Below are positions 1-64,000 of a DNA stretch of 64,000 nt, one piece after another. The stretch spans positions 248,001 to 312,000 of the forward strand of contig NZ_KQ758617.1 in NCBI RefSeq assembly GCF_001457035.1, read 5' to 3'. Within the stretch, counting starts at the first letter, position 1; every line of letters begins with the position of its first letter. A model generated the notes under the pieces. That model made no database searches. It was not told the DNA's origin and saw nothing but the letters and a program-made list of their open reading frames with translations. Origin of the DNA: Fictibacillus enclensis. GTDB lineage: Bacteria > Bacillota > Bacilli > Bacillales > Fictibacillaceae. The position numbers were made by a program, and so were the translations under genes.

Positions 1-88
1 TCAAAACGGAGTGGTAACCATTCCGAAATCCGTCAAGGCCCACCGTATCCGGGAAAATTCCTAGGTTTTTAATTTTGAACCTCCCTGA
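1..88 (+). pseudogene. 3' remnant of aldo/keto reductase
   Basis: Frame 2 encodes [20 protein letters not shown] and then hits TAG at 62-64. The family sequence can still be read after the stop as VFNFEPP, ending at TGA 86-88. The intact paralogue at 9378-10202 has the matching segment [11 protein letters not shown] followed by [10 protein letters not shown] and about 30 more residues. The C-terminal residues after the stop are therefore lost. The 5' part lies outside the window, so the extent of decay upstream is unknown. Confidence 0.7.
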
Positions 89-120
89 CAATTTTGATTT
101 TTAAGAATTGGATAGCATAG

Positions 121-156
121 AAAAGAGCCGCCGGTAATGATACCGGTTGGCTCTTT
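121..156. terminator. Bidirectional hairpin terminator
   Basis: AAAAGAGCC-CCGGTA-loop-TACCGG-GGCTCTTTT is a long dyad with A and T runs on both sides. It lies 11 bases beyond the pepD stop and can serve both the reductase remnant and pepD. Confidence 0.85.
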
Positions 157-166
157 TCTATGTTTA

Positions 167-1636
167 TCAGTTGTAATAAGCTTTCATTTCTATGAGTGCA
201 GAAACAAGATATTCCCAAGTACGAATAGTTGAAGGAATGCTGAGATGTTCTTCTGGTGTATGAACATCAAACATATCGGGACCCAGGGAAATAGCGTCAA
301 TATGCGGCAGTTTTTCGGCAAAAATCCCGCATTCCAGCCCGGCGTGGATTGCTACAATTTCTGGGCGTTTTCCGTAACGTTCTTCATACACTTCTTCAAA
401 AAGCTTCTGAACCTTTGAATCCTTGCGATACGGCCATTCGGGATAATCCGCCTGAGTCGTGAAAGAGGAACCTGTCACCCGGGCTATGACCTCGTTTTGC
501 TTCAGAATCTGCTCTTTTAAGCTTTTTACTGAGCTTCGGATTTCGCTGATAAATGTGATGGTTGATGCGGTGCTTGATACCACACCAAGATTGGTGGAGC
601 TTTCGGTAAGTTCCGCAATCTCCTGGCTCATGGATTGTACTCCGTTTGGAATCAGCATGAGCGAATGGATGACACATCGGGTGGTTTCATCTGAGTAAAC
701 CCTTTCCGGCAGGTCGTCAACTTTCTCTACTGTTATTTTAACTTTAGGATCCGATGTTCTTAGTTCCTTTTTGAAAGTGACTTCCCACGCGGCTGCCACC
801 TCCGGAACGCGTGTGGCATGCGCTGCCGGCACATGAATAACAGCCTCTGCTTCACGAGGAATTGCATTGGATTTTAATCCGCCGGAAATGGAAGACAAGT
901 TGAAATCGAACTCTTCAGAAAGGCCATTCAGAAGCCGGCCGAGAAGTTTATTGGCATTTCCCCTGCCCTTATGTATGGACATGCCGGAATGGCCGCCAAA
1001 AAGACCGCCAATCTGAACATGGAAAACGTTTGTGTGCTCCGGCAGAGAATCCCGCTGAATGGGCAAACCTTGAGCAGCTGTGATGCCGCCTGCGCTGCTG
1101 ACCAGAAGCTTGCCTTCTTCTTCAGAATCCAGGTTAATGAAGATCTCCCCTGAAAAATGTTCAGGGCTTACTTCCAGAGCTCCTTTCATTGTTGTCTCTT
1201 CTTCTGTAGTAATAACCACCTCGAGAGGGGGATGAGAAATATCACTGGCATCAAGGAGGGCAAGCGCATAGGCAACAGCAATGCCGTTGTCCGCTCCAAG
1301 GGTAGTGCCGTTCGCATACAGCATGTCCCCTTTGATCTGCAATTCAAGTGGGTCTGTGTCAAAGTTATGGACGGTTCCTTTGTTCTTTTCACAGACCATA
1401 TCCATGTGACCTTGAAGAATAATGGCCGGAACATGCTCATAACCTTCTGTGGCTTCTTTTTTAATGATTATGTTGAGGGCTTCATCCTGAATCACATTAA
1501 GATTTCGTTTCGTTGCAAAATCCAGAAGATAATCGCTGACTCCTTTTTCATTACCTGAGCCCCGGGGGATGGAAGAAAGTTCTGCGAAATAATGAAATAC
1601 GGGGTGTTTTTTTAATTCTGTCAATGTCATGTCCAT
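167..1636 (-). CDS. pepD: Aminoacyl-histidine dipeptidase (Xaa-His dipeptidase, M20 family)
   Basis: This 489-residue cytoplasmic metallopeptidase belongs to the PepD branch of M20, which cleaves Xaa-His and other dipeptides. The sequence shows HMDMVCEKN (metal ligand His77 and Asp79), LGADNGIA (bridging Asp116) and TTEEET with the catalytic Glu pair near residue 145. It ends with a conserved IHAGLECG/SLGP segment. Length is normal for PepD (about 485). The start MDMTLTEL has AAAGGATG about 8 bases upstream. It appears monocistronic, ending at the terminator at 121-156. It could supply histidine and other amino acids from peptides. Confidence 0.9.
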   Translation of the reverse strand: MDMTLTELKKHPVFHYFAELSSIPRGSGNEKGVSDYLLDFATKRNLNVIQDEALNIIIKKEATEGYEHVPAIILQGHMDMVCEKNKGTVHNFDTDPLELQIKGDMLYANGTTLGADNGIAVAYALALLDASDISHPPLEVVITTEEETTMKGALEVSPEHFSGEIFINLDSEEEGKLLVSSAGGITAAQGLPIQRDSLPEHTNVFHVQIGGLFGGHSGMSIHKGRGNANKLLGRLLNGLSEEFDFNLSSISGGLKSNAIPREAEAVIHVPAAHATRVPEVAAAWEVTFKKELRTSDPKVKITVEKVDDLPERVYSDETTRCVIHSLMLIPNGVQSMSQEIAELTESSTNLGVVSSTASTITFISEIRSSVKSLKEQILKQNEVIARVTGSSFTTQADYPEWPYRKDSKVQKLFEEVYEERYGKRPEIVAIHAGLECGIFAEKLPHIDAISLGPDMFDVHTPEEHLSIPSTIRTWEYLVSALIEMKAYYN

Positions 1637-1744
1637 TCATTTCATCCTTTGTCTTCATTTTTCTGTAATCACATATGTCTAGAGTAGAGAAAGCTGCCGA
1701 AATAATCAATGGCACAACACGGTAAACAAATGAATCTTAGTTGC

Positions 1745-1773
1745 TTGACTCTATTCATTTCCTCTTGTAGAAT
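1745..1773 (+). promoter_or_regulatory. Sigma-A promoter of the tRNA-Arg gene
   Basis: TTGACT (1745-1750), a 17-base spacer and TAGAAT (1768-1773) lie about 50 bases before the tRNA. Both hexamers are one base away from the consensus. Confidence 0.75.
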
Positions 1774-1824
1774 TATCAGGTAAAGAAGATTACGAGTGCG
1801 TAGTTACACCAAGAACAGCATATT

Positions 1825-1900
1825 GGCTCCGTAGCTCAGTGGATAGAGCGTCGGTTTCCTAAACCGTGCGTCGCAGGTTCGATTCCTGCCGGGGCCGCCA
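1825..1900 (+). tRNA. tRNA-Arg (anticodon CCU)
   Basis: The 76-nt cloverleaf has acceptor GGCTCCG paired with CGGGGCC (one G-U), a D arm with AGCTCAGTGGATAGAGC, an anticodon loop TTCCTAA giving CCU, a T arm GCAGG-TTCGATT-CCTGC and an encoded CCA end. It reads the rare AGG arginine codon. The gene stands alone with its own promoter and terminator. Such 3' ends are common attachment sites for integrative elements, but no integrase or duplicated tRNA end is visible nearby. Confidence 0.95.
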
Positions 1901-1918
1901 CTAGATAAAAACAATACT

Positions 1919-1942
1919 GGCAGCGCGGTGCTGTCTTTTTTT
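1919..1942 (+). terminator. Terminator of the tRNA-Arg transcript
   Basis: GGCAGC-GCGGT-GCTGTC hairpin followed by a run of T. Confidence 0.7.
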
Positions 1943-2074
1943 ATGCTTTTACCGGCATAATTTGAACGTTTTCTGAACACTGTAAGAACTTAATGTGACA
2001 TTTATCACAAACATGTATTAGTTCTGTTAAAATAGAGTCATACTAATGATAGATATGAAAAGATGGTGATCTTA

Positions 2075-2974
2075 ATGGGTGAAAATGCTGCTCCAAGCAT
2101 TTTTAAAGACTATATACAAATTACAAAGCCTGGTATTATCACTTCAAATTTGTTGGGAACCATAGCCGGCTTTTGTATCGGTGCGAGAAACTTGTCATCT
2201 AGCCTCAGTTTATGGGAGTTGTTCTTTTGGACCGTTCTCGGAACTGTTTTTGTTATCGGATCATCTGCCATTGTTAACAATGTTTACGATGCGGATATCG
2301 ATAAGCACATGGAACGGACAAAAAACCGCCCGATTACCAATGGAAGAATTCCAAAACGGAATGCCATTTTGCTTTCCATTGTAATGATCGTGATTGGCGA
2401 ATTAATTCTTGGCCTGATGGTTAATCCAATAGCTGCAGTGATTGGCTTTACAGGATTTGTATTTTACGGTTTTGTGTATACAATGTCCAAGCGGGTAACC
2501 GTTGTGAACACGGAAATTGGCTGTATTTCAGGCGCTACTCCGCCGATTATCGGCTATACGGCTGTAACCGGAGAATTTGATTTGATTGCATTGCTTCTGT
2601 TTGTTTTCATGTTTGCATGGCAACCGCCTCATTTCTTTGCTCTTGCGATGAAGCGTGCCGAAGAGTATAAGAGTGTCAACGTGCCTATGCTGCCAAACAA
2701 GGTAGGCTTTAAGCAAACAAAGGTACATATTTTAATCTATACCGTGTTTGCTGTTGCAGCTTCGTTGCTTCTGTATTTCTTTAATGTTCTGGGCATCTGG
2801 TATTTGATTGTGGCAGGCATTTTGGGAGCAGTCTTCCTGTTCCGTGCCATTCAATCCTTTAAATTTAGAGAAAAAGAAAGCGAACTGGTCTGGTCCGGGA
2901 AAATGTTCAAGTTTTCAATTATGTATTTAACGTTAATGTTTGTGACCATGATGTTTGCTCCTCTTTTCGGATAA
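2075..2974 (+). CDS. ctaB: Protoheme IX farnesyltransferase (heme O synthase)
   Basis: This integral membrane UbiA-family prenyltransferase transfers farnesyl to protoheme IX to make heme O for cytochrome oxidases. The protein is about 299 residues with many hydrophobic segments. The Asp-rich NNVYDADIDKHMERTKNRPI motif binds the Mg-diphosphate and the second conserved segment is NVPMLP. I chose ATG 2075 (MGENAAPS) because GGTGAT sits just before it; an in-frame ATG at 2063 overlaps that ribosome binding site. The usual ctaA and ctaCDEF neighbours are absent here, so this may be a solitary or second copy. Confidence 0.9.
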   Translation: MGENAAPSIFKDYIQITKPGIITSNLLGTIAGFCIGARNLSSSLSLWELFFWTVLGTVFVIGSSAIVNNVYDADIDKHMERTKNRPITNGRIPKRNAILLSIVMIVIGELILGLMVNPIAAVIGFTGFVFYGFVYTMSKRVTVVNTEIGCISGATPPIIGYTAVTGEFDLIALLLFVFMFAWQPPHFFALAMKRAEEYKSVNVPMLPNKVGFKQTKVHILIYTVFAVAASLLLYFFNVLGIWYLIVAGILGAVFLFRAIQSFKFREKESELVWSGKMFKFSIMYLTLMFVTMMFAPLFG

Positions 2975-2995
2975 TGTAACCAAATAAAAGAAAGA

Positions 2996-3037
2996 AAACC
3001 CCCTGTTTCGGCAAAAAATCCCGAGGAGGGGGTTTTT
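2996..3037 (+). terminator. Terminator after ctaB
   Basis: AAAACCCCCT and AGGGGGTTTTTT form the arms of a hairpin ending in a T run. Confidence 0.8.
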
Positions 3038-3160
3038 TGTGTTAAAGTACAGTAAGCTGATTTTTGCTTGCTGATTAAATCGCAAGCTTAATGGAGTTTA
3101 AGGGTAAGAAAAAAAAGGTATTGAACATGTAATTGAGGCATGATCAGGAGGTACAAATGC

Positions 3161-4360
3161 ATGCAGAAAAGTAAACCCATCATTGTTCCGCGTTACACCT
3201 TTTCAGAAATTTATGGGCCTGACTTGATTTTTAACCCCAGGCCATCGTTTGCCCATAATAAATGGATCCCGGATTGTCCAGTCAAGCTTGATTTATTAAC
3301 TGGCAGCCAGTTTGCTGTAATGGGAGAAATGCCGGTTATTTGCAGCCGGTCCGTAACAACCAGGCAGGCGACAGATCTATAGGAGAGGGCCGGACTGCAG
3401 CTTCGGTTTCCCATGCATTATTACTCCACTGAAGAAGATTACCGCAATTTGTTCAAACGGCTTGAGGACGAACGGAAACGGATGGTGGTTCAGCATATTC
3501 ATCCTGAAGAAGAAATGTCAGCTCTAAACTACTGGATCGACCCGAAGCTGGTTCAGTATTTGAATAATAAAGCAAATCTTGAAGAGCTGGTGCCGGAAGG
3601 GCATGCACCAAAGCGTGTGAGTACCACAGCTGCAAAGCTTCATGAACATCTCGAAGCTTTTTCGCTTCCATGTGTTGTTAAAGCAGCGACGAATGAAGCA
3701 AATGCAGCAGGCTTTGATGTGTTTATCTGCAAAACTGATGAAGATATCCAAAAGGCTGAGAAGTTTTTTGAAACCTGTGAAGGCATCGTAATCGAAGAGT
3801 ATTTGGAAATTGAACACAATTACTGTGTTCAGTTTGCTTGTACATTTGATGAGAAGTTGATTTACCTTGGCAGTACTGTTCAAAATATTGATGAAAACGC
3901 AAAATATAAAGGAAACTGGGTGGACGAAGATTCTGAACCCGATAGCGAAGTCATTAAAATCGGCAGGCGAATTATGGAAGAGGGCTGTAAAAGAGGCTAC
4001 AGGGGAATTGCCGGTTTTGATATTGCTGTTACGCCGGATGGAAGAAAGATCGCGTTTGATTTAAATTACAGGGTCAATGGTTCGACGGCGGCTCTGCTTT
4101 TGAAGGACAGCATCACTGAGCAGCTTGGGAAAAGGGTAGTCAAATATGTATCCTGGAAATCGTCAGGCGGAATTGAACCGTTATACGACACGGTAAAACA
4201 AGCGATTGAAGACGGATATTTTGTGCCGCTTTCCATCTATAACGGAAGCGAAAGTCCCTATGAGGATGCGGATACACTGATTCAGGGACTGGTCCTTGGG
4301 GACAGCAGGTACGAGGCTGATCAAAAAGAACATATTTTTGAACGGGCTGGTCTGTCCTGA
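3161..4360 (+). pseudogene. ATP-grasp domain protein interrupted by one in-frame TAG
   Basis: AGGAGG at 3146-3151 precedes ATG 3161. The frame runs through KPIIVPRYTFSEIYGPD, LLTGSQFAVMGEMPVICSRS and TTRQATDL, then stops at TAG 3380-3382. It resumes without any shift as ERAGLQLRFPMHYYST and is open to 4360. The second part has ATP-grasp features: PCVVKAA, EEYLEIEHNYCVQF and AFDLNYRVNGSTAA near the end. Read through, the product would be about 399 residues, a plausible whole ATP-dependent ligase-type protein of unknown substrate. Options are a nonsense mutation, a sequencing error, or two pieces with reinitiation at ATG 3413. That ATG has no convincing ribosome binding site and would leave a protein without its N-terminal domain. 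Confidence 0.75.
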
Positions 4361-4370
4361 ACCCGTCAAC

Positions 4371-4397
4371 AAAAAAACTCCGATAAGGAGTTTTTTG
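4371..4397 (+). terminator. Terminator after the ATP-grasp gene
   Basis: ACTCC-GATAA-GGAGT stem flanked by an A run and TTTTTTGT. Confidence 0.75.
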
Positions 4398-4402
4398 TGA
4401 TT

Positions 4403-4427
4403 GTTTAGTGAAGTGGGGTTAGGGTAA
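4403..4427 (+). promoter_or_regulatory. Candidate sigma-B promoter
   Basis: GTTTAG (4403-4408), a 13-base spacer and GGGTAA (4422-4427) closely match the GTTTAA/GGGTAT general-stress consensus. They lie 40 bases before a gene of a known stress-protein type. Confidence 0.6.
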
Positions 4428-4467
4428 TTACTAATAAGAGAGCCATACGGATAAAGGAGGATAAGCA

Positions 4468-4911
4468 ATGAGTAAAATGGTAATCGGGGTATATGATTCA
4501 GAAAGCGAAGCGATTGATCGCATTCAAGGATTGGTTGACCAGGGGTACAACGCCAAAGACATATCCATCCTGGCTAAAGACGATGGAACGATGGATCGGG
4601 TGGCTGACAAGACCAACGTTTCAGAAGAACATTTGGATGAAGATGTGAACGAAGCAGCCTATGGGACAATTGCCGGGTTTCTTTCCGGTATTGGCGGAGC
4701 CATTGCTGTTCCGGGTCTTGGCGTTCCTGGTATTGGGCCGCTCCTCGCCGCAGGGCCGTTTGCTTCCATGTTTTCGGAGGATTCAGAGGAAGACTTAAAA
4801 GAGCTCTTAATGTCCCTTGATTTGTCCGAACGAACGGCGGAACGTTATGTTCAGAAAGTGGAGCAGGGAAGTGTAATGGTTTTCCTTGAAAAGGATGCCG
4901 TAAAGCTTTAG
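4468..4911 (+). CDS. General stress protein (YflT/GS17M-like domain)
   Basis: This 147-residue protein begins with the heat-stress YflT-type pattern: VIGVYDSESEAIDRIQGL, then GYNAKDISILAKD. A Gly/Ala/Pro-rich hydrophobic middle follows (residues about 70-103, AGFLSGIGGAIAVPGLGVPG) and then an acidic tail. The middle could sit in or on the membrane. AAAGGAGG lies 9 bases before the ATG. The sigma-B-like promoter at 4403-4427 supports induction by general stress. No enzymatic activity can be assigned. It is monocistronic. Confidence 0.7.
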   Translation: MSKMVIGVYDSESEAIDRIQGLVDQGYNAKDISILAKDDGTMDRVADKTNVSEEHLDEDVNEAAYGTIAGFLSGIGGAIAVPGLGVPGIGPLLAAGPFASMFSEDSEEDLKELLMSLDLSERTAERYVQKVEQGSVMVFLEKDAVKL

Positions 4912-4961
4912 AATAGGGCAATACATACTAACAATTCCAAGCGGATAGCTCGGAAAAATAT

Positions 4962-4990
4962 TTGACAAATTGAAATCCCTGGTATATGAT
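4962..4990 (+). promoter_or_regulatory. Sigma-A promoter of the tandem SAM riboswitch operon
   Basis: TTGACA (4962-4967), 17 bases and TATGAT (4985-4990) give a near-consensus promoter about 30 bases before the first aptamer. Confidence 0.8.
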
Positions 4991-5019
4991 AGAGCACATC
5001 AAGTAAATATGACGTATTT

Positions 5020-5137
5020 CTTATCCAGAGAGGTGGAGGGACATGGCCCTTTGAAACCTCGGCAGCGGGTTTTTCGTTTTTTGAAAAAATACTGTGCCAA
5101 TTCCACCAGGTTCCCTAAAGAACCTGGAAGATAAGAA
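5020..5137 (+). ncRNA. SAM-I (S-box) riboswitch, first copy
   Basis: The S-box core is complete: CTTATCCAGAGAGGTGGAGGGA, CCCTTTGAAACCTCGGCAGC, TGTGCCAATTCC and the closing GATAAG that pairs with CTTATC. It binds S-adenosylmethionine and ends transcription when SAM is plentiful. It is followed by its own hairpin (5164-5195) and then by a second full copy. Confidence 0.95.
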
Positions 5138-5163
5138 GAGCAAATTTCTATTATGGAATTAAC

Positions 5164-5195
5164 ATTCTCTTCTTGTCTTGGAAGAGAATTTTTTA
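5164..5195 (+). terminator. Regulated terminator of the first SAM riboswitch
   Basis: ATTCTCTTC-loop-GGAAGAGAAT followed by TTTTT. The 5' arm can be competed by the AAGAAGAG at the aptamer end, which gives an antiterminator. Confidence 0.85.
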
Positions 5196-5219
5196 TTGCA
5201 AAAAAAACTGAATGGTTTT

Positions 5220-5329
5220 CTTATCCAGAGAGGTGGAGGGACTGGCCCTTTGAAGCCTCGGCAGCGGGTTTCCGGCAAACGGAAATACTGTGCCAATTCC
5301 GTCAAGCAGTTAGCTTGGGAGATAAGAAG
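5220..5329 (+). ncRNA. SAM-I (S-box) riboswitch, second copy
   Basis: A second complete aptamer follows with the same conserved core (CTTATCCAGAGAGGTGG, CCTCGGCAGC, TGCCAATTCCG and closing GATAAG). The core helices match the first copy, while the variable P3/P4 regions differ. This suggests a duplication kept under selection rather than a recent copy. It is followed by its own terminator at 5355-5388, 31 bases before metN. Confidence 0.95.
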
Positions 5330-5354
5330 AGAAGCTTTAATCATTATTAGCTGG

Positions 5355-5388
5355 CCTCTTCTTGTGTTCACAAGAAGAGGTTTTTTTT
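5355..5388 (+). terminator. Regulated terminator of the second SAM riboswitch
   Basis: CCTCTTCTTG-loop-CAAGAAGAGG plus eight T. AAGAAGAG at the end of the aptamer is complementary to the left arm. Confidence 0.9.
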
Positions 5389-5418
5389 GTTGGAGCAGTT
5401 TGAAGGGGGAACACACGA

Positions 5419-6450
5419 TTGATTCGATTTGAGGAAGTTACCAAGATTTATGAGAGCGGCAAAAACCAGGTCAAAGCACTTAACAATGTGAGCTTTGAAA
5501 TAGATAAAGGAGAGATTTATGGAGTGGTTGGGTACAGCGGTGCAGGGAAAAGCTCGCTGCTGCGGTGTGTCAACTTGCTTGAGAAGCCTTCCTCCGGACG
5601 GGTGCTGGTGGACGGAGAGAACATGGCTGATCTTTCACCGAAAGAGCTCCGGAAAAAACGGAAAAACATTGGTATGATTTTTCAGCATTTCAATCTGCTG
5701 AATGCGAAAACGGTGTTTGATAACATAGCAACGCCTCTTTACCTCCAGGGAGAAAAGAAGAGTGCCATTAAAGAAAAAGTAAACAATCTGCTTGAGTTTG
5801 TCGGACTTTCCGAACATGGACATAAATACCCGGATCAGCTGTCAGGCGGTCAAAAGCAGCGGGTGGGCATTGCACGGGCGCTGTCTACGGATCCGGAGGT
5901 TCTGCTCTGTGATGAGGCCACCTCGGCGCTTGACCCGCAGACCACATCAAGCATCCTCGAGCTATTAAAAAGAATCAATAAGGAATATCACATCACTATT
6001 CTGATCATCACCCATGAAATGAATGTGATCCGTGAGATTTGCAGCTCGGTCGCGGTGATGGAGAAAGGTAAAGTGATCGAGAAGGGCAGTGTTTTTGAAG
6101 TCTTTTCCCGGCCGAAAACAGAAACCGCACGTCGATTTGTAAGCTCTGTCCTTCAGGATGAACTTCCTGATTCGCTGAAAAACATCTTGAGGAACCAGGA
6201 CAAAAATCATCAGGTGTTCCGCATTGTTTTTACAGGAGCTTCAACAGGACAGCCGCTTTTATCTCAAATTGCAAAAAAGTTTGATGTCGATGTCAGCGTG
6301 CTGTACGGACATGTTACCGAACTGCAGGATGTTCCATTTGGAAATCTCGTAGTTCAGCTGATTGGGGACGAACTGGAAATCCGCAGGGCCGTCTTTTTTG
6401 CAGGACAGGGTGATGTGGAAGTAAGGGAGGTTATTGAACATGCCAGTTGA
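5419..6450 (+). CDS. metN: Methionine ABC transporter ATP-binding protein
   Basis: The 343-residue protein has Walker A GYSGAGKSS (residues 39-47), signature [15 protein letters not shown] near 140 and Walker B VLLCDEATSALD. The C-terminal NIL domain (about 265-340) binds methionine and inhibits transport. It starts at TTG after GAAGGGGGA. It energises methionine uptake with the next two genes and overlaps metI by 11 bases. The S-box leader means expression rises when SAM is low. Confidence 0.95.
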   Translation: MIRFEEVTKIYESGKNQVKALNNVSFEIDKGEIYGVVGYSGAGKSSLLRCVNLLEKPSSGRVLVDGENMADLSPKELRKKRKNIGMIFQHFNLLNAKTVFDNIATPLYLQGEKKSAIKEKVNNLLEFVGLSEHGHKYPDQLSGGQKQRVGIARALSTDPEVLLCDEATSALDPQTTSSILELLKRINKEYHITILIITHEMNVIREICSSVAVMEKGKVIEKGSVFEVFSRPKTETARRFVSSVLQDELPDSLKNILRNQDKNHQVFRIVFTGASTGQPLLSQIAKKFDVDVSVLYGHVTELQDVPFGNLVVQLIGDELEIRRAVFFAGQGDVEVREVIEHAS

Positions 6451-7102
6451 TTGGAGTACATTCTGGGTCGACATCCTGGATGCGACCGGTGATACATTGA
6501 TCATGGTCGGTGTTTCATTATTGGCATCGGCAGTGATCGGCATCCTGATCGGTATTATTCTCGTCGTAACGAGAAAAGGCCACATTCTTGAAAATTTACC
6601 TGTGTTTAATGTGCTGAATGCCATTGTGAACGTTCTCCGTTCCATACCGTTTATCATTCTCATGGTAGCCATCATTCCGTTTACACGTTTAGTTGTAGGA
6701 ACATCCATCGGGACAGCGGCGGCGATCGTTCCGTTGATTGTATACGCAGGGCCTTATATTGCCCGGCTGGTGGAAAACAGCTTGCTGGAAATTGATCCGG
6801 GAATTGTGGAGGCTGCAGAAGCCATGGGTGCAACGCCTTGGCAAACCATTTTCCGCATCCTGCTCCCGGAAGCTTTCAGTTCATTGATCCTGTCATTGAC
6901 CACCGCGACCATCGGTTTGGTCGGTGCATCTGCCATGGCTGGTGCAGTCGGAGGCGGAGGCCTTGGTGATTTGGCTATTGCTTACGGATACCAGCGGTTT
7001 GATACGGACGTTATGATCGTAACGGTGGTTCTGCTCATTATCCTGGTGCAAGGATTACAAAGCTCAGGAAATGTGATTTCAAGAAAATTAAGAAGAAGAT
7101 AG
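6440..7102 (+). CDS. metI: Methionine ABC transporter permease
   Basis: This 220-residue inner membrane protein has about five hydrophobic segments and the EAA loop EAAEAMGATPWQTIFRILLPEA-type sequence that docks on MetN. I chose ATG 6440 (MPVDWSTF), with AAGGGAGG ending 10 bases upstream. A TTG two codons earlier is in frame but too close to that site. The start lies inside the 3' end of metN, so translation is probably coupled. Confidence 0.95.
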   Translation: MPVDWSTFWVDILDATGDTLIMVGVSLLASAVIGILIGIILVVTRKGHILENLPVFNVLNAIVNVLRSIPFIILMVAIIPFTRLVVGTSIGTAAAIVPLIVYAGPYIARLVENSLLEIDPGIVEAAEAMGATPWQTIFRILLPEAFSSLILSLTTATIGLVGASAMAGAVGGGGLGDLAIAYGYQRFDTDVMIVTVVLLIILVQGLQSSGNVISRKLRRR

Positions 7103-7126
7103 CGAAAGAAAAGGGAGAGATACATC

Positions 7127-7951
7127 ATGAAAAAATATTCACTTATCGTTTTAGTTATCGGGGTGCTGTTGTCGGCTTTCTTAAGCGGATGCAGCGGCGG
7201 AAGCAAAGAGGAAAAAGTAAAAATGGGCATTAGTGGATCGGACAGTGATGTCTGGAAATACATTGCGGAAAAGGCTAAAAAGGAAGGAATCGATCTTGAA
7301 ACTGTGGAGTTTTCTGATTATGTTCGTCCCAACCAGGCACTGGCGGACGGAGATATTGACGCAAACTCGTTCCAGACCATTTCTTACTTTAATTCCTTTA
7401 AAAAGGAACATAAATTGGATTTAGCACCGATTGCCACAACCGTAATCGCGCCGATGGGCGTTTACTCTGAAAAATACAAAGACATCAAGGATATACCGGA
7501 TGGAGCAACCATTGCCCTCCCGAATGAAGCGACAAATATGGGCCGCGGACTTCTCTTGCTGCAAAGCGCCGGTCTCATCAAGCTGGAAAAGAATTTTGAC
7601 GGCAATGGAGATTTGAAAAAAGTTATCGAGAACAAGAAGCATTTAAAGCTTAAGCCTGTGGTTGCAGGACAAACACCGCGCGTGCTTCCGGATGTGGCAG
7701 CTTCCATCATCAATAATGGGGTGGCAGTGGACGCAGGAATGAATCCAAAGAAGGATGCTATTTATCTGGAGAGCAAGACCGCCAAGCCTTACATCAACAT
7801 TATTGCGGTCCGAACAGAGGATAAGAACAATAAGACGCTAAAGAAAATCGCGAAGATTTACCAATCCAAGGCTACTGCCAAGAAAATCAATGAAATCTAT
7901 AAGGGCGCAACCATTCCAACGTTCGTCCCATTAAGTGAAATAGGAGAATAA
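7127..7951 (+). CDS. metQ: Methionine-binding lipoprotein
   Basis: The 274-residue NlpA-family substrate-binding protein has a lipoprotein signal ending in the lipobox LSGC (Cys22). Conserved NlpA features follow: WKYIAEKAKKEGIDLE, FSDYVRPNQALADGDIDAN and PNEATNMGRGLLLLQ. It delivers methionine to MetNI at the outer face of the membrane. It has a GGGAGAG ribosome binding site 24 bases after metI and is third in the S-box operon. Confidence 0.95.
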   Translation: MKKYSLIVLVIGVLLSAFLSGCSGGSKEEKVKMGISGSDSDVWKYIAEKAKKEGIDLETVEFSDYVRPNQALADGDIDANSFQTISYFNSFKKEHKLDLAPIATTVIAPMGVYSEKYKDIKDIPDGATIALPNEATNMGRGLLLLQSAGLIKLEKNFDGNGDLKKVIENKKHLKLKPVVAGQTPRVLPDVAASIINNGVAVDAGMNPKKDAIYLESKTAKPYINIIAVRTEDKNNKTLKKIAKIYQSKATAKKINEIYKGATIPTFVPLSEIGE

Positions 7952-7975
7952 AAGAGAGAGAAAGGATCTGAGAAA

Positions 7976-9196
7976 ATGACTGTCATCAGCCGTACTGTAG
8001 AGGAAATTCAAGAGCTTATCACTGTGAATGTAGAGGAAAATGCAGCAACATACATTGAGACCTCACATGAGATCCATGAAAATCCAGAAATCGGAAATGA
8101 GGAAATTTTAGCGTCCAGGCTACTGACCTCATTGCTTGAACGAGAGGGGTTCAAGGTAGAACGTGGTGTAGCTGGCCATGAAACATCGTTTGTTGCCAGC
8201 AAGAAATCAGCACTGGATGGCCCAACGATTTCGTTTCTGGCTGAATACGATGCGCTCCCGGGGCTTGGGCATGCCTGCGGTCATAACATCATCGGAACCT
8301 CAAGTACGGCTGCGGCGATTGCTCTTGGGTCCGTGATTCATGAAATTGGCGGTGAAGTCAAAGTGTTTGGTACACCGGCTGAAGAAGGCGGGGAGAACGG
8401 AAGTGCAAAAGGCAGTTTTGTTAAACAGGGACTGCTTGAAGGCACAGATGCTGCCCTGATGTTTCACCCGGGTAACGCCAACCGGGTAACGGGAACATCC
8501 CTCGCGGTTGATCCGCTCGATTTTGAGTATATCGGTAAACCTGCTCATGCGGCAGCGGCACCGGAAAAAGGCATCAACGCGCTTGACGCCGTCATTCAGC
8601 TGTTTGTCGGAATCAACGCTCTCAGGCAGCATGTACCGGATGATGTGAAAATTCATGGGATCATCACTCATGGAGGAGATGCACCGAACATCGTTCCGGA
8701 ATACGCCAAAGCACGTTTTTACATTCGTGCCGCCACACGCGCCAAGCTGGATGAGGTGACGAAAAAGGTAAAAGGGATTGCTGAAGGTGCAGCTCTGGCC
8801 ACAGGTGCAACGTTGAATGTGATCGCCTTTCAAAACCAGGTCGATAACCTTTTATTGAACCGTTCCTTTGATAAAGTATTTCAAGAACAACTCGAAAGCC
8901 TTGGTGCTGAAGTTGACAGTTCGCATCGAAGCGGTTTGGGATCCACTGATGCCGGCAATATCAGCCAGGTGGTTCCAACCATTCATCCTTATCTGCAGAT
9001 TGGCCCGGAGAGCCTGGTAGGACATACCGATGAGTTCCGTGAGGCGGCCATTTCACCGGCAGGAGACCATGCGCTCATTCTCGGAGCCAAGGCACTGGCA
9101 TTAACCGCATTGAAGCTTCTGACAGACGAAGAAGTGCTCTTCGGCATCAAGCAGGAATTTGAAGTGAACAAAGCGAAGGAGATTGCTTCTGTTTAA
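7976..9196 (+). CDS. M20 family amidohydrolase in the methionine uptake operon
   Basis: The 406-residue M20 peptidase/amidohydrolase resembles the AbgB/AmhX group. It has EYDALPGLGHACGHN with metal ligands, TPAEEGGENGS with the catalytic Glu pair, a dimerisation domain with GKPAHAAAAPEKG, and GSTDAGNISQVVPTIHPY near the end. It lies 24 bases after metQ with GAAAGGATC upstream and ends at the operon terminator. The fixed position behind metNIQ suggests that it releases methionine or a related sulfur amino acid from an N-acyl or peptide-like conjugate. That substrate is inference only. Confidence 0.85.
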   Translation: MTVISRTVEEIQELITVNVEENAATYIETSHEIHENPEIGNEEILASRLLTSLLEREGFKVERGVAGHETSFVASKKSALDGPTISFLAEYDALPGLGHACGHNIIGTSSTAAAIALGSVIHEIGGEVKVFGTPAEEGGENGSAKGSFVKQGLLEGTDAALMFHPGNANRVTGTSLAVDPLDFEYIGKPAHAAAAPEKGINALDAVIQLFVGINALRQHVPDDVKIHGIITHGGDAPNIVPEYAKARFYIRAATRAKLDEVTKKVKGIAEGAALATGATLNVIAFQNQVDNLLLNRSFDKVFQEQLESLGAEVDSSHRSGLGSTDAGNISQVVPTIHPYLQIGPESLVGHTDEFREAAISPAGDHALILGAKALALTALKLLTDEEVLFGIKQEFEVNKAKEIASV

Positions 9197-9300
9197 GGTC
9201 TGTTTTTTCTGGATGATTGGATGAATTGAACCGAATTTCGAATAATTGAACCAAAATCTGCTGCTAATTGAACCTGTTTTATTATTCCGACTTCTGGCGG

Positions 9301-9336
9301 AAAAACCTCTCGAACAAACGGGAGGTTTTTCTTTTT
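9301..9336 (+). terminator. Terminator of the metNIQ operon
   Basis: AAAAACCTC-loop-GAGGTTTTTCTTTTT hairpin. The 100 bases before it hold three copies of AATTGAACC (9224, 9244, 9266) but no gene. Confidence 0.8.
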
Positions 9337-9377
9337 AACATGTGGAGTGGTACGATAATCTCAAGGAGGCGTTACAG

Positions 9378-10202
9378 ATGATAAAAAGCATTTCAGATAC
9401 AACCGTGCTGCATAACGGTGTTCGCATGCCATGGCTGGGGCTCGGCGTCTATAAAGCGGAGGATGGCCAGGAGGTCATTAACGCCATTCAATATGCGCTC
9501 GAAGCGGGATACAGAAGCATTGACACAGCTTCGTTTTACAAAAATGAAGAAGGTGTGGGACAGGCCCTCATGGAGTCGGGTGTTCCAAGGGAAGAACTTT
9601 TTATTACCACAAAAGTGTGGAATACGGAGCAGGGTTACGAAACCACACTGCAGTCTTTTGAAGAAAGCAGAAAGAAGCTCGCCCTCGATTATGTGGATCT
9701 TTTCCTGGTCCATTGGCCCGTTTCTGGCAAGTACAAAGACACTTGGCGAGCGTTGGAACATCTCTATAAAGAGGGGAAGGTGAAGGCCATCGGTGTTTGC
9801 AATTTCGAAATCCACCATCTGGAAGACTTGCTCGGTGACTGTGAAATTGTGCCAATGGTCAATCAGGTGGAGTTCCATCCCCGTCTGACCCAAAAAGAAT
9901 TGCTGTCTTATTGCAAGGACAAAAATATTCAGCTTGAAGCATGGCGGCCCTTGTTAAAGGGAGAACTCTTTGGTGAGCCTGTATTAGTAGAGCTGGCAAA
10001 AAAATATGAAAAGACAGTCGCACAGGTCATTCTCCGTTGGGATCTCCAAAATGGTGTCGTCACCATACCAAAGTCGGTAAATAAGGAAAGAATCTATCAA
10101 AACAGCGATATCTTTGACTTTGAATTAAGCAGAGAAGATATGGAACAGATCGACAGATTGAATACGAATCATCGAAACGGACCCAATCCGAACGACTTTT
10201 AA
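9378..10202 (+). CDS. Aldo/keto reductase (YvgN-like)
   Basis: The 274-residue NADPH-dependent reductase has the full AKR tetrad: Asp49 (SIDTA), Tyr54 (SFYKN), Lys79 (TTKVW) and His112 (LVHWP). It also has the cofactor motif IPKSV near residue 230. YvgN-type enzymes reduce methylglyoxal and other aldehydes in the cytoplasm. ATG 9378 is preceded by AAGGAGG at 9363-9369, so the open frame before it is not coding. One detail differs from relatives: EAWRPLLKG replaces the common EAWSPL. Confidence 0.9.
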
Positions 10203-10226
10203 AAGAAAAAACAGTAAGATTGTCAC

Positions 10227-10264
10227 AAAAGGCCACCTGTTATAGAACAGATGGCCTATTTTTT
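10227..10264 (+). terminator. Terminator after aldo/keto reductase
   Basis: GGCCA-CTGTT-ATAG-AACAG-TGGCC stem with an A run before it and a T run after it. Confidence 0.85.
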
Positions 10265-10373
10265 ATTTTGTTATAAAAAGATGTTGCACATCCTTGTCAT
10301 TGTGTTATATATTATTTTACAAGATAATAAACTGTTTTATAACAGAATAAAAACACGAAGAGGAGGAAGTTAA

Positions 10374-10523
10374 ATGGATTGTAAAGGATGCCAGGGGCAT
10401 GGTGAGGAAACTTGCACGGAATGCAATGGTTCAGGGAAGCACAGGAACGGGAATTGCCCGGATTGCCAGGGTGACGGATGCGTATGCTGCAAACGTTGCA
10501 ACGGAAACGGAATCATTGATTAA
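10374..10523 (+). CDS. 49-residue stand-alone DnaJ-type zinc finger protein
   Basis: AGGAGGAAG lies 5 bases before the ATG. The protein holds four CxxCxGxG-type units in order: CKGCQGHG, CTECNGSG, CPDCQGDG and CKRCNGNG, and little else. This is the spacing of the DnaJ cysteine-rich domain, which binds two zinc ions. Free-standing proteins of this kind in Bacillus include anti-TRAP (RtpA, 53 residues) and YuiA-like proteins. No TRAP or trp genes are nearby; the next gene, 58 bases on, is isocitrate lyase. The upstream region has a dyad CTGTT-TTAT-AACAG at 10331-10344. Function is unknown; a regulator or zinc chaperone is possible. Confidence 0.85.
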   Translation: MDCKGCQGHGEETCTECNGSGKHRNGNCPDCQGDGCVCCKRCNGNGIID

Positions 10524-10580
10524 AGAGCTAATGGAACGTTTGTGAGGTACATGATCGCTATATTAAATAAGGAGTGAAAA

Positions 10581-11867
10581 ATGATGAATCAAAAAGAAAC
10601 GGCTGAACAAATCAAGGAGAACTGGAACGACAAGCGGTGGGAAGGAATAGAAAGAACGTATACGGCAGAAGACGTTGCCAGATTAAGAGGTTCGGTTCAA
10701 ATTGAGCATACTCTTGCAAAAAGAGGGGCTGCGAGGCTTTGGAAATCACTGCAGGAAGAGAACTATGTTCATGCGCTGGGAGCATTAACAGGGAATCAGG
10801 CCGTTCAGCAAGTAAAGGCAGGACTGAAAGCGATTTACTTAAGCGGCTGGCAGGTAGCGGCAGATGCCAACCTTTCGGGTCACATGTACCCGGATCAAAG
10901 CCTGTATCCGGCAAACAGTGTGCCTAATGTCGTGAAAAAGATCAACCAGGCATTGCAGCGGGCCGACCAAATTGAATTCTCCGAGGGGAAAACGGACACC
11001 GACTGGTTTGTACCTATTGTTGCAGATGCGGAGGCCGGATTTGGCGGTGCGCTTAACGTTTTTGAAATGATGAAGGCGATGATTGAGGCGGGAGCTTCCG
11101 GTGTGCATTTTGAAGATCAGTTGTCCTCTGAGAAAAAATGCGGCCATCTTGGAGGAAAGGTGCTGCTCCCGACACAGCAGGCTGTGCGCCACCTGATTTC
11201 TGCAAGACTTGCCGCAGATGTGATGGGTGTGGATACGATCCTCATCGCACGGACAGATGCCAATGCGGCGAACCTGATTACAAGTGATGTTGATGCGTAT
11301 GACCATCCGTTTTTAACGGGTGACCGTACAGCGGAAGGATTTTACAGAACAAGTGCCGGAATTGATCAAGCCATTGCCAGGGGACTTGCCTATGCTCCAT
11401 ACGCAGACCTGATCTGGTGCGAGACATCGGAACCGAACCTTGAAGAGGCACAAAAGTTTGCAGATGCGATCCATGAACGTTTTCCAGGTAAAATGCTCGC
11501 TTACAATTGCTCGCCTTCCTTTAACTGGAGAAAGAAGCTGGATGATGAAACAATCGCGACTTTCCAGCAGCAGATTGCAGCGATGGGCTACAAGTTCCAG
11601 TTTGTTACTCTAGCAGGCTTTCATACCCTTAACCATGGCATGTTCGAACTTGCGAAGGAATATAAAACTAGGGGAATGGCAGCCTACTCGGAATTGCAGC
11701 AAAAAGAGTTTGACAGTGAAAAGGATGGCTATACGGCTACCCGCCATCAACGAGAAGTAGGTACAGGCTACTTTGATGAAGTGGCTCAGGCCATTTCAGG
11801 GGGCCTTTCTTCAACCACAGCATTAAAAGGATCGACTGAAGAAGAGCAATTCACGATCACCAATTGA
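10581..11867 (+). CDS. aceA: Isocitrate lyase
   Basis: The 428-residue protein matches isocitrate lyase, which splits isocitrate to succinate and glyoxylate in the glyoxylate shunt. The catalytic loop KKCGHLGGK (Cys187) is intact. Mg-binding residues occur in [13 protein letters not shown] and the C-terminal YNCSPSFNW is conserved. AAGGAGTG precedes the ATG pair at 10581/10584. Malate synthase, usually adjacent in Bacillaceae, is not in this window. No strong terminator separates it from the zinc finger gene, so the two could share a transcript. Confidence 0.95.
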
Positions 11868-11880
11868 AGTTTAAAAGAAT

Positions 11881-11913
11881 CCTGCTTTCTCTTAAAGGGA
11901 GAGCAGGTTTTTT
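11881..11913 (+). terminator. Terminator after aceA
   Basis: CCTGCT-CTC-loop-GAG-AGCAGG followed by TTTTTTG. Confidence 0.85.
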
Positions 11914-12037
11914 GTGTTGTGAAGTCAGCTTTAAACAAGGACTGTTTGATATTTCCATTTTTGTATGAGAGAATAAAAGGCGTATTTTGCCAATATGCTA
12001 GAATGGTAACTTTTGCAGTACATAAGGGGGTTATTTT

Positions 12038-12922
12038 TTGTCGCTGAATCTGAAGAATGTAGATAAATCATTTGGAAAAACGCATGCGGTTTCCGAGTTT
12101 ACAGTGAATCTGCCCAAGGGTCAGGTGCTGGGACTGCTTGGACGGAATGGAGCAGGCAAGACGACCACGATTAAAATGATATTGGGTCTTCTTGTACCGG
12201 ATGCTGGGGAAATTTATTGGGAGGGAGCTCCCTTGGACAGAGAAAAGATTTCGATCGGATATTTGCCGGAGGAAAGGGGCTTGTACCAAAAAAGCAAGGT
12301 ATCCGATCAGCTTCGGTATTTTGCAGAGCTGGAAGGGATGGACAGGCAGAGCGCTAATCAGGCAATTGACTACTGGCTGGAAAAATTAGAAATCCAGGAG
12401 CATAAAGAAAAAAAGGCCTCTGACTTATCAAAAGGCAATCAGCAGAAAATCCAGCTGATCGCCACCCTTATTCATGACCCGGAACTGCTCATTCTTGATG
12501 AGCCCTTCAGCGGCCTGGATCCTGTAAATGCCAATATGCTGGCGTCCATTATTGAGGAACAGGTTAAAATGAAAAAAACGGTTATCCTATCCTCTCACCG
12601 CATGGAGCAGATTGAAACATTTTGTGAAAAAGTCTGTCTGATGAAGGACGGTAAGACGGTAATCCAAGGCAACCTTAGTGAAATTAAGCAGAATTATGGC
12701 TACCGAAATCTGACTCTTCATAACGATGGGGAGCTTGAAAACAAGCTCCAGGAGTGGAAAATTGTATTCGAGAAAACACTCAATGAGGTAAAGCTTAAGG
12801 TGCGGGATGAGTCAGAAGCGTTTGAATTGTTTAGCCGGCTGCACTCGGCCCATATCCCGATTCGCTATTTTAAAATGCTTGAACCTACATTGAACGAAAT
12901 CTTCCTGGAGAAGGTGAAGTAA
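12038..12922 (+). CDS. yhaQ: ABC exporter ATP-binding protein (YhaQ/NatA-like)
   Basis: This 294-residue ATPase has Walker A LGRNGAGKTTT, the family segment IGYLPEERGLYQK, signature LSKGNQQKIQLIA, Walker B LLILDEPFSGLDP and switch His in SSHRMEQIE. The start is TTG 12038, with AAGGGGG upstream. It pairs with the permease that begins one base after its stop. YhaQP/NatAB-type pumps are thought to export Na+ or small toxic compounds, but the substrate here is unknown. Confidence 0.85.
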   Translation: MSLNLKNVDKSFGKTHAVSEFTVNLPKGQVLGLLGRNGAGKTTTIKMILGLLVPDAGEIYWEGAPLDREKISIGYLPEERGLYQKSKVSDQLRYFAELEGMDRQSANQAIDYWLEKLEIQEHKEKKASDLSKGNQQKIQLIATLIHDPELLILDEPFSGLDPVNANMLASIIEEQVKMKKTVILSSHRMEQIETFCEKVCLMKDGKTVIQGNLSEIKQNYGYRNLTLHNDGELENKLQEWKIVFEKTLNEVKLKVRDESEAFELFSRLHSAHIPIRYFKMLEPTLNEIFLEKVK

Positions 12923-12923
12923 C

Positions 12924-14144
12924 ATGAAAAAATTTGCGGCAATTTATAAATTCCATTTAAAAGAAAACTTGAAATCAAAGGCATTTAAAATCTCAACGAC
13001 GATCATCTTTGTCGCCATATTGGCATTCTTTGCTTACTCCAATTGGGCGAATCAGAATGACAGCGGGAATAAAGATACCATTGCCGTAATCAATAAGACG
13101 GAAAGTAACATAAACGTCAAAGCCCTGAACAAAACATTAGATGAGACAAAGCTGGGATCAGCACAGAAGGATGAGGAAGAGAAGTTTCGAAAAAAGGTGG
13201 AGAAAGGCGACCTGGATGGACTGTTGCTTGTCCGCGAGCAAAAAGGGGTCCCGGCCCTCACGTATATCTATAAAAACTTCCCGAACAATGAAGCGGTACC
13301 CGTGGTTTCACAAGCACTGCAGCAATCGTATATTGCTGACACGATTGCCAAAAATAAAATCAATCCGAAAACCGCCACATCTCTCCTTTCAACCGTGCAG
13401 GTGAAAGAAGAGGTTCTAAAGGATACCAGTAATACGTTTGGAATCGTTTATGTGTTTGTTTTCTTTATGTATCTGTTTATTATTGCATTCGGACAAATGA
13501 TCGCCACCGCGGTCGCTGCAGAAAAATCCTCAAGGGTTATGGAAATCATGATTCCGAAAGTGAAGCCCATTTTGATGATGTATGCAAAAATTGCGGCCAT
13601 TTTAACGGGAGCTATCGTGCAACTCGCAATTATTGCTGCAGCCGGATTGATCGCTTATGCCATCGGCTGGCTCGATACCAACGAGCTTTCCATTTTTGGA
13701 TCGGGAATCGATCTGTCCAACCTGACCCCTGGCGTCATTGCAGCGTTTATCACTTACTTCATATTGGGATACCTTCTGTATGCGATGATGTATGCTGCTG
13801 TCGGTTCCATGGTCAGCCGCACAGAAGACTTGGGCGCCTCACAGTTTCCAATCATTATGCTTATTATGGGGGCATTCTTCATCGGAATGCGGTCGCTGTT
13901 CGATCCTTCGACAACGCTCGTTGTGGTCAGCTCGTACATTCCCTTTTTCTCACCGATTGTTACATTTTCAAGAATCGTAGCGGGTGAGGCAGGTACACTT
14001 GAAGTGATCATCACGATTGCCATCCTGTTAATCTCCTTGTTGTTCATCAACCGGCTGGCAGGAAGAATTTATGTGCATGGGGTCATGCATTACGGCGGAA
14101 AAGTAAAATTCAAAGACATGATTCTGCTTGCAAAAGGCAAGTGA
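12924..14144 (+). CDS. yhaP: ABC exporter permease (YhaP/NatB-like)
   Basis: This 406-residue membrane protein of the ABC-2 type has one N-terminal transmembrane helix (about 18-38). An extracellular domain of about 130 residues follows. A C-terminal bundle of about six helices starts near residue 175, with the conserved cytoplasmic loop EKSSRVMEIMIPKVKP. Translation is coupled to the ATPase gene. The last residues stay charged and cytoplasmic. Confidence 0.85.
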   Translation: MKKFAAIYKFHLKENLKSKAFKISTTIIFVAILAFFAYSNWANQNDSGNKDTIAVINKTESNINVKALNKTLDETKLGSAQKDEEEKFRKKVEKGDLDGLLLVREQKGVPALTYIYKNFPNNEAVPVVSQALQQSYIADTIAKNKINPKTATSLLSTVQVKEEVLKDTSNTFGIVYVFVFFMYLFIIAFGQMIATAVAAEKSSRVMEIMIPKVKPILMMYAKIAAILTGAIVQLAIIAAAGLIAYAIGWLDTNELSIFGSGIDLSNLTPGVIAAFITYFILGYLLYAMMYAAVGSMVSRTEDLGASQFPIIMLIMGAFFIGMRSLFDPSTTLVVVSSYIPFFSPIVTFSRIVAGEAGTLEVIITIAILLISLLFINRLAGRIYVHGVMHYGGKVKFKDMILLAKGK

Positions 14145-14149
14145 GAAAG

Positions 14150-14186
14150 GAAAGCCGGCAGCATGGGTCTGCAGGCTTTCTTTTTT
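14150..14186 (+). terminator. Terminator of the yhaQP operon
   Basis: GAAAGCC-GGCAG-loop-CTGC-GGCTTTC plus TTTTTT. Confidence 0.85.
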
Positions 14187-14249
14187 AAGAATGAATGGGA
14201 GACACACAGGAAGAATGATACACTGATAAAGAATAGAGGAGGCGGTATT

Positions 14250-14486
14250 ATGCTTTTACAATGGAAAAAAGAACACAAGGATCAGGCAATCCGGGATATT
14301 CAGCAGTTTTTCTATGACGAAAGAGGAGAAGAAATCGGAGAGATCGCGGCAGAAAATGTGTTGGATTTTTTTTCCGCACAGCTGGGGCAGCACTTTTATA
14401 ATCAGGGAATCAAAGATTCATTGAATGTGGTCAGAGACCGGCTTGGGGCAGTGGAAGATGATTTATATGCTCTTGAGCGTAAATGA
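14250..14486 (+). CDS. DUF2164 family protein
   Basis: This 78-residue protein matches the DUF2164 pattern: QAIRDIQQFFYDERGEEIGEI, AAENVLDFFSAQLGQHFYNQGI and a helical tail VRDRLGAVEDDLYALE. AGAGGAGGCGG lies 7 bases before ATG 14250. The longer open frame starting at 14163 overlaps the previous terminator and is not used. The biochemical role of the family is not known to me. Confidence 0.85.
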   Translation: MLLQWKKEHKDQAIRDIQQFFYDERGEEIGEIAAENVLDFFSAQLGQHFYNQGIKDSLNVVRDRLGAVEDDLYALERK

Positions 14487-14489
14487 GTA

Positions 14490-14522
14490 AAAGCAGCAAG
14501 GCTGGCGGCCTGCTGCTTTTTT
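14490..14522. terminator. Bidirectional terminator between convergent genes
   Basis: AAGCAGC-A-AGG-loop-CCT-GCTGCTT with A and T runs on the two sides. It serves the DUF2164 gene and the gene on the minus strand. Confidence 0.8.
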
Positions 14523-14976
14523 AAATGTTCAGCCTCACAACGGCACGAAGACGGAAGCTGCCGCTCATCCGGATTCTCTGTGCCTGCTCGGTTGATGCGT
14601 ATAAGGTGTAAATAGCCAATTCAGCATTATCGCTCAGGGTTTCAGAGCCTGTAAGTGCCGTCGTCTTTTGCATCTGAAGATCCTGGGTGCTATCCTCTGT
14701 CTCTGCCACAAGGATGTCAGGATTTCGCCTTATCGTGAGCTTTATTGTTGCAGGTTCACACGGAAAGCCCGCCGTCCATCCGGCCGATGCTTCTATTTCT
14801 ACCTTGTTTCCTTTGGACAACTGTGTAAAATGCACTGACAGGAGGGGGATTTCTTGATTAGGCGGAAGAAAGTCACTTGGACTGTTCAAGTCAGCTTCTT
14901 TGGTGATGGCCAGTTTTTTCTGAAACGTGCTGTATCGTTTCGCATCGGTGGTGCTGTTACCAAATTTAAACTTCAT
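14521..14976 (-). CDS. Hypothetical 151-residue beta-rich protein
   Basis: I do not recognise a family. The protein starts MKFKFGNSTTDAKRYSTFQ, has no signal peptide or membrane helix, and alternates polar and hydrophobic residues as in an all-beta protein (VEIEASAGWTAGFPC, PATIKLTIRR, IRMSGSFRLRAVVRLNI). GAGGAACAATC precedes the start. The composition (Thr/Ser-rich, one Cys) would fit a spore-surface or phage-like structural protein, but nothing around it supports either. It is monocistronic, convergent with the DUF2164 gene. Confidence 0.6.
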   Translation of the reverse strand: MKFKFGNSTTDAKRYSTFQKKLAITKEADLNSPSDFLPPNQEIPLLSVHFTQLSKGNKVEIEASAGWTAGFPCEPATIKLTIRRNPDILVAETEDSTQDLQMQKTTALTGSETLSDNAELAIYTLYASTEQAQRIRMSGSFRLRAVVRLNI

Positions 14977-15067
14977 GATTGTTCCTCATTCTGCTTTTTT
15001 GATAGTTTATGTGAATGAAAGGACAAGGGATTGGACCTGCAGCCGCCCTATGGGATGGGTAACGGAT

Positions 15068-15094
15068 GTTTATCATTTGGGAAAGTAAGGAATA
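15068..15094 (+). promoter_or_regulatory. Possible sigma-B promoter before the DJ-1 family gene
   Basis: GTTTAT (15068-15073), 15 bases and GGAATA (15089-15094) loosely fit the sigma-B consensus. The gene type (stress glyoxalase) agrees, but the -10 element is weak. Confidence 0.3.
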
Positions 15095-15133
15095 AATACG
15101 GGTGCAGAAGAAATTAAAAAGGAGTGAAGTGAA

Positions 15134-15793
15134 ATGTCATCCAAAAAGATACTGTTTGTTGTAACCAGTCATGGTACCATCGGAGATCACAAAACGGGTT
15201 TGTGGCTTGAAGAGTTTGCCGTTCCATACAATGAATTTAAAAAACAGGGCTATGAGATCAAAGTGGCAAGCATCGCTGGAGGCGATGTTCCATTGGTTCC
15301 AAACAGTCTTGAAGGGGATACAGGACAATTTGAGGAAGCAAAAGCCCTTTTGAAAGATACGCCTCCATTAACGAGAGATGATGCCCATGGATTCGATGCG
15401 ATCTTTCTTCCGGGAGGACATGGAACGGTGTTTGATTTTCCGAACAGCCACGATCTCCAGGTCGTTGTTTGTCAATTTGCAGAAGATGATAAGGTAATTG
15501 GTTCTGTATGTCACGGTCCCTCCGGACTGGTCATGGCTGCCTGCGCAAACGGGGCTCCAATTGTAAAAGGGAAAAAGGTTTCGGCGTTCACCGATTCGGA
15601 AGAGGCGGAAATGAATCTTACCGAAGAGGTGCCTTTTCTTTTGGAAACGAGATTGCGCGAACTGGGAGCAGAATTTGTAAAAGGAGAGAACTGGGCGGAT
15701 TTTGCTGTAGCTGACGGAAAGCTTGTTACCGGTCAGAATCCGCAGTCAAGCTTAAGCGTAGCAAAGAAAGTTATTGAAGTTCTTGAAGCATAA
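15134..15793 (+). CDS. DJ-1/PfpI family protein (Hsp31-like, likely glyoxalase III)
   Basis: The 219-residue protein has the class I glutamine amidotransferase-like fold. The nucleophile elbow is GSVCHGPSGLV (Cys126), followed by the conserved His. Glu near residue 27 sits in GLWLEEFAVPYNEF and the phosphate-type loop is FLPGGHGTVFD. Proteins of this type convert methylglyoxal to D-lactate or act as protein deglycases and holdases. AAAGGAGTGAAGTGA precedes the ATG. It is monocistronic, with a possible sigma-B promoter. Confidence 0.85.
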   Translation: MSSKKILFVVTSHGTIGDHKTGLWLEEFAVPYNEFKKQGYEIKVASIAGGDVPLVPNSLEGDTGQFEEAKALLKDTPPLTRDDAHGFDAIFLPGGHGTVFDFPNSHDLQVVVCQFAEDDKVIGSVCHGPSGLVMAACANGAPIVKGKKVSAFTDSEEAEMNLTEEVPFLLETRLRELGAEFVKGENWADFAVADGKLVTGQNPQSSLSVAKKVIEVLEA

Positions 15794-15801
15794 CAGCTAC
15801 T

Positions 15802-15852
15802 AAAAAAGCTGTCGGTAACCAGCACACACTGGAATCTGGCAGCTTTTTTTTG
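15802..15852 (+). terminator. Terminator after the DJ-1 family gene
   Basis: AAAAAAGCTG and CAGCTTTTTTTT arms around a loop of about 30 bases. Confidence 0.7.
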
Positions 15853-15926
15853 CAAAGTTGGGTGGATAAGCGGTGCAATCCTGAATAAGCGGAATAAGAT
15901 GGTATGTACAAAGGAGGAGATAGAAC

Positions 15927-16259
15927 ATGAATCTGGACAAAGACCTAAAGCCAACAATGAATGCTGTTCCTCCCGCTGCCCTCCAAAAAGCGGGCTCCCA
16001 CCAACCTTATCACTATTTGCTTCTATGCCGGCAATATATGGGCCAGTACAGTGAACTGGAAATGATGGATGGAGAGGTCTATTCTGGACTGTTAAGTTCC
16101 TATGATAGTGAAAATCTCTATATGGCTATACCCTTGAACGGGAAAGAGGCGGAAGCCAGCCGTGTCGTGTTCCCTTTTTTTGCAGGCGAACTGCATCCGG
16201 GAGTTGGACTTTTCGGCTTTCCTTTCCATGGCATACGACGTTTTCGGCCGTATGCCTGA
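15927..16259 (+). CDS. Hypothetical protein with an Sm-like segment
   Basis: The 110-residue protein has AAAGGAGGAGA before its ATG. Residues about 33-70 (LCRQYMGQYSELEMMDGEVYSGLLSSYDSENLYMAIP) resemble the short Sm-like barrels seen in small Bacillus proteins, with a GxV-x-GLL strand pair. The C-terminus is Gly/Phe/Arg rich (FFAGELHPGVGLFGFPFHG). No membrane helix is predicted with confidence. The 3' half is overlapped on the other strand by the run-on tail of the YqkK-like frame. Confidence 0.6.
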   Translation: MNLDKDLKPTMNAVPPAALQKAGSHQPYHYLLLCRQYMGQYSELEMMDGEVYSGLLSSYDSENLYMAIPLNGKEAEASRVVFPFFAGELHPGVGLFGFPFHGIRRFRPYA

Positions 16260-16490
16260 AGGCCTTTTAGTTCGCGTGGACAGGATTAAATAAAATAAAG
16301 GCCGATTATCAGCTTGTCCATAACCTGATAATCGGCCTTTGTGTTTGTTTTGCATCTTCTTTTGTAGTTTGTTTTTCGTTTTTCTGGTCCGCAGATCGGC
16401 AAGGGCATAAAGTCCCCTGTTATCCGAAGGGTTTCTTTTTCCTTCCCTGATCATCCGGTCTCGGAGTTTCCTGGCTTTGCTTTTACTCAT
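16092..16490 (-). CDS. YqkK-like basic protein with a run-on C-terminal tail
   Basis: AGGAGGG lies 8 bases before the ATG. The first 50 residues (MSKSKARKLRDRMIREGKRN, then LYALADLRTRKTKNK) match the small basic Bacillus protein YqkK, which is about 70 residues. Here the frame does not stop but reads through the hairpin at 16297-16340 (RLSGYGQADNRP) and antisense through the neighbouring gene to 16092, giving 132 residues. The natural stop seems to be lost, or a base change near residue 50 shifted the frame. Only the first part is likely to be meaningful. Confidence 0.5.
   Translation of the reverse strand: MSKSKARKLRDRMIREGKRNPSDNRGLYALADLRTRKTKNKLQKKMQNKHKGRLSGYGQADNRPLFYLILSTRTKRPSGIRPKTSYAMERKAEKSNSRMQFACKKREHDTAGFRLFPVQGYSHIEIFTIIGT
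16297..16340. terminator. Bidirectional terminator
   Basis: AAAGGCCGATTATCAG and CTGATAATCGGCCTTT form a perfect 16-bp stem with a 12-base loop. Confidence 0.85.
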
Positions 16491-16679
16491 GGTTCATCCC
16501 TCCTGTTTATAGTATACAGATGATCACGTGATATGTAAGGGCAACCTTTCGTCATTTTCCGGGAAATAAATAGCGGGTTCCTCAACAAATGGGGGATTAG
16601 GGGGGGAAGTTAGGAAACAAGAAGAATAATGATATAATCTCCCTAAATTAGTAGAACGGTGTATCAGAAGGGAGAGGAT

Positions 16680-17109
16680 GTGTTGAAACAAAATCTGAAT
16701 CTTTTTAAGGAAAAAGCCCTTGATTTTACTAGAGTGGGCATACAATTACCGACCCATCGCTCTCCGATAATCCCATTATTTATGTTAATGAAGGCTTCCT
16801 GTCCATGGCTGGTTGTGAGTATGAAGATGTGATCGGGAAAAATTGCCGCTTTCTTCAGGGGGAAGATATGGATAAAGATTCTGTCAGGGAAATAAAAAAA
16901 GCCTTGCAGGATAAGAAGTTCCATTAGATGATCACACTTCATCCCTGATTTTTCAACTGCATCATCTTCTTAAACTGCTTGGCACGGACCTTGTACTAAC
17001 CGGTATTTCTGCACAACTTGCCATGAAAGCAGGCACCAGCCATGAATTGTATTCCTTGAAAACCTATTTGTCGGTTCAAGAAGCCATTTACGGTTTGAGC
17101 AAAATATAA
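16680..17109 (+). pseudogene. Decayed blue-light photoreceptor gene (YtvA-type LOV-STAS)
   Basis: GGGAGAGG and GTG 16680 start a frame with LKQNLNLFKEKALDFTRVGI. A frameshift near 16745 is needed to continue into the LOV core: ITDPSLSDNPIIYVNEGF, then the flavin-binding GKNCRFLQGEDMD and IKKALQDKKFH, ending at TAG 16925-16927. The sequence then jumps to the end of a YtvA-like STAS domain in another frame: FQLHHLLKLLGTDLVLTG, AQLAMKAG and YSLKTYLSVQEAIYGLSKI, stopping at 17109. YtvA is about 260 residues, so roughly 100 central residues are deleted. YtvA normally feeds blue light signals to the stressosome. Confidence 0.85.
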
Positions 17110-17112
17110 AAA

Positions 17113-17150
17113 AACAGAGTGCCGGCATCCTGGCGCTCTGTTTTATTTTA
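17113..17150. terminator. Terminator between ytvA remnant and the minus-strand gene
   Basis: AACAGAG-GCC-loop-GGC-CTCTGTT with A and T runs on both sides. Confidence 0.8.
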
Positions 17151-17724
17151 TATACATCATACGGCTGGCAAGACTCATGCCTTTTGGATATTTGAAGCCA
17201 ATGATCATCCATAAACCGAAGAAAATGAAGCAGAAAAAAATGAATACAACGAGAAAAATATCCCATAAAAAATGATTTTGAGGCTTCTTGAACTTATATT
17301 CAATATGCCAATTTCCATCTCCGAGATTAAGAGTATTATCGACTTTTCCTTTTGCTTTTGAAAATACATAGATGGGAGAAGTGGTGCTTTCATCTCCTTT
17401 GACTGGTTTTTGTGAAAAAACAGCCAAATACTCCAGTCCTTCGATCTTTGAGGCAATGGACGAAATTTTTTCTTTGGCGGGTGAAGATAATGTTTTTGAA
17501 TCCTGCTGATCCAGTACTTTAAAAATTTCATTGGGATTGTGAGAAAATAGAGTGGTGCGTTTATAGTCCTGCCACATAAAAATGGCAAACACCAGAAAGC
17601 TTACACTCATAAACAGCAAGGTAGACCGGAGAAGCAAGCGGGTGGAACTAAGGGTTCCCCGTTTTTTTCGTTTTTTCTTTTTATACTCCGAAAGAAGGAT
17701 AACTTTTGGATGATCCCCCATCAT
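17143..17724 (-). CDS. Hypothetical protein with two membrane segments
   Basis: The 193-residue protein has a very basic N-terminal cytoplasmic part (YKKKKRKKRGT), a transmembrane helix at about 30-50 and an extracytoplasmic region of about 100 residues rich in Lys/Ser/Asp. A second helix lies at about 150-177 and the tail is basic. GGGAGGGG precedes the ATG pair. No known family is recognised. The two-helix layout with an external loop would suit a sensor or an envelope assembly factor, but nothing shows which. Confidence 0.65.
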   Translation of the reverse strand: MMGDHPKVILLSEYKKKKRKKRGTLSSTRLLLRSTLLFMSVSFLVFAIFMWQDYKRTTLFSHNPNEIFKVLDQQDSKTLSSPAKEKISSIASKIEGLEYLAVFSQKPVKGDESTTSPIYVFSKAKGKVDNTLNLGDGNWHIEYKFKKPQNHFLWDIFLVVFIFFCFIFFGLWMIIGFKYPKGMSLASRMMYIK

Positions 17725-17997
17725 TTTTCGTACCCCTCCCTTTAAACAAAGTGAATTATTGATATATTCTACAAAATTTGAAATAATCCTACGATTAGTT
17801 ACATGGTAATTAGGGTAAATATCTCATGGGACTATTGTTTGGTATCTGAGGATCAAAGCGTTCTAAAAAAAGCAGACGTGAACATATACCCAGGATAGTA
17901 CAATCTCTCTAGTACTTTTGTGGCTAGTATTTGAAGATTCAACACGTTACCATTTAATTAGTCAGAACTATCAAACATTAAAAAAGGGGGAAAAGCA

Positions 17998-18783
17998 GTG
18001 AAAAAGTTCTATTTGCCAATGTTGTTAATTGCTGCGATGATTTTGTCGATTGCCGGCTGCGGGTCCTCGACATCCACAACGAAGAGTGGGGATGAGGTGG
18101 AACTTAAAGAAGATGGCGTTTTTTCTTTTGTCGTCTCAGGCGAGTTCTATCCGTTCAGCTATTCAGACAAGAATGGTAAGCTTGATGGATTTGATGTTGC
18201 AGTTGGAAAGGCTCTTGCCAAGGAAATGGGATTGAAGGCAAAAGTGGACAAGCAGAAATTCCATGGAATTGTTACGGCGGTTAAGACCAACCGGTTTGAT
18301 GCAGCTGTTGCCAGCCATACTATTACTCCTGAACGAATGAAAGCGGTAAATTTCAGTACACCGTATTATTATTCCGGACCGGTTTTGTTTGTTCAAAAGG
18401 GCAGCGGCATTAAGAATGTAAACGACCTTAAAGGCAAGAATATCGCTGTAGCGAAAGGCTCTACATACGAAAGTGAAGCACAAAAATACTCCAAAGACAT
18501 ATCGGTATATGACAGCGATGTAACCGCATTGCGTGCCTTAAGTGAAAAGAAGCATGATGGTGTCATTACGGACTCCATTACCGGCAAACAGGCTATTGCA
18601 AAAGGCTTTAAAGTAGAGGAAGCAGAAACGCTTGGCACGAGCGAACAAGCGATTGCGGTATCAAAGAAAGACAAGCAGCTGTTAAAAGCGATCAACAAAG
18701 CGCTGGAACAATTAAGGAAAGACGGAACATTGAAAGAAATAAGCGAAAAATACCTGAAAACCGATATTACAAAAAAACCATAA
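17998..18783 (+). CDS. Polar amino acid ABC transporter, substrate-binding lipoprotein
   Basis: The 261-residue SBP_bac_3 protein starts at GTG with AAAGGGGGAAAAG upstream. The lipobox is IAGC (Cys20). The ligand pocket signatures are conserved: FYPFSYSDKNGKLDGFDVAVG, FDAAVASHTITPERMKAVNFS and LKGKNIAVAKGSTYESEA. It resembles cystine/glutamine-type binding proteins (TcyA family), but ligand specificity cannot be read from this. It heads a three-gene importer operon. The 270 bases before it hold no recognisable riboswitch or T-box. Confidence 0.85.
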   Translation: MKKFYLPMLLIAAMILSIAGCGSSTSTTKSGDEVELKEDGVFSFVVSGEFYPFSYSDKNGKLDGFDVAVGKALAKEMGLKAKVDKQKFHGIVTAVKTNRFDAAVASHTITPERMKAVNFSTPYYYSGPVLFVQKGSGIKNVNDLKGKNIAVAKGSTYESEAQKYSKDISVYDSDVTALRALSEKKHDGVITDSITGKQAIAKGFKVEEAETLGTSEQAIAVSKKDKQLLKAINKALEQLRKDGTLKEISEKYLKTDITKKP

Positions 18784-18792
18784 AAACGATGA

Positions 18793-18825
18793 AGAATGTG
18801 TGTTACACTGCACATTCTTTTCTTT
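18793..18825 (+). terminator. Intra-operon hairpin after the binding protein gene
   Basis: AGAATGTG-N10-CACATTCT followed by TTTCTTT. Placed between binding protein and permease, it probably attenuates or protects the 5' message so that the lipoprotein is made in excess. Confidence 0.65.
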
Positions 18826-18844
18826 CAAAAGGAGCTGAACCAAG

Positions 18845-19498
18845 ATTAGACATTTTTTCGAAGTATTTATCGACAGCTATCCGCTCTTTATGAAAGGATT
18901 GCTGCTTACCTTACAAATTACGGTGGTTTCCGTATTAATTGGTACGATAGTCGGATTGCTGTTTGCCTTTTTTAAGCTGTCAAACAGCAAAATTCTTAAC
19001 TGGATTGCCAACGTGTACATAGCGATTATCAGGGGTACGCCGTTGATCGTACAGATTTTCTTCTTTTATTTTGGTTTAGCAGAACTTGGAATTTCTTCTT
19101 ACTGGTGTGCAACACTGGGGTTGGCGCTGCATAACAGTGCCTACATCGCCGAGATTTTCAGGGGCTCCATCCAGTCCATTAATAAAGGACAGCTCGAAGC
19201 AGGACGGTCACTTGGCATGAGCACGGCACTTGCCATGAGGAGAATTGTGCTTCCTCAGGCATTCCGGCGCGCATTGCCTCCGCTTGGCAACCAGTTTATC
19301 ATCGGACTGAAGGATTCATCATTGGCCGCCTTTATTTCGTCTTCAGAATTGTTTAATGTGGCCACCACCCAGGGGTCAAGAACGTTTGAAGAAATGACGT
19401 ATCTTTTAATAGTGGCGATTTACTATCTGGTACTGGTATTGTTGTTCACCCTTTTGGTTAATAAACTGGAAGGGAAAATTTCCGGAGGAGACGAGTAG
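18845..19498 (+). CDS. Polar amino acid ABC transporter permease, probable AUU start
   Basis: This His/Glu/Gln/Arg-type permease has an EAA loop (LEAGRSLGMSTALAMRRIVLPQA-type) and about five membrane helices. The first ATG in frame is at 18890, but the family N-terminus is coded upstream (HFFEVFIDSYPLFMKGLLLT). There is no in-frame ATG, GTG or TTG between the stop at 18836-18838 and 18890. AAAGGAG at 18828-18834 points to ATT at 18845 as the start, giving 217 residues. ATG 18890 would remove part of the first helix and has no ribosome binding site. Confidence 0.8.
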   Translation: MRHFFEVFIDSYPLFMKGLLLTLQITVVSVLIGTIVGLLFAFFKLSNSKILNWIANVYIAIIRGTPLIVQIFFFYFGLAELGISSYWCATLGLALHNSAYIAEIFRGSIQSINKGQLEAGRSLGMSTALAMRRIVLPQAFRRALPPLGNQFIIGLKDSSLAAFISSSELFNVATTQGSRTFEEMTYLLIVAIYYLVLVLLFTLLVNKLEGKISGGDE

Positions 19499-19510
19499 GG
19501 GGGAACGAGT

Positions 19511-20251
19511 GTGGAACAGAGAAAAGTAATGATAAACGTTAACAACTTGAATAAGTCCTTTGGTGAACTGCATGTTCTAAAGGATGTGAATATCGAAGTT
19601 CATGAGCAGGATGTGGTGGTTTTAATTGGTGCCAGTGGTTCAGGTAAAAGCACATTGCTCCGCTGTTTAAACTATTTGGAGTACAAGGAGAGCGGCACGA
19701 TAACAATTGATGGCAAAGTAATTGAACCAGATCAAACGGATTTGAACAAAGTGCGTCAGGAAGTGGGAATGGTCTTTCAGCATTTTAACCTTTTCCCTCA
19801 TAAGACGGTATTGGAAAATGTAATTGAAGCCCCGGTAATGGTCAAAAAGATTCCAAAAGAAGAGGCGATCGAGGAAGGCAGAGCGCTTTTAAAGAAAGTG
19901 GGATTGGCGGACAAGGAACATGTTTATCCATCAAAGCTTTCCGGCGGCCAGAAACAAAGGGTGGCGATTGCAAGATCACTCGCCATGAAGCCAAAAATCA
20001 TGTTGTTTGATGAGCCGACTTCGGCCCTCGATCCCGAATTGGTTGGTGAAGTGCTGTCGACGATGAAGGATCTGGCGAAAGAAGGAATGACTATGCTCGT
20101 CGTAACACACGAAATGGGCTTTGCAAGAGAAGCGGCCGATACTGTGGTGTACATGCATGACGGCAAAATTGTAGAAAAGGGTACACCGAGCGATATTTTT
20201 TCTCAGCCGAAGCATCAGCGTACAAAAGATTTTCTTGGAACTATCCTGTAA
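19511..20251 (+). CDS. Polar amino acid ABC transporter ATP-binding protein
   Basis: The 246-residue GlnQ-type ATPase starts at GTG after a GGGGGG run. It has Walker [18 protein letters not shown]-loop [16 protein letters not shown], signature [17 protein letters not shown], Walker [15 protein letters not shown] and switch His in VVTHEMGFA. It completes the importer with the two genes before it and lies 12 bases after the permease. The substrate is probably a polar or sulfur amino acid. Confidence 0.9.
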
Positions 20252-20266
20252 ATAAAAGATAAGAAG

Positions 20267-20312
20267 GCCAGGCCCGTCTTTGAACCGATCAAAGAAAATG
20301 GCCTGGTTTTTT
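20267..20312. terminator. Terminator of the amino acid importer operon
   Basis: CCAGGCC-CTTTGA-loop-TCAAAG-GGCCTGG followed by TTTTTT. Confidence 0.8.
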
Positions 20313-20598
20313 ATGCGTTTTTTTTCAAATAGGAGTCAAAAACGAAGGGACCGAAGGGAAGGACCGAAGCAACAAGTGCTCCCATGACGAGAGGGAATGA
20401 CCAACGGTTTTTAAATGTGGCATAAGCCAGTGCGATCAGATAAAGAACAAAAAACAGCCCATGTAGAGAACCGGCAATGGTAACAGCCAGTGGAAGATCG
20501 GCAAAGTATTTGAGCGGCATGGCAATGGCAAGCAAAACAAGAAACGAGATGCCTTCAAGTGTTCCAATTAGGATAAAACGTTTGAGGGATGGATTCAT
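20311..20598 (-). CDS. DUF3817 family membrane protein
   Basis: The 95-residue protein has three hydrophobic segments (about 7-28, 37-60 and 68-88) and the family signature FILIGTLEGISFLVLL followed by MPLKYFADLPLAV and HGLFFVLYL. AGGAGGTTATCAGGT precedes the ATG. DUF3817 proteins are small inner membrane proteins of unknown function. It is monocistronic and convergent with the importer operon. Confidence 0.85.
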   Translation of the reverse strand: MNPSLKRFILIGTLEGISFLVLLAIAMPLKYFADLPLAVTIAGSLHGLFFVLYLIALAYATFKNRWSFPLVMGALVASVLPFGPFVFDSYLKKNA

Positions 20599-20694
20599 AC
20601 CTGATAACCTCCTGTATCTTATGTCCCTATTAATTTACCATAAGCAAAGGGATTATTGAGCAGGAAATTACAGAGAGTTGTGAATCCTTTTTGT

Positions 20695-21117
20695 CTATTT
20701 TTCTACTAGATACTCAGCTTCCAAATCTTTGTTCAGGTAGCGCGCCATGGCGGTTTTTGCACTTTTCAGTCCTGCTTTTTCATAAAACGGTTCATTACTC
20801 GTTGTGGAAATTAAATGCACGCAGGAAATGTCCTTAAGCTGATTAAGAAGGTCCTCCACAACGAGCTTCCCAACTCCCTTTCTTTGAAATTGCGGGTGAA
20901 TGATCACGTCATAAATGGCTGCATTGAACACGCCATCAGACAGTGCTCTCCCAAGGCCTGCAAGCTGGCTGCCAGCGTAGGCCGCAGCAACATGGCTGCT
21001 GTTGCTGTATATAGTTTGCAAAGCTATAAGGGTATGCCGGGTCCAGCCTACAGCGTGGTAGATGGACAATACCTCATTCCAATCTAGGCCTGTAATGTTT
21101 CTATCAATCTTGTACAC
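20695..21117 (-). CDS. GNAT family N-acetyltransferase
   Basis: The 140-residue protein has the acetyl-CoA loop QRKGVGKLVVEDLL, preceded by the beta-4 strand AAIYDVIIHPQF, and ends FYEKAGLKSAKTAMARYL as in YjcF/ElaA-like acetyltransferases. It starts at GTG with GGAGGAGGTACA just upstream. The substrate could be an amine, a small molecule or a protein N-terminus; none can be deduced. Confidence 0.85.
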   Translation of the reverse strand: MYKIDRNITGLDWNEVLSIYHAVGWTRHTLIALQTIYSNSSHVAAAYAGSQLAGLGRALSDGVFNAAIYDVIIHPQFQRKGVGKLVVEDLLNQLKDISCVHLISTTSNEPFYEKAGLKSAKTAMARYLNKDLEAEYLVEK

Positions 21118-21219
21118 TGTACCTCCTCCTGCTCTATATCATTTTTTTTATTTTAACTTCCATAGGCTGTTAATGACAGGAGAAAAAGCAGCCTGGAATG
21201 TAGTGCAGGCTGCTGGGTT

Positions 21220-22479
21220 CTAATATGAAAAGAGGCCGTCCAATGGTTTTAAAAGATCAGGTTGAAGTTTGAGAGAGGAGTGACTCTCCATCTCCTTCTC
21301 CATCTTTTTTAACAGGTCAGGATCGGCGAGCTGATCTTTGTTCGTGGAAGATAAGTGAAGGTTTTTTAATAGCTGGCTCTGAACAAGCTTAAGCTGTTTG
21401 GTCGCAGACTCATTAGTTGGACAGAGGCCAGTGAGCGGAATTTTTTCTTTTTGGGCCTCATCAATGAAGTTAAGACCAAGCATTTTCGGTACAGATCCAT
21501 TCAGTATCCCTGCCTTCTGGCAAAGCTGCTGTTTCGTTTGTTGTATGGTTTTCTTGACTTTTTTCTTCTCCTTTTTGGCAGTTTCCTTTGTTTTATCAAT
21601 GACTTTTGGCACTTTTGTAATTTCTTTTTTTACACCTTGTTTAACTGGATGGGTTACATGCTCCAGTGGTTTTTTTACGTGTTTTACCGGGTCGGACACA
21701 TCTTCCAATGGTTTTTTAACGTGCTTTACAATGTGTTCGGCATCAGGTTTCTCCTGCTTTTTGTCCGGTTTTTTCTCAGCCTTTTTTATAGGATCCTTTG
21801 ACAGCTTGGGAAGCGCTTTTTTTATCTCATCCGAAGGTGAAGCAGGCTTTTTAGGCGATTTTTCTTTGTCCTCTTTTTGGTCTTCGCAGGTCAGCGGGAG
21901 ATGGCCGTTCATGAGCTTATTGACGGCTTCTTTCATTTCCAATAAAGGAAGCGAGGCAAGGTCTTGAAGCACTTTCGGAGCAGCTGGCCGCTGTTGTCCA
22001 TGATTGCCTTTTACCGTAGTAAGCGTCAGTCTGTCCAATTCTCCTTTTGAGGCTTCCATTTTGTGTATGAGCATGGTTACCTTTTTAAGTCCTGGGTCGG
22101 GGATTGGTTTTCCTGCGGTCAGGCATGCTCCCTTTAGTGAAAATGCCGAAGCATCAGCGGTCATATTTGTCATATGAACAGGTCCGTGTGCCTGCATAAT
22201 TACAGTGACCGGCCCTTCATCGGTCGAAAGTACCTTTGTAAGCTTCATACCATACAGTGTGGCATTACGGTATTGAAAGCGGATCATGGGTTTTGATTTT
22301 GCTGATGACGTTTCTCCCATCACTACTTGAGGGAGCATGATTCCGCCCTCCACCCGATCTGCGCTGACCACAAACCCTTCGTCATTTTGCCCGCCTGCTG
22401 CCGCTTGTGCGTGATTTGGAACATAGAGCAAGGCCATAACAAGCAAACAGGTCAAGCCTTTTAATGCTCGCATCCTCAT
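21220..22479 (-). CDS. Secreted Lys-rich protein, third gene of a DUF6230/DUF6114 operon
   Basis: The 419-residue protein has a signal peptide (residues 1-26, ending HAQA-A). A beta-rich domain (about 30-165) contains EGFVVSADRVEGG and HGPVHMTNMTADAS. It aligns by eye with the product of 22899-23495 (VEFDHLEGNG, SKPVHISGLQQDAS). A long Lys/Pro/Asp-rich region (210-330) holds near-repeats HVKKPLEDVSDPVK and HVKKPLEHVTHPVK, then a C-terminal helical part with two Cys. Its ATG overlaps the preceding stop (22476-22479), so it is coupled. The basic repeats could bind wall polymers. The function is unknown. Confidence 0.7.
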   Translation of the reverse strand: MRMRALKGLTCLLVMALLYVPNHAQAAAGGQNDEGFVVSADRVEGGIMLPQVVMGETSSAKSKPMIRFQYRNATLYGMKLTKVLSTDEGPVTVIMQAHGPVHMTNMTADASAFSLKGACLTAGKPIPDPGLKKVTMLIHKMEASKGELDRLTLTTVKGNHGQQRPAAPKVLQDLASLPLLEMKEAVNKLMNGHLPLTCEDQKEDKEKSPKKPASPSDEIKKALPKLSKDPIKKAEKKPDKKQEKPDAEHIVKHVKKPLEDVSDPVKHVKKPLEHVTHPVKQGVKKEITKVPKVIDKTKETAKKEKKKVKKTIQQTKQQLCQKAGILNGSVPKMLGLNFIDEAQKEKIPLTGLCPTNESATKQLKLVQSQLLKNLHLSSTNKDQLADPDLLKKMEKEMESHSSLKLQPDLLKPLDGLFSY

Positions 22480-22880
22480 TTCGCTTCTACCAGTTCAGGA
22501 GACTTATAGCCGGTATAAGCATCACTTTGTTCATCATTCTTCTGAAGAGGGGCAGGAGGGTTCCAGGCAATCATCAGGGATCCCCCGGTAATACCAAGTA
22601 ATGTTCCGATGAGAAACCCACCCAGAGCTCCGATCACGGACAATATGGATAAAAAGATGGTTATAATCCCCAGCAGTTTGGAGAACTGGGGAAATATCAG
22701 TGCCATGACGCCGAGCAAAAGAATCATGCCGCCAAATAAAATGCCAATTACAGAGACGGTACCTGGCAGGAAAGCTTTCACAATAAGGTTCAAGGGCACC
22801 CACAGGATCAATGCCCCAGATATCAAGGTCAGCAGTGACCCGGTAAAAGGGCGTTCATGTTTCCATTGTCTAACTGACAT
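22476..22880 (-). CDS. DUF6114 family membrane protein
   Basis: The 134-residue protein opens with RQWKHERPFTGSLLTLISGA, then has four hydrophobic helices (about 15-35, 43-63, 66-84 and 88-108) and ends in a polar tail after IAWNPPAPLQ. This is the DUF6114 layout (WRxxRPFxG at the start, AWxPP at the end), which I know mainly from actinobacteria next to DUF6230 genes. AAGGAGG lies 9 bases upstream. It is second in the three-gene operon and probably anchors or exports the two secreted partners. Confidence 0.75.
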   Translation of the reverse strand: MSVRQWKHERPFTGSLLTLISGALILWVPLNLIVKAFLPGTVSVIGILFGGMILLLGVMALIFPQFSKLLGIITIFLSILSVIGALGGFLIGTLLGITGGSLMIAWNPPAPLQKNDEQSDAYTGYKSPELVEAK

Positions 22881-22898
22881 CTTTATTCCTCCTTGTTG

Positions 22899-23495
22899 TT
22901 AATTGGCTGGTTTGTTGATGCGTTCTACAGTAACTTTCATTCCGTTCATCACAACCTTCTCTTGGAAAAGGTAATGCGTTTTAATTTTTGCATGATTTAG
23001 CTCAATGGTTGAAGACATTTGCTGAAACTGTTTCTGCCAGTCACTGCTCTGTTTTTCTTTCAATGCAAGGTTACTGAACTTGGCATCCGCATTGATCACA
23101 GAAGCGTCCTGCTGCAGGCCGGAGATATGAACCGGTTTACTGGCGACAATTTTTACACGGATCCATTTGTCCCCGCTAATATTAAAATCTTTATACAGCT
23201 GCAGATGATCAATGGTTAAATCCTTAATCAGGTTGGTGCCCTGAGGAGTCGATTTCTCCTTGCTGGATTCACCCATTTTCGGGTAGAAGGTATAGCCGTT
23301 TCCTTCCAGGTGATCAAACTCAACATAGAAGTTACCTACTCCTGCCATCGGTATGGCGTAAGCAGTCCCGGATACTCCCATAAAGCTCAGCAGTGTGGCG
23401 AGTGCCACCATGCCTGATGCGAAAGCTTTCCAAAACACCCTTTTGTTCACGTTTCCTTTGTTGAGGGTTGTTTTCAATTCGACCGTTTTACCCAT
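22899..23495 (-). CDS. DUF6230-like secreted protein
   Basis: The 198-residue protein has a basic N-terminus, a hydrophobic segment FASGMVALATLLSFMGVSG and cleavage after TAYA (about residue 48). A beta-rich domain follows: NFYVEFDHLEGNGYTFYP, LIKDLTIDHLQLYKDF, WIRVKIVASKPVHISGL. This matches the DUF6230 proteins that neighbour DUF6114 in actinobacteria, often mislabelled cholesterol esterase. ATG 23495 follows GGGTGGGATATTG. It is the first gene of the operon. The related N-terminal domain in 21220-22479 makes the two secreted proteins paralogues. Confidence 0.7.
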   Translation of the reverse strand: MGKTVELKTTLNKGNVNKRVFWKAFASGMVALATLLSFMGVSGTAYAIPMAGVGNFYVEFDHLEGNGYTFYPKMGESSKEKSTPQGTNLIKDLTIDHLQLYKDFNISGDKWIRVKIVASKPVHISGLQQDASVINADAKFSNLALKEKQSSDWQKQFQQMSSTIELNHAKIKTHYLFQEKVVMNGMKVTVERINKPAN

Positions 23496-23520
23496 CAATA
23501 TCCCACCCTTTTTAATATGA

Positions 23521-23534
23521 TGAAAGCGCTTTAA
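23521..23534. promoter_or_regulatory. cre-like box before the DUF6230 operon
   Basis: TGAAAGCGCTTTAA fits the CcpA box TGWAANCGNTNWCA except for one base and contains the palindrome AAAGCGCTTT. It lies 26-39 bases before the DUF6230 start, so CcpA could repress the operon. Confidence 0.4.
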
Positions 23535-23563
23535 TAATGTAACTGTAAGGTTTGTTTAGTAAG

Positions 23564-23617
23564 TTGACAATTCCGATAAGTATCGTAATTAAGGGGATCA
23601 CCCCGACAATTGTCGGG
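23564..23617 (+). promoter_or_regulatory. Candidate promoter and palindromic operator of the LuxR gene
   Basis: TTGACA (23564-23569), 16 bases and TAATTA (23586-23591) form a possible promoter. The perfect 16-base palindrome CCCGACAATTGTCGGG (23602-23617) follows directly. A site just after the start point suggests repression, perhaps autoregulation. GACAATT also occurs within the -35 region. Confidence 0.5.
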
Positions 23618-23692
23618 TTAAATGGGCAGATATTGTAAAAAGATTTCGAAAACTATAAAGTGAATGTAAGCAGTGGGGAGGAGGGGCTGGAT

Positions 23693-25189
23693 ATGGACGA
23701 GCTTTTTTTAAATGGCATGGCATTATTGGCAAAGTATGGCGGAGATATATTAAACAACTGGAAAACGATAAAAAGTGAGCTATCCTCTCAGCATGAACAG
23801 GACCTCATTACGGAATTTGACGGAATGATGACCTACTCCTTTGAGGAACTGCTGAAAAAGAACGATTGTGAGCATATCAATCAGCTCATACTTGCCATGG
23901 TTTCGCAATGGAGAGACCACTATTCCATGGACGTTGACTACAGCCAGGTTATTTTTTTGCTGTCTGCCATTGAAAATATGATTCACCATATTCTTGAACA
24001 GGAAGAAAATCCAAGGATCATTGATCATCAGTCCATCCAGTATATTTTCAACAAGCTTTTAGACCATGTTCTGATTCCTTTGACATCGGAAACGAACGGG
24101 CATCAGTGGCTGGATACAATGATCACCTCTAACATTATCCCTCTTCATTGGGCTGCGCTGCTGAGAATTGAGGATTTCGAGTATAAATTAATCGAACTGA
24201 AAAGTGTGGATACCGGGCAGGACAATCAATCGCTCATAGAAATCTGCAAAACGATGTCCGCTCCCACATCCGAACAGCTGTCCCTTGCATTGTGCCGCCT
24301 GATGAATCCTGGTACGAAACAGCCGAGAGTCATTCCTGTTTCATTTGCCAAAGAAACCTTGCTGCTTTGTGTAAAATCAACCGATGCAGGAAGCATTTCT
24401 TCCCAGCGTATTGAATTGATTTCGAACATGTACAAAAAGCAGCTCAAGATGAATACACTTGTAAGTGAAAACGAATGGAAAGATGCTGCTCTGCTATATA
24501 CACTCCGATTGCTTATGGCACAAACCTGCACCGAAACACTTAAAACAGTTACGGATGGTTTTGTGGATTATTTAAAGTTTGAAAGAAGTGCCCTCTTTCT
24601 GTACTCCCCGCGGGTGGAGCGGGTTGTATTTGCGGCTCATCGCAACCTGGGACATAATATTCAGGAAATCCAAGTTGATTTTACTGAGGTTGCTTTTTTA
24701 AAGAATCATTTGCAGAAGATTCTTCAGTCCAAGCCCATTTATCTTGAGGATGCTTCCAAGCAGATTCCTAAAGGGCTGGCAGAGCAGTTTAAGGTGGCAT
24801 CGCTCATCGCCGTTCCGGTATTTACACCTCGAAAAGGGCGTTTTCTCGGGCTGGTATTGCTTGACTGTAACGGAGCGCACTTTGAGGAACCGACACCAAA
24901 CGAGCAGGCCATGCTCATGAAATTCGGTCAGTATGCAGGAGAGGCTCTTTATAAGCAATGGGGGACGGTTATTCAACTGCTTGACATGGATTCACCGATC
25001 TTGACGCCAAGAGAAAAAGAGGTGCTGAAGCTGATGGCACAGGGGGAAACCATTCAGCGGGCCGCTTCACTTCTTCATTTAAGCCATTACACTGTAAGGG
25101 ATTACGTAGCCGGTATCATAAAAAAATTAAAAGTGAAGAATCGGACAGAGGCTGTTGTGAAAGCCATTCGGATGAATTTTATCGAATAA
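23693..25189 (+). CDS. LuxR-family transcriptional regulator with GAF domain
   Basis: The protein is 498 residues from ATG 23693, chosen because GGGGAGGAGGGG lies just before it. The N-terminal 280 residues are helical and unrecognised. Residues about 285-420 resemble a GAF domain (FERSALFLYSPRVERVVFAAHRN-type strand, SLIAVPVFTPRKGRFLGLVLLD). The C-terminus is a LuxR helix-turn-helix: LTPREKEVLKLMAQG, then LSHYTVRDYVAGIIKKL. There is no receiver domain, so a ligand or a redox signal at the GAF domain is likely. It is divergent from the DUF6230 operon, which is a natural target. Confidence 0.8.
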   Translation: MDELFLNGMALLAKYGGDILNNWKTIKSELSSQHEQDLITEFDGMMTYSFEELLKKNDCEHINQLILAMVSQWRDHYSMDVDYSQVIFLLSAIENMIHHILEQEENPRIIDHQSIQYIFNKLLDHVLIPLTSETNGHQWLDTMITSNIIPLHWAALLRIEDFEYKLIELKSVDTGQDNQSLIEICKTMSAPTSEQLSLALCRLMNPGTKQPRVIPVSFAKETLLLCVKSTDAGSISSQRIELISNMYKKQLKMNTLVSENEWKDAALLYTLRLLMAQTCTETLKTVTDGFVDYLKFERSALFLYSPRVERVVFAAHRNLGHNIQEIQVDFTEVAFLKNHLQKILQSKPIYLEDASKQIPKGLAEQFKVASLIAVPVFTPRKGRFLGLVLLDCNGAHFEEPTPNEQAMLMKFGQYAGEALYKQWGTVIQLLDMDSPILTPREKEVLKLMAQGETIQRAASLLHLSHYTVRDYVAGIIKKLKVKNRTEAVVKAIRMNFIE

Positions 25190-25237
25190 AAAAGGCCAGA
25201 GGCTGCTGATGAGCAATCATCAACGGACTCTGGTCAT
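25190..25237 (-). terminator. Terminator after topB
   Basis: Read on the minus strand, GACCAGAG-loop-CTCTGGCC is followed by TTTTTT. It starts right at the LuxR gene stop. Confidence 0.7.
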
Positions 25238-25250
25238 TAATCAATTGGGT

Positions 25251-27347
25251 TTAATCTTTTTTCTCGAGGGCCGCTTTCAGTGCATCGGCCAGGCTGTTGC
25301 CCATCGGGGCCTCTTCCTTTTTCTTGTATTTATTCATCAGCTGGCGTTCCTCACGTTTGGATACGGTCTTTTTACGGTCCTCTGCTTTTTCAACCACGTT
25401 GCATGGCCGGCATTGGAAATAGGTACCGGCTTTGCCGTTGTGAATCTCCATTTTTTTATGGCATTGCGGGCAGCGGCGGTTGGAAAGCTTGGGGTCCTTT
25501 CGCTTTCTGAAGCTGCATTCTCTGCTGGAGCATACAAGCATTTTCCCGTCGCGTCCTTTGACTTCCTTCATGAATTCTCCGCACTCCGGGCACTTCGAAC
25601 CAGTAAGGTTATGCGCTTTATAGGTTTGTTCACTGCCTTTAATTTCCTTGACAAGCTGCTTGGTCTGCATTCTGATCTTCTCGAGGAAATCTTTTGGATT
25701 GCCTTTGCCCCGTGCAATATCCTCCAGTTGTTTTTCCCATTTTGCCGTTAATTCCGGCGACTTCAGCTCGCTGTTTACCAAATCAATCAGTTGTTTGCCC
25801 TTTGGTGTAGGATGGAGCCGGTTATTCTGGCGGTCAATGGTTTCGGTGCTGAGCAGACGCTCTATGATGTCGGCACGCGTTGCCGGTGTCCCGAGTCCGA
25901 ATTTTTCCATGCGCGCGAGCAAATCGGCTTCATTAAAGCGGGCAGGCGGCTCGGTCAGTTTTTTCTGCATTCGCGACTCTTTTACACTGAATTCCTGTCC
26001 GGATATAAGGTTTCCGAGCGGTTTGCTATGGGAATCTTCCTCATCCTTCCCGGTGATTTTTTTGAATCCGGCGTCAACAACCTTCGTTTCTCTGGCTGAA
26101 AAGGATTCGCCTTTTACATCAATCACCGCATGAATGGTTTCTGTCTGGTACGGTCCGTAAAATAATGCGAGAAAGCGGCGGACGATGATATCATACAGCT
26201 TCCTTTCATCGGCTGACAGATCACCGAGGTGCGGGGGTTCATCTGTTGGGATGATCGCATGGTGGTCGGACACTTTGTCGTTGTTAAATACCTTTTTGAC
26301 AAGCACCGTTCCTTTATTTTTCAGGACGGGCTGAACTTCGTCACGATATGCAGAAGAGAGCGCCTGCAGCCTGTCATTCATCGTATTTTTCATGTCCACA
26401 GTCAAATATTTGGAATCTGTACGCGGGTAAGTAACAAGCTTATACCGTTCATACAGATTTTGCAGGACACTGGAGGTTTTCTTGGCAGAGAACCCGAAGC
26501 GCCGGTTGGCATCACGCTGCAGCTCCGTTAAATCATACGGAAGAGGCTGCTGTTCAGCTTTTGATTTCGTATTCAGGGAAATAACTTTCCCTTTTTCGTT
26601 TTTTACAAGCTCTCCAACTTTTTCCGCTTGGGAACGATCAAAAATCCGGCGTTCTCCATTCTTCTCCCACACCGCCTCAAGGGGTCCAATTTTGGCATCA
26701 ATCGTAAAATATTCTTTTGGCACAAACGCTTTAATGTCTGCTTCGCGTTCCAGAATCATGGAAAGAGCAGGTGTCTGCACACGGCCTGCGGACAGTTGTT
26801 CATTGTATTTCGTAGTTAATGCACGTGTGACATTCAAACCGATCAGCCAGTCCGCTTCGGAACGGCATACCGCGGATTGATAAAGAAAATCATATTGATT
26901 GGCAGGCTTCAGATTTTTGAAGCCGTCCTTGATGGCCCGGTCGGTCTGTGAAGAAATCCAGAGCCGTTTAACTGGCTTTTTCCAGCGAAGTTTCTCAAGA
27001 ATCCAGCGTGCAACCAGCTCTCCCTCACGCCCGGCATCCGTCGCAATAATAAATTCACCCACATCTTTTCTGCGGGCGAGCTGTTCAATTCCCTTATATT
27101 GGTGACTGACCTGGCGAATGAGTTTTAATCCCATTTCTTTTGGGATAATCGGCAGGTCTTCCATCCTCCAGGTTTTATATTCCTTGTTATAATCCTCGGG
27201 CATCTTTAATTCTACTAGGTGGCCGAGCGCCCACGTTACAATGTATTTCGGTCCTTCTATATATTGTTTTGATTGCTTACTGCACCCAAGCACACGGGCC
27301 AGGTCTCTGGCAACACTTGGTTTTTCAGCAAGTACAATGGATTTCAT
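25251..27347 (-). CDS. topB: DNA topoisomerase III
   Basis: This 698-residue type IA topoisomerase has a TOPRIM domain (VLAEKPSVARDLARVLG; IIATDAGREGELVARWI with the Asp/Glu metal site). The catalytic Tyr307 is in YKLVTYPRTDSKYLT and the central toroid has LSAGRVQTPAL. Two C-terminal zinc ribbons (CPECGEFM with CSSREC; CPQCHKKM with CRPC) are followed by a Lys-rich tail. It decatenates and relaxes single-stranded DNA during replication and repair. Length is close to Bacillus TopB (about 730). Confidence 0.95.
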   Translation of the reverse strand: MKSIVLAEKPSVARDLARVLGCSKQSKQYIEGPKYIVTWALGHLVELKMPEDYNKEYKTWRMEDLPIIPKEMGLKLIRQVSHQYKGIEQLARRKDVGEFIIATDAGREGELVARWILEKLRWKKPVKRLWISSQTDRAIKDGFKNLKPANQYDFLYQSAVCRSEADWLIGLNVTRALTTKYNEQLSAGRVQTPALSMILEREADIKAFVPKEYFTIDAKIGPLEAVWEKNGERRIFDRSQAEKVGELVKNEKGKVISLNTKSKAEQQPLPYDLTELQRDANRRFGFSAKKTSSVLQNLYERYKLVTYPRTDSKYLTVDMKNTMNDRLQALSSAYRDEVQPVLKNKGTVLVKKVFNNDKVSDHHAIIPTDEPPHLGDLSADERKLYDIIVRRFLALFYGPYQTETIHAVIDVKGESFSARETKVVDAGFKKITGKDEEDSHSKPLGNLISGQEFSVKESRMQKKLTEPPARFNEADLLARMEKFGLGTPATRADIIERLLSTETIDRQNNRLHPTPKGKQLIDLVNSELKSPELTAKWEKQLEDIARGKGNPKDFLEKIRMQTKQLVKEIKGSEQTYKAHNLTGSKCPECGEFMKEVKGRDGKMLVCSSRECSFRKRKDPKLSNRRCPQCHKKMEIHNGKAGTYFQCRPCNVVEKAEDRKKTVSKREERQLMNKYKKKEEAPMGNSLADALKAALEKKD

Positions 27348-27460
27348 AAAATGAATAAGCTCCTTTCTACAACAGCAGTTTCCTAAACTGCATCCCTTAT
27401 CAGTATAGCCGATTGAAGGCTTCTTCGAAAATGATATGAAAAAACACAGTGACTAAAGGT

Positions 27461-27486
27461 TAAAAAGATGAAATGATTTCCGATAA
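27461..27486 (+). promoter_or_regulatory. Candidate sigma-D promoter of the chemoreceptor gene
   Basis: TAAA (27461-27464), 14 bases and TCCGATAA (27479-27486) closely match the motility sigma factor consensus TAAA-N14/15-GCCGATAT. It sits 45 bases before a methyl-accepting chemotaxis gene, as expected. Confidence 0.7.
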
Positions 27487-27530
27487 AAAAGAAGGTTAAC
27501 GTAAAAGTAAAAAAATTAGAGGTGCAGCGA

Positions 27531-29207
27531 ATGAAAATCAGAAGCAAATTATTCATTTTATTGGGAACCGCTGTGGTCGCCTTGATGGTTGCCGGGAGTT
27601 ATGCGTTTTACTCTATTCATGATCATACCCGGCTTAGCCAGGAACTGGCCAGTAAGCAGGAAATGCAGACAGAGTTTAAGGAGTTTCAATATTGCCTGAC
27701 AGGCTATTCGAATGATGAACGGGCATACCTTCTTACGGGCAAGAAGGAGTATACAACGGAATTGGCGGATAAAAGGCGCAGGATTGAAGTGCTAAAGAAA
27801 CGACTTTTTCCTTTGCTGGATGCAAAAACAAAAAAGACTGCTGAGAGAGGACTGACCGGGTATTTTAATTCCAGCACTCGTGCGGTCCAAGCTTATGATG
27901 GCGGTGGGAAAGAACTGGCTATGACGGTTCACTTTGTGGATGAAAGAGCCATTAGGAAAAATGTGCTGAATCCTGTTATTGAGAAAATGGTGCAAACGCT
28001 TCATAAAGATATTGAAACTCAGAAGCAGAAAAATAAAACGGCGATCAAGATTCAGACAGTTGTTTTTGCGGTTGTCTTGCTTCTTTTAATCGTGGGAGGT
28101 TTGGTTTTTGGCAGTATTATCGTGGCCTCCATCGTTCGTCCTATTGGAGTGCTCCACCAAAATATGAAGGAGATCGCAGAGGGGAAAGGGGACTTGACCA
28201 AATCCGTAAAGCTTGGCAGAAAAGATGAATTGGGTCAGCTGTCCGACACCTTTGATCTATTTACCTCAAGTCTGCGGAATATGATCATGCAGATTTCAGA
28301 AACCACTTCCGAAGTGGCAGCTTCCTCTCAACAGTTGACCGCCAGTGCTGAACAAAATAGCCATGCGGCAAGCCAAGTCACGTTAAGTATTCAGCAAATT
28401 GCATCGAATACCGAAGTGCAAACGGAAAAATCAACGGAAACTTCTGAAATGATGGAACAAACGGCAAGCCAGCTCGAGGTTATTTCCAAAAATGCCGTCC
28501 TGGCCCGTGACCTGACATCAGCAGCTTCAGAACAGGCCGACGAGGGGCGGATGCATGTCAATCGGACACATGATCAGATGAAAGAGATCGTCGACTCGGT
28601 CGATACGGCCCAACAAGGCATTGAGGAACTTAATGCACAATCCGAATCCATTGGAGAAATTGTAACCATCATTACCGAGATTGCCAATCAGACCAATTTG
28701 CTTGCGCTAAATGCTTCCATTGAAGCCGCCCGTGCCGGGGAAAGTGGTAGAGGGTTTGCTGTGGTGGCATCAGAGGTACGAAAACTTGCCGAGCAGTCGG
28801 GGAGTTCTGCTCAATCGATCAGTGACCTTGTTAAAAAGATTCAGGAGGGGACCCATAACTCCAGTGAATCCGTAAAAATGGTAAGAAACAATGTTTTTGC
28901 AGGTCTCACCGTAGTCAAGGAAACCGAAAAGCAATTCCAGCATATCCAGAACGCAACCAATGAAGTGAATCAGCAGATTATGGAAATAACCGGATCGATT
29001 GCACAACTGGCAAAAGGAGCAGAACGTCTTTCCTCTTCATCCGAAATTATCGCAGCAGGCGCAAGAGAGTCGTCCGGCAGTGTGCAGAGCATTGCCGCTG
29101 CTACAGAAGAACAACTGGCATCCATGGAGGAAATTGCAGCGTCTGCTCATTCACTGTCCTTTATGGCAGAAGAGCTGCAAATGATGATATCAAAATTCAA
29201 AATCTAG
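27531..29207 (+). CDS. Methyl-accepting chemotaxis protein
   Basis: The 558-residue transducer has a first membrane helix at about 6-27. A helical ligand domain of the CHASE3/four-helix type follows, with [20 protein letters not shown] near 60-80. The second helix is at about 172-200, then HAMP and a long coiled-coil signalling domain. The hairpin tip [21 protein letters not shown]-type sequence and [18 protein letters not shown] are intact. GAGGTG lies 6 bases before ATG 27531. It passes attractant signals to CheA/CheW at the cell pole. The ligand is unknown. Confidence 0.9.
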
Positions 29208-29209
29208 CA

Positions 29210-29245
29210 AAAAGAAGGAGGCCGTTTTTACGGTCTTCTTTTTTA
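29210..29245 (+). terminator. Terminator after the chemoreceptor gene
   Basis: AAGAAG-GAGG-CCGT-loop-ACGG-CTTCTT followed by TTTT. Confidence 0.75.
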
Positions 29246-29310
29246 GATAGATATGAAAAAATGCTTAACCGCATAGAATGTAAAAAGTATGAAGGATTAG
29301 GGGGACTTAA

Positions 29311-30144
29311 ATGATGATGGGTCTGGAGGAAGGAACGGTGTTGTCAAATGGGGTTCATATCCCATGGATCGGATTGGATTCATGCAGTATAAATAACCCT
29401 GAAACAGTAGAAAGAGGAGTGCTTGCAGCCATTAAAGCAGGATACCGGGCCATTGATACTGCGGCATCCTACCAGAACGAACGCGGAATTGGAAACGCTT
29501 TATCTTTATCCGGCATGGATAGGAAGCAACTTTTTATTACAGCAAAGTTAAACAGTATTTCTCACGGGTACAATAACACCCTTGCTGCCTTTAATGAGAG
29601 CAGAAAGAAACTGGGCGTCGATTATATTGATCTTTACTTGATTCAGTGGCCGGTAAGGGGAGAACTTGAAGAAACATGGAGAGCACTTGAAATTCTGTAT
29701 AACCGGGGTGATGTGAGAGCCATTGGTGTTTGTAATTTTGAAGAAAATGATCTGAAACTGATCATGAGACGAAGTCAGATTAAGCCGCATGTCAACCAAA
29801 TTGAATATCATCCGCTAAAGTCTCAAAAACAGCTGATCCATTTCTGTAAGCAGAACCAGATCCAAGTTCAGGCCAGAAACCCGTATTCAAGGGAGGAGCT
29901 TTTTCAACAAAAAGTCCTGTTGGACATCGCGGTAAAGCATGAGAAAACAGCGGCTCAGATCGCCATGAAATGGGCTTTGCAGAATGGAATACCGGTTGTT
30001 CCTGCATTTTCGTCCATTAACGAAGTCCAGGAAAATATTCAAATGATGTCTTTTACTCTTCCGATTGAGGATATGGTTACTCTGCACTTTTTGAACAACA
30101 GCCGGATGACAGGACCGAATACAGGACAGTACTTTTGCGAATAG
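29311..30144 (+). CDS. Aldo/keto reductase homologue lacking the catalytic His
   Basis: The 277-residue protein aligns without gaps over its first 115 residues with the reductase at 9378. Asp49, Tyr54 and Lys79 are kept (AIDTA, ASYQN, TAKLN), but position 112 is Gln (LIQWPV) instead of His. The NADPH-binding IPKS motif has become VPAFSS. Frame, length and the C-terminus GPNTGQYF are intact and the codons look normal, so this is a diverged gene rather than an obvious pseudogene. It may have little reductase activity, or altered cofactor use. AGGGGGAC precedes three Met codons. Confidence 0.8.
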   Translation: MMMGLEEGTVLSNGVHIPWIGLDSCSINNPETVERGVLAAIKAGYRAIDTAASYQNERGIGNALSLSGMDRKQLFITAKLNSISHGYNNTLAAFNESRKKLGVDYIDLYLIQWPVRGELEETWRALEILYNRGDVRAIGVCNFEENDLKLIMRRSQIKPHVNQIEYHPLKSQKQLIHFCKQNQIQVQARNPYSREELFQQKVLLDIAVKHEKTAAQIAMKWALQNGIPVVPAFSSINEVQENIQMMSFTLPIEDMVTLHFLNNSRMTGPNTGQYFCE

Positions 30145-30154
30145 CGTTTCATAT

Positions 30155-30187
30155 AACCTTCCACTCGTTGGAAGGTTTGTTTTTTTG
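30155..30187 (+). terminator. Terminator after the aldo/keto reductase homologue
   Basis: AACCTTCCA-CTCG-TTGGAAGGTT plus a T run. Confidence 0.85.
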
Positions 30188-30327
30188 CCACAATTTCCTT
30201 GTCTAAAAGTTGTAAAACGGGGGTAATAAAAATAACAGATAGCCCAGAGCTTATGAAAAATGGAAGTGAAAATAGATTAATTTTTACTGCACCAGGGTAT
30301 TGTAGAAGGGAAGAGGTGAATACAGCT

Positions 30328-30495
30328 ATGGAATCAATTACAGAATGGCTAAAGAACATACTACTATTTTTGGGCGGTTTTTTAAATGTCAGCATATTGT
30401 TGATCATCATAATTGTAATATTCGTCGTTCGTTCGGTCCGACGCAAAAAAAGAAACAGAGAGCATGAAGATTATCTTGGAAAAGATGATAAATAG
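30328..30495 (+). CDS. 55-residue single-span membrane protein
   Basis: AAGAGGTGAA lies about 10 bases before ATG 30328. The protein is MESITEWLKN, then one long hydrophobic helix (residues 11-33, ILLFLGGFLNVSILLIIIIV) and a strongly charged tail (RSVRRKKRNREHEDY). The arrangement predicts an outside N-terminus and a cytoplasmic tail. No family is recognised. It ends 7 bases before a terminator stem. The open frame reaches back to 30199, but that part has no start with a ribosome binding site. Confidence 0.6.
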   Translation: MESITEWLKNILLFLGGFLNVSILLIIIIVIFVVRSVRRKKRNREHEDYLGKDDK

Positions 30496-30504
30496 TCGCA
30501 AAGT

Positions 30505-30537
30505 AAGGCGGTTCATTTAATGGACCGGCCTTTTTTA
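30505..30537 (+). terminator. Terminator after the small membrane protein gene
   Basis: AAGGC-GTTC-loop-GGAC-GGCCTT with TTTTTT. Confidence 0.75.
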
Positions 30538-30601
30538 TGGATTTTCCCTCTTGGAACCGATATGATAAAAAGAATTGAGCAGGATAATGAGGGGGATTTT
30601 G

Positions 30602-31147
30602 ATGAAGGAAAACAATAAACTGGAAAAAGCAACGTTTGCCGGAGGATGCTTTTGGTGCATGGTCAAGCCTTTTGATGAATTGCCGGGAATCCATGGGATT
30701 GTTTCCGGATATACAGGAGGGAATATGGAAGATCCATCATATGAACAAGTGAAAACAGGAACAACCGGCCATTACGAAGCGGTGGAAATTACATATGATC
30801 CGGCTATATTTCCTTATCAACAATTACTGGATTTGTATTGGCCGCAAATTGATCCAACAGATGAGGGTGGACAATTTTTTGACCGGGGCAGTCAGTACCG
30901 AACCGCGATCTTCTACCATAATGAAGAACAGAAAGATCTTGCACTGGTTTCCAAACAAAAGCTCGAAGACAGCAGCAAGTTCAGCAAACCCATTGTAACC
31001 GAAATCTTGCCGGCATCAGTCTTTTATGCCGCTGAAGAGGATCATCAGGATTTTTATAAAAAGAATCCCGCAAAATACAAACAGGAACGAATAGAATCCG
31101 GCAGGGATGCATTTATAAAAGAAAACTGGAGCAAAAAAGGCAGCTGA
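30602..31147 (+). CDS. msrA: Peptide methionine sulfoxide reductase A
   Basis: The 181-residue MsrA reduces methionine-S-sulfoxide in proteins. The active site GGCFWCM carries the catalytic Cys16; YEQVKTGTTGHYEAVEI and RGSQYRTAIFYH are conserved. ATG 30602 has GAGGGGG at 30590-30596, while upstream in-frame codons to 30575 lack one. MsrB is not fused and not adjacent. The stop lies inside a hairpin terminator. Confidence 0.95.
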   Translation: MKENNKLEKATFAGGCFWCMVKPFDELPGIHGIVSGYTGGNMEDPSYEQVKTGTTGHYEAVEITYDPAIFPYQQLLDLYWPQIDPTDEGGQFFDRGSQYRTAIFYHNEEQKDLALVSKQKLEDSSKFSKPIVTEILPASVFYAAEEDHQDFYKKNPAKYKQERIESGRDAFIKENWSKKGS

Positions 31148-31166
31148 TCACAGCTGTCTTATTTTA
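31137..31166 (+). terminator. Terminator overlapping the end of msrA
   Basis: GGCAGCTG-ATCA-CAGCTGTC followed by TTATTTTATT. Confidence 0.65.
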
Positions 31167-31208
31167 TTGTTTCATAAAAATCTTCATTGAATAATTCATT
31201 GAAGTGTT

Positions 31209-31344
31209 AGGTGCGAGACTCCGGCGGGAAATACGTGACAGGTGAGACCTGGAGGCGCTTGCGCCGCGGGGCTCAGCGCACGCCCCGCGGAAAGGGAGCA
31301 TCCTGGAACGTAATCAACGACCCTCTAGGCAACAATGAGTTAAG
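31209..31344. repeat. GC-rich dispersed repeat typical of Bacillaceae
   Basis: The segment contains GACTCCGGCGGGAAATACGT, GTGAGACC, GGAGGCGCTTGCGCC, GCGGGGCTCAGCGCACGCCC, CGCGGAAAG and GGAACG-AATCAACGA. This is the hallmark order of a short structured repeat found in many copies between genes in Bacillus and relatives (GACTCCTGCGGGA ... GAGGCTCAGC ... CCGCGGAAAGC). It is clearly more GC-rich than its surroundings. A 62-codon open frame across it has no support as a gene. It fills most of the 310-base gap between msrA and the IclR gene. Confidence 0.75.
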
Positions 31345-31357
31345 AAAAAGTTTTTTT

Positions 31358-31371
31358 GGAAAGCGGTTGCA
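31358..31371. promoter_or_regulatory. cre-like box before the galactonate operon
   Basis: GGAAAGCGGTTGCA fits TGWAANCGNTNNCA except for the first base. It is 87 bases before the IclR regulator start and would give CcpA repression of a sugar acid operon. Confidence 0.5.
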
Positions 31372-31427
31372 ATTCAAAAAGAGGTATGGTAGCTTCTAGA
31401 TGTCAAAAATCACATACAGAATATTAA

Positions 31428-31441
31428 ATCACATATGTGAT
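31428..31441. promoter_or_regulatory. Palindromic operator of the IclR-type regulator
   Basis: ATCACATATGTGAT is a perfect 14-base palindrome, and the half ATCACATA recurs at 31409. It lies 16 bases before the regulator start and is the likely autoregulatory and operon operator. Confidence 0.6.
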
Positions 31442-31457
31442 GTAGATGGAGGGCAAG

Positions 31458-32210
31458 ATGTCAGTTAAATCAGCTCAGCGGGTACTCCAGGTTTTTGAGT
31501 GCTTGACCATGCACACAGAGGGGCTATCCATTAAGGAGATCAGCGAAACCTTGGACTTTCCGCAAAGCAGTACATCAAATTTAATTAAGACCTTAGCAGC
31601 TGAAGGCTACCTGAGACAGGACACGCAAAAAAAGTACAAGCTCGGGCCCAAACTCATTGGAATTGGAACCGCTGCCATGGAATCGCTGGATGTCTCGGCG
31701 GTAGGTAAGCCTTATCTGAAAACGTTAATGGAAGAAGTACAGGAAACGGTCTTTATGGCGTTGATGGCAGAAGAAGAACTGGTGTATGTTGCCAAAATTG
31801 ATAATAACCGCTCCATCCGGACCACCGCCCAGCCTGGCAACAAAAAGCCAATATACTGCACAGGGCTTGGCAAGGCATTCCTTTCCTTCATGCCGAAAGA
31901 ATCAAAAAACAAGCTGCTTGATTCAACAGAGCTGCTTCCGATTACGAGTCACACCATTACAAGCAGGGAACAAATGGAACACGAACTTGCCGAAAGCAGG
32001 AAACGGGGCTACGCGATTGATAATGAGGAAAACGAAGAGGGATTATTCTGTCTGGCGGCTCCAATATACGGGGGTGACCGGCAGATGCAGGCTGCGATCA
32101 GCGTAGCAGGGCCCAAAGAGAGGATGACTGCCCGTAAAGATCAGATTGCAAAAGTATTGCTGCTTACTTCAAAAAAGATATCAGCTAGTCTCGGCTATTT
32201 GGCCAGATAA
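31458..32210 (+). CDS. IclR family transcriptional regulator of the galactonate operon
   Basis: The 250-residue protein has an N-terminal winged helix (VKSAQRVLQVFECLT; LSIKEISETLDFPQSSTSNLIKTLAAEGYL). The IclR effector domain follows, with TAQPGNKKPIYCTGLGKAFL and RGYAIDNEENEEGLFCLAAPIYG. ATG 31458 follows GATGGAGGGCAAG; the in-frame ATG 31446 overlaps that site. It heads an operon with KDG-type kinase, aldolase, dgoD and a transporter. D-galactonate or 2-keto-3-deoxygalactonate is therefore the probable inducer. It resembles KdgR. Confidence 0.85.
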   Translation: MSVKSAQRVLQVFECLTMHTEGLSIKEISETLDFPQSSTSNLIKTLAAEGYLRQDTQKKYKLGPKLIGIGTAAMESLDVSAVGKPYLKTLMEEVQETVFMALMAEEELVYVAKIDNNRSIRTTAQPGNKKPIYCTGLGKAFLSFMPKESKNKLLDSTELLPITSHTITSREQMEHELAESRKRGYAIDNEENEEGLFCLAAPIYGGDRQMQAAISVAGPKERMTARKDQIAKVLLLTSKKISASLGYLAR

Positions 32211-32231
32211 AAATGACAGGGAGGGCAAAAG

Positions 32232-33185
32232 ATGGATGTGATCAGTATAGGGGAAGCGATGGTGCTTTTTACCCCTGAAACGAGCGGGCCTATGAGGTAT
32301 GCCCGGGATTATACCTCGAGGATAGCCGGAGCAGAAATCAATACACTCATTGGGCTGGCTAAACTTGAGCATGAAACAGGATGGATTTCCAGAGTGGGAA
32401 GTGATGAGTTCGGCGCCATGCTCAAAAACGCCGTAAGAGGCGAAGGGGTGGATGTGAGTGAGGTTGCAGCAGACGATGAGGCACCAACAGGCATCTTTTT
32501 TAAAGAAAATGTCTACGGAGACCACGTACGTGTACATTATTACCGTAAACACTCGGCCGCCAGCTTTCTGAATCCGGAAAGCATTAACGAAGCCTACCTG
32601 TCAGAGGGCAAAGTGCTGTACATAACCGGCATTACCCCGGCACTGTCCGATTCGTGTTCAAAGGCTGTTTTTCAGGCAATCGAAATAGCCAAAAAGCACA
32701 AGTTGACCATTGTCTTTGATCCAAACATCAGGTACAAGCTCTGGACTGAGGAGAAGGCGCGAAACACCATCCTGGAGATTGCCGGCCATTCCGATATTGT
32801 TTTTCCGGGTACAAGTGAAGGGGAATTTTTATTCGGAACAAGCCATCCGGAGAAAATAGCAGATGCGCTGCACGAGCTTGGACCAGATACTATTGTTGTA
32901 AAAAAGGGTGAAGAAGGCGCCTACTATTCCTGCCTTTCAAAAAAGGAACAGGGGCATGCCGAAGGTTTTCGTGTGAAACAGGTAATCGATCCGGTCGGGG
33001 CAGGTGACGGATTTGCGGCAGGAGTGGTATCGGGGCTGCTTGATGGACTATCCCTCAAAGAATCTGTGACCAGGGGCTGTGCAATCGGAGCTATGGTTAC
33101 GATGGTCAATGGGGATATTGAAGGTCTTCCTGACCGAAAAACGCTTGAGCTTTTCCTGTCGAGCAAAAGTGACGTAAGCCGTTAA
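32232..33185 (+). CDS. kdgK: 2-keto-3-deoxy-sugar acid kinase (KDG/KDGal kinase)
   Basis: The 317-residue PfkB-family kinase has an N-terminal SIGEAMVLFTPE, substrate contacts around AGAEINTLIGLAKL and the C-terminal ATP/anion hole DPVGAGDGFAAGVV with the catalytic Asp. It phosphorylates 2-keto-3-deoxygluconate-type acids at C6. Because dgoD is downstream, the substrate here is probably 2-keto-3-deoxygalactonate. AGGGAGGGC precedes the ATG, 21 bases after the regulator. Confidence 0.85.
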   Translation: MDVISIGEAMVLFTPETSGPMRYARDYTSRIAGAEINTLIGLAKLEHETGWISRVGSDEFGAMLKNAVRGEGVDVSEVAADDEAPTGIFFKENVYGDHVRVHYYRKHSAASFLNPESINEAYLSEGKVLYITGITPALSDSCSKAVFQAIEIAKKHKLTIVFDPNIRYKLWTEEKARNTILEIAGHSDIVFPGTSEGEFLFGTSHPEKIADALHELGPDTIVVKKGEEGAYYSCLSKKEQGHAEGFRVKQVIDPVGAGDGFAAGVVSGLLDGLSLKESVTRGCAIGAMVTMVNGDIEGLPDRKTLELFLSSKSDVSR

Positions 33186-33204
33186 GAAAAGAGGAGGAAC
33201 CATT

Positions 33205-33837
33205 TTGTCTGATGTACTTTCATCCATAAAAGAAAATAAATTGGTAGCCATCATCCGAGGTGCAGAACCGAAGAGCGTGCTGAAGATCGCACGTGCGCTT
33301 CAGGCCGGGGGTATAAGAACGCTTGAGATCACCCTGAACTCACCAGGGGCGTTTAAAGTGATCGAAGAGGTTTCATCGGAATTGGGAGATGAGCTATTGG
33401 TCGGTGCGGGCACCGTTCTTGATCCGGAGAGCGCAAGAATGGCAATCCTTGCCGGTGCGCAATTTATCCTGGCTCCAACCGTTAACTTGAAAACGATAGA
33501 ATTGACCAAAAGGTATGGAGCGGTAAGTATTCCGGGCGCGTTCACACCAACAGAAATTTTAACCGCCAATGAGCATGGGGCAGACATTGTCAAAGTGTTC
33601 CCTGCTTCCATCGGGCCATCCTATATTAAGGATTTGCGGGGGCCGCTTCCCCACATTCCGCTGCTTCCAACAGGCGGAGTGACGCTTGAAAATGTTTCGG
33701 AGTTCATGAAAGCGGGTGCGGTCGGATGCGGCATTGGCAGTGCACTTGTGAATACAAAAGAAGAAGTTACAGAAGCGTATTTATCAAAGCTTACTGAAAA
33801 AGCACGTAATTTTGTAAACGCCGTATCACGAGATTAA
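33205..33837 (+). CDS. kdgA: KDPG/KDPGal aldolase
   Basis: This 210-residue class I aldolase of the Eda family has an N-terminal IIRG, Glu in TLEITLNSPGAF, GAGTVLDPESARMAILAGAQF, and the Schiff-base Lys in the segment ADIVKVFPAS. It splits the 6-phosphorylated 2-keto-3-deoxy acid to pyruvate and glyceraldehyde 3-phosphate. The start is TTG 33205 with GAGGAGGAACC upstream. It lies 19 bases after the kinase gene. Confidence 0.9.
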   Translation: MSDVLSSIKENKLVAIIRGAEPKSVLKIARALQAGGIRTLEITLNSPGAFKVIEEVSSELGDELLVGAGTVLDPESARMAILAGAQFILAPTVNLKTIELTKRYGAVSIPGAFTPTEILTANEHGADIVKVFPASIGPSYIKDLRGPLPHIPLLPTGGVTLENVSEFMKAGAVGCGIGSALVNTKEEVTEAYLSKLTEKARNFVNAVSRD

Positions 33838-33852
33838 TAGGGGGATGAGATC

Positions 33853-35001
33853 ATGAAAATTACAGGATATGAATTGTTTCAGGTGCCGCCGCGCTGGCTG
33901 TTTTTAAAAATTACCACGGATGAAGGAGTCGTGGGCTGGGGAGAGCCGGTCATTGAGGGGCGTGCAGCCACGGTTAAGACAGCGGTTGAAGAATTGATGG
34001 AATACTTGATGGGCAAAGATCCGATGCATATAGAGGATCATTGGAACCTGATGTACCGGGCAGGCTTCTACCGGGGAGGCCCAATCATGATGAGTGCCAT
34101 TGCGGGTATTGATCAGGCGCTCTGGGACATAAAAGGAAAGTATTTTAACGCTCCTGTCCATCAGCTGCTTGGCGGAAAATGCCGTGATTCCATCAAGGTG
34201 TATTCATGGATTGGCGGAGACCGGCCAGCAGAGGTGGGTCTTGCTGCCAAAAAGGCACAGGCTGCCGGATTTAAAGCAGTGAAGATGAACGGAGCGGAAG
34301 AGCTTCAATATATTGATTCGTATGACAAAGTGGATAAAATTCTGGAAACCGTTGCCACGGTCAGAGAAGCAGTTGGACCGCAGTTTGGAATTGGTTTGGA
34401 TTTTCACGGACGTGTGCACAAACCGATGGCCAAGCTGCTGGCAAAAGAGCTTGAAGTCTATAAGCCTATGTTTATCGAAGAGCCGGTCCTTCCTGAAAAC
34501 AATGAAGCGCTGCGCGAGATTGCGAGAGCTACTTCCATTCCAATCGCCACAGGGGAAAGGATGTTTTCCAAATGGGATTTTAAGCCACTGCTGATTGATG
34601 GATATGTTGATATTATTCAGCCGGATCTATCCCATGCCGGGGGAATCACAGAGTGCAAGAAAATCATGTCGATGGCTGAAGCGTTTGATGTGGCGGCTGC
34701 TCCGCACTGCCCGCTGGGCCCGATCGCACTGGCATCCTGCCTGCAGGTGGATGCAACCTGCCATAATGCGTTTATTCAGGAACAGAGCCTTGGTATCCAT
34801 TATAACGAAGGCAGTGACATTCTCGATTATATCGTGGACCGTTCCGTCTTTCATTATGAGGAAGGCTATGTCAAGATTCCTGATGGGCCAGGCTTAGGCA
34901 TCGAAATCAATGAAGACCATGTCAGAAAGATGGCCGAGGAAGGTCACAACTGGAGGAATCCGGTTTGGCGGCATAAGGACGGCAGTATTGCAGAATGGTG
35001 A
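33853..35001 (+). CDS. dgoD: D-galactonate dehydratase
   Basis: The 382-residue enolase-superfamily enzyme has the same length as E. coli DgoD. It shares the key segments [89 protein letters not shown] and [15 protein letters not shown]. These carry the three metal-binding acids and the His pair for beta-elimination. It turns D-galactonate into 2-keto-3-deoxygalactonate. GGGGGATGAGATC precedes the ATG, 15 bases after kdgA. Confidence 0.92.
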
Positions 35002-35018
35002 GAATCTCACCATTCTTT
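34992..35018 (+). terminator. Hairpin at the dgoD stop
   Basis: AGAATGGTGAG-AAT-CTCACCATTCT plus TTG. The stop codon lies in the stem. The T run is short, so it probably attenuates rather than ends transcription before the transporter gene. Confidence 0.55.
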
Positions 35019-35026
35019 GCCTGATC

Positions 35027-35040
35027 TGTAAGCGCTTCAT
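35027..35040. promoter_or_regulatory. Weak cre-like box between dgoD and the transporter gene
   Basis: TGTAAGCGCTTCAT matches the CcpA box at 12 of 14 positions; the final CA is missing. It may be chance. Confidence 0.25.
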
Positions 35041-35060
35041 CAAAGAAAGGGGTTTGCATC

Positions 35061-36395
35061 ATGTACGAACAAAAGAAGGAAAGGCGTACAAGGGCGAGGT
35101 ACGGGGTTCTTGCTCTTGTTTTTATAAATGTCATCATTAACTATATGGACAGAAGCAATATCTCGGTTGCCGCGACTTCTATGGGAAAAGACCTTGCGTT
35201 AAGTTCAGTGCAATTAGGCTTGATTTTTTCAGCGTTTGGCTGGGCCTATTCCGCCCTTCAAATCCCGGGAGGATGGATGGTTGACCGTTTTGGCCCGAGA
35301 GTAATGTATGCTTTAAGTTTATGTACATGGTCAATCGCCACCTTATTTCAGGGATTCACGAAGGGGTTTGCCGGTCTGTTCGGCCTCAGGCTTGCGACAG
35401 GAGCGTTTGAAGCCCCGGCATTTCCGACGAATAACCGGATCGTCACCAGCTGGTTTCCGGACAAAGAACGTGCTTCAGCCGTTGCCATGTATACGTCCGG
35501 CCAATTTGTGGGTCTGGCATTTCTGACACCGGTACTTGCCACCATCCAGCATTATACAGGATGGAGAGGGCTGTTCATCATTACCGGGATCATCGGTATT
35601 GTCTGGTCCCTCGTCTGGTATGCGGTTTATCGGGATCCCAATAAAAGCAGAAAAGTAAACAAGGAAGAACTGTCTTATATAGAACAAGGCGGAGGACTGG
35701 TCAATCCAAAAGGCAAAGAGAATCAGGAAAAAGAGAAGCTGAAATGGAGCGATTTGAAAGAAACCTTATCCCACCGAAAGCTTTGGGGCATTTATCTCGG
35801 CCAGTTTGCTGTCAATTCCACCCTCTGGTTTTTTCTGACCTGGTTCCCTACTTATCTGGTGGAATACAGGGGATTGGATTTTATTAAATCTGGTTTTCTG
35901 GCTTCTCTTCCGTTCCTTGCCGCATTTGTCGGTGTTCTGATCTCAGGATTTGTTTCGGATTACATGGCCAAGCGGGGAGTATCCATGGGTGTTGCGCGGA
36001 AAACACCGATTATTACAGGGCTTCTTTTATCCATCGCCATTATTGGAGCAAATTATGTCGACAATACAGCGATGATCATCTTTTTCATGACCATTGCCTT
36101 CTTCGGAAACGGTCTGGCATCCATTACATGGTCGCTTGTTTCCCAGATCGCGCCTCAGCGTCTGGTCGGGCTGACTGGCGGGGTTTTCAACTTTATCGGA
36201 AGTCTCGCATCCATCATTGTTCCGATTGCCATCGGATACTTGGCGAAAGGCGGAAACTTTGCGCCGGCACTGGTCTTCATTGGCGTTCTGGCGCTGTTTG
36301 GCGCGTTATCTTATATTCTTTTGGTTGGAAAAGTGGAGAGAATCGCAGAAAAAGGCGATGGTGGGAAACGTCCAAATCTATCTCATCAAGCATAG
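35061..36395 (+). CDS. dgoT: MFS sugar acid transporter (DgoT-like, ACS family)
   Basis: The 444-residue protein has 12 predicted membrane helices. It carries anion:cation symporter signatures: FINVIINYMDRSNISVAATS, GWMVDRFGPRVMYALSL, GAFEAPAFPTNNRIVTSWFP and GNGLASITWSLVSQIAPQRLVGLTGG-type sequence in helix 10. AAAGAAAGGGG precedes the ATG. As the last gene of the dgo operon it most likely imports D-galactonate with protons. It is followed by a strong terminator. Confidence 0.85.
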   Translation: MYEQKKERRTRARYGVLALVFINVIINYMDRSNISVAATSMGKDLALSSVQLGLIFSAFGWAYSALQIPGGWMVDRFGPRVMYALSLCTWSIATLFQGFTKGFAGLFGLRLATGAFEAPAFPTNNRIVTSWFPDKERASAVAMYTSGQFVGLAFLTPVLATIQHYTGWRGLFIITGIIGIVWSLVWYAVYRDPNKSRKVNKEELSYIEQGGGLVNPKGKENQEKEKLKWSDLKETLSHRKLWGIYLGQFAVNSTLWFFLTWFPTYLVEYRGLDFIKSGFLASLPFLAAFVGVLISGFVSDYMAKRGVSMGVARKTPIITGLLLSIAIIGANYVDNTAMIIFFMTIAFFGNGLASITWSLVSQIAPQRLVGLTGGVFNFIGSLASIIVPIAIGYLAKGGNFAPALVFIGVLALFGALSYILLVGKVERIAEKGDGGKRPNLSHQA

Positions 36396-36399
36396 ATAG

Positions 36400-36430
36400 A
36401 AAAAAGGCAGCGGTCATCGCTGCCTTTTTT
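36400..36430. terminator. Bidirectional terminator between dgoT and the amidohydrolase gene
   Basis: AAAAAAGGCAGCG-GTCAT-CGCTGCCTTTTTT. Confidence 0.9.
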
Positions 36431-36438
36431 CTATGATT

Positions 36439-37590
36439 CTACTTTTCTTTTGAACGATCATAAACAATAGTACCATTGATAATGGTCATTTCTACCATGC
36501 TCCGGGCATCAAACGGATCGCCATCCCAAATGACCACATCGGCGTCCTTTCCTTTCTCAAGGGAACCCACCCGGTCCTCCACCCCGAGATGTTTGGCAGC
36601 ATTCAAGGTAATGGCCAACCAGGCGGTTTCCAGATCCAGACCGTGTTTAACAGCACTGATCGCGCTCAAAATCAAGCTGTCGATTCCCACTACTGGATGA
36701 TCGGTGGTGATGGATACCGTCACCCCGGCTTCGTTCAGCTCTTTGAGCGTATGCCATCCTTTGTCAGCCAGTTCAATCTTGCTTCGTGTGGAAAGGGTCG
36801 GGCCGACAGAAACACGCACATCATGTTCTGCGATATAGGATGCAATCTGATGGCCCTCAGTACAATGCTCAATCGTCAGGTCAAATCCAAATTCCCTTGC
36901 CAGCCGGAGAATCGTGGCGATGTCATCTGCACGGTGGGCATGTGCCCGAATAGGTATTTCCTTTTTCAGGACTTTGATGAGCTGTTCGGTTCCTAAATCA
37001 GGTGTGAGCTCTTCACCCTGCTCAAGCTTTTTTAAAGCATGGTGCGCCGCTTTCATCTCCTTGCGAAACAGAGCTGCAATGCCCATTCGGGTAACCGGCG
37101 CTTTACCTTTTCCTCCATAAAAACGTTTGGGGTTTTCCCCGAATGCCGCCTTCATACCGGAAGGATTGCGGATGACCATTTGATCAATAACCGTTCCGGC
37201 CGTTTTAAGGACCACCATTTCTCCCCCGATAACATTGGCGCTGCCCGGCATCACCTGAACAGTAGTCACACCGGCTTTCCGGGCGTCTTCAAATCCTTGC
37301 TCGTTAGGATTAATTCCGTCGATTGCCCGCACATACGGAGTTACAGGATTGCTCGTCTCATTGTAATCGTGCCCCGCTGGGCCGATACCCTCTTCATGAA
37401 TTCCCAGATGTGTATGTACATCGATCAAGCCAGGCGTTACAAATTTCCCTTCTGCATCGAGAACAGTTCCTGTTTCTGGAAGGTCGATGACTTTACCGAT
37501 GCCGGCGATTTTTCCTTGATCCAGCAGAACATCCCCTTTATAAATCATTCCTGTACCGGTCATGAGCATTCCATTTTTGATCAAAAGCAT
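36439..37590 (-). CDS. Metal-dependent amidohydrolase (imidazolonepropionase/prolidase-like)
   Basis: The 383-residue protein has the amidohydrolase composite: an N-terminal beta segment (IKNGMLMTGTGMIYKGDVLL), the HxH site in LIDVHTHLG, His in RAHAHRADDI and TIEHCTEGH, and the metal Asp in SITTDHPVVG. The closing part is GSLEKGKDADVVIWDGDPF. Homologues include imidazolonepropionase-like and Xaa-Arg/prolidase dipeptidases, so the substrate is unsure. It is divergent from the Lrp/AsnC gene and the peptidase operon, which suggests a peptide or amino acid derivative. Confidence 0.8.
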   Translation of the reverse strand: MLLIKNGMLMTGTGMIYKGDVLLDQGKIAGIGKVIDLPETGTVLDAEGKFVTPGLIDVHTHLGIHEEGIGPAGHDYNETSNPVTPYVRAIDGINPNEQGFEDARKAGVTTVQVMPGSANVIGGEMVVLKTAGTVIDQMVIRNPSGMKAAFGENPKRFYGGKGKAPVTRMGIAALFRKEMKAAHHALKKLEQGEELTPDLGTEQLIKVLKKEIPIRAHAHRADDIATILRLAREFGFDLTIEHCTEGHQIASYIAEHDVRVSVGPTLSTRSKIELADKGWHTLKELNEAGVTVSITTDHPVVGIDSLILSAISAVKHGLDLETAWLAITLNAAKHLGVEDRVGSLEKGKDADVVIWDGDPFDARSMVEMTIINGTIVYDRSKEK

Positions 37591-37719
37591 GACAAAAATC
37601 CTCTCTTTTCAATTTTTTTCAAGAAATACTTGAATAAATATTCTGAAAAAATTATACTATTTAAAAATTACTCATTTCAATACAATTTTCTGAAAAAAGT
37701 ATAGTTTTTAGGTAATGAA

Positions 37720-37733
37720 TACTAATAATAGTA
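37720..37733. promoter_or_regulatory. Dyad operator between divergent amidohydrolase and Lrp-type genes
   Basis: TACTA-ATAA-TAGTA is a perfect dyad in an AT-rich 190-base divergent region. It is a plausible Lrp/AsnC site. Confidence 0.35.
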
Positions 37734-37780
37734 CTAAATTAGTGATCTTTTGAAGTTTTTTATTACTGAAGGGTGGAAAT

Positions 37781-38233
37781 ATGGTGTCGGTGGAAATTAT
37801 TGATACTCTGGATAAGGGAATTATTAAACTTTTATCCAAGGATGGAAGAATGTCATTTACAGAGATTTCGAATCGTTTAAATGTAACCGAGAAGACCGTT
37901 CGTTCCCGGTACAACAACCTTGTGGAAAATAACATACTCGAGGTCGTTGGAGTGGTTAACCCGATTTCTCTGGGTGTTAAGGTAGGAGCGATCATTCAGA
38001 TCAGTGTGGTTCCACCAAATATGGATCAAACCATTCAGCAATTGAGCGACATTACCGGCATCCGGTTTATTACATTAACGTCTGGTGAGTATCAATTGCT
38101 CGTTCAGGCAAACGTCAGGGATTATGAGGAGATTACCGAGATTGTAAAAAGCATTCATCAACTTCCGGGTATCAACAAAAGCAATGTGATTTTACAGATG
38201 GATGTGTATAAAAATTCATTTGAATATATTTAA
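37781..38233 (+). CDS. Lrp/AsnC family transcriptional regulator
   Basis: The 150-residue protein has an N-terminal helix-turn-helix (DTLDKGIIKLLSKDGRMSFTEISNRLNVTEKTVRSRYNNL-type region). A C-terminal RAM domain (about 70-145) binds amino acids and forms octamers. GGGTGGAAAT precedes the ATG. It lies between the divergent amidohydrolase and the peptidase operon and probably senses an amino acid produced by them. Confidence 0.85.
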   Translation: MVSVEIIDTLDKGIIKLLSKDGRMSFTEISNRLNVTEKTVRSRYNNLVENNILEVVGVVNPISLGVKVGAIIQISVVPPNMDQTIQQLSDITGIRFITLTSGEYQLLVQANVRDYEEITEIVKSIHQLPGINKSNVILQMDVYKNSFEYI

Positions 38234-38289
38234 GGCCTCCGGGTCTTTTTTATATCAGCATCAGGTTCAGAAAACCTGGAATTCGTCGT

Positions 38290-38445
38290 ATGAAAAAGCA
38301 ACACGCACATTCAGCGGTACGGGCGGCTCAACTGGATATGGAAGCTTCGCTGGCCGAAAGAAAGCCATTCTTTGCCTCTATTTTGCTTGGAATAGGAACA
38401 GGATTCAGTACGGTATCCATACTCTTGCTTATGATTCAACACTAG
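38290..38445 (+). CDS. 51-residue protein with C-terminal membrane helix
   Basis: The frame from ATG 38290 has a basic/amphipathic first half (KKQHAHSAVRAAQLDMEASL) and a hydrophobic end (FFASILLGIGTGFSTVSILLLMIQ) as in tail-anchored small proteins. The ribosome binding site is poor (CTGGA, 9 bases away). The frame is open upstream to the Lrp gene end. It lies between the regulator and the S9 peptidase gene in the same direction. Existence as a real gene is likely but not proven. Confidence 0.45.
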   Translation: MKKQHAHSAVRAAQLDMEASLAERKPFFASILLGIGTGFSTVSILLLMIQH

Positions 38446-38470
38446 AACGATACAGAGAGAAGGAGTAAAC

Positions 38471-40474
38471 ATGAAACAGGGAGTAAAGGCTGAAGATCTA
38501 TACCGTTTGCGGTTTGTGAGCGATCCACAAATTTCACCAGATGGGGATAGGGTTGCTTATGTTGCAAAACGGATCAATCAGGACAAAGACTATGAATCTC
38601 ATCTTTATATTTGCGGGTTTAATTCCGGTGCTTCTCTTCAGTGGACGAACGGTTGCCAAAAGGATTCCAGTCCCCGATGGTCTCCGGATGGCAAAACGCT
38701 GGCTTTTGTATCGGACAGGAGCGGCAAGAACCAAGTTTGGCTTATCTCTTCGGAAGGCGGCGAAGCAGTTCAGCTGACCAGCAGTACTCAAGGAGCGGGG
38801 AGCCCGGTATGGTCTCCGGATGGAAAGTCCCTCCTGGTGACAGTGACGGTGGGAGAGGAAATAGAAGAGGAAAACGCACTAAAGCCATTGGAAGTCACAC
38901 ACCTGAAATATAAAGCGGATGGAAAAGTCTTGCTTAACGAAGCATACAGCCAGCTTGTGCACATTAATCTGGAGACAAAGGAAGAATTACAGCTGACTGA
39001 TGGTGCCCATCAACATTTTGACGCAGCATGGTCGCCCGATGGACAAAAAATCGCATATTGTAAAAGCCGGGGGCAGAGGGAAACGATTTCGTATGCTTCA
39101 GATCTTTTTGTTCGAACAATGAACGGAAAAGAAGCACGGATTAATCAAGAAACAGGCTCCTTTACCGATCCGGTCTGGTCAACAGACGGAGAACACCTGG
39201 CGTTTTTGGGGCAAACGTTTGAATATGGCAGTGCAACACTAGGAGATGTTTACACAGCTGAGGTGGAGAGCGGGAAGGTCTTGTGCCTGACCGGGGAATT
39301 CGATGATCATGCCGGAGATGCGATGGTTGGTGATATGCACTTTGGACATCCTTCGCCAAAACCATTCTGGTCAAAGGACGGAAAAGGGCTTTATTTCATT
39401 GCAAGCTGTGAAGGCAATGCTTCTCTTCATTATGTCTCGATGGAAGGAGAAGTCTCACAGATTACTCAGCAAAAATGCCATCTGTATGGCTACAGCATGG
39501 ATGTAGAAAATGATTATGCCGTTTTCGCGGCAAGCTCTCCGACTGTGCCGGGAGATTTGTTTTATGCTTCGCTGTCCAATTTGAGCGAAGAAGTAAGACT
39601 GACGGATGTGAATGAGGAGCTGCTCTCAAGTATTTCCCTTTCACAGCCTGAGGAATTTACATTTATTAATGATGAGGGCTTTAGGGTGCAAAGCTGGCTT
39701 TTGAAGCCGCCTCACTACACAGAGGGTAGCAAGTATCCGATGGTGCTCGAAATTCACGGCGGCCCTCATGCCATGTACGGCAATACCTTTTTTCATGAAC
39801 TGCAGCTGTTGGCAGCTTCCGGCTATGTGGTGCTGTACAGCAATCCGAGGGGGAGCTATGGCTACGGCCAGCAGTTTGTAAAAGCGTGCATGGAGGATTA
39901 TGGAGGCGGTGACTACCGCGATTTAATGGCAGCCGTAGACCATGTGATAACGCACTGTGATTTTGTGGATCCTGATCAGCTTGTGGTTACCGGCGGCAGC
40001 TACGGCGGTTATATGACCAACTGGATCGTGGGGCATACCTCCCGGTTTAAGGCTGCTGTCACCCAGCGCTCCATCTCCAACTGGCTGAGCTTTTACGGTG
40101 TCAGCGATATTGGCTACTATTTTACAAAATGGGAGATTGGAAATCATCTGTGGGAAGACCCTGAGAAGCTGTGGCAGCATTCTCCTTTACGCCTGAGCAG
40201 CAAGGTGGAAACCCCACTTCTCATTTTGCATGGTGAAGAAGATTTCCGATGTCCGATCGAACAGGGTGAGCAATTATTCATTGCCTTAAAACAGCAGGGA
40301 AAACCTGTTAAATTTGTCCGGTTTCCAAAGTCCGACCATAATCTTTCACGAAACGGAGACCCGGGATTAAGGGTGAACCGCCTCCAGTATATTGTAAGCT
40401 GGTTTGATGATCATCTTGGCCAGGCGGAGCAAGGGGGGAGTTTGCATGAAAACATTGCTGCTGACAGGATTTGA
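38471..40474 (+). CDS. S9 family peptidase (YuxL-like acylaminoacyl/oligopeptidase)
   Basis: The 667-residue serine peptidase has two parts. Residues 1-390 form a beta-propeller with repeated WSPDG motifs (WSPDGKTLAFVSD, WSPDGKSLLV, WSPDGQKIAY, WSTDGEHLAF). The C-terminal alpha/beta-hydrolase has the nucleophile Ser510 in GGSYGGYMTNW, Asp in HGEEDFRCP and His in KSDHNLSRNG. Relatives release N-acylated or free N-terminal residues from short peptides in the cytoplasm. AGAAGGAG precedes the start. It overlaps pcp by 29 bases. Confidence 0.9.
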   Translation: MKQGVKAEDLYRLRFVSDPQISPDGDRVAYVAKRINQDKDYESHLYICGFNSGASLQWTNGCQKDSSPRWSPDGKTLAFVSDRSGKNQVWLISSEGGEAVQLTSSTQGAGSPVWSPDGKSLLVTVTVGEEIEEENALKPLEVTHLKYKADGKVLLNEAYSQLVHINLETKEELQLTDGAHQHFDAAWSPDGQKIAYCKSRGQRETISYASDLFVRTMNGKEARINQETGSFTDPVWSTDGEHLAFLGQTFEYGSATLGDVYTAEVESGKVLCLTGEFDDHAGDAMVGDMHFGHPSPKPFWSKDGKGLYFIASCEGNASLHYVSMEGEVSQITQQKCHLYGYSMDVENDYAVFAASSPTVPGDLFYASLSNLSEEVRLTDVNEELLSSISLSQPEEFTFINDEGFRVQSWLLKPPHYTEGSKYPMVLEIHGGPHAMYGNTFFHELQLLAASGYVVLYSNPRGSYGYGQQFVKACMEDYGGGDYRDLMAAVDHVITHCDFVDPDQLVVTGGSYGGYMTNWIVGHTSRFKAAVTQRSISNWLSFYGVSDIGYYFTKWEIGNHLWEDPEKLWQHSPLRLSSKVETPLLILHGEEDFRCPIEQGEQLFIALKQQGKPVKFVRFPKSDHNLSRNGDPGLRVNRLQYIVSWFDDHLGQAEQGGSLHENIAADRI

Positions 40475-41096
40475 GCCTTTTTTGGAGCACCCGTTCAATC
40501 CGGCGGAATATATTGTCCGCCAACTGAACCGAAAACAAATCGGCTCCTATCAAGTTGCGGGAAAAGTGTTGCCCGTAGATTACAGAAGGTCGGCTCTTGA
40601 GCTGCTCGATCACTATGAAGCGCTGCAGCCGGATGCTGTTATGATGCTCGGTCTGGCGGCAGGGCGAAACCGGATTACGCCTGAACGGATTGCGATCAAT
40701 ATCAATGACGGGCCAAACGATAATTCGGGCGCAGAGATGACGGATGTTCCGATTGCGGGGGATGGGCCAGCGGCGTATTTTTCAACACTTCCTGTCAGAA
40801 AATTTGTAAACCTGTTAAATGAAAGAGGATTTCCTGCTGAATTATCGAATACAGCAGGTGCCTACCTTTGTAATAATGTCATGTACAGTATGCTTCATCA
40901 CATACATAAGGTGAAGCACAGTATTCCTGCAGGGTTTATACATGTTCCTCCGTCAAACGAGCTGGCGGTGAATGATCGCCGGTTGTCCGGTTGGCCGAAG
41001 GAAAACTTGCAAAAAGGCATTGAAATTCTCATTGAATCCTTGGATCAAAAAATAGCGGGAGATGAACGCACATGGAAAAGCTATACGACAGACTGA
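40446..41096 (+). CDS. pcp: Pyrrolidone-carboxylate peptidase
   Basis: The 216-residue C15 peptidase removes N-terminal pyroglutamate. Its triad is Glu in TPERIAININD (about 79), Cys142 in GAYLCNNVMY and His in AGFIHVPPS. The N-terminus KTLLLTGFEPFLEHPFNPAE is typical. ATG 40446 lies 10 bases after GGGGGGAG inside the end of the S9 peptidase gene, and pcp itself overlaps the next gene by 25 bases. The three enzymes are therefore translated as a tight unit. Confidence 0.93.
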   Translation: MKTLLLTGFEPFLEHPFNPAEYIVRQLNRKQIGSYQVAGKVLPVDYRRSALELLDHYEALQPDAVMMLGLAAGRNRITPERIAININDGPNDNSGAEMTDVPIAGDGPAAYFSTLPVRKFVNLLNERGFPAELSNTAGAYLCNNVMYSMLHHIHKVKHSIPAGFIHVPPSNELAVNDRRLSGWPKENLQKGIEILIESLDQKIAGDERTWKSYTTD

Positions 41097-42277
41097 AGGA
41101 ATGCTATCCGGAAATGGTGGAAATACGAAGACATCTGCATGAACATCCGGAGCTTTCGTTTGAGGAAGTGGAAACCCCGAAATACATTGCCGCTTATCAT
41201 GAAAAATTAGGCCATGAAGTTCGCACGGAGGTTGGCGGAAGAGGAGTAGTCGCTGTCTTAAGAGGCGGGAAACCGGGAAAAACCGTTGCACTCCGGGCAG
41301 ATTTCGATGCACTTCCCATTCAGGAAGAAAATGACGTAGAATACAAATCCAAAGTGGACGGAATAATGCACGCCTGCGGCCATGACGGGCATACGGCTAC
41401 GCTTCTGGTCCTCGCAAAGGTGCTGAATGGCATGAGGGACGAGCTTGAAGGCAACATTGTGTTCATCCATCAGCATGCCGAGGAGCTCGCTCCCGGAGGG
41501 GCCATTGCCATGATTGAAGATGGCTGCCTTGATGGCGTGGATGTCATTTTTGGCACCCACCTTTGGGCGGTTACGCCGTATGGCCATATTCAGCACAGGA
41601 CAGGTCCTTTTATGGCTGCCGCTGATAAGTTTGATTTTGTGATCCAGGGCAAAGGAGGACACGGGGCGCAACCTCACCTCACAAAGGATGCGGTTGTGAT
41701 CGGTTCGCAGCTGGTAATGAATCTGCAGCAGCTGGTCAGCCGCCGGGTAAATCCGCTGGATTCCGCTGTATTGTCCATTGGCCGGTTTGAAGCAATTAAT
41801 GCGTTTAACGTAATTGCCGATACGGCCAAGATCACCGGAACCGTACGTACCTTTAAAGAGAATGTGCGGGATTTGATGGAACGGGAAATTGAGCGGGTGG
41901 GAAAAGGAACCTGCCTAACAGCTGATGCAGAGTATACGTTATCGTATCAGCGGGGTTATCCGCCGGTTGTGAATCATAAGGATGAGACCGATTTTGTAGC
42001 GAGAGTGGCCGGGGATGTGCCGGGAGTAACCGCCGTCGTGGAATGTGAACCTGATATGGGCGGCGAGGATTTTGCTTACTATCTTCAGCATGTGAAGGGC
42101 ACCTTTTTTTACACCGGCGCACAGGATGCAAGCCGTGATGAAATGTATCCGCACCACCATCCAAAGTTTAACATTGATGAGCGTGCGATGCTTGTGGCAG
42201 CCAACACCCTTGGAGCAGCTGCGGTGACATTTTTAAAAGAAGCTGCCATTAAGGAAGAAACAACCGTAAAAAAGTAA
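41072..42277 (+). CDS. M20 amidohydrolase (N-acyl amino acid deacylase/hippurate hydrolase type)
   Basis: The 401-residue M20D enzyme has HLHEHPELSFEE at the N-terminus, LRADFDALPIQEEN, the metal Cys/His in GIMHACGHDGH, Glu pair in FIHQHAEELAPGG, GKGGHGAQPHLTKDA in the lid domain and MGGEDFAYYLQHVKGTFFYTG near the end. Such enzymes split N-acyl-amino acids. As the last gene of the unit it could act on the N-acyl amino acids released by the S9 peptidase. GGGAGATG precedes the ATG. Confidence 0.9.
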   Translation: MEKLYDRLKECYPEMVEIRRHLHEHPELSFEEVETPKYIAAYHEKLGHEVRTEVGGRGVVAVLRGGKPGKTVALRADFDALPIQEENDVEYKSKVDGIMHACGHDGHTATLLVLAKVLNGMRDELEGNIVFIHQHAEELAPGGAIAMIEDGCLDGVDVIFGTHLWAVTPYGHIQHRTGPFMAAADKFDFVIQGKGGHGAQPHLTKDAVVIGSQLVMNLQQLVSRRVNPLDSAVLSIGRFEAINAFNVIADTAKITGTVRTFKENVRDLMEREIERVGKGTCLTADAEYTLSYQRGYPPVVNHKDETDFVARVAGDVPGVTAVVECEPDMGGEDFAYYLQHVKGTFFYTGAQDASRDEMYPHHHPKFNIDERAMLVAANTLGAAAVTFLKEAAIKEETTVKK

Positions 42278-42286
42278 GACAGCAGG

Positions 42287-42332
42287 AAGCTGGAATGCAT
42301 CAGGGGAGTTTAATATGCATTCCAGCTTTTTC
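42287..42332 (+). terminator. Terminator of the peptidase operon
   Basis: AAGCTGGAATGCAT and ATGCATTCCAGCTT form a perfect 14-bp stem followed by TTTTTC. Confidence 0.85.
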
Positions 42333-42439
42333 TTGCTTGCTTTGTACCCATTCATCGTCTTTAATAAAACTATAGGAATGCTTTTAGTACCAAAGGAAAT
42401 AGCGACGTCTTGTAAAATACAAAGTAAGGAGCATATCCC

Positions 42440-43282
42440 ATGGAAAAAATATATAAAGATGAAATTACTTCATATATTGTCGGAAACAGGGAAGATTTTC
42501 ACAGCAAATTGTTAAGCAAGGCAGACGGAGTAGCCTCCAAAATCAGTGAAATCTTGCAAAAAGGCAATATTGATTTGCTGAAGAATGCGGAGAAGCTTGT
42601 TCAGTTTGTGGTGGAAAACAGGGAAGCGGAGCTGACCGCTTTTGCCAGGCAAGAAGGAATTGCATGGGCCGAGCATTCGTTGACGCTTCAATTTAAACTG
42701 GAATGGGTCCATGCTATCCGCAGGACGATCTGGGGTTATTTAAAGGATTACGATGAAGAAGAAAATGCCCATCTTTCCATTTCTGAATTCAGAAAGCTCA
42801 TTTATCAGATGGAAAAGCAAATCAATGACAGCCTGGACCAATTTCTCAATAGCTTTTTTATCAGTTATTCCGAATATAAAGACGAATTGATTAACTCCCA
42901 GCGTAAAACGGTTGAGCATTTGTCGGTTCCCATTATTCCGCTCAGCGCTCATGTCGCTGTTCTTCCTCTTATCGGGATTATTGACGTATACCGTATGTAT
43001 ACGATTGAAGAAAAAGTATTAACCGACATCGCCAGGCTGAAGATCAAGACACTTATACTTGATCTCTCCGGGATTACCGATATGGATATGGAAGTGATTC
43101 ATCACTTCCAAAAGGTGCTTGATGGCACTTCGCTTATGGGATGCAAAGCAGTGATTACCGGGTTGCGGCCCGAGCTGGTGAGAAAAATGATACAGCTGGG
43201 TGTAACCTTTGATGACAAGGCAGAAATGAAGGGGACACTGCAGCAAACACTTCCTGAATATTACAAACCCGAACTATTCTAG
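42440..43282 (+). CDS. RsbR-type stressosome protein (N-terminal globin-like plus STAS)
   Basis: The 280-residue protein has a helical N-terminal sensor part of about 150 residues and a C-terminal STAS domain (about 160-275). The STAS domain has PIIPLSAHVAVLPLIGIIDVYR, LILDLSGITDMDMEVIHHF and CKAVITGLRPELVRKMIQLG. This is the layout of RsbR paralogues, which form the stressosome with RsbS and RsbT and control sigma-B. In other RsbR proteins the helix starts IDT or VDT, with Thr phosphorylated by RsbT; here it is MDM. AAGGAGC precedes the start. No RsbS or RsbT gene is near. Confidence 0.85.
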   Translation: MEKIYKDEITSYIVGNREDFHSKLLSKADGVASKISEILQKGNIDLLKNAEKLVQFVVENREAELTAFARQEGIAWAEHSLTLQFKLEWVHAIRRTIWGYLKDYDEEENAHLSISEFRKLIYQMEKQINDSLDQFLNSFFISYSEYKDELINSQRKTVEHLSVPIIPLSAHVAVLPLIGIIDVYRMYTIEEKVLTDIARLKIKTLILDLSGITDMDMEVIHHFQKVLDGTSLMGCKAVITGLRPELVRKMIQLGVTFDDKAEMKGTLQQTLPEYYKPELF

Positions 43283-43300
43283 GAAAGACGGAGGCAGCTA

Positions 43301-43471
43301 ATGAAAGCAACAAAGCTGCCGATGCCGGCAGGGCTGAGGATTGAACTAGCCAGGGCGGCCGGATGGTGGATGATGAGACTCTTTTTCAGGCATGAAGAAC
43401 AGAGATCGAGCCCTTGGCTTGTGAACTGGCAAGTTTCCGGTTCTTTTGCAAACGTGCAGATCAGCCCTTAA
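43301..43471 (+). CDS. 56-residue hypothetical protein after the RsbR gene
   Basis: GACGGAGGCAGCTA precedes ATG 43301, a good ribosome binding site, 18 bases after the RsbR-type gene. The product has a cationic, aromatic composition (LRIELARAAGWWMMRLFFRH) and a polar end (VNWQVSGSFANVQISP). No family is recognised. A terminator follows at 43498. It is likely cotranscribed with the stressosome protein gene. Confidence 0.5.
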   Translation: MKATKLPMPAGLRIELARAAGWWMMRLFFRHEEQRSSPWLVNWQVSGSFANVQISP

Positions 43472-43497
43472 AATAAATGAATAGACTAAGAGTTTCA

Positions 43498-43527
43498 ACG
43501 GCAGGAGCAGGCTCCTGCCGTTTTTTT
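43498..43527. terminator. Terminator after the RsbR-type unit
   Basis: ACGGCAGGAG-CAGG-CTCCTGCCGT with seven T. Confidence 0.85.
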
Positions 43528-43577
43528 CATGCTTTTGGAACAAGAAGAAGAGAAATCCATAACATGTGTTTACAAAC

Positions 43578-43595
43578 GTAACAGTGTTATGTTAC
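43578..43595. promoter_or_regulatory. Dyad operator before yhbD
   Basis: GTAACA-GTGTTA-TGTTAC is a perfect 18-base dyad 32 bases before the yhbD start. The YhbD N-terminus has a MerR-like fold, so autoregulation is plausible. Confidence 0.45.
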
Positions 43596-43626
43596 ATTCT
43601 ATTCATAAAAGAAAGGAGCATTTACC

Positions 43627-44250
43627 TTGAGCAATGAACTGATATCGAAAAAAGATCTGCTGGATCTGACTGGAATCTCATACGGACAGCTGTACCGCTG
43701 GAAAAGGAAGAATCTTATTCCTGAAGAGTGGTTTATCCGCAAGTCCACGTTTACCGGGCAGGAGACGTTCTTTCCAAAGGAAAAAGTGCTTGAACGTATT
43801 GATAAAATTCAATCGATGAAAGAGACGCTCTCGCTTGATGAGCTTGCGGAACTGCTTTCACCCTTATCAGCAGCAGGAGTGGAATTATCAAAGAATGAAT
43901 TATTGAAACGAAACATTGTTACGAATAAATCTCTTGAACTGTATGTTACTGAAAATGGGATGACTGAGTCGTTCCCGTTCGATCAGCTTCTGAAAGTATT
44001 TATTCTGGATAAACTGTTGTCTTCCGGGGATATCAGTCTGGATGAAGGAAGGATGCTTCTCCAGGTTCTGAAAGAGGCCAGTGGAACACTGGGACAAAGC
44101 AAACATGAACTTTTACTGATCCGAAAGCTGGGTGTCACATCATGCCTGCTGGTGAACGGTGCAGAAAATATTATAGTGGATCAAGGTTCGAAAGTAACAG
44201 TCAGACTGTCTGTAATGAGCTGCATAGAAGAACTGAAAACAAATCTGTAG
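43627..44250 (+). CDS. yhbD: YhbD family protein (MerR-like N-terminus, DUF4004)
   Basis: The 207-residue protein begins at TTG after GAAAGGAGCATTTACC. Residues 1-60 (ISKKDLLDLTGISYGQLYRWKRKNLIPEEWF, then ETFFPKEKVLERIDKIQ) form a MerR-like winged helix with a wing tyrosine. The rest is helical and family-specific. The order yhbD, then two bactofilin genes is the same as in B. subtilis yhbDEF. There the bactofilins are needed for flagellar hook assembly and swimming. YhbD may regulate or adapt them. Confidence 0.85.
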   Translation: MSNELISKKDLLDLTGISYGQLYRWKRKNLIPEEWFIRKSTFTGQETFFPKEKVLERIDKIQSMKETLSLDELAELLSPLSAAGVELSKNELLKRNIVTNKSLELYVTENGMTESFPFDQLLKVFILDKLLSSGDISLDEGRMLLQVLKEASGTLGQSKHELLLIRKLGVTSCLLVNGAENIIVDQGSKVTVRLSVMSCIEELKTNL

Positions 44251-44263
44251 TGGAGGAAAAGTT

Positions 44264-44986
44264 ATGGAAAACGGAATGAAAGGAAACCTTACGATCAATG
44301 GATACGGTTCGTCAAATGGCGGTCATTTTAATCAAGTTAAGCTGAATGGACGTGGCATAGTGAACGGAAACCTGGAATGCGTTTTGTTTGAATGCAACGG
44401 GTCAGGTGCTGTTCATGGTGATTTAAAGGTGGATAACGGAAAGATCAGCGGAAGCGGTAAAGTAAAAGGCGCAGTGGAAGGAAACAATTTTACCATTGAA
44501 GGGCATGGATCGGTGTCTGAAGGAGTGAGCCTGTTGAACAAAATGAATATTTCGGGCTCGAGTAAAATCGGAGGCAACCTTCGGGCGGATGAGATCCAAA
44601 TCAAAGGGAAGGCAACAATTGCAACTGATTGCGAAGCAGAAAACTTTCGGTCGGACGGTCAATTTGCCATCGGCGGGCTGCTGAGTGCCGATCATATTGA
44701 CGTCAGGCTTTATGGGGAGAGCACTGCTGCTGAAATAGGCGGACAGACCATTAAGATAAAAGGCAAAAAGCGGGGCTTTTTTCAATTGTTTAAACCCTTT
44801 TTTCAAACTAAGCTGACGGTAAGTGTCATTGAAGGCGATGAACTTCAACTTGAAAGCACAAAGGCGGAAGTTGTCCGTGGGAAAAATGTGAACATAGGAC
44901 CTGATTGTGAAATCGATCTGGTGGAATACAAGGAAAGCTTTCTTTGCGACGATGACGCGAAAGTACGGGAGTTTAAAAAAATTTAA
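44264..44986 (+). CDS. yhbE: Bactofilin (YhbE/BacE-like)
   Basis: The 240-residue protein is an extended right-handed beta-helix, visible as repeated short strands with Gly turns (GNLTINGYGSSNGGHFNQ, GRGIVNGNLE, GSGAVHGDLKV, GSGKVKGAVEG, GHGSVSEGVSL, GSSKIGGNLRA). The N-terminal GYGSSNGG starts the bactofilin core, and a C-terminal extension (about 165-240) is shared with YhbF. Bactofilins polymerise without nucleotide on the membrane. GTGGAGGAAAAG precedes the ATG, 13 bases after yhbD. Confidence 0.88.
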   Translation: MENGMKGNLTINGYGSSNGGHFNQVKLNGRGIVNGNLECVLFECNGSGAVHGDLKVDNGKISGSGKVKGAVEGNNFTIEGHGSVSEGVSLLNKMNISGSSKIGGNLRADEIQIKGKATIATDCEAENFRSDGQFAIGGLLSADHIDVRLYGESTAAEIGGQTIKIKGKKRGFFQLFKPFFQTKLTVSVIEGDELQLESTKAEVVRGKNVNIGPDCEIDLVEYKESFLCDDDAKVREFKKI

Positions 44987-45000
44987 CCATTGAAAGGAGG

Positions 45001-45720
45001 ATGGAAATGACGAAAGCAAATAATTTAATGATGAATGGGTCCGGAAGTGCAGCGGGCGGTTTGTATAATAAAGTGAAAATTATGGGTGAGGGAACCATCA
45101 CGGATGATTTTGAATGTACTCTTTTTAAGACGTACGGATCAAGTGAAGCGTCTGGAAATGTTAAAGGCGGAGATATAGAGATCTTTGGCGAAACCGAAGT
45201 GAAAAGAAATGTGCAGGCAAGTAATCTGAAGGTATATGGAACGCTCTCAATTGGACAATCAGCAACGATTGAAAACACGAAAATCCGTGGATCTGTGGAC
45301 GTCGCCAAAAAATTTACCGGCGATAAAGTGGACCTTAAAGGAAGTATTACGGTGAAAGGCGATTTGGAGGCGGAGGAATTTATCTCCAGCGGGCTTTTTG
45401 AAGTTTCCGGCCTGCTGAATGCGGATGTTATTGATGTAAAGCTGAGGTTCAGTACGAGTCAAGTTCAGGAGATGGGCGGACAGACCATCCGTGTTCAAAA
45501 GAAGAAGGGGGCATTCCTGCCGTTCGTGAAGAATGAAGGCTTTCTGGAAGCCAAGGTAATTGAGGGAGATGATGTCTTCTTGGAGAATACCACAGCTGAT
45601 ATCGTGCGGGGGAAATCTGTACGAATCGGTGCAGGCTGTGAGATCCAGCTGGTCGAGTATTACGATGAGTTCAAGGCTCTTTCGGGATCGATTGTGAAAG
45701 AACACCGAAAAATTGGTTAA
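45001..45720 (+). CDS. yhbF: Bactofilin (YhbF/BacF-like)
   Basis: The 239-residue second bactofilin is a clear tandem paralogue of the previous one. It has the same start (NNLMMNGSGSAAGGLYNKVKI) and the shared VIDVKL/AxIxGGQTIR-KGKK-type junction near 150. The ending VVRGKxxxIGxGCEIxLVEY appears in both. Two different bactofilins suggest a copolymer. AAAGGAGG sits right before the ATG, 14 bases after yhbE. It is followed by a strong terminator. Confidence 0.88.
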   Translation: MEMTKANNLMMNGSGSAAGGLYNKVKIMGEGTITDDFECTLFKTYGSSEASGNVKGGDIEIFGETEVKRNVQASNLKVYGTLSIGQSATIENTKIRGSVDVAKKFTGDKVDLKGSITVKGDLEAEEFISSGLFEVSGLLNADVIDVKLRFSTSQVQEMGGQTIRVQKKKGAFLPFVKNEGFLEAKVIEGDDVFLENTTADIVRGKSVRIGAGCEIQLVEYYDEFKALSGSIVKEHRKIG

Positions 45721-45723
45721 ATA

Positions 45724-45760
45724 AAAAACGCGATGCAGGCCGATACGGCATCGCGTTTTT
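45724..45760. terminator. Bidirectional terminator between yhbF and the phosphatase gene
   Basis: AAAAACGCGATGC-loop-GCATCGCGTTTTT, a perfect 13-bp stem. Confidence 0.9.
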
Positions 45761-45766
45761 CGTTGT

Positions 45767-46606
45767 TTATTCTTCCCTGAGCTCCGGGGGAATACGTCCA
45801 TCGCTTGGCTCACTGCCTTCAACCGAACAATCTATCTGCCATGCTATTAATGTTGCACTGTCACGGCCGCGGTTTTCTTCGACAGTTTTGAGCAGATGGT
45901 GCACACTGGCGTTGGCGTTTTCAGCTTGCTTAATCACTTGATATACGCTTTCTGCATTCTCATATCCGGCTCTAGGACATTCGATCATGCCATCAGTTGC
46001 CAGGAGGAGGATGGTTTTGCCTTTTCTCAGTTCACGGGTGCCTGAACTGAAACAGGGTACCGGTTTTTCAAACGTATTCACCTTTCCGATCCATTCATAA
46101 AAGTTCCGCTGGTTTAACTGGTATTGATCAAAAGCGGCAAGTTCCGGGTGAAAGAGATAGAGGACGCAGTCCCCGATGGAAAGCCACCATACATAGTTTT
46201 CTTTTCGAAAAACGAGCAGGCAGGCGGTCTCGCCTTTTACCTTCTGACACTCGTTACGAAACTCAGCACTTCTAAAAAATGAAAGTATACGGGTTTCCAG
46301 TTCTTTAAAACTCTCAGGGACATCCAGATGGATTGCTTTTAATAAATCCGCTTTGACTCCCTTAAGTCCTTTAATGATCAACTCGGCACTCTCTGCACTA
46401 TGATGGGCGTCAAGAATGGCTGCAAACTCCCAATCTGCTTTTTCGCATGCCCAAACAAGGCAGCCATCTTCGTTTTTCTTTGCTCCTGAACGAGAATGGC
46501 CTCCATACCTTCCGACCATGATATGATAGAGAGCAGAAACATGGGGATGATCGATAAAGGGCTCCTGCCTTCCAACCCAGCTCATTTCATTCATCACCGC
46601 TCGCAA
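45767..46606 (-). CDS. PP2C-type Ser/Thr protein phosphatase
   Basis: This PPM-family domain of 279 residues has the metal Asp residues in AKKNEDGCLVW, AAILDAHHSAESAEL, LLATDGMIE and RGRDSATLIAW, plus IGDCVLYLF in the core. The first motif is KKNEDG rather than the usual RxxNEDS/Q, and DAHH replaces DGHG. The metal site is thus kept but modified. TTG 46606 follows GGAGG by 7 bases; a later ATG is also possible. It overlaps the 48-residue gene before it. A Hanks-type kinase is encoded 1.2 kb to the right and could be its counterpart. Confidence 0.75.
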   Translation of the reverse strand: MRAVMNEMSWVGRQEPFIDHPHVSALYHIMVGRYGGHSRSGAKKNEDGCLVWACEKADWEFAAILDAHHSAESAELIIKGLKGVKADLLKAIHLDVPESFKELETRILSFFRSAEFRNECQKVKGETACLLVFRKENYVWWLSIGDCVLYLFHPELAAFDQYQLNQRNFYEWIGKVNTFEKPVPCFSSGTRELRKGKTILLLATDGMIECPRAGYENAESVYQVIKQAENANASVHHLLKTVEENRGRDSATLIAWQIDCSVEGSEPSDGRIPPELREE

Positions 46607-46733
46607 GATTGGCCTCCATATGAACTTTCAGCCTTTCGCATCCGATGTAAACATACTCATCTTCGTAGACCATCTTGCCTGTAGTATGTATTGTGCCATT
46701 ATGCTTGCTGCAAATAAAACAGGAATCAGACAT
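46587..46733 (-). CDS. 48-residue CxxC protein, probable truncated HIT-family N-terminus
   Basis: AAGGGG lies 9 bases before the ATG. The sequence MSDSCFICSKHNGTIHTTGK then YEDEYVYIGCERLKV looks like the N-terminal strand-turn of HIT-family proteins (CFICxKHxG ... YEDEYVYIGH). The catalytic HxHxH part is missing and the frame ends GDE-stop, overlapping the phosphatase start by 20 bases. It is either a remnant after a deletion or a small zinc protein now coupled to the phosphatase gene. Confidence 0.5.
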   Translation of the reverse strand: MSDSCFICSKHNGTIHTTGKMVYEDEYVYIGCERLKVHMEANLASGDE

Positions 46734-46825
46734 AGTTGGACAACCCCTTTTATTGGTATTTTAGAAAGTATATAGGAATTATTAATAAAAAGGAATAGTT
46801 ATCCATGCGAAAAGGAGGAAACGAA

Positions 46826-47509
46826 ATGAGTAAACGATGGGCGCTCTCATGGAGCGGAGGAAAGGACGCCTGCATGGTGCTTGATCAGCTGATTAAACAA
46901 GGAGATGAGGTAGCTTGCCTTATCACAACCCTTCCAAAAGAGATTGGACGGACATTTGGGCATGGTGAAAGAACAGAGCTTATCCAGGCCCAGGGAGAAG
47001 CAACCGGCATCCCGCTTGAATGGATCTCTTGTTCGTTTGATACGTATACGTTGGATTTCCTATCAACCTTCAAATCTTTGAAAAATAAATATGAACTGGA
47101 AGGGGTGGCGTTTGGCGATCTGTATCTGGACGAGCATAGAGAGTGGGGAGAAAACGTGGCTGAACAGGCAGGACTCATGTCATCATATCCACTTTGGATG
47201 GAAAAGGAAGATGCAGCTGCGGCCTTAAAGGTTTTTGTTGACTCAGGATACAAAGCAAAGGTGATCCGGATTTCAAACAGCCGGCTTGATGAAAAATGGC
47301 TGGGAAGAGAAGTGGATGCTTCGTTCTTGAATGGGATTCAGGAAACAGGTATCTGTCCGATGGGTGAAGCGGGGGAGTACCACACCTATGTGTATGATGG
47401 CCCTCTGTTCAGGTTTCAGGTTCCGGTAGAAAAAGGCGATATTGTGGAACTGGAAACAACAAAACGTATGGAGCTCACATTGCTAGAAGAGCGTGTTAAT
47501 AAGGAATAA
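46826..47509 (+). CDS. DUF71/Dph6-like N-type ATP pyrophosphatase
   Basis: The 227-residue protein has the PP-loop WSGGKDACMVL and the family ending ETGICPMGEAGEYHTYVYDGPLF. In eukaryotes and archaea this family (COG2102) makes the diphthamide amide bond. Bacteria lack diphthamide, so another adenylation-amidation reaction, perhaps cofactor salvage, is likely. AAAGGAGGAAACGAA lies just before ATG 46826; the upstream in-frame start at 46805 overlaps that site. Its stop overlaps the convergent Tyr/Pro-rich gene by 14 bases. Confidence 0.85.
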   Translation: MSKRWALSWSGGKDACMVLDQLIKQGDEVACLITTLPKEIGRTFGHGERTELIQAQGEATGIPLEWISCSFDTYTLDFLSTFKSLKNKYELEGVAFGDLYLDEHREWGENVAEQAGLMSSYPLWMEKEDAAAALKVFVDSGYKAKVIRISNSRLDEKWLGREVDASFLNGIQETGICPMGEAGEYHTYVYDGPLFRFQVPVEKGDIVELETTKRMELTLLEERVNKE

Positions 47510-47747
47510 ACCAGCCGGGATAAGAGTAGTAGGGATAAGAAGAAAAGGGATAGGATACAGAGTAGGATAAGTGATAGGGAGATGAATAGTAAGGAAGAGA
47601 GTAGGGGGAACCAAATGCTAACGGAACGGGTGGATGGGGAGCGGGAGTGAAAGGGACCGCCGGTACGGCAGGCACAGCTGGTACAGCTGGGACGGATACA
47701 ACACGTCCGGTTGAATGATCATGAATTTGCCGTTGAAAAAGATACAT
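47496..47747 (-). CDS. Tyr/Pro/Ser-rich low-complexity protein
   Basis: ACGGAGGATTTATT gives a good ribosome binding site before the ATG. The 83-residue product starts MYLFQRQIHDHSTGRVVSVP, has a VPA repeat (VPAVPAVPAVPAVP) and a C-terminal half made mostly of Tyr, Ser and Pro (SPYSLPYYSSPYHLSYS). Such composition is seen in spore coat and other surface-crosslinked proteins of Bacilli. There is no signal peptide. Function is inferred from composition only. It sits next to the kinase unit on the same strand. Confidence 0.6.
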   Translation of the reverse strand: MYLFQRQIHDHSTGRVVSVPAVPAVPAVPAVPFTPAPHPPVPLAFGSPYSLPYYSSPYHLSYSVSYPFSSYPYYSYPGWFIPY

Positions 47748-47810
47748 AATAAATCCTCCGTAATCAGACTTTAACGTAATTTATTCATTATCCAAAAAAA
47801 GAGTGAAACA

Positions 47811-47842
47811 AAAAAAGAGAACTGAAAGCCAGTTCTCTTTTT
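47811..47842. terminator. Terminator of the kinase unit
   Basis: AAAAAAGAGAACTG-AAAGC-CAGTTCTCTTTTTT, a perfect 14-bp stem next to the kinase stop. Confidence 0.9.
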
Positions 47843-48663
47843 TACATAATTTTGGTTGTCTCTCTGCGGTCACTGATCGACTGTATATGCGCAATAATTT
47901 CTTCTGCAGAAATGAAGCTTTCATCGATTTGCAGCAGGCGCCTCAGCATTCCGTGGACTTCCTGGGATAAAGAAAGCTCTTCCTCCCAGCTGTTTTCCTT
48001 TTTCGATTGAGGTTCATAACCTGAGTACAGAAGAAAAAGAAGGAAGTGGCCGAGTGCATAAAAGTCACTTGTTACCGATACCTCCCGCATGAGGTTCCGA
48101 TGCTGTTCTGTTGGTTTGTCCTGACCCTCGGCGGAAAGTTTGCAGGCAAGACCGAAATCGATGATATGCAGCCTGCCGCCAGAAGAGATAATATTGGGAA
48201 TCCGGAGATCTCGGTGAACGATGCCTTTTTCATGGATCTTTTGAACGATTTTCATTACTTGAGTAAAAATGGCCATCGCATCCTGTTCTGAGTAAACCAT
48301 ACCTTCTGCAAAAATCAAATCCTCAAAATTTTTCCCAGGCACATAATCCATAACAAGGAACCGGTCTTGTTCATTCAGGGATGGGTGATGAACAGCAGGA
48401 ACTTCGGATAAGGAAAGCTGCTGAAGAATTTGCTTTTCCTTCTCAAAGGATTTTTTTCCATCCTCGGTCCAGGATTTCGTTCTTCGAAGTTGCTTTATTG
48501 CCACGTGGTTACCGGTCATGTAGTCGATCGCACGGTACGTAATACCGTAACTTCCCATACCGAGTATCTCTTTAATGGTATACCGCTCAAATAGGAGAGA
48601 TCCTTTACGGAGCGGCCGGTCTATGATGAACCGGTAAATTGTTTTTGCCCAATGAAAATTCAT
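47842..48663 (-). CDS. Hanks-type Ser/Thr protein kinase (cytoplasmic)
   Basis: The 273-residue kinase has a Gly loop LGMGSYGITYRA, VAIKQLRR (ATP-binding Lys), catalytic loop GIVHRDLRIPNI (Arg and Ile replace the usual Lys-Pro), DFGLACKL and the APE-region substitute SVTSDFYALGHFLLFLL. There is no transmembrane helix or PASTA domain. The HRDLRIPN variant is shared with small Bacillus kinases such as YrzF. It is coupled to the basic small protein gene 5 bases upstream, which is a natural candidate substrate or adaptor. Confidence 0.85.
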   Translation of the reverse strand: MNFHWAKTIYRFIIDRPLRKGSLLFERYTIKEILGMGSYGITYRAIDYMTGNHVAIKQLRRTKSWTEDGKKSFEKEKQILQQLSLSEVPAVHHPSLNEQDRFLVMDYVPGKNFEDLIFAEGMVYSEQDAMAIFTQVMKIVQKIHEKGIVHRDLRIPNIISSGGRLHIIDFGLACKLSAEGQDKPTEQHRNLMREVSVTSDFYALGHFLLFLLYSGYEPQSKKENSWEEELSLSQEVHGMLRRLLQIDESFISAEEIIAHIQSISDRRETTKIM

Positions 48664-48668
48664 GTTCT

Positions 48669-48857
48669 TTAGCTGCTGAAGAATCCGCTTTTTCGACGCT
48701 TCCCTTTGTAGTAGGAGTGGCCGTGGCTTTTTCCGTAATGATGCTTTTTGTAGCCGCTGCTGCTGCTGTATTTTCGGTAGGAATGTCTGCGGTGATCACT
48801 GCTGCTGTATCGTCTGTGGCTGCTTCCAAGTATGGATTTCAATAATTTTTTAATCAT
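48669..48857 (-). CDS. 62-residue basic Ser/Tyr/His-rich protein before the kinase
   Basis: AAAAGGAG lies 11 bases before ATG 48857. The start MIKKLLKSILG is an amphipathic helix. Most of the rest is Ser, Tyr, His, Lys and Arg (SSHRRYSSSDHRRHSYRKYS, then KKHHYGKSHGHSYYKGKRR). It ends five bases before the kinase ATG, so they are cotranscribed. The Arg/Lys-flanked Ser clusters look like kinase target sites and the charge would bind nucleic acid or phosphorylated polymers. It also resembles small spore-associated basic proteins. No proven function. Confidence 0.65.
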   Translation of the reverse strand: MIKKLLKSILGSSHRRYSSSDHRRHSYRKYSSSSGYKKHHYGKSHGHSYYKGKRRKSGFFSS

Positions 48858-49005
48858 ATCGATCAACTCCTTTTTTAACTATACGTGTTCTTGTGCATTT
48901 AGTTTCATTTTGACCAAAATCGAAAACAGGCAATCCATAGAAGGGAAGGAAAAAGAAAGCGGGTTTCAGTCATGAATGTTATAATATGGTAAAGGAGGAA
49001 GAGAT

Positions 49006-49353
49006 ATGATAACGGTTTACTGCTTTTTCGGAGGCATCGCCCTTTTATATTTCTTAGTCATGATTCCTGTACAGTATGCTTATATTACCGGCTTGAAGGA
49101 AAGAAGCAAAAGCACCGTACTGAATCAGCAAGAGATGTATTACGCGATGCCGGTTCAGGAACAACAGCTTCATTATCACGTACAAGGCAACCTTTTCAAT
49201 CTTCCATCGGCTCTTGTCGCACGCTTGATATATAAAGTAAAAACGGAAAGTCGCAGTAGTTGTCTTTGGAGCAGATCCTTGATAGTTTTAATAAGAGAGA
49301 AGAACAGAGGAGGATCAGCTTGGGTACTTTTACCATTGTTAAACGAGAAGTAA
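49006..49353 (+). CDS. Small membrane protein (DUF3949-like), C-terminus uncertain
   Basis: AAAGGAGGAAGAGAT precedes ATG 49006. The product starts with a membrane helix (VYCFFGGIALLYFLVMIPVQ). A Tyr/Gln-rich segment and NLPSALVARLIYKVK follow, similar to small DUF3949-type proteins. After residue 80 the frame runs 34 residues into the next gene. In the neighbouring frame the same DNA reads AVVVFGADP and stops at 49279-49281. A one-base indel near 49250 may therefore have altered the end. I give the open frame as seen. Confidence 0.5.
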   Translation: MITVYCFFGGIALLYFLVMIPVQYAYITGLKERSKSTVLNQQEMYYAMPVQEQQLHYHVQGNLFNLPSALVARLIYKVKTESRSSCLWSRSLIVLIREKNRGGSAWVLLPLLNEK

Positions 49354-49853
49354 GTAAGGATGTAGTTGCATCTCAGGCTGTTGCAGCAGAGACCGATGAA
49401 ATTATGGGGCTCCTTGTTCGGACCGCTCAATGGCTTCAAAGCAAAGGATCATCTCAATGGAGTGAGCTGCTTGAAGGCAAAGATGTCCACGGAATGGCCC
49501 AATCCATTGCAGACGGAGATGTATTTGTTTTTAAAAAAGCCGGCAGGATTGCCGGAGTGGTGATGCTTCCGCTAAGTGCCAGAGAATGGGATATCCAACT
49601 ATGGGGTAATGAACAGCCTGAAGCCATTTATCTGCATCGCCTCGCCATTGACCGGAGTGTTGCGGGGAAGAACCTAGGGAAAGAAATTCTTAACTGGGTG
49701 ACAGAAGGAATTGTTTTTGAAGGGAAAAACGTGATTCGTTTAGACTGTATTGCCACAAATGAGAGCTTGAATACGTTTTACCGTGAAGCAGGTTTTACAT
49801 ATAGAGGTACAAGTGATACCGGATTTAACATCTATGACAAACCGAAAAAATAA
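49320..49853 (+). CDS. GNAT family N-acetyltransferase
   Basis: The 177-residue protein starts at TTG 49320 after AGAGGAGGATCAGC. A longer version from TTG 49260 is possible but lacks a good site. GNAT features are QADGDVFVFKKAGRIAGVVML-like strands, IYLHRLAIDRSVAGKNLGKEIL (acetyl-CoA loop, an atypical AGKNLGK) and FYREAGFTYRGT. The substrate is unknown. It overlaps the open frame of the preceding membrane protein. Confidence 0.8.
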   Translation: MGTFTIVKREVSKDVVASQAVAAETDEIMGLLVRTAQWLQSKGSSQWSELLEGKDVHGMAQSIADGDVFVFKKAGRIAGVVMLPLSAREWDIQLWGNEQPEAIYLHRLAIDRSVAGKNLGKEILNWVTEGIVFEGKNVIRLDCIATNESLNTFYREAGFTYRGTSDTGFNIYDKPKK

Positions 49854-49855
49854 GA

Positions 49856-49892
49856 AAAAGCAACCTTCGGGAACTCCCGTTGGTTGCTTTTT
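49856..49892. terminator. Bidirectional terminator between acetyltransferase and phosphatase genes
   Basis: AAAAAGCAACC-loop-GGTTGCTTTTTTT with an inner GGG/CCC pair. Confidence 0.85.
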
Positions 49893-49898
49893 TTCTGG

Positions 49899-51257
49899 TT
49901 ATTTCCCGGTGTGAACAATCTTGAAGACCTTTTTCGCCTGGTCTGTGTTGTTGATTAATCCCGCAAACTTTTCTTTGCCTGGTCCGTATGCATATACGTT
50001 CACATCCTCGCCGGTATGGCCGGTCGTTGTCCATCCGGTATTGGAACGAAGGTCGGCAATTTTCTCGATGGTGGCGTCGATTTTTGTTACATCTTTTGAT
50101 TTAGCCGCTTCCTTTACACTGTTGATTTCTTCCGGTGTCAGGCTGAGGTCGACATACTTTCCGAGTGTTGCTTCAACATCTGCTCCGGAAGCAATGGTTT
50201 CTGAGAGAAAATCGGGAGTACGCTTGAACGCTTTGATCGGCTCAGTGAACCAGTTATATTTTCCGTTGGCCCCGACCGATATTCCGCCTGTCGCATGGTC
50301 TGCTGTAGCCACGACAAGAGTATGCTTGTCTTTTTTTGCGAACTGAACCGCAGCCTGGAACGCCTTTTCAAAGTCCTGCATCTCGCTCATGGTGCTGACG
50401 ATATCATTGTCGTGTTCTCCCCAGTCAATCTGGCTTCCTTCCACCATGAGGAAGAAACCATCTTTGTCTTTATCAAGCTGTTTAATGGCGGAGGTCGTCA
50501 TGTTCTTGAGTGAGGGCAAGTCATGATTACGGTCAATCATTTTCGGCATTCCGCCTTTTGCAAACAGTCCCAGTACTTGCTCGTTTTTGTTGCGGAGCAA
50601 TTGATCCTTTGTGGTCACATAGCTGTATCCTGCATTCTTAAATTCATTCACCAGGTTTCTGTCATTGCGAATAAAATTGGATGAGCCACCTCCGAGAAGG
50701 ACATCGACCTTATGCTTATGGCTGATTTTTTCATCGAAATAATCGTTGGCAATCTCATTCATGTTCTTACGGTTGGGATCGTGTGCGCCGAAAGAAGCAG
50801 GGGTGGCGTGAGCGAGCTCAGAAGTGGCAACAAGCCCGGTAGATTTTCCTCGGGCTTTGGCAGCCTCAAGCACTGTTTTTAATTCCTTTTGATTTTTGTC
50901 CACGGCAATGGCGGCATTGTATGTTTTTTCTCCGGTGGACATTGCTGTGGCGGCGGAAGCAGAGTCAGTGATATTCTCATCGGGATCATCAGCATAGGTC
51001 ATTTGTTTTCCAACGAAATAACGGTCAAAAGCGGTTTTTTCCATTTCCATTGTATCTGGATCATCTTTCCAATACCGTAATGCTGTGGTGGCCGAAGGGC
51101 CCATCCCGTCCCCGATCATGAAAATAACATTCTTTATTTTAGGTTCTTTCTTGGTGAGGTTCTTTGCATCGCCATGCATCGACATGGAAACGGCTCCGAG
51201 CCCGACGGCGGTACTAAGGGCAATAGGAAGCCATTTTTTAAAGCGGTCCTTTTTCAA
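49899..51257 (-). CDS. Alkaline phosphatase (PhoA/PhoB family), secreted
   Basis: From TTG 51257 (AGGAGGGAACGACA before it) the protein is 452 residues with a signal peptide KKDRFKKWLPIALSTAVGLG. Active-site elements are IFMIGDGMGPSA, the nucleophile Ser in ITDSASAATAMSTG, ATSELAHATPASFGAH, MVEGSQIDWGEHDND, VATADHATGG and GHTGEDVNVYAYGP near the end. It releases phosphate from organic phosphates outside the cell. The 90 bases before it have no convincing pair of Pho boxes. The upstream in-frame residues to 51296 are not used. Confidence 0.92.
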   Translation of the reverse strand: MKKDRFKKWLPIALSTAVGLGAVSMSMHGDAKNLTKKEPKIKNVIFMIGDGMGPSATTALRYWKDDPDTMEMEKTAFDRYFVGKQMTYADDPDENITDSASAATAMSTGEKTYNAAIAVDKNQKELKTVLEAAKARGKSTGLVATSELAHATPASFGAHDPNRKNMNEIANDYFDEKISHKHKVDVLLGGGSSNFIRNDRNLVNEFKNAGYSYVTTKDQLLRNKNEQVLGLFAKGGMPKMIDRNHDLPSLKNMTTSAIKQLDKDKDGFFLMVEGSQIDWGEHDNDIVSTMSEMQDFEKAFQAAVQFAKKDKHTLVVATADHATGGISVGANGKYNWFTEPIKAFKRTPDFLSETIASGADVEATLGKYVDLSLTPEEINSVKEAAKSKDVTKIDATIEKIADLRSNTGWTTTGHTGEDVNVYAYGPGKEKFAGLINNTDQAKKVFKIVHTGK

Positions 51258-51389
51258 TGTCGTTCCCTCCTGTAAAATTTTATATTTATCTGTCAATTTA
51301 AGTATATGCCATCCTTAAGAGTTCCCTCAATGGACCATAGGTATTGCATAGAATGTACTAGAGAGACAAATGGAGTGAAAAGAGGACAT

Positions 51390-51513
51390 AAAAAAAGAGC
51401 CGAACAGGCTTCGGCTCTGGGGTTTATATGTAAATAAAAGGTTGCTTTGTTTATGATAGCTGTGCTAAAATAAAGGTTGTGGCTTACGAGTTTAAATAAT
51501 ATTATAACTATCC
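51390..51513 (-). ncRNA. Candidate small RNA of about 124 nt
   Basis: On the minus strand a consensus promoter (TTGACA 51549-51544, 18 bases, TATAAT 51525-51520) points to a start near 51513. The transcript ends in AGAGCCGAA-loop-TTCGGCTCT followed by seven U. No open frame with a ribosome binding site lies between. The middle is unstructured and A/C-rich (ACAAAGCAACC, then AACCCC before the terminator), as in sRNAs that pair with ribosome binding sites. It fills most of the 330-base gap between the phosphatase and helD. Confidence 0.6.
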
Positions 51514-51519
51514 AAATTT

Positions 51520-51549
51520 ATTATACTATGTAAGCTGATCTGTTGTCAA
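51520..51549 (-). promoter_or_regulatory. Sigma-A promoter of the candidate small RNA
   Basis: TTGACA and TATAAT are both perfect hexamers on the minus strand, with an 18-base spacer. Confidence 0.7.
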
Positions 51550-51588
51550 GTGATATACGAAAAAATTTTTAGATAAAGGAGAGGGGCC

Positions 51589-53925
51589 ATGAACCAGTGG
51601 GAAAAAGAATGGCAGACAGAGCAAGAGCGTGTGAATTCCGTTGTTGAGAAGGCTGCTCATAAGATCCGGAGGCTGGAGGCACATCTCGGCGGTAAAAAAG
51701 TAGACGTGGTTGACATCCGGAAAAACTTCTGGGAAGACGTGACCGTCAATTTAGAAGATGCCGATGAAGCGATCGAGACTGCGGCGAGCATTAAACAGCA
51801 GGCGGAATTGCTTTCAGAACTTGAACGCAGCCACAAAAATGCAGAAGATCAAATGAAAAGCCTGGTGCGCTTGAGTGATTCTCCCTACTTTGGAAGAATC
51901 GACTTTAAAGAGAAGAGTGATTCCGATTCTCAGCCGATTTACCTGGGCATTGCCTCTTTTTATGATGAAGAAAAGGATCAATTTTTGGTATATGACTGGC
52001 GGGCGCCCATTTCAAGCCTGTATTATGACTATTCTCTGGGCAAGGCGGAATACGAAGCTCCTGGCGGTGTTATTTCAGGTGAGATGGAGCTTAAGCGCCA
52101 ATATATCATTCGAAACGCTATCATCAAAAGCATGTTTGATACGGGTGTAACCATTGGTGATGAATTGCTTCAGGAAGTATTGAGCCGTCAGGCGAACCCG
52201 CAGATGAAAAGTATTGTGGCGACCATTCAGAAAGAGCAGAACCAGATTATTCGAAACACGAAGGGGTCCCTGTTGATCGTCCAGGGTGCTGCGGGATGCG
52301 GAAAAACCTCCGCCGCCCTTCAGCGTGTGGCCTACCTGCTATACCGTTACAGAGAAACGCTGACAGCCAACCAAATCGTTCTTTTTTCTCCAAACAACGT
52401 ATTTAACAGTTATGTATCCAATGTCCTTCCTGAGCTCGGTGAGGAAAATATGATGCAAACGACGTTTCAGCAGTATATTCACCATCATTTGGGAAGCTCC
52501 TTTCACCTTGAGGATCCGCTCGAACAAATGGAAGCGGTGCTGACAGCTGGAGAGGGTCCACAGGATCAGACAAGGCTGGCCAGTATCCAATACAAAGCGT
52601 CTCTGGACTTTATGGATATGATTGAAAAGCTCATTTCTCGTCTTCGTAAAGAGGGAATAATCTTCAAACCGATCAAATTCAGGGGGAAAGTACTCATCCC
52701 GGCTGAGGAGATTAAAGAAAAGTTTTATTCCTACGCTCCATCGGTCTCGATTCCGAACCGGATGAAACTTGTATCCGAATGGCTAGTCCGTGAGTTGCGC
52801 AAATTCGAAAAAGCCGAAAGAAATGAACCGTGGGTAGAGGAAAAAATACAGCTGCTCGAAAAGGATGTATACGTAAAGCTGTATCAAAAACTGCAAAAGA
52901 AAAAGCAGTACTCAGAAAATACATTCAACGATTTTGAAAGAGAGCAAAAGCTGTTATCGGCTTATGTCGTATCAAGAGCATTTAAGCCGCTGAAGAAAAG
53001 GATTAAAGCTTTAACTTTCATTAATTTAAAAGCACTCTATATGGCGTTGTTCAAAGAGGATGGATTGGTTTCACCTGCAGAAGTCCCGTCCAGATGGAAA
53101 CAAATATGCCTGCTTACTGCAAAAACTCTTGCCCAGGGAGAATTGTATTATGAAGATGCTACTCCATTTTTATATTTAAAAGAACGGATGGAAGGCTTTC
53201 AGACTAATACTGCTGTAAGACATGTATTCATTGATGAAGCCCAGGATTATTCACCGTTTCAGTTTGCCTTCATACAACGGCTGTTTCCGCGGAGCAAAAT
53301 GACAGTACTGGGGGATTTAAACCAATCCATCTATGCGCATTCCACAGGAGCCGCTTTTCAAATGCTGTACGACCGTTTTGGCAGGGAGAATACAGAGCAG
53401 ATTATTCTGACCAGAAGCTACCGGTCAACAAGGCAGATTGTAGAGTTTACAAGAGAACTGCTGGATGAACCGGATAAGGTGGTTCCATTCAACAGGGATG
53501 GAGAAAAGCCGGTACTGAAGCAATTTTCCGCTTCTAAAGACCATTCCCGCTCAGTTGCAGATACGATTGCGCATCTTCAAAACGAGAAGGTTAAAACGAT
53601 TGCCGTCATTTGCAAAACCGAACAGGAGTGCAAAGAGGCCTATGAAGCATTGAAGGAACAGGTAGAGGTAGAATTGATGCTGAAAGAATCGTCCGCGTTT
53701 AAGCAAGGAACGCTGATCATCCCGTCCTATCTCGCCAAAGGGATTGAGTTTGATGCTGTTCTTGTTTATGACGCGTCAAACGAAGTGTATGGAAAAGAAA
53801 GCGAACGAAAATTGTTTTATACCGTTTGCACCCGTGCTATGCATGAATTACATCTTTTCGCCAAAGGAGACCTATCGCCGTTTTTTGAACGAATTCCTGA
53901 GGATACCTTTCATGCTGAAAACTAA
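51589..53925 (+). CDS. helD: RNA polymerase recycling helicase HelD
   Basis: The 778-residue UvrD/PcrA-like protein has the HelD-specific N-terminal coiled coil (1-100) and FGRIDF-YLGIASF-YDWRAPISSLYYDY segment. Walker A is in VQGAAGCGKTSAALQR. A long inserted helical domain (340-560) precedes motif II FIDEAQDYSPFQ, GDLNQSIYAHS and the C-terminal IPSYLAKGIEFDAVLVYD and FYTVCTRAMHELHLF. HelD binds stalled RNA polymerase and releases nucleic acid and sigma. AAAGGAGAGG precedes the ATG. Confidence 0.93.
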   Translation: MNQWEKEWQTEQERVNSVVEKAAHKIRRLEAHLGGKKVDVVDIRKNFWEDVTVNLEDADEAIETAASIKQQAELLSELERSHKNAEDQMKSLVRLSDSPYFGRIDFKEKSDSDSQPIYLGIASFYDEEKDQFLVYDWRAPISSLYYDYSLGKAEYEAPGGVISGEMELKRQYIIRNAIIKSMFDTGVTIGDELLQEVLSRQANPQMKSIVATIQKEQNQIIRNTKGSLLIVQGAAGCGKTSAALQRVAYLLYRYRETLTANQIVLFSPNNVFNSYVSNVLPELGEENMMQTTFQQYIHHHLGSSFHLEDPLEQMEAVLTAGEGPQDQTRLASIQYKASLDFMDMIEKLISRLRKEGIIFKPIKFRGKVLIPAEEIKEKFYSYAPSVSIPNRMKLVSEWLVRELRKFEKAERNEPWVEEKIQLLEKDVYVKLYQKLQKKKQYSENTFNDFEREQKLLSAYVVSRAFKPLKKRIKALTFINLKALYMALFKEDGLVSPAEVPSRWKQICLLTAKTLAQGELYYEDATPFLYLKERMEGFQTNTAVRHVFIDEAQDYSPFQFAFIQRLFPRSKMTVLGDLNQSIYAHSTGAAFQMLYDRFGRENTEQIILTRSYRSTRQIVEFTRELLDEPDKVVPFNRDGEKPVLKQFSASKDHSRSVADTIAHLQNEKVKTIAVICKTEQECKEAYEALKEQVEVELMLKESSAFKQGTLIIPSYLAKGIEFDAVLVYDASNEVYGKESERKLFYTVCTRAMHELHLFAKGDLSPFFERIPEDTFHAEN

Positions 53926-53939
53926 ATGATCAGTTTGTC

Positions 53940-53964
53940 GAAGCTTGCCGAAATGGCAAGCTTC
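53940..53964 (+). terminator. Terminator after helD
   Basis: GAAGCTTGCC-GAAAT-GGCAAGCTTC followed by TGTTATTTT. Confidence 0.8.
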
Positions 53965-53983
53965 TGTTATTTTGCAAAAAAAA

Positions 53984-54005
53984 AACACACCCGAATGGGT
54001 GTGTT
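53984..54005 (-). terminator. Terminator of the small minus-strand gene
   Basis: AACACACCC-GAAT-GGGTGTGTT; on the minus strand a run of T follows. Confidence 0.8.
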
Positions 54006-54225
54006 AATTGGCGGCTAGGACTTTATAGCCAATTTCCTCTAACTCCTGAATATCCTCTTTGCTGGTTACGCAAACGGAATCATCATTAACTCTGCAAACA
54101 ACTGCTTCATTTTCGTGACAATTCTGTAAGGCGCCTACCACCGATTCGTATTCTTTTCCTTGTATCTCTTTTTGTCCAACTGACCAGGAACGCTGCCGGC
54201 AAACGTGATTGACTAACGAAACCAT
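54004..54225 (-). CDS. Hypothetical 73-residue protein
   Basis: ATG 54225 follows GGAGGTGGTCCCGTC. The product MVSLVNHVCRQRSWSVGQKE continues with EYESVVGALQNCHENEAVVCRV and VTSKEDIQELEEIGYKVLAAN. It contains three Cys in a small alpha/beta pattern. No family is recognised and no signal peptide is present. The open frame reaches back to 54279, but that part spans the ribosome binding site. It is convergent with helD and monocistronic. Confidence 0.6.
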   Translation of the reverse strand: MVSLVNHVCRQRSWSVGQKEIQGKEYESVVGALQNCHENEAVVCRVNDDSVCVTSKEDIQELEEIGYKVLAAN

Positions 54226-54454
54226 GACGGGACCACCTCCGTATTGGTTTATATAAGGGTAATACCACAATTTTAGCATTTTACTCTTGTACAGGCAAAA
54301 AGAAATTTAATTGTAACAATTTATCTTTTTATGGCGAAAATTCAGTTATTATGCAACTGAGCATAACGCAGAGATGAGAAGACAAAAGCAGACTAGGAAA
54401 AGGTTTAAGAGGGTATGAAAAGGTAATAGCTAGAGTAGAAGGGAGTTTTGAAAA

Positions 54455-55087
54455 ATGATAGTAGCAGTTGCAGGAGCAAATGGAACAACCGGCAGGCTGA
54501 TTCTGCAGGAGTTGGCCAGAGCAGGACATGAAGCAAAGGCGATCATACGAAAAAAAGAACAGGCCTCAGAACTCGAAAAGCTGGGAGCAGAAACCAGGCT
54601 GGCCGATCTGGAAGGGGATCTTTCAGATGCGATCAGAGGGTGTGATGCGATCATATTTGCGGCAGGCTCAGGTTCCAAAACAGGTCCAGATAAAACTATG
54701 GCGGTTGACCGGGACGGGGCCATCAAGCTGATGGAAGAAGCGGAAAAGCAGCAGGTGAAGCGGTTTATCATGCTAAGCAGTATGGGTGCCGGAAGTCCTG
54801 AAAAAGGCCCGGAAGAACTCCAGCATTATTTGAGGATGAAGGGTGAAGCAGACGACCGGCTGGAATCCAGCAGGCTTCACTATACCATCGTGAGGCCTGG
54901 CGCCCTGACCAATGACGAAGGAAATGGGAAAATAAAAATTGGTGAGCAGCTGGGCCAGGGAAGCATCTCCCGGGCAGATGTGGCGAAAGTCATGGTTCAG
55001 TCGCTGGACCTGGAGAATGCCAATCATAAGATTTTTGAAATCCTTGAAGGAGACCAGCCAGTAGCCGATGCCCTTAAATCCCTATAA
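54455..55087 (+). CDS. NAD(P)-binding atypical SDR (YhfK-like)
   Basis: The 210-residue Rossmann protein has VAGANGTTGRLILQEL (cofactor loop) at the start, DLEGDLSDAIRGCDAIIFAAGSG and FIMLSSMGAG, with RLHYTIVRPGALTN as in NmrA/YhfK-type proteins. There is no Tyr-x3-Lys catalytic pair in the standard place, typical of the atypical group. The reaction is unknown; a flavin or quinone reductase is possible. GAAGGGAGTTTTGAAAA precedes the ATG. It is monocistronic. Confidence 0.85.
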   Translation: MIVAVAGANGTTGRLILQELARAGHEAKAIIRKKEQASELEKLGAETRLADLEGDLSDAIRGCDAIIFAAGSGSKTGPDKTMAVDRDGAIKLMEEAEKQQVKRFIMLSSMGAGSPEKGPEELQHYLRMKGEADDRLESSRLHYTIVRPGALTNDEGNGKIKIGEQLGQGSISRADVAKVMVQSLDLENANHKIFEILEGDQPVADALKSL

Positions 55088-55100
55088 ATAAAGAATGGAA

Positions 55101-55127
55101 AAGGCATGCTCTGCAGGGCATGCTTTT
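55101..55127 (+). terminator. Terminator after the SDR gene
   Basis: AAGGCATGC-loop-GCATGCTTTTTT. Confidence 0.8.
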
Positions 55128-55212
55128 TTCATTTGAGACCTTCTGCACTGCATTTTGAAGGTGTTTTCTGTTAGTGTAGGGAAAGAAGGTTTTTGAAAGG
55201 AGAATAAAAGAA

Positions 55213-55668
55213 ATGAACCAAGAACTTTACAGACAATTCGAAATGACAAGAGGATTTTTCGTAAGAAGCATCAGCAAGATTTCACCTGAACTGGTTGATA
55301 TTCAGCCACAAGGGTATAACAACACGATACACTGGCACATCGGGCACGTGTTAACCGTTACCGAACAGTTTTTATTTGGTAAAGCTTTTGCTTTGCCCGG
55401 GAAATATGTCGAATGGTTTGGCAAAGGCTCAAAGCCGTCTGACTGGCAAGGAGATGTTCCGTCCCTCGAGGAATTGACTCCCGAGCTTGAGAAACAGCTT
55501 CTCCGCATCAAGGAAATTCCGGAAGAAGCCCTTGAGCAAAAGCTGGAAAAGCCGTTCCTTGGGTTGGAAACGTTCCGGGAATTGGCCGCTATGTCTCTTT
55601 TCCATGAGTCCAACCATTTGGGCCAGCTGCATTCCATGAAACTATTGCTCGAACGCACACAGAACTAA
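55213..55668 (+). CDS. DinB family protein
   Basis: This 151-residue four-helix bundle protein has the three metal His of DinB/YfiT proteins: HWHIGHVL (His near 42) and LFHESNHLGQLHSM (two His near 131 and 135). DinB-like proteins often are thiol-dependent transferases or hydrolases, for example using bacillithiol; the substrate is unknown. AAAGGAGAATAAAAGAA precedes the ATG. It is monocistronic with a strong terminator. Confidence 0.88.
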   Translation: MNQELYRQFEMTRGFFVRSISKISPELVDIQPQGYNNTIHWHIGHVLTVTEQFLFGKAFALPGKYVEWFGKGSKPSDWQGDVPSLEELTPELEKQLLRIKEIPEEALEQKLEKPFLGLETFRELAAMSLFHESNHLGQLHSMKLLLERTQN

Positions 55669-55707
55669 AATAACCCGGAGAACCTGTTCATGTTCTCCGG
55701 GTTATTT
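55669..55707. terminator. Terminator after the dinB-like gene
   Basis: AATAACCCGGAGAAC-loop-GTTCTCCGGGTTATT, a 15-bp perfect stem. Confidence 0.9.
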
Positions 55708-55780
55708 ATATACACGCAAAAGGCAGAAAGTTACAGAGGTTTTAAGTTTTATGTAAAGTCATCCACCACAAAACGTTAAG

Positions 55781-55921
55781 TCAGGAGTGAATGACTGAAT
55801 GTAAAAAATCGATATCATCTTTAATTTTTTCTTTTAATAGATGATCTCTGCAACGTATATATTCGCCAGTGAGCGTAGCGATTTCTTTCATAAACAAAAC
55901 AACCTCTGTATGTTTTAGCAT
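55781..55921 (-). CDS. 46-residue hypothetical protein
   Basis: AGGGAGAATGC precedes the ATG. The product is mostly helical and charged (MLKHTEVVLFMKEIATLTGE, then YIRCRDHLLKEKIKDDIDFLHS). Its size and heptad-like leucines recall Spo0E-type phosphatases, but the SQELD motif is missing. It lies alone in the 690-base gap between the dinB-like gene and thiC; the rest of this gap is the TPP leader. Support is the ribosome binding site and coding-like composition only. Confidence 0.45.
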   Translation of the reverse strand: MLKHTEVVLFMKEIATLTGEYIRCRDHLLKEKIKDDIDFLHSVIHS

Positions 55922-56061
55922 GCATTCTCCCTGCCTTTATTTGTAATGTATAGTTCTTCTACTCTGTCCCTTCCTCTTTTTTCGTCAAATTAAACCATGT
56001 TCTGCGACATTTTTATGATTTAAGAGAAAAAGGTGTACATCAGCCTGTGACAAAAGGCGGA

Positions 56062-56090
56062 TTGCGTGAAAGTTGAATAGAAGCTATGAT
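56062..56090 (+). promoter_or_regulatory. Sigma-A promoter of thiC
   Basis: TTGCGT (56062-56067), 17 bases and TATGAT (56085-56090) lie about 22 bases before the TPP riboswitch. Confidence 0.65.
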
Positions 56091-56111
56091 AACATGGAAA
56101 ATAAAATATAT

Positions 56112-56215
56112 TTTCTGCTAGGGGAGCCCGTAGCCGGGCTGAGAGAGGGGAGAACGATCCCTTTGACCCTTTGAACCTGATCTGGGTTATACCAGCGTAG
56201 GAAAGTAGGAGTCGA
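56112..56215 (+). ncRNA. TPP riboswitch (THI element)
   Basis: The THI-box is complete: GGGGAGCCC, GGGCTGAGAGAGGG, CCCTTTGACCCTTTGAACCT, GATCTGGGTTATACCAGCGTAGGAA. It binds thiamine diphosphate and promotes the terminator at 56257-56291, which turns off thiC when thiamine is present. Confidence 0.96.
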
Positions 56216-56256
56216 AGATAACGGTGTATTTGTATGTATGTTTCTTTGTCTATCCT

Positions 56257-56291
56257 GTCGGGTTCTATTCATTAGAACCCGGCTTTTTTAT
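56257..56291 (+). terminator. Regulated terminator of the TPP riboswitch
   Basis: CGGGTTCTA-TTCAT-TAGAACCCG followed by TTTTTTATTTT. Confidence 0.85.
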
Positions 56292-56327
56292 TTTACCCGT
56301 TGCTTCGCCATTCCCCGCTGCGTGTAG

Positions 56328-58288
<1,961 letters not shown>

Positions 58289-58392
58289 ACTAGCAGGTGG
58301 ATGCATATTTCTGGTAAAGGGCACTAAACTAGATATAGTGTGTTTATACAAAGCACTAGATCAAGAATGCAGGTGAAAACGGAGGAATCGGT

Positions 58393-58770
58393 ATGAATAA
58401 TTGGCTGCAGCAAGCAATAAGCTGGACAGAACAAAGACTGGGACAAGCTTCCGAGGGATTCAGGGAAATTTTCTACAAGGTGAAGCAGGAATCCTCAATG
58501 AGTGTGAATGACTTGGCTACATTTATCATGCTCCATCCGGAAACCGTAAAAAAAAGGCGGGAATTGCTAGGGCTCACCTTTGCCACCTATACTTTGAAAA
58601 TGGGAGAGACGGATTTGATTTTGGAGGCAAAAGAGAATTCGTTGCCCAAAGTACTGGAATGCCTGGTGATCAACAAGAATAAAGTCATTTCCCATTATCG
58701 TTCCTATGACAAAAAGAACAAAACAATAATGGCTGTGCCGGATGACATTAAAAACTATCATAGTCACTGA
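58393..58770 (+). CDS. Hypothetical 125-residue protein
   Basis: GGAGGAATCGGT precedes the ATG. The N-terminal half is helical (NNWLQQAISWTEQRLGQASE; SVNDLATFIMLHPETVKKRRELLG, which could form a helix-turn-helix-like pair). The second half is beta-rich and basic (YTLKMGETDLILEAKENSL; VISHYRSYDKKNKTIM). No signal peptide or known family is seen. It is monocistronic with a strong terminator. Confidence 0.6.
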   Translation: MNNWLQQAISWTEQRLGQASEGFREIFYKVKQESSMSVNDLATFIMLHPETVKKRRELLGLTFATYTLKMGETDLILEAKENSLPKVLECLVINKNKVISHYRSYDKKNKTIMAVPDDIKNYHSH

Positions 58771-58803
58771 AGAACCGTCTGCCAAAAGGCAGACGGTTCT
58801 TCT
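58769..58803. terminator. Terminator after the hypothetical gene
   Basis: GAAGAACCGTCTGCC-AAAA-GGCAGACGGTTCTTC, a perfect 15-bp stem. Confidence 0.9.
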
Positions 58804-58940
58804 TATTCAGGACATAGAAAGATTTTTGAGAATATTTTAAAAAGTACTTGTAAGAAAAGAGGAATCATATTAAGATTAAATCGATTTCACTTTTTGCCCT
58901 CCTATTTTTTAATCATCAAGAAGACTGATTACCTCAACAA

Positions 58941-58954
58941 TGTAAGCGATTCCA
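58941..58954. promoter_or_regulatory. cre-like box before the decayed carbohydrate cluster
   Basis: TGTAAGCGATTCCA matches the CcpA box at all conserved positions. It lies about 95 bases before the broken beta-galactosidase gene, as expected for a former sugar operon. Confidence 0.5.
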
Positions 58955-58993
58955 AATAAATGAACCGAACACCTTATTTTTTTACACTGTTTC

Positions 58994-59003
58994 GAAACGT
59001 TTC
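58994..59003. promoter_or_regulatory. Palindrome GAAACGTTTC, LacI/CcpA-type operator
   Basis: A perfect 10-base palindrome with central CG, typical of LacI-family operators, lies 45 bases before the remnant gene. No LacI regulator remains in the window. Confidence 0.45.
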
Positions 59004-59047
59004 TATCATAGAAAATTTTGGAACAGGGGGGGATTGGAGGAAAAGAT

Positions 59048-59140
59048 ATGATCGAAATCAAAGAAAAACAAATATGGATTGATGGATCTCCTCAGACCAT
59101 TATGTGCGGTGAAATTCACTATTACAGACTCAGATGGTGA
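59048..59140 (+). pseudogene. N-terminal remnant of a beta-galactosidase-like (GH35) gene
   Basis: GGATTGGAGGAAAAG precedes the ATG. The first 28 residues (MIEIKEKQIWIDGSPQTIMC, then GEIHYYRL) match the start of GH35-type beta-galactosidases. After that the frame ends at TGA 59138-59140, because the sequence jumps into the 3' end of an oxidoreductase gene. A large deletion has removed the rest of the enzyme and whatever followed it. Confidence 0.75.
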
Positions 59141-59364
59141 AGTGGTTAAATATGAGCTCGATAAAATACAGACCAATGATACGGGGGGGCCAGGACAGCT
59201 CTCACGTCATCGACGCCTTTGCCCGAAGTGTTGTTAACAATGAAGAACTGCCGGCGAACGGAGAGGAAGGCATGAAGTCGCTGAATGTAGTTCTTGCAGC
59301 ACTGGAATCGAGCGAAACAAAGGTCATTGTAAATACAAAAGAAATGACAGCATTGCTGCAATAA
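59123..59364 (+). pseudogene. 3' fragment of a Gfo/Idh/MocA oxidoreductase
   Basis: From about 59123 one frame reads ITDSDGEVVKYELDKIQTND up to a run of seven G (59183-59189). The sequence then continues in another frame as GGQDSSHVIDAFARSVVNNE, KSLNVVLAALESSE and ends ALLQ at 59364. This is the C-terminal end of a Gfo/Idh/MocA dehydrogenase. The 5' part was lost at the junction with the beta-galactosidase fragment, and the G run carries an indel. Confidence 0.75.
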
Positions 59365-59376
59365 GGAGGGGTCAAT

Positions 59377-60141
59377 ATGCAAAGAAAAGCCTTACAGCTT
59401 TATACGATCAAAGAACTGTGTGAGAAAGACTTTATCGGAACGCTGAAAAACGTGGCGCAGTGGGGATATGAAGGTGCCCAGTTTGCCGGATTTTATGATA
59501 CACCAGCGGGTCAGCTGAAAAACACGCTGTCTGAACTGGGATTAAAGCCTGCAGGAAGTCATACCGGTCTGGACCAATTAAAAGAAGATTCCCTTAAGCG
59601 GCAAATCGAATACAGCCATGAAATTGGGAATGAGCTTATCATTCTGGCTTATTTGACAGAAGAGAACAGACGGAACCTGGATGATTATAAACGGGTGGCC
59701 GATACACTGAACAAAGCTGGCGACCTTTTAAAATCCGAAGGCTTGAAGCTCGGCTACCACAACCATGATTTTGAGTTTGAAAAGCAGGAAGCGCTTACCG
59801 GTTATGAGATTCTCTTATCAGAGACCGATCCGTCACTTTTGTCTTTTGAACTGGATGTGTATTGGGCGGCCTACAAAGGCTATGACGTTGTTCAGTTTAT
59901 GGAAACTCTTCGTGACCGTCTCGTTACTCTCCATGTAAAAGACATGGCAGTAAAGGGATCAGAGCGCACAAGCACGATTTTCGGTACTGGCGAACTGGAT
60001 CTTGCGTCCATTGTAGCGAAAGGCAAAGAAATGGATGTTTCCTGGTTCGTTGTCGAGCAGGAGCATTTTGAAACCGATCTGGAGACAGCGGCAAAGGAAA
60101 ATGTCAGAGTCCTTCAAGAACTTTTAAAGCAGAATGTGTGA
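59377..60141 (+). CDS. Sugar phosphate isomerase/epimerase family TIM-barrel protein
   Basis: The 254-residue protein is intact: TIM-barrel AP endonuclease 2 fold with QLYTIKELC at the start, GYEGAQFAGFY, SHTGLDQL, GLKLGYHNHDFEF (metal His), FELDVYWAAYKG (Asp), LHVKDM and WFVVEQEHFE (metal Glu). Such enzymes act with Gfo/Idh/MocA oxidoreductases on inositol or keto-sugars. AAGGAGGGGTCAAT precedes the ATG. It is the only complete gene in the broken carbohydrate cluster, so its pathway is probably no longer functional here. Confidence 0.85.
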   Translation: MQRKALQLYTIKELCEKDFIGTLKNVAQWGYEGAQFAGFYDTPAGQLKNTLSELGLKPAGSHTGLDQLKEDSLKRQIEYSHEIGNELIILAYLTEENRRNLDDYKRVADTLNKAGDLLKSEGLKLGYHNHDFEFEKQEALTGYEILLSETDPSLLSFELDVYWAAYKGYDVVQFMETLRDRLVTLHVKDMAVKGSERTSTIFGTGELDLASIVAKGKEMDVSWFVVEQEHFETDLETAAKENVRVLQELLKQNV

Positions 60142-60145
60142 ACAG

Positions 60146-60515
60146 ATGAGGAAGACGAAAATCGGAGTCATTGGGACAGGGAGCATCAGTGATCTATCTG
60201 TCCTCGCCCCAGAAATTTTCAAACTATGAAATTGCAGGGGTGGCAGATTTAAATGTAGAACGTGCACAGGAACAGGCTGTAAAGCACCAGTTTCCGTTTG
60301 CTGGCAGTGTATCAGAGCTGCTAAAAAAAGAAGATATCGAACTTATTGTGAATTTGACCATTCCGGCTGCGCATAAAGAGGTCAGTAAAAAGTCCCTGCA
60401 GGAAGGAAAACACGTGGATTCCGAAAAGCCACTGGCAAGTGATGGAGGAAGCCCGGCGGTCAGGACTTCATGTCACACAGCGCCGGATACGTTTTTAGGA
60501 GCCGGCCTGCAATAA
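60146..60515 (+). pseudogene. Frameshifted N-terminal part of a Gfo/Idh/MocA oxidoreductase
   Basis: ATG 60146 begins RKTKIGVIGTGSIS, the NAD-binding loop, then the frame shifts near 60190 and stops early. The next frame carries YEIAGVADLNVERAQEQA, IELIVNLTIPAAHKEVS and EGKHVDSEKPLAS. After another disturbance it shows APDTFLGAGLQ and ends at 60515. Only about 120 of the usual 330-380 residues remain. It is not the same fragment as 59123-59364, since that one is a C-terminus. Confidence 0.75.
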
Positions 60516-60551
60516 ATCCAGGAAAGGGCAGTTGCGTAACCGAACCCGGTC

Positions 60552-60644
60552 ATGCTTGTCATTCTGCCGCTTCTGGTGCTGTATTTTGTAGGACAGCGAT
60601 GGTTTGTGGAAGTAACGGATAAAACGGGAATATCAGGAGAATAA
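60552..60644 (+). pseudogene. 3' fragment of a sugar ABC transporter permease
   Basis: The frame reads MLVILPLLVLYFVGQRWFVE and ends TDKTGISGE. It matches the last helix and the conserved tail (F-x-QRYFVEG-x-TG) of CUT1 sugar permeases. The remaining 250 residues are missing. It lies 37 bases after the oxidoreductase fragment. Confidence 0.6.
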
Positions 60645-60646
60645 GC

Positions 60647-60681
60647 AAAATGCCTGCCAGCTTGTGCCTGGCAGGCATTTT
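60647..60681. terminator. Terminator inside the decayed cluster
   Basis: AAATGCCTGCCAG-loop-CTGGCAGGCATTT followed by TTTT. It marks the former operon end on the plus strand and may also serve the minus-strand remnant. Confidence 0.85.
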
Positions 60682-60682
60682 T

Positions 60683-61290
60683 TTATAGGGGTTTTTCGGT
60701 GAAACCGGTCAGTTCCAATCCTTTTTTGGCAAATTTATTTTTCATGAACCATTTCCAGACCAGTCCCGTCCGGTGATTTTCGATCATGAGCAGGGAATGC
60801 CTTTATCAATTCCGATGACATCACGGCCATACCAGGGAGGAGAAACATCCAGATTGTAAGCATCTCTGAAGCCGTATTCTCCCCAAACCTCAGGAACATG
60901 GTTATAGTAATGCTGCATTGCATCAAGGCTTTCTTTTGGCGTAAAAGGAATGGAACCGATAGCGCCTGCAGGAGGAACGGTCCCATCAGGATGATGCTGG
61001 TCATTGGCTCCTGACCGTCCGGAAGGTGGCGCTCCGTAATCCCCTCTGTAGCCGGAAGGGCCATCGCATGCCGTCAGGCCCCACGAGTTGGGACCAAAGG
61101 TCTTGAAGGTTTCCGATTCATCCATGCAGTACTGACGGTGGGCAATCGAGGCTTTAACCGAGTTCTCCCACCAGTCCAGGCCGTCCCGGTCCGTCTTGTT
61201 CTGTAAATCAAACCAGGCATGGGAAAATTGATAGGTAAACAGAGAGCCTGTCCAAGTGTAAATGAACAGAGGAACATCGCCATAAGAAAG
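60683..61290 (-). pseudogene. C-terminal fragment of a glucoamylase-like (GH144-type) protein
   Basis: On the minus strand one frame reads SHAWFDLQNKTDRDGLDWWE, SETFKTFGPNSWGLTACDGP, AGAIGSIPFTPKESLDAMQH, WGEYGFRDAYNLD and VIGIDKG. A frameshift near 60790 leads into LMIENHRTGLVWKWFMKNKF and ends at 60683. This is the conserved end of the PF10091-type glucoamylase-like family, which acts on beta-1,2-glucans. The N-terminal half is missing at about 61290 and the frame is broken. Confidence 0.75.
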
Positions 61291-61359
61291 TTTCTAAATT
61301 TTATAAAAAGTGCAGAATAAGTGGGTATATATGTAATAAATCCAAAGGAGGAGATACAT

Positions 61360-62151
61360 ATGGGAACCGTTTATAACCAGGAAGAAGGCAAAGTGGCTGT
61401 TGTCACAGGAGGAGGATCGGGAATTGGAAAGGCCTCATGCATTGCATTTGCGAAAGAGGGGATGAAGGTCTGCGTCCTGGACGTCAAAAAAGAGCGTGCG
61501 GAAGAAACCGCAAAGGAAATCAGGGAGGCCGGCGGGGTAGCCATTGCTGCAGAAATGGATGTTACAAACGAAGATCAGGTGAAGGCAGGCATTGAAAAAG
61601 CGGTAAAAGAATGGGGCAGGCTGGATGTTCTGTATGCCAATGCCGGAATCAATGGAACTCTTTCCTCCATTGAGAAATTTAATCTGGAAGACTGGAACAC
61701 GACCATTTCCACCAATTTAACGGGAACCTTTTTAACGGTTAAGCATGCGGTTCCTCATTTAAAAAAAGAAGGTGGAAGCATTGTCATTACGGCATCCATC
61801 AATGGAAACCGAAGTTTTTCAGGATTTGGGATGTCGGCATACAGCTCTACCAAAGCAGCACAAGTGGCTTTTATGAAAATGGCGGCGCTGGAACTTGCCC
61901 GATATAAAATCCGGGTCAATGCCATCTGTCCGGGAGCTATCTCCACGAACATTGGGCAAAATACCCATCCAACAGATGATGTAAAAGAAATCAGCATTCC
62001 TGTCGAATACCCGGAGGGAAATCAACCGCTTGAACATAAGGCTGGTGAGCCTGAACAAGTAGCGGATCTCGCCCTGTTTCTGGCGTCCGAACGGTCCAGC
62101 CATATTTCAGGAACAGAAGTTTATATTGACGGAGCAGAAACCCTGCTGTAG
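61360..62151 (+). CDS. Short-chain dehydrogenase/reductase
   Basis: The 263-residue classical SDR has TGGGSGIGKASCIAFAKEG (NAD(P) loop), DVTNEDQV, YANAGIN, SIVITASINGN and the catalytic pair in AYSSTKAA (Tyr-x3-Lys). A Ser lies in the preceding strand and CPGAISTNIG follows. It ends SERSSHISGTEVYIDGAETLL. AAAGGAGGAGATACAT precedes ATG 61360; the open frame from 61321 is leader. It is intact at the edge of the decayed cluster. The substrate is probably a sugar or polyol, by context. Confidence 0.88.
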   Translation: MGTVYNQEEGKVAVVTGGGSGIGKASCIAFAKEGMKVCVLDVKKERAEETAKEIREAGGVAIAAEMDVTNEDQVKAGIEKAVKEWGRLDVLYANAGINGTLSSIEKFNLEDWNTTISTNLTGTFLTVKHAVPHLKKEGGSIVITASINGNRSFSGFGMSAYSSTKAAQVAFMKMAALELARYKIRVNAICPGAISTNIGQNTHPTDDVKEISIPVEYPEGNQPLEHKAGEPEQVADLALFLASERSSHISGTEVYIDGAETLL

Positions 62152-62169
62152 ACAAGAATTTTTTCTATG

Positions 62170-62203
62170 GAAGAAAGAGCCCCTGAGGCTCTTTCTTTTT
62201 TGC
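62170..62203 (+). terminator. Terminator after the SDR gene
   Basis: GAAAGAGCC-CCTGA-GGCTCTTTC followed by TTTTTT. Confidence 0.85.
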
Positions 62204-62291
62204 TGAATGATGTGGAAAAAAGAGGAATTAAGATGATTTTGAAGAATTAGATGGAGTAAAAAAACTTTGTAATAGGGAGACGATCAAAGCG

Positions 62292-62516
62292 AAGGTTTGT
62301 TTTTCACCTGGGGGTCATTTAGGAGGTTCTGAATTATCCGATTGGGAAGTGTACCGCTCACGTTCTTTAATGAGCGGCCAGGGATATACTGAAGAGAAAC
62401 TTAAGGAAATTTTTAATGGCTTTACCATAATAGAAATCAGAAAAATGAAGGCAGTGGAAGAAGACGAGAGATTATTTGGTCTCAGACAGCTTTGTTCAGA
62501 AAAGCATAATATCTAG
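62292..62516 (+). pseudogene. C-terminal fragment of a SAM-dependent methyltransferase
   Basis: The frame reads KVCFSPGGHLGGSELSDWEV, SRSLMSGQGYTEEKLKEIF, FTIIEIRKMKAVEEDERLFG and stops at TAG 62514-62516. It resembles the end of small class I methyltransferases (CFSPGxHLGGSELxDWEVY ... KMKAVEEDERLFG). No start codon or upstream methyltransferase motifs are present in the 90 bases before it. It is therefore a leftover fragment. Confidence 0.6.
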
Positions 62517-62552
62517 CATTCTTACATATTAAAAGACAGGAGAGATTTTGTA

Positions 62553-63410
62553 ATGACATATTCAATTGTAGGCTTTGATCCTATTGAAAAAGAATGGGGA
62601 ATTGCGGTGCAGTCCAAATTTTTGGGGGTGGGTGCGGTAGTTCCCTGGGCAAAGGCAGGAGTAGGGGCTGTTGCCACACAGTCCTATGCCAATACCTCAT
62701 ACGGGCCGCAGGCACTGAACGAGATGGAGCAAGGAAAGTCAGCAGAGACAACGCTGAAGATGTTGATCGAAAAGGACGAGCAACGGGAAATGCGCCAGGT
62801 CGGCCTGATCGATGCCAACGGAAATGGTGCTACCTTTACAGGGAAAGAATGTTACGACTGGGCGGGAGGAATAACGGGTCCTTATTTTGCCGCACAGGGC
62901 AATATCCTGGTTAGTTCAGCAACAGTGGAAGCCATGGGGAAGACTTTCTCTGAGGCGGAGGGAACACTTGCTGAACGGTTGCTTGCAGCCTTGCAGGCAG
63001 GACAAGAAGCGGGCGGGGACAGCAGAGGCCAGCAGTCCGCCGCTTTGCTGGTTGTGAAAGACCGGGGCGGCTATGGCGGATATAATGACCGCTATATTGA
63101 TTTGCGAGTGGAAGATCACCAAGAACCCATTAAAGAACTGAAACGAATCTATAAGCTGCACCAATTATACTTTGCTCCTTCCAAGCCGGAAAATATTATA
63201 GAGATTAGTGAAGAAGTGAAGCAGGAAATCAGCAGGGAGCTGCTCAGGTTAAACTATCTGAAAGGCGCATCGGCTGACGACAGCAAGGTGTATAAAGCAC
63301 TCACCGCCTATATCCACACAGAAAACTTTGAAGACAGGGAACAGGAGAAAGGAAAGATTGATACGGAAGTTTTGACGTCTATGAAATTAGATAAAAAGAT
63401 TAAAAAGTAG
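62553..63410 (+). CDS. DUF1028 family protein (Ntn-hydrolase-like)
   Basis: The 285-residue protein has the DUF1028 signature MTYSIVGFDPIEKEWGIAVQ, KFLGVGAVVPWAKAGVGAVA, QSYANTSYGPQAL, GNGATFTGKECYDWAGGITG and GDSRGQQSAALLVV. DUF1028 proteins have an N-terminal nucleophile hydrolase-like fold and often lie in peptide or amine catabolic clusters. The C-terminal 80 residues are helical and extend beyond the core, as in the form with a putative wall-binding part. AGGAGAGATTTTGTA precedes the ATG. No partner genes are adjacent. Confidence 0.85.
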   Translation: MTYSIVGFDPIEKEWGIAVQSKFLGVGAVVPWAKAGVGAVATQSYANTSYGPQALNEMEQGKSAETTLKMLIEKDEQREMRQVGLIDANGNGATFTGKECYDWAGGITGPYFAAQGNILVSSATVEAMGKTFSEAEGTLAERLLAALQAGQEAGGDSRGQQSAALLVVKDRGGYGGYNDRYIDLRVEDHQEPIKELKRIYKLHQLYFAPSKPENIIEISEEVKQEISRELLRLNYLKGASADDSKVYKALTAYIHTENFEDREQEKGKIDTEVLTSMKLDKKIKK

Positions 63411-63525
63411 TACAATCTTACCAATTAACGTTATTTTGCAAAAATTTTTAAAAAACAGGTTTAAAATTCAGATTGTTTTTTGTATGATAAGACGATAAAC
63501 ATATAAGTCATTTTTTGGGGGAAAG

Positions 63526-63972
63526 ATGATGCATTCATGGAAACGGAGATTACAGAACCATAGAGGCATGGAGTTTGCTTTGTTTTACCTTGTACTGCTG
63601 TTTGGAGTAGGAGCGTATCAAACCATTAAAGTATTTATGAATATCGATTTGTATTCCGAGCAAGTGCTTTTCGGTTTGTCGTCCCATTCCTTTATTGCAG
63701 CTCTTCTTTTTTTCTGGGCGGTTGTCAGCATTTTTTGGATCACAGCTCTGCGTGTTCTTGATTGGGCACACCGCACTTCACTGACAACGACCAAAAATGC
63801 GCTTTTCGGTTCCGCTGTTTTATTTTTAGGTGTTCCAATTGGCATTTCCATTCAAATCTACAGCGCGATGGCCTTTAGTCCGCTTTTAAGCTCGATTACT
63901 GAGGCGCTGCTCATTACGACCATTATCTCTTTTGCGATTGGTATTTCAGGAAAGTACAGTAAAACAGCATAA
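63526..63972 (+). CDS. Hypothetical four-helix membrane protein
   Basis: The 148-residue protein has a basic start (HSWKRRLQNHRG) and about four hydrophobic segments (17-36, 52-74, 88-108 and 114-138). TTGGGGGAAAG precedes two Met codons. No recognised family. It is followed by AAACCGG-TTGACA-CCGGTTT at the window end. Confidence 0.65.
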   Translation: MMHSWKRRLQNHRGMEFALFYLVLLFGVGAYQTIKVFMNIDLYSEQVLFGLSSHSFIAALLFFWAVVSIFWITALRVLDWAHRTSLTTTKNALFGSAVLFLGVPIGISIQIYSAMAFSPLLSSITEALLITTIISFAIGISGKYSKTA

Positions 63973-63979
63973 TCAATAA

Positions 63980-64000
63980 AAAACCGGTTGACACCGGTTT
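63980..64000 (+). terminator. Terminator at the right edge (cut)
   Basis: AAAACCGG-TTGACA-CCGGTTT; the T run continues beyond the window. Confidence 0.65.

Follow-up and report, generated by a model that had tools for sequence, protein, structure and literature searches.

The element lies between two genes of the 64,000-base stretch of Fictibacillus enclensis DNA analysed here (the window). On one side is the alkaline phosphatase gene phoA (49899-51296, minus strand; PF00245), whose start is given as the mechanical start of its ORF, a later TTG near 51257 being also possible. On the other side is helD (51589-53925, plus strand), preceded by a Shine-Dalgarno sequence AAAGGAG read from the sequence at 51575-51581 (plus strand). 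helD codes for a class I (B. subtilis-type) RNA polymerase recycling/protection factor: its product scores 1233.4 bits against NF041464, the HelD_BACSU model (cut-off 419), a profile match that was scored for the window protein only, the genes of the relatives being called helD by similarity. The acidic tip residues E56, D57 and E60 align without a gap to D56, D57 and E60 of the B. subtilis protein (PDB 6wvk_H). The original prediction placed a candidate small RNA in this intergenic region, and it named both neighbours correctly.

The predicted transcription unit is oriented away from helD. Its promoter, P_anti-helD, consists of a -35 box TTGACA (51544-51549) and a -10 box TATAAT (51520-51525) on the minus strand, separated by an 18-nt spacer. 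When both strands of the window were scanned with spacers of 16-18, no other promoter reached 12/12; the claim of perfect hexamers holds. The same scan found two 11/12 promoters, at 4962 (plus strand) and 37680 (minus strand); the former precedes tandem SAM riboswitches at 5018-5137 and 5218-5328 (plus strand), located about 80 bases apart. Transcription from P_anti-helD is expected to start with GGAUA at 51513 and to yield an antisense RNA of about 125 nt (51389-51513, minus strand; both ends inferred), terminated by an intrinsic terminator at 51390-51418. The latter had been described as a 9-bp hairpin with seven U. The hairpin (51418-51396) and the seven T's (51396-51390) are there, but one of the T's belongs to the ninth base pair, and the tail is therefore six long. 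The antisense RNA folds with -20.5 kcal/mol (z = -2.8; 1 of 200 shuffles equally good), the terminator hairpin being its strongest structural element, with little structure elsewhere. phoA is located downstream of this terminator and is not part of the device.

The original prediction overlooked how the unit is oriented relative to helD, and also that the RNA region contains another promoter on the plus strand. The most conserved block within the antisense RNA, read on the plus strand, is TGTGCTAAAAT. It contains an extended -10 element with TTGNTT 18 nt upstream and is directed towards helD. In the window this promoter, P_helD, has a -35 box TTGCTT (51442-51447) and an extended -10 TGTGC-TAAAAT (51461-51471), again with an 18-nt spacer. 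Its expected start, at about 51478 (plus strand), falls inside the antisense-RNA region. Judged by sequence, the helD leader carries two convergent sigma-A promoters, the antisense -35 box being nearest to helD. The antisense promoter matches the consensus hexamers at 12/12 positions, the sense promoter at 3/6 and 5/6 with an extended -10. The two -10 boxes face each other across 48 bp (51472-51519), a gap which would put the predicted starts (about 51478 on the plus strand and 51513 on the minus strand) about 36 bp apart; the 5' ends of the two RNAs would then overlap and be complementary.

An inverted repeat can be seen by eye in the helD leader at 51482-51536 (plus strand), with CTTAC close to the start and its partner GTAAG within the antisense spacer. 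It could form a hairpin in the helD mRNA. The repeat is also present in L015-L019 (as ACTTACC/GGTAAGT in L017-L019, weaker in L016), and was not seen by eye in B. subtilis.

Conservation and spread of the promoter pair

DNA similarity to the site was found in six of seven genomes of the genus, own genome included. A paralogue search of the own genome returned only the locus itself below E 0.1, and a distant-mode search of a plasmid collection with the element gave no match. Six genus orthologues (L014-L019; L016-L019 are the same genes as L003-L006) were compared column by column. All columns are invariant in the antisense -35 (6/6) and -10 (6/6) boxes and in the extended -10 of P_helD (11/11), and 5/6 are invariant in its -35 box. 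The antisense start region has 9/11 invariant columns. The counts fall to 5/19 between the two RNA starts, 7/23 from the helD -35 to the terminator and 7/23 in the terminator arm. As invariant columns are frequent at both promoters and rare elsewhere, conservation follows the two facing promoters and not the body of the RNA. Outside the promoter cores, the alignment across genera was too divergent to be of use.

All six genus orthologues have GG at the predicted antisense start; neither L020 nor L021 does. An energy-based search allowing bulges placed a terminator at 124-150 nt in 6/6 genus orthologues (with a weak U-run in L017) and found none for the antisense unit in L020 and L021. A simpler terminator scan gave none in L003, L004, L005 and L020. 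Inspection by eye does show an A/U-rich hairpin and U-run in L020. Conservation of the promoter together with the terminator, suggested earlier as a check, was seen throughout the six genus orthologues when terminators were sought by energy. The two promoters, their facing geometry, the terminator and their conservation are what the sequences show directly.

To quantify the arrangement we used a pair score, which sums hexamer matches and a bonus for an extended -10 in promoters with -10 boxes 40-60 bp apart. The score was devised after this locus had been seen, so controls matter. The window region scores 22. When 62 greedily called window genes were scored, a value of at least 20 came up only for the region common to phoA and helD, the next best being 19. 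A pair with a score of at least 20 precedes 8/8 helD genes in seven Fictibacillus genomes (G006 has two). In the family, 28 of 32 regions reach this threshold, with p of 0.005-0.025 against 200 dinucleotide shuffles each (floor 0.005), and the same 28 do so with 100 shuffles. The other four (L037, L058-L060) are at chance by pair score (p 0.17-0.39). An order-wide sample comprised 199 genomes, of which 128 matched. The best 30 loci taken from it provided 27 readable non-own regions, of which 16 reach 20 (all p at most 0.02), seven score below 20 and four have no pair; for L064 a misplaced gene start is the probable reason. In the genus Bacillus 29 of 44 genomes matched and 12 helD loci were taken; all 11 readable regions score at least 21 (p at most 0.01). 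On this evidence the geometry is kept in front of all tested Fictibacillus helD genes and most of those tested in the family, as well as in B. subtilis.

Two genomes have a second close helD homologue: L021 of G006, which has a convergent pair of its own, and G033:C1:1043324-1045621, which has an internal stop codon. The sense promoter of L020 lacks an extended -10.

Comparison with the convergent helD promoters of B. subtilis

In B. subtilis helD is known to have two convergent promoters, PhelD and Panti-helD (Sudzinova et al., Nucleic Acids Res. January 2026; PMC12802891). Panti-helD is the stronger of the two and represses helD by interference; sub-inhibitory rifampicin stalls it and helD is switched on. 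This "rifampicin alarm" lets trace rifampicin induce the RNA-polymerase-protecting HelD, in which mutation of D56, D57 and E60 abolished protection from rifampicin. Inactivation of the antisense -10 made helD expression high and uninducible. Control was lost when the promoters were swapped, when the distance between them was shortened by 17 bp or when the sense promoter was replaced by Pveg. lacZ fusions reproduced the control, and it was also seen, though weaker, in vitro. The starts are 39 bp apart, and the antisense promoter initiates with GTP. The antisense RNA, ashelD, is about 90 nt long in vivo, as seen on Northern blots, and ends at about 94 and 138 nt in vitro. A similar convergent, rifampicin-responsive pair with the same logic, Ppps/Panti-pps, controls a rifampicin-modifying enzyme (PMC12802891). 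The name Fictibacillus is absent from the main text of that paper. Among the literature matches listed, convergent-promoter control of helD was recognised only in PMC12802891 and in PMC13099321, which cites it.

Identity of 100% over 204 residues singled out L097 as the B. subtilis locus, and the published TGTAAAATA can be read by eye on its antisense strand. Here the script applied to the window finds TTGATT-18-TATTAT opposite TTGACA-18-TAAAAT, the gap being 51. If each RNA starts seven bases from its -10, this gap corresponds to the published 39 bp. The predicted antisense ends are at 91 and 144 nt, to be compared with the published values of about 94 and 138 nt.

The Fictibacillus locus shares with PhelD/Panti-helD a class I helD, the order and orientation of the promoters and the facing geometry (gap 48 here, 51 there). 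Both sense promoters combine an extended -10 with a weak -35, both antisense promoters have TTGACA, and in both a start at GGATA is predicted, as is, for our locus, a short terminated antisense RNA. The GG predicted at the antisense start of the six genus orthologues fits the initiation with GTP in B. subtilis. The start spacing, about 36 bp as deduced from the gap, agrees with the two-polymerase distance requirement known from B. subtilis. There are also differences. The antisense -10 is a perfect TATAAT here and its spacer is 18 nt, whereas in B. subtilis a 19-bp antisense spacer was stressed as possibly important, with an 18-bp alternative noted (PMC12802891). One terminator is predicted here (at about 125 nt) versus two ends there (about 94 and 138 nt), and the neighbouring gene is an alkaline phosphatase gene instead of yvgT.

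pps provides a further difference. Two PF01326 (pps-like) proteins are encoded in the own genome. The gene for the 866-aa one (L093; C1:525669-526565, minus strand) is possibly the counterpart of pps / rifampicin phosphotransferase. Unlike B. subtilis pps, this tested gene has no good pair upstream: the best score is 17, and the published string has no match there.

Proposed control of helD and alternative readings

Taking the likeness and the differences together, we regard the element as very likely the antisense half of a convergent two-promoter helD switch, the Fictibacillus counterpart of the PhelD/Panti-helD rifampicin alarm. The antisense unit would run from the consensus promoter in the helD leader over the weaker P_helD and end at the terminator beyond it. 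Without rifampicin, antisense RNA polymerases would displace the polymerase residing on the slow-escaping helD promoter and keep helD expression low. At sub-inhibitory rifampicin the busier antisense promoter would be more likely to hold a drug-blocked polymerase and interference would stop. helD would then be induced and HelD would protect RNA polymerase. The relative strength of the promoters, the slow escape from the sense promoter and the induction by rifampicin are assigned to this locus by analogy with B. subtilis. Judged against the consensus, the rifampicin region of rpoB in this genome reads as wild type, with no obvious resistance change.

Several points speak against the alarm reading: the 18-nt antisense spacer, the perfect hexamers, the family and order members without a pair, the tested pps-like gene without a good pair, and L020 and L021 with neither a GG start nor a predicted terminator. 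In particular, a perfect antisense consensus could slow promoter escape, while the alarm model needs fast escape there.

A short terminated antisense RNA is very probably made from the helD leader, because its B. subtilis counterpart ashelD is visible on Northern blots. To this extent a small RNA was predicted correctly. Under the proposed switch it would be mainly a by-product of polymerase traffic. Alternatively, it might act in cis by pairing with the leader of the helD mRNA, as the predicted starts (about 51478 on the plus strand and 51513 on the minus strand) would give about 36 nt of full 5' complementarity. We find this improbable, given that the stretch between the starts is poorly conserved (5/19 columns) and that control of B. 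subtilis helD was reproduced in lacZ fusions, was lost on promoter swap or replacement by Pveg and was seen, though weaker, in vitro (PMC12802891).

RsaE/RoxS and FsrA are C-rich trans-acting small RNAs of Firmicutes. The predicted RNA resembles this type in being short, in having its own promoter and terminator and in a few C-rich stretches, and it was originally proposed to pair with ribosome binding sites through CAACC and ACCCC. The A/C-rich unpaired middle does contain CAACC and CCCC in the window, the near relative L015 has both motifs and L016 has CAACC. However, among the six genus orthologues CAACC occurs in only three (L014-L016) and CCCC in two (L014, L015); both are absent from L017-L019, L021 and B. 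subtilis, while L020, which is more distant, lacks CAACC and has its CCCC at a different place in the transcript. The RNA body is poorly conserved outside the opposite-strand promoter. The Rfam search, one of the checks suggested earlier, assigned no family to the site at gathering score when run over the whole window, and in a permissive scan of 51000-52000 the best sub-threshold match had E 0.67 and lay on the other strand. RsaE/RoxS or FsrA-like blocking of ribosome binding sites of other mRNAs is thus very unlikely to be the function of this RNA, and the trans-acting part of the claim finds no support.

Least credible is an attenuator in a long 5' leader of the co-directional phoA. In its favour, the phoA ORF begins on the same strand 100 bases beyond the hairpin, and the gene adjoins the element in every one of the six genus orthologues. 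When 74 loci were searched with the window phosphatase, however, a match within 1.5 kb of helD came up in these six only (a seventh match, L072, is the window itself, a duplicate); 22 further family loci have the pair in front of helD but no phoA in that range. Rfam gives no riboswitch there either, and this candidate was rejected. Since the pair is kept without phoA in 22 family loci, the promoter belongs to the control of helD and not of phoA. A second output can nevertheless be imagined in Fictibacillus: the perfect-consensus antisense promoter is directed at the alkaline phosphatase gene, and read-through of the antisense terminator would couple RNA polymerase stress (or the GTP level) to phosphatase expression. 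We give this little credence; if true, the phosphatase would go down when helD goes up.

The arrangement may be missed by pattern search. The published degenerate string TTGN3-N(17,18)-W6-N(45,55)-W6-N(18,19)-N3CAA matches the window at 51442 (plus strand). It is loose: each strand of the window has three matches, of which one is the helD site. Yet among the 62 upstream regions of the window it matches only those of phoA and helD. In the family only 10 of 32 regions match it, mostly because the sense -35 is TGTACT or similar in many relatives. Of the 28 family regions that have the pair, 19 (L038-L056) do not fit the string, in 17 cases (L039-L055) for lack of a TTG at the start of the sense -35, and a search with it would count too few of these convergent systems.

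With the helD alarm as the very likely reading, an apparent orphan small RNA of Fictibacillus becomes an explained regulatory device, and annotators should not label a perfect promoter plus terminator in a helD leader as a trans-acting sRNA. By sequence, the alarm geometry is conserved in Fictibacillus and in most of the family members tested, often despite a sense -35 that no longer fits the published search string.
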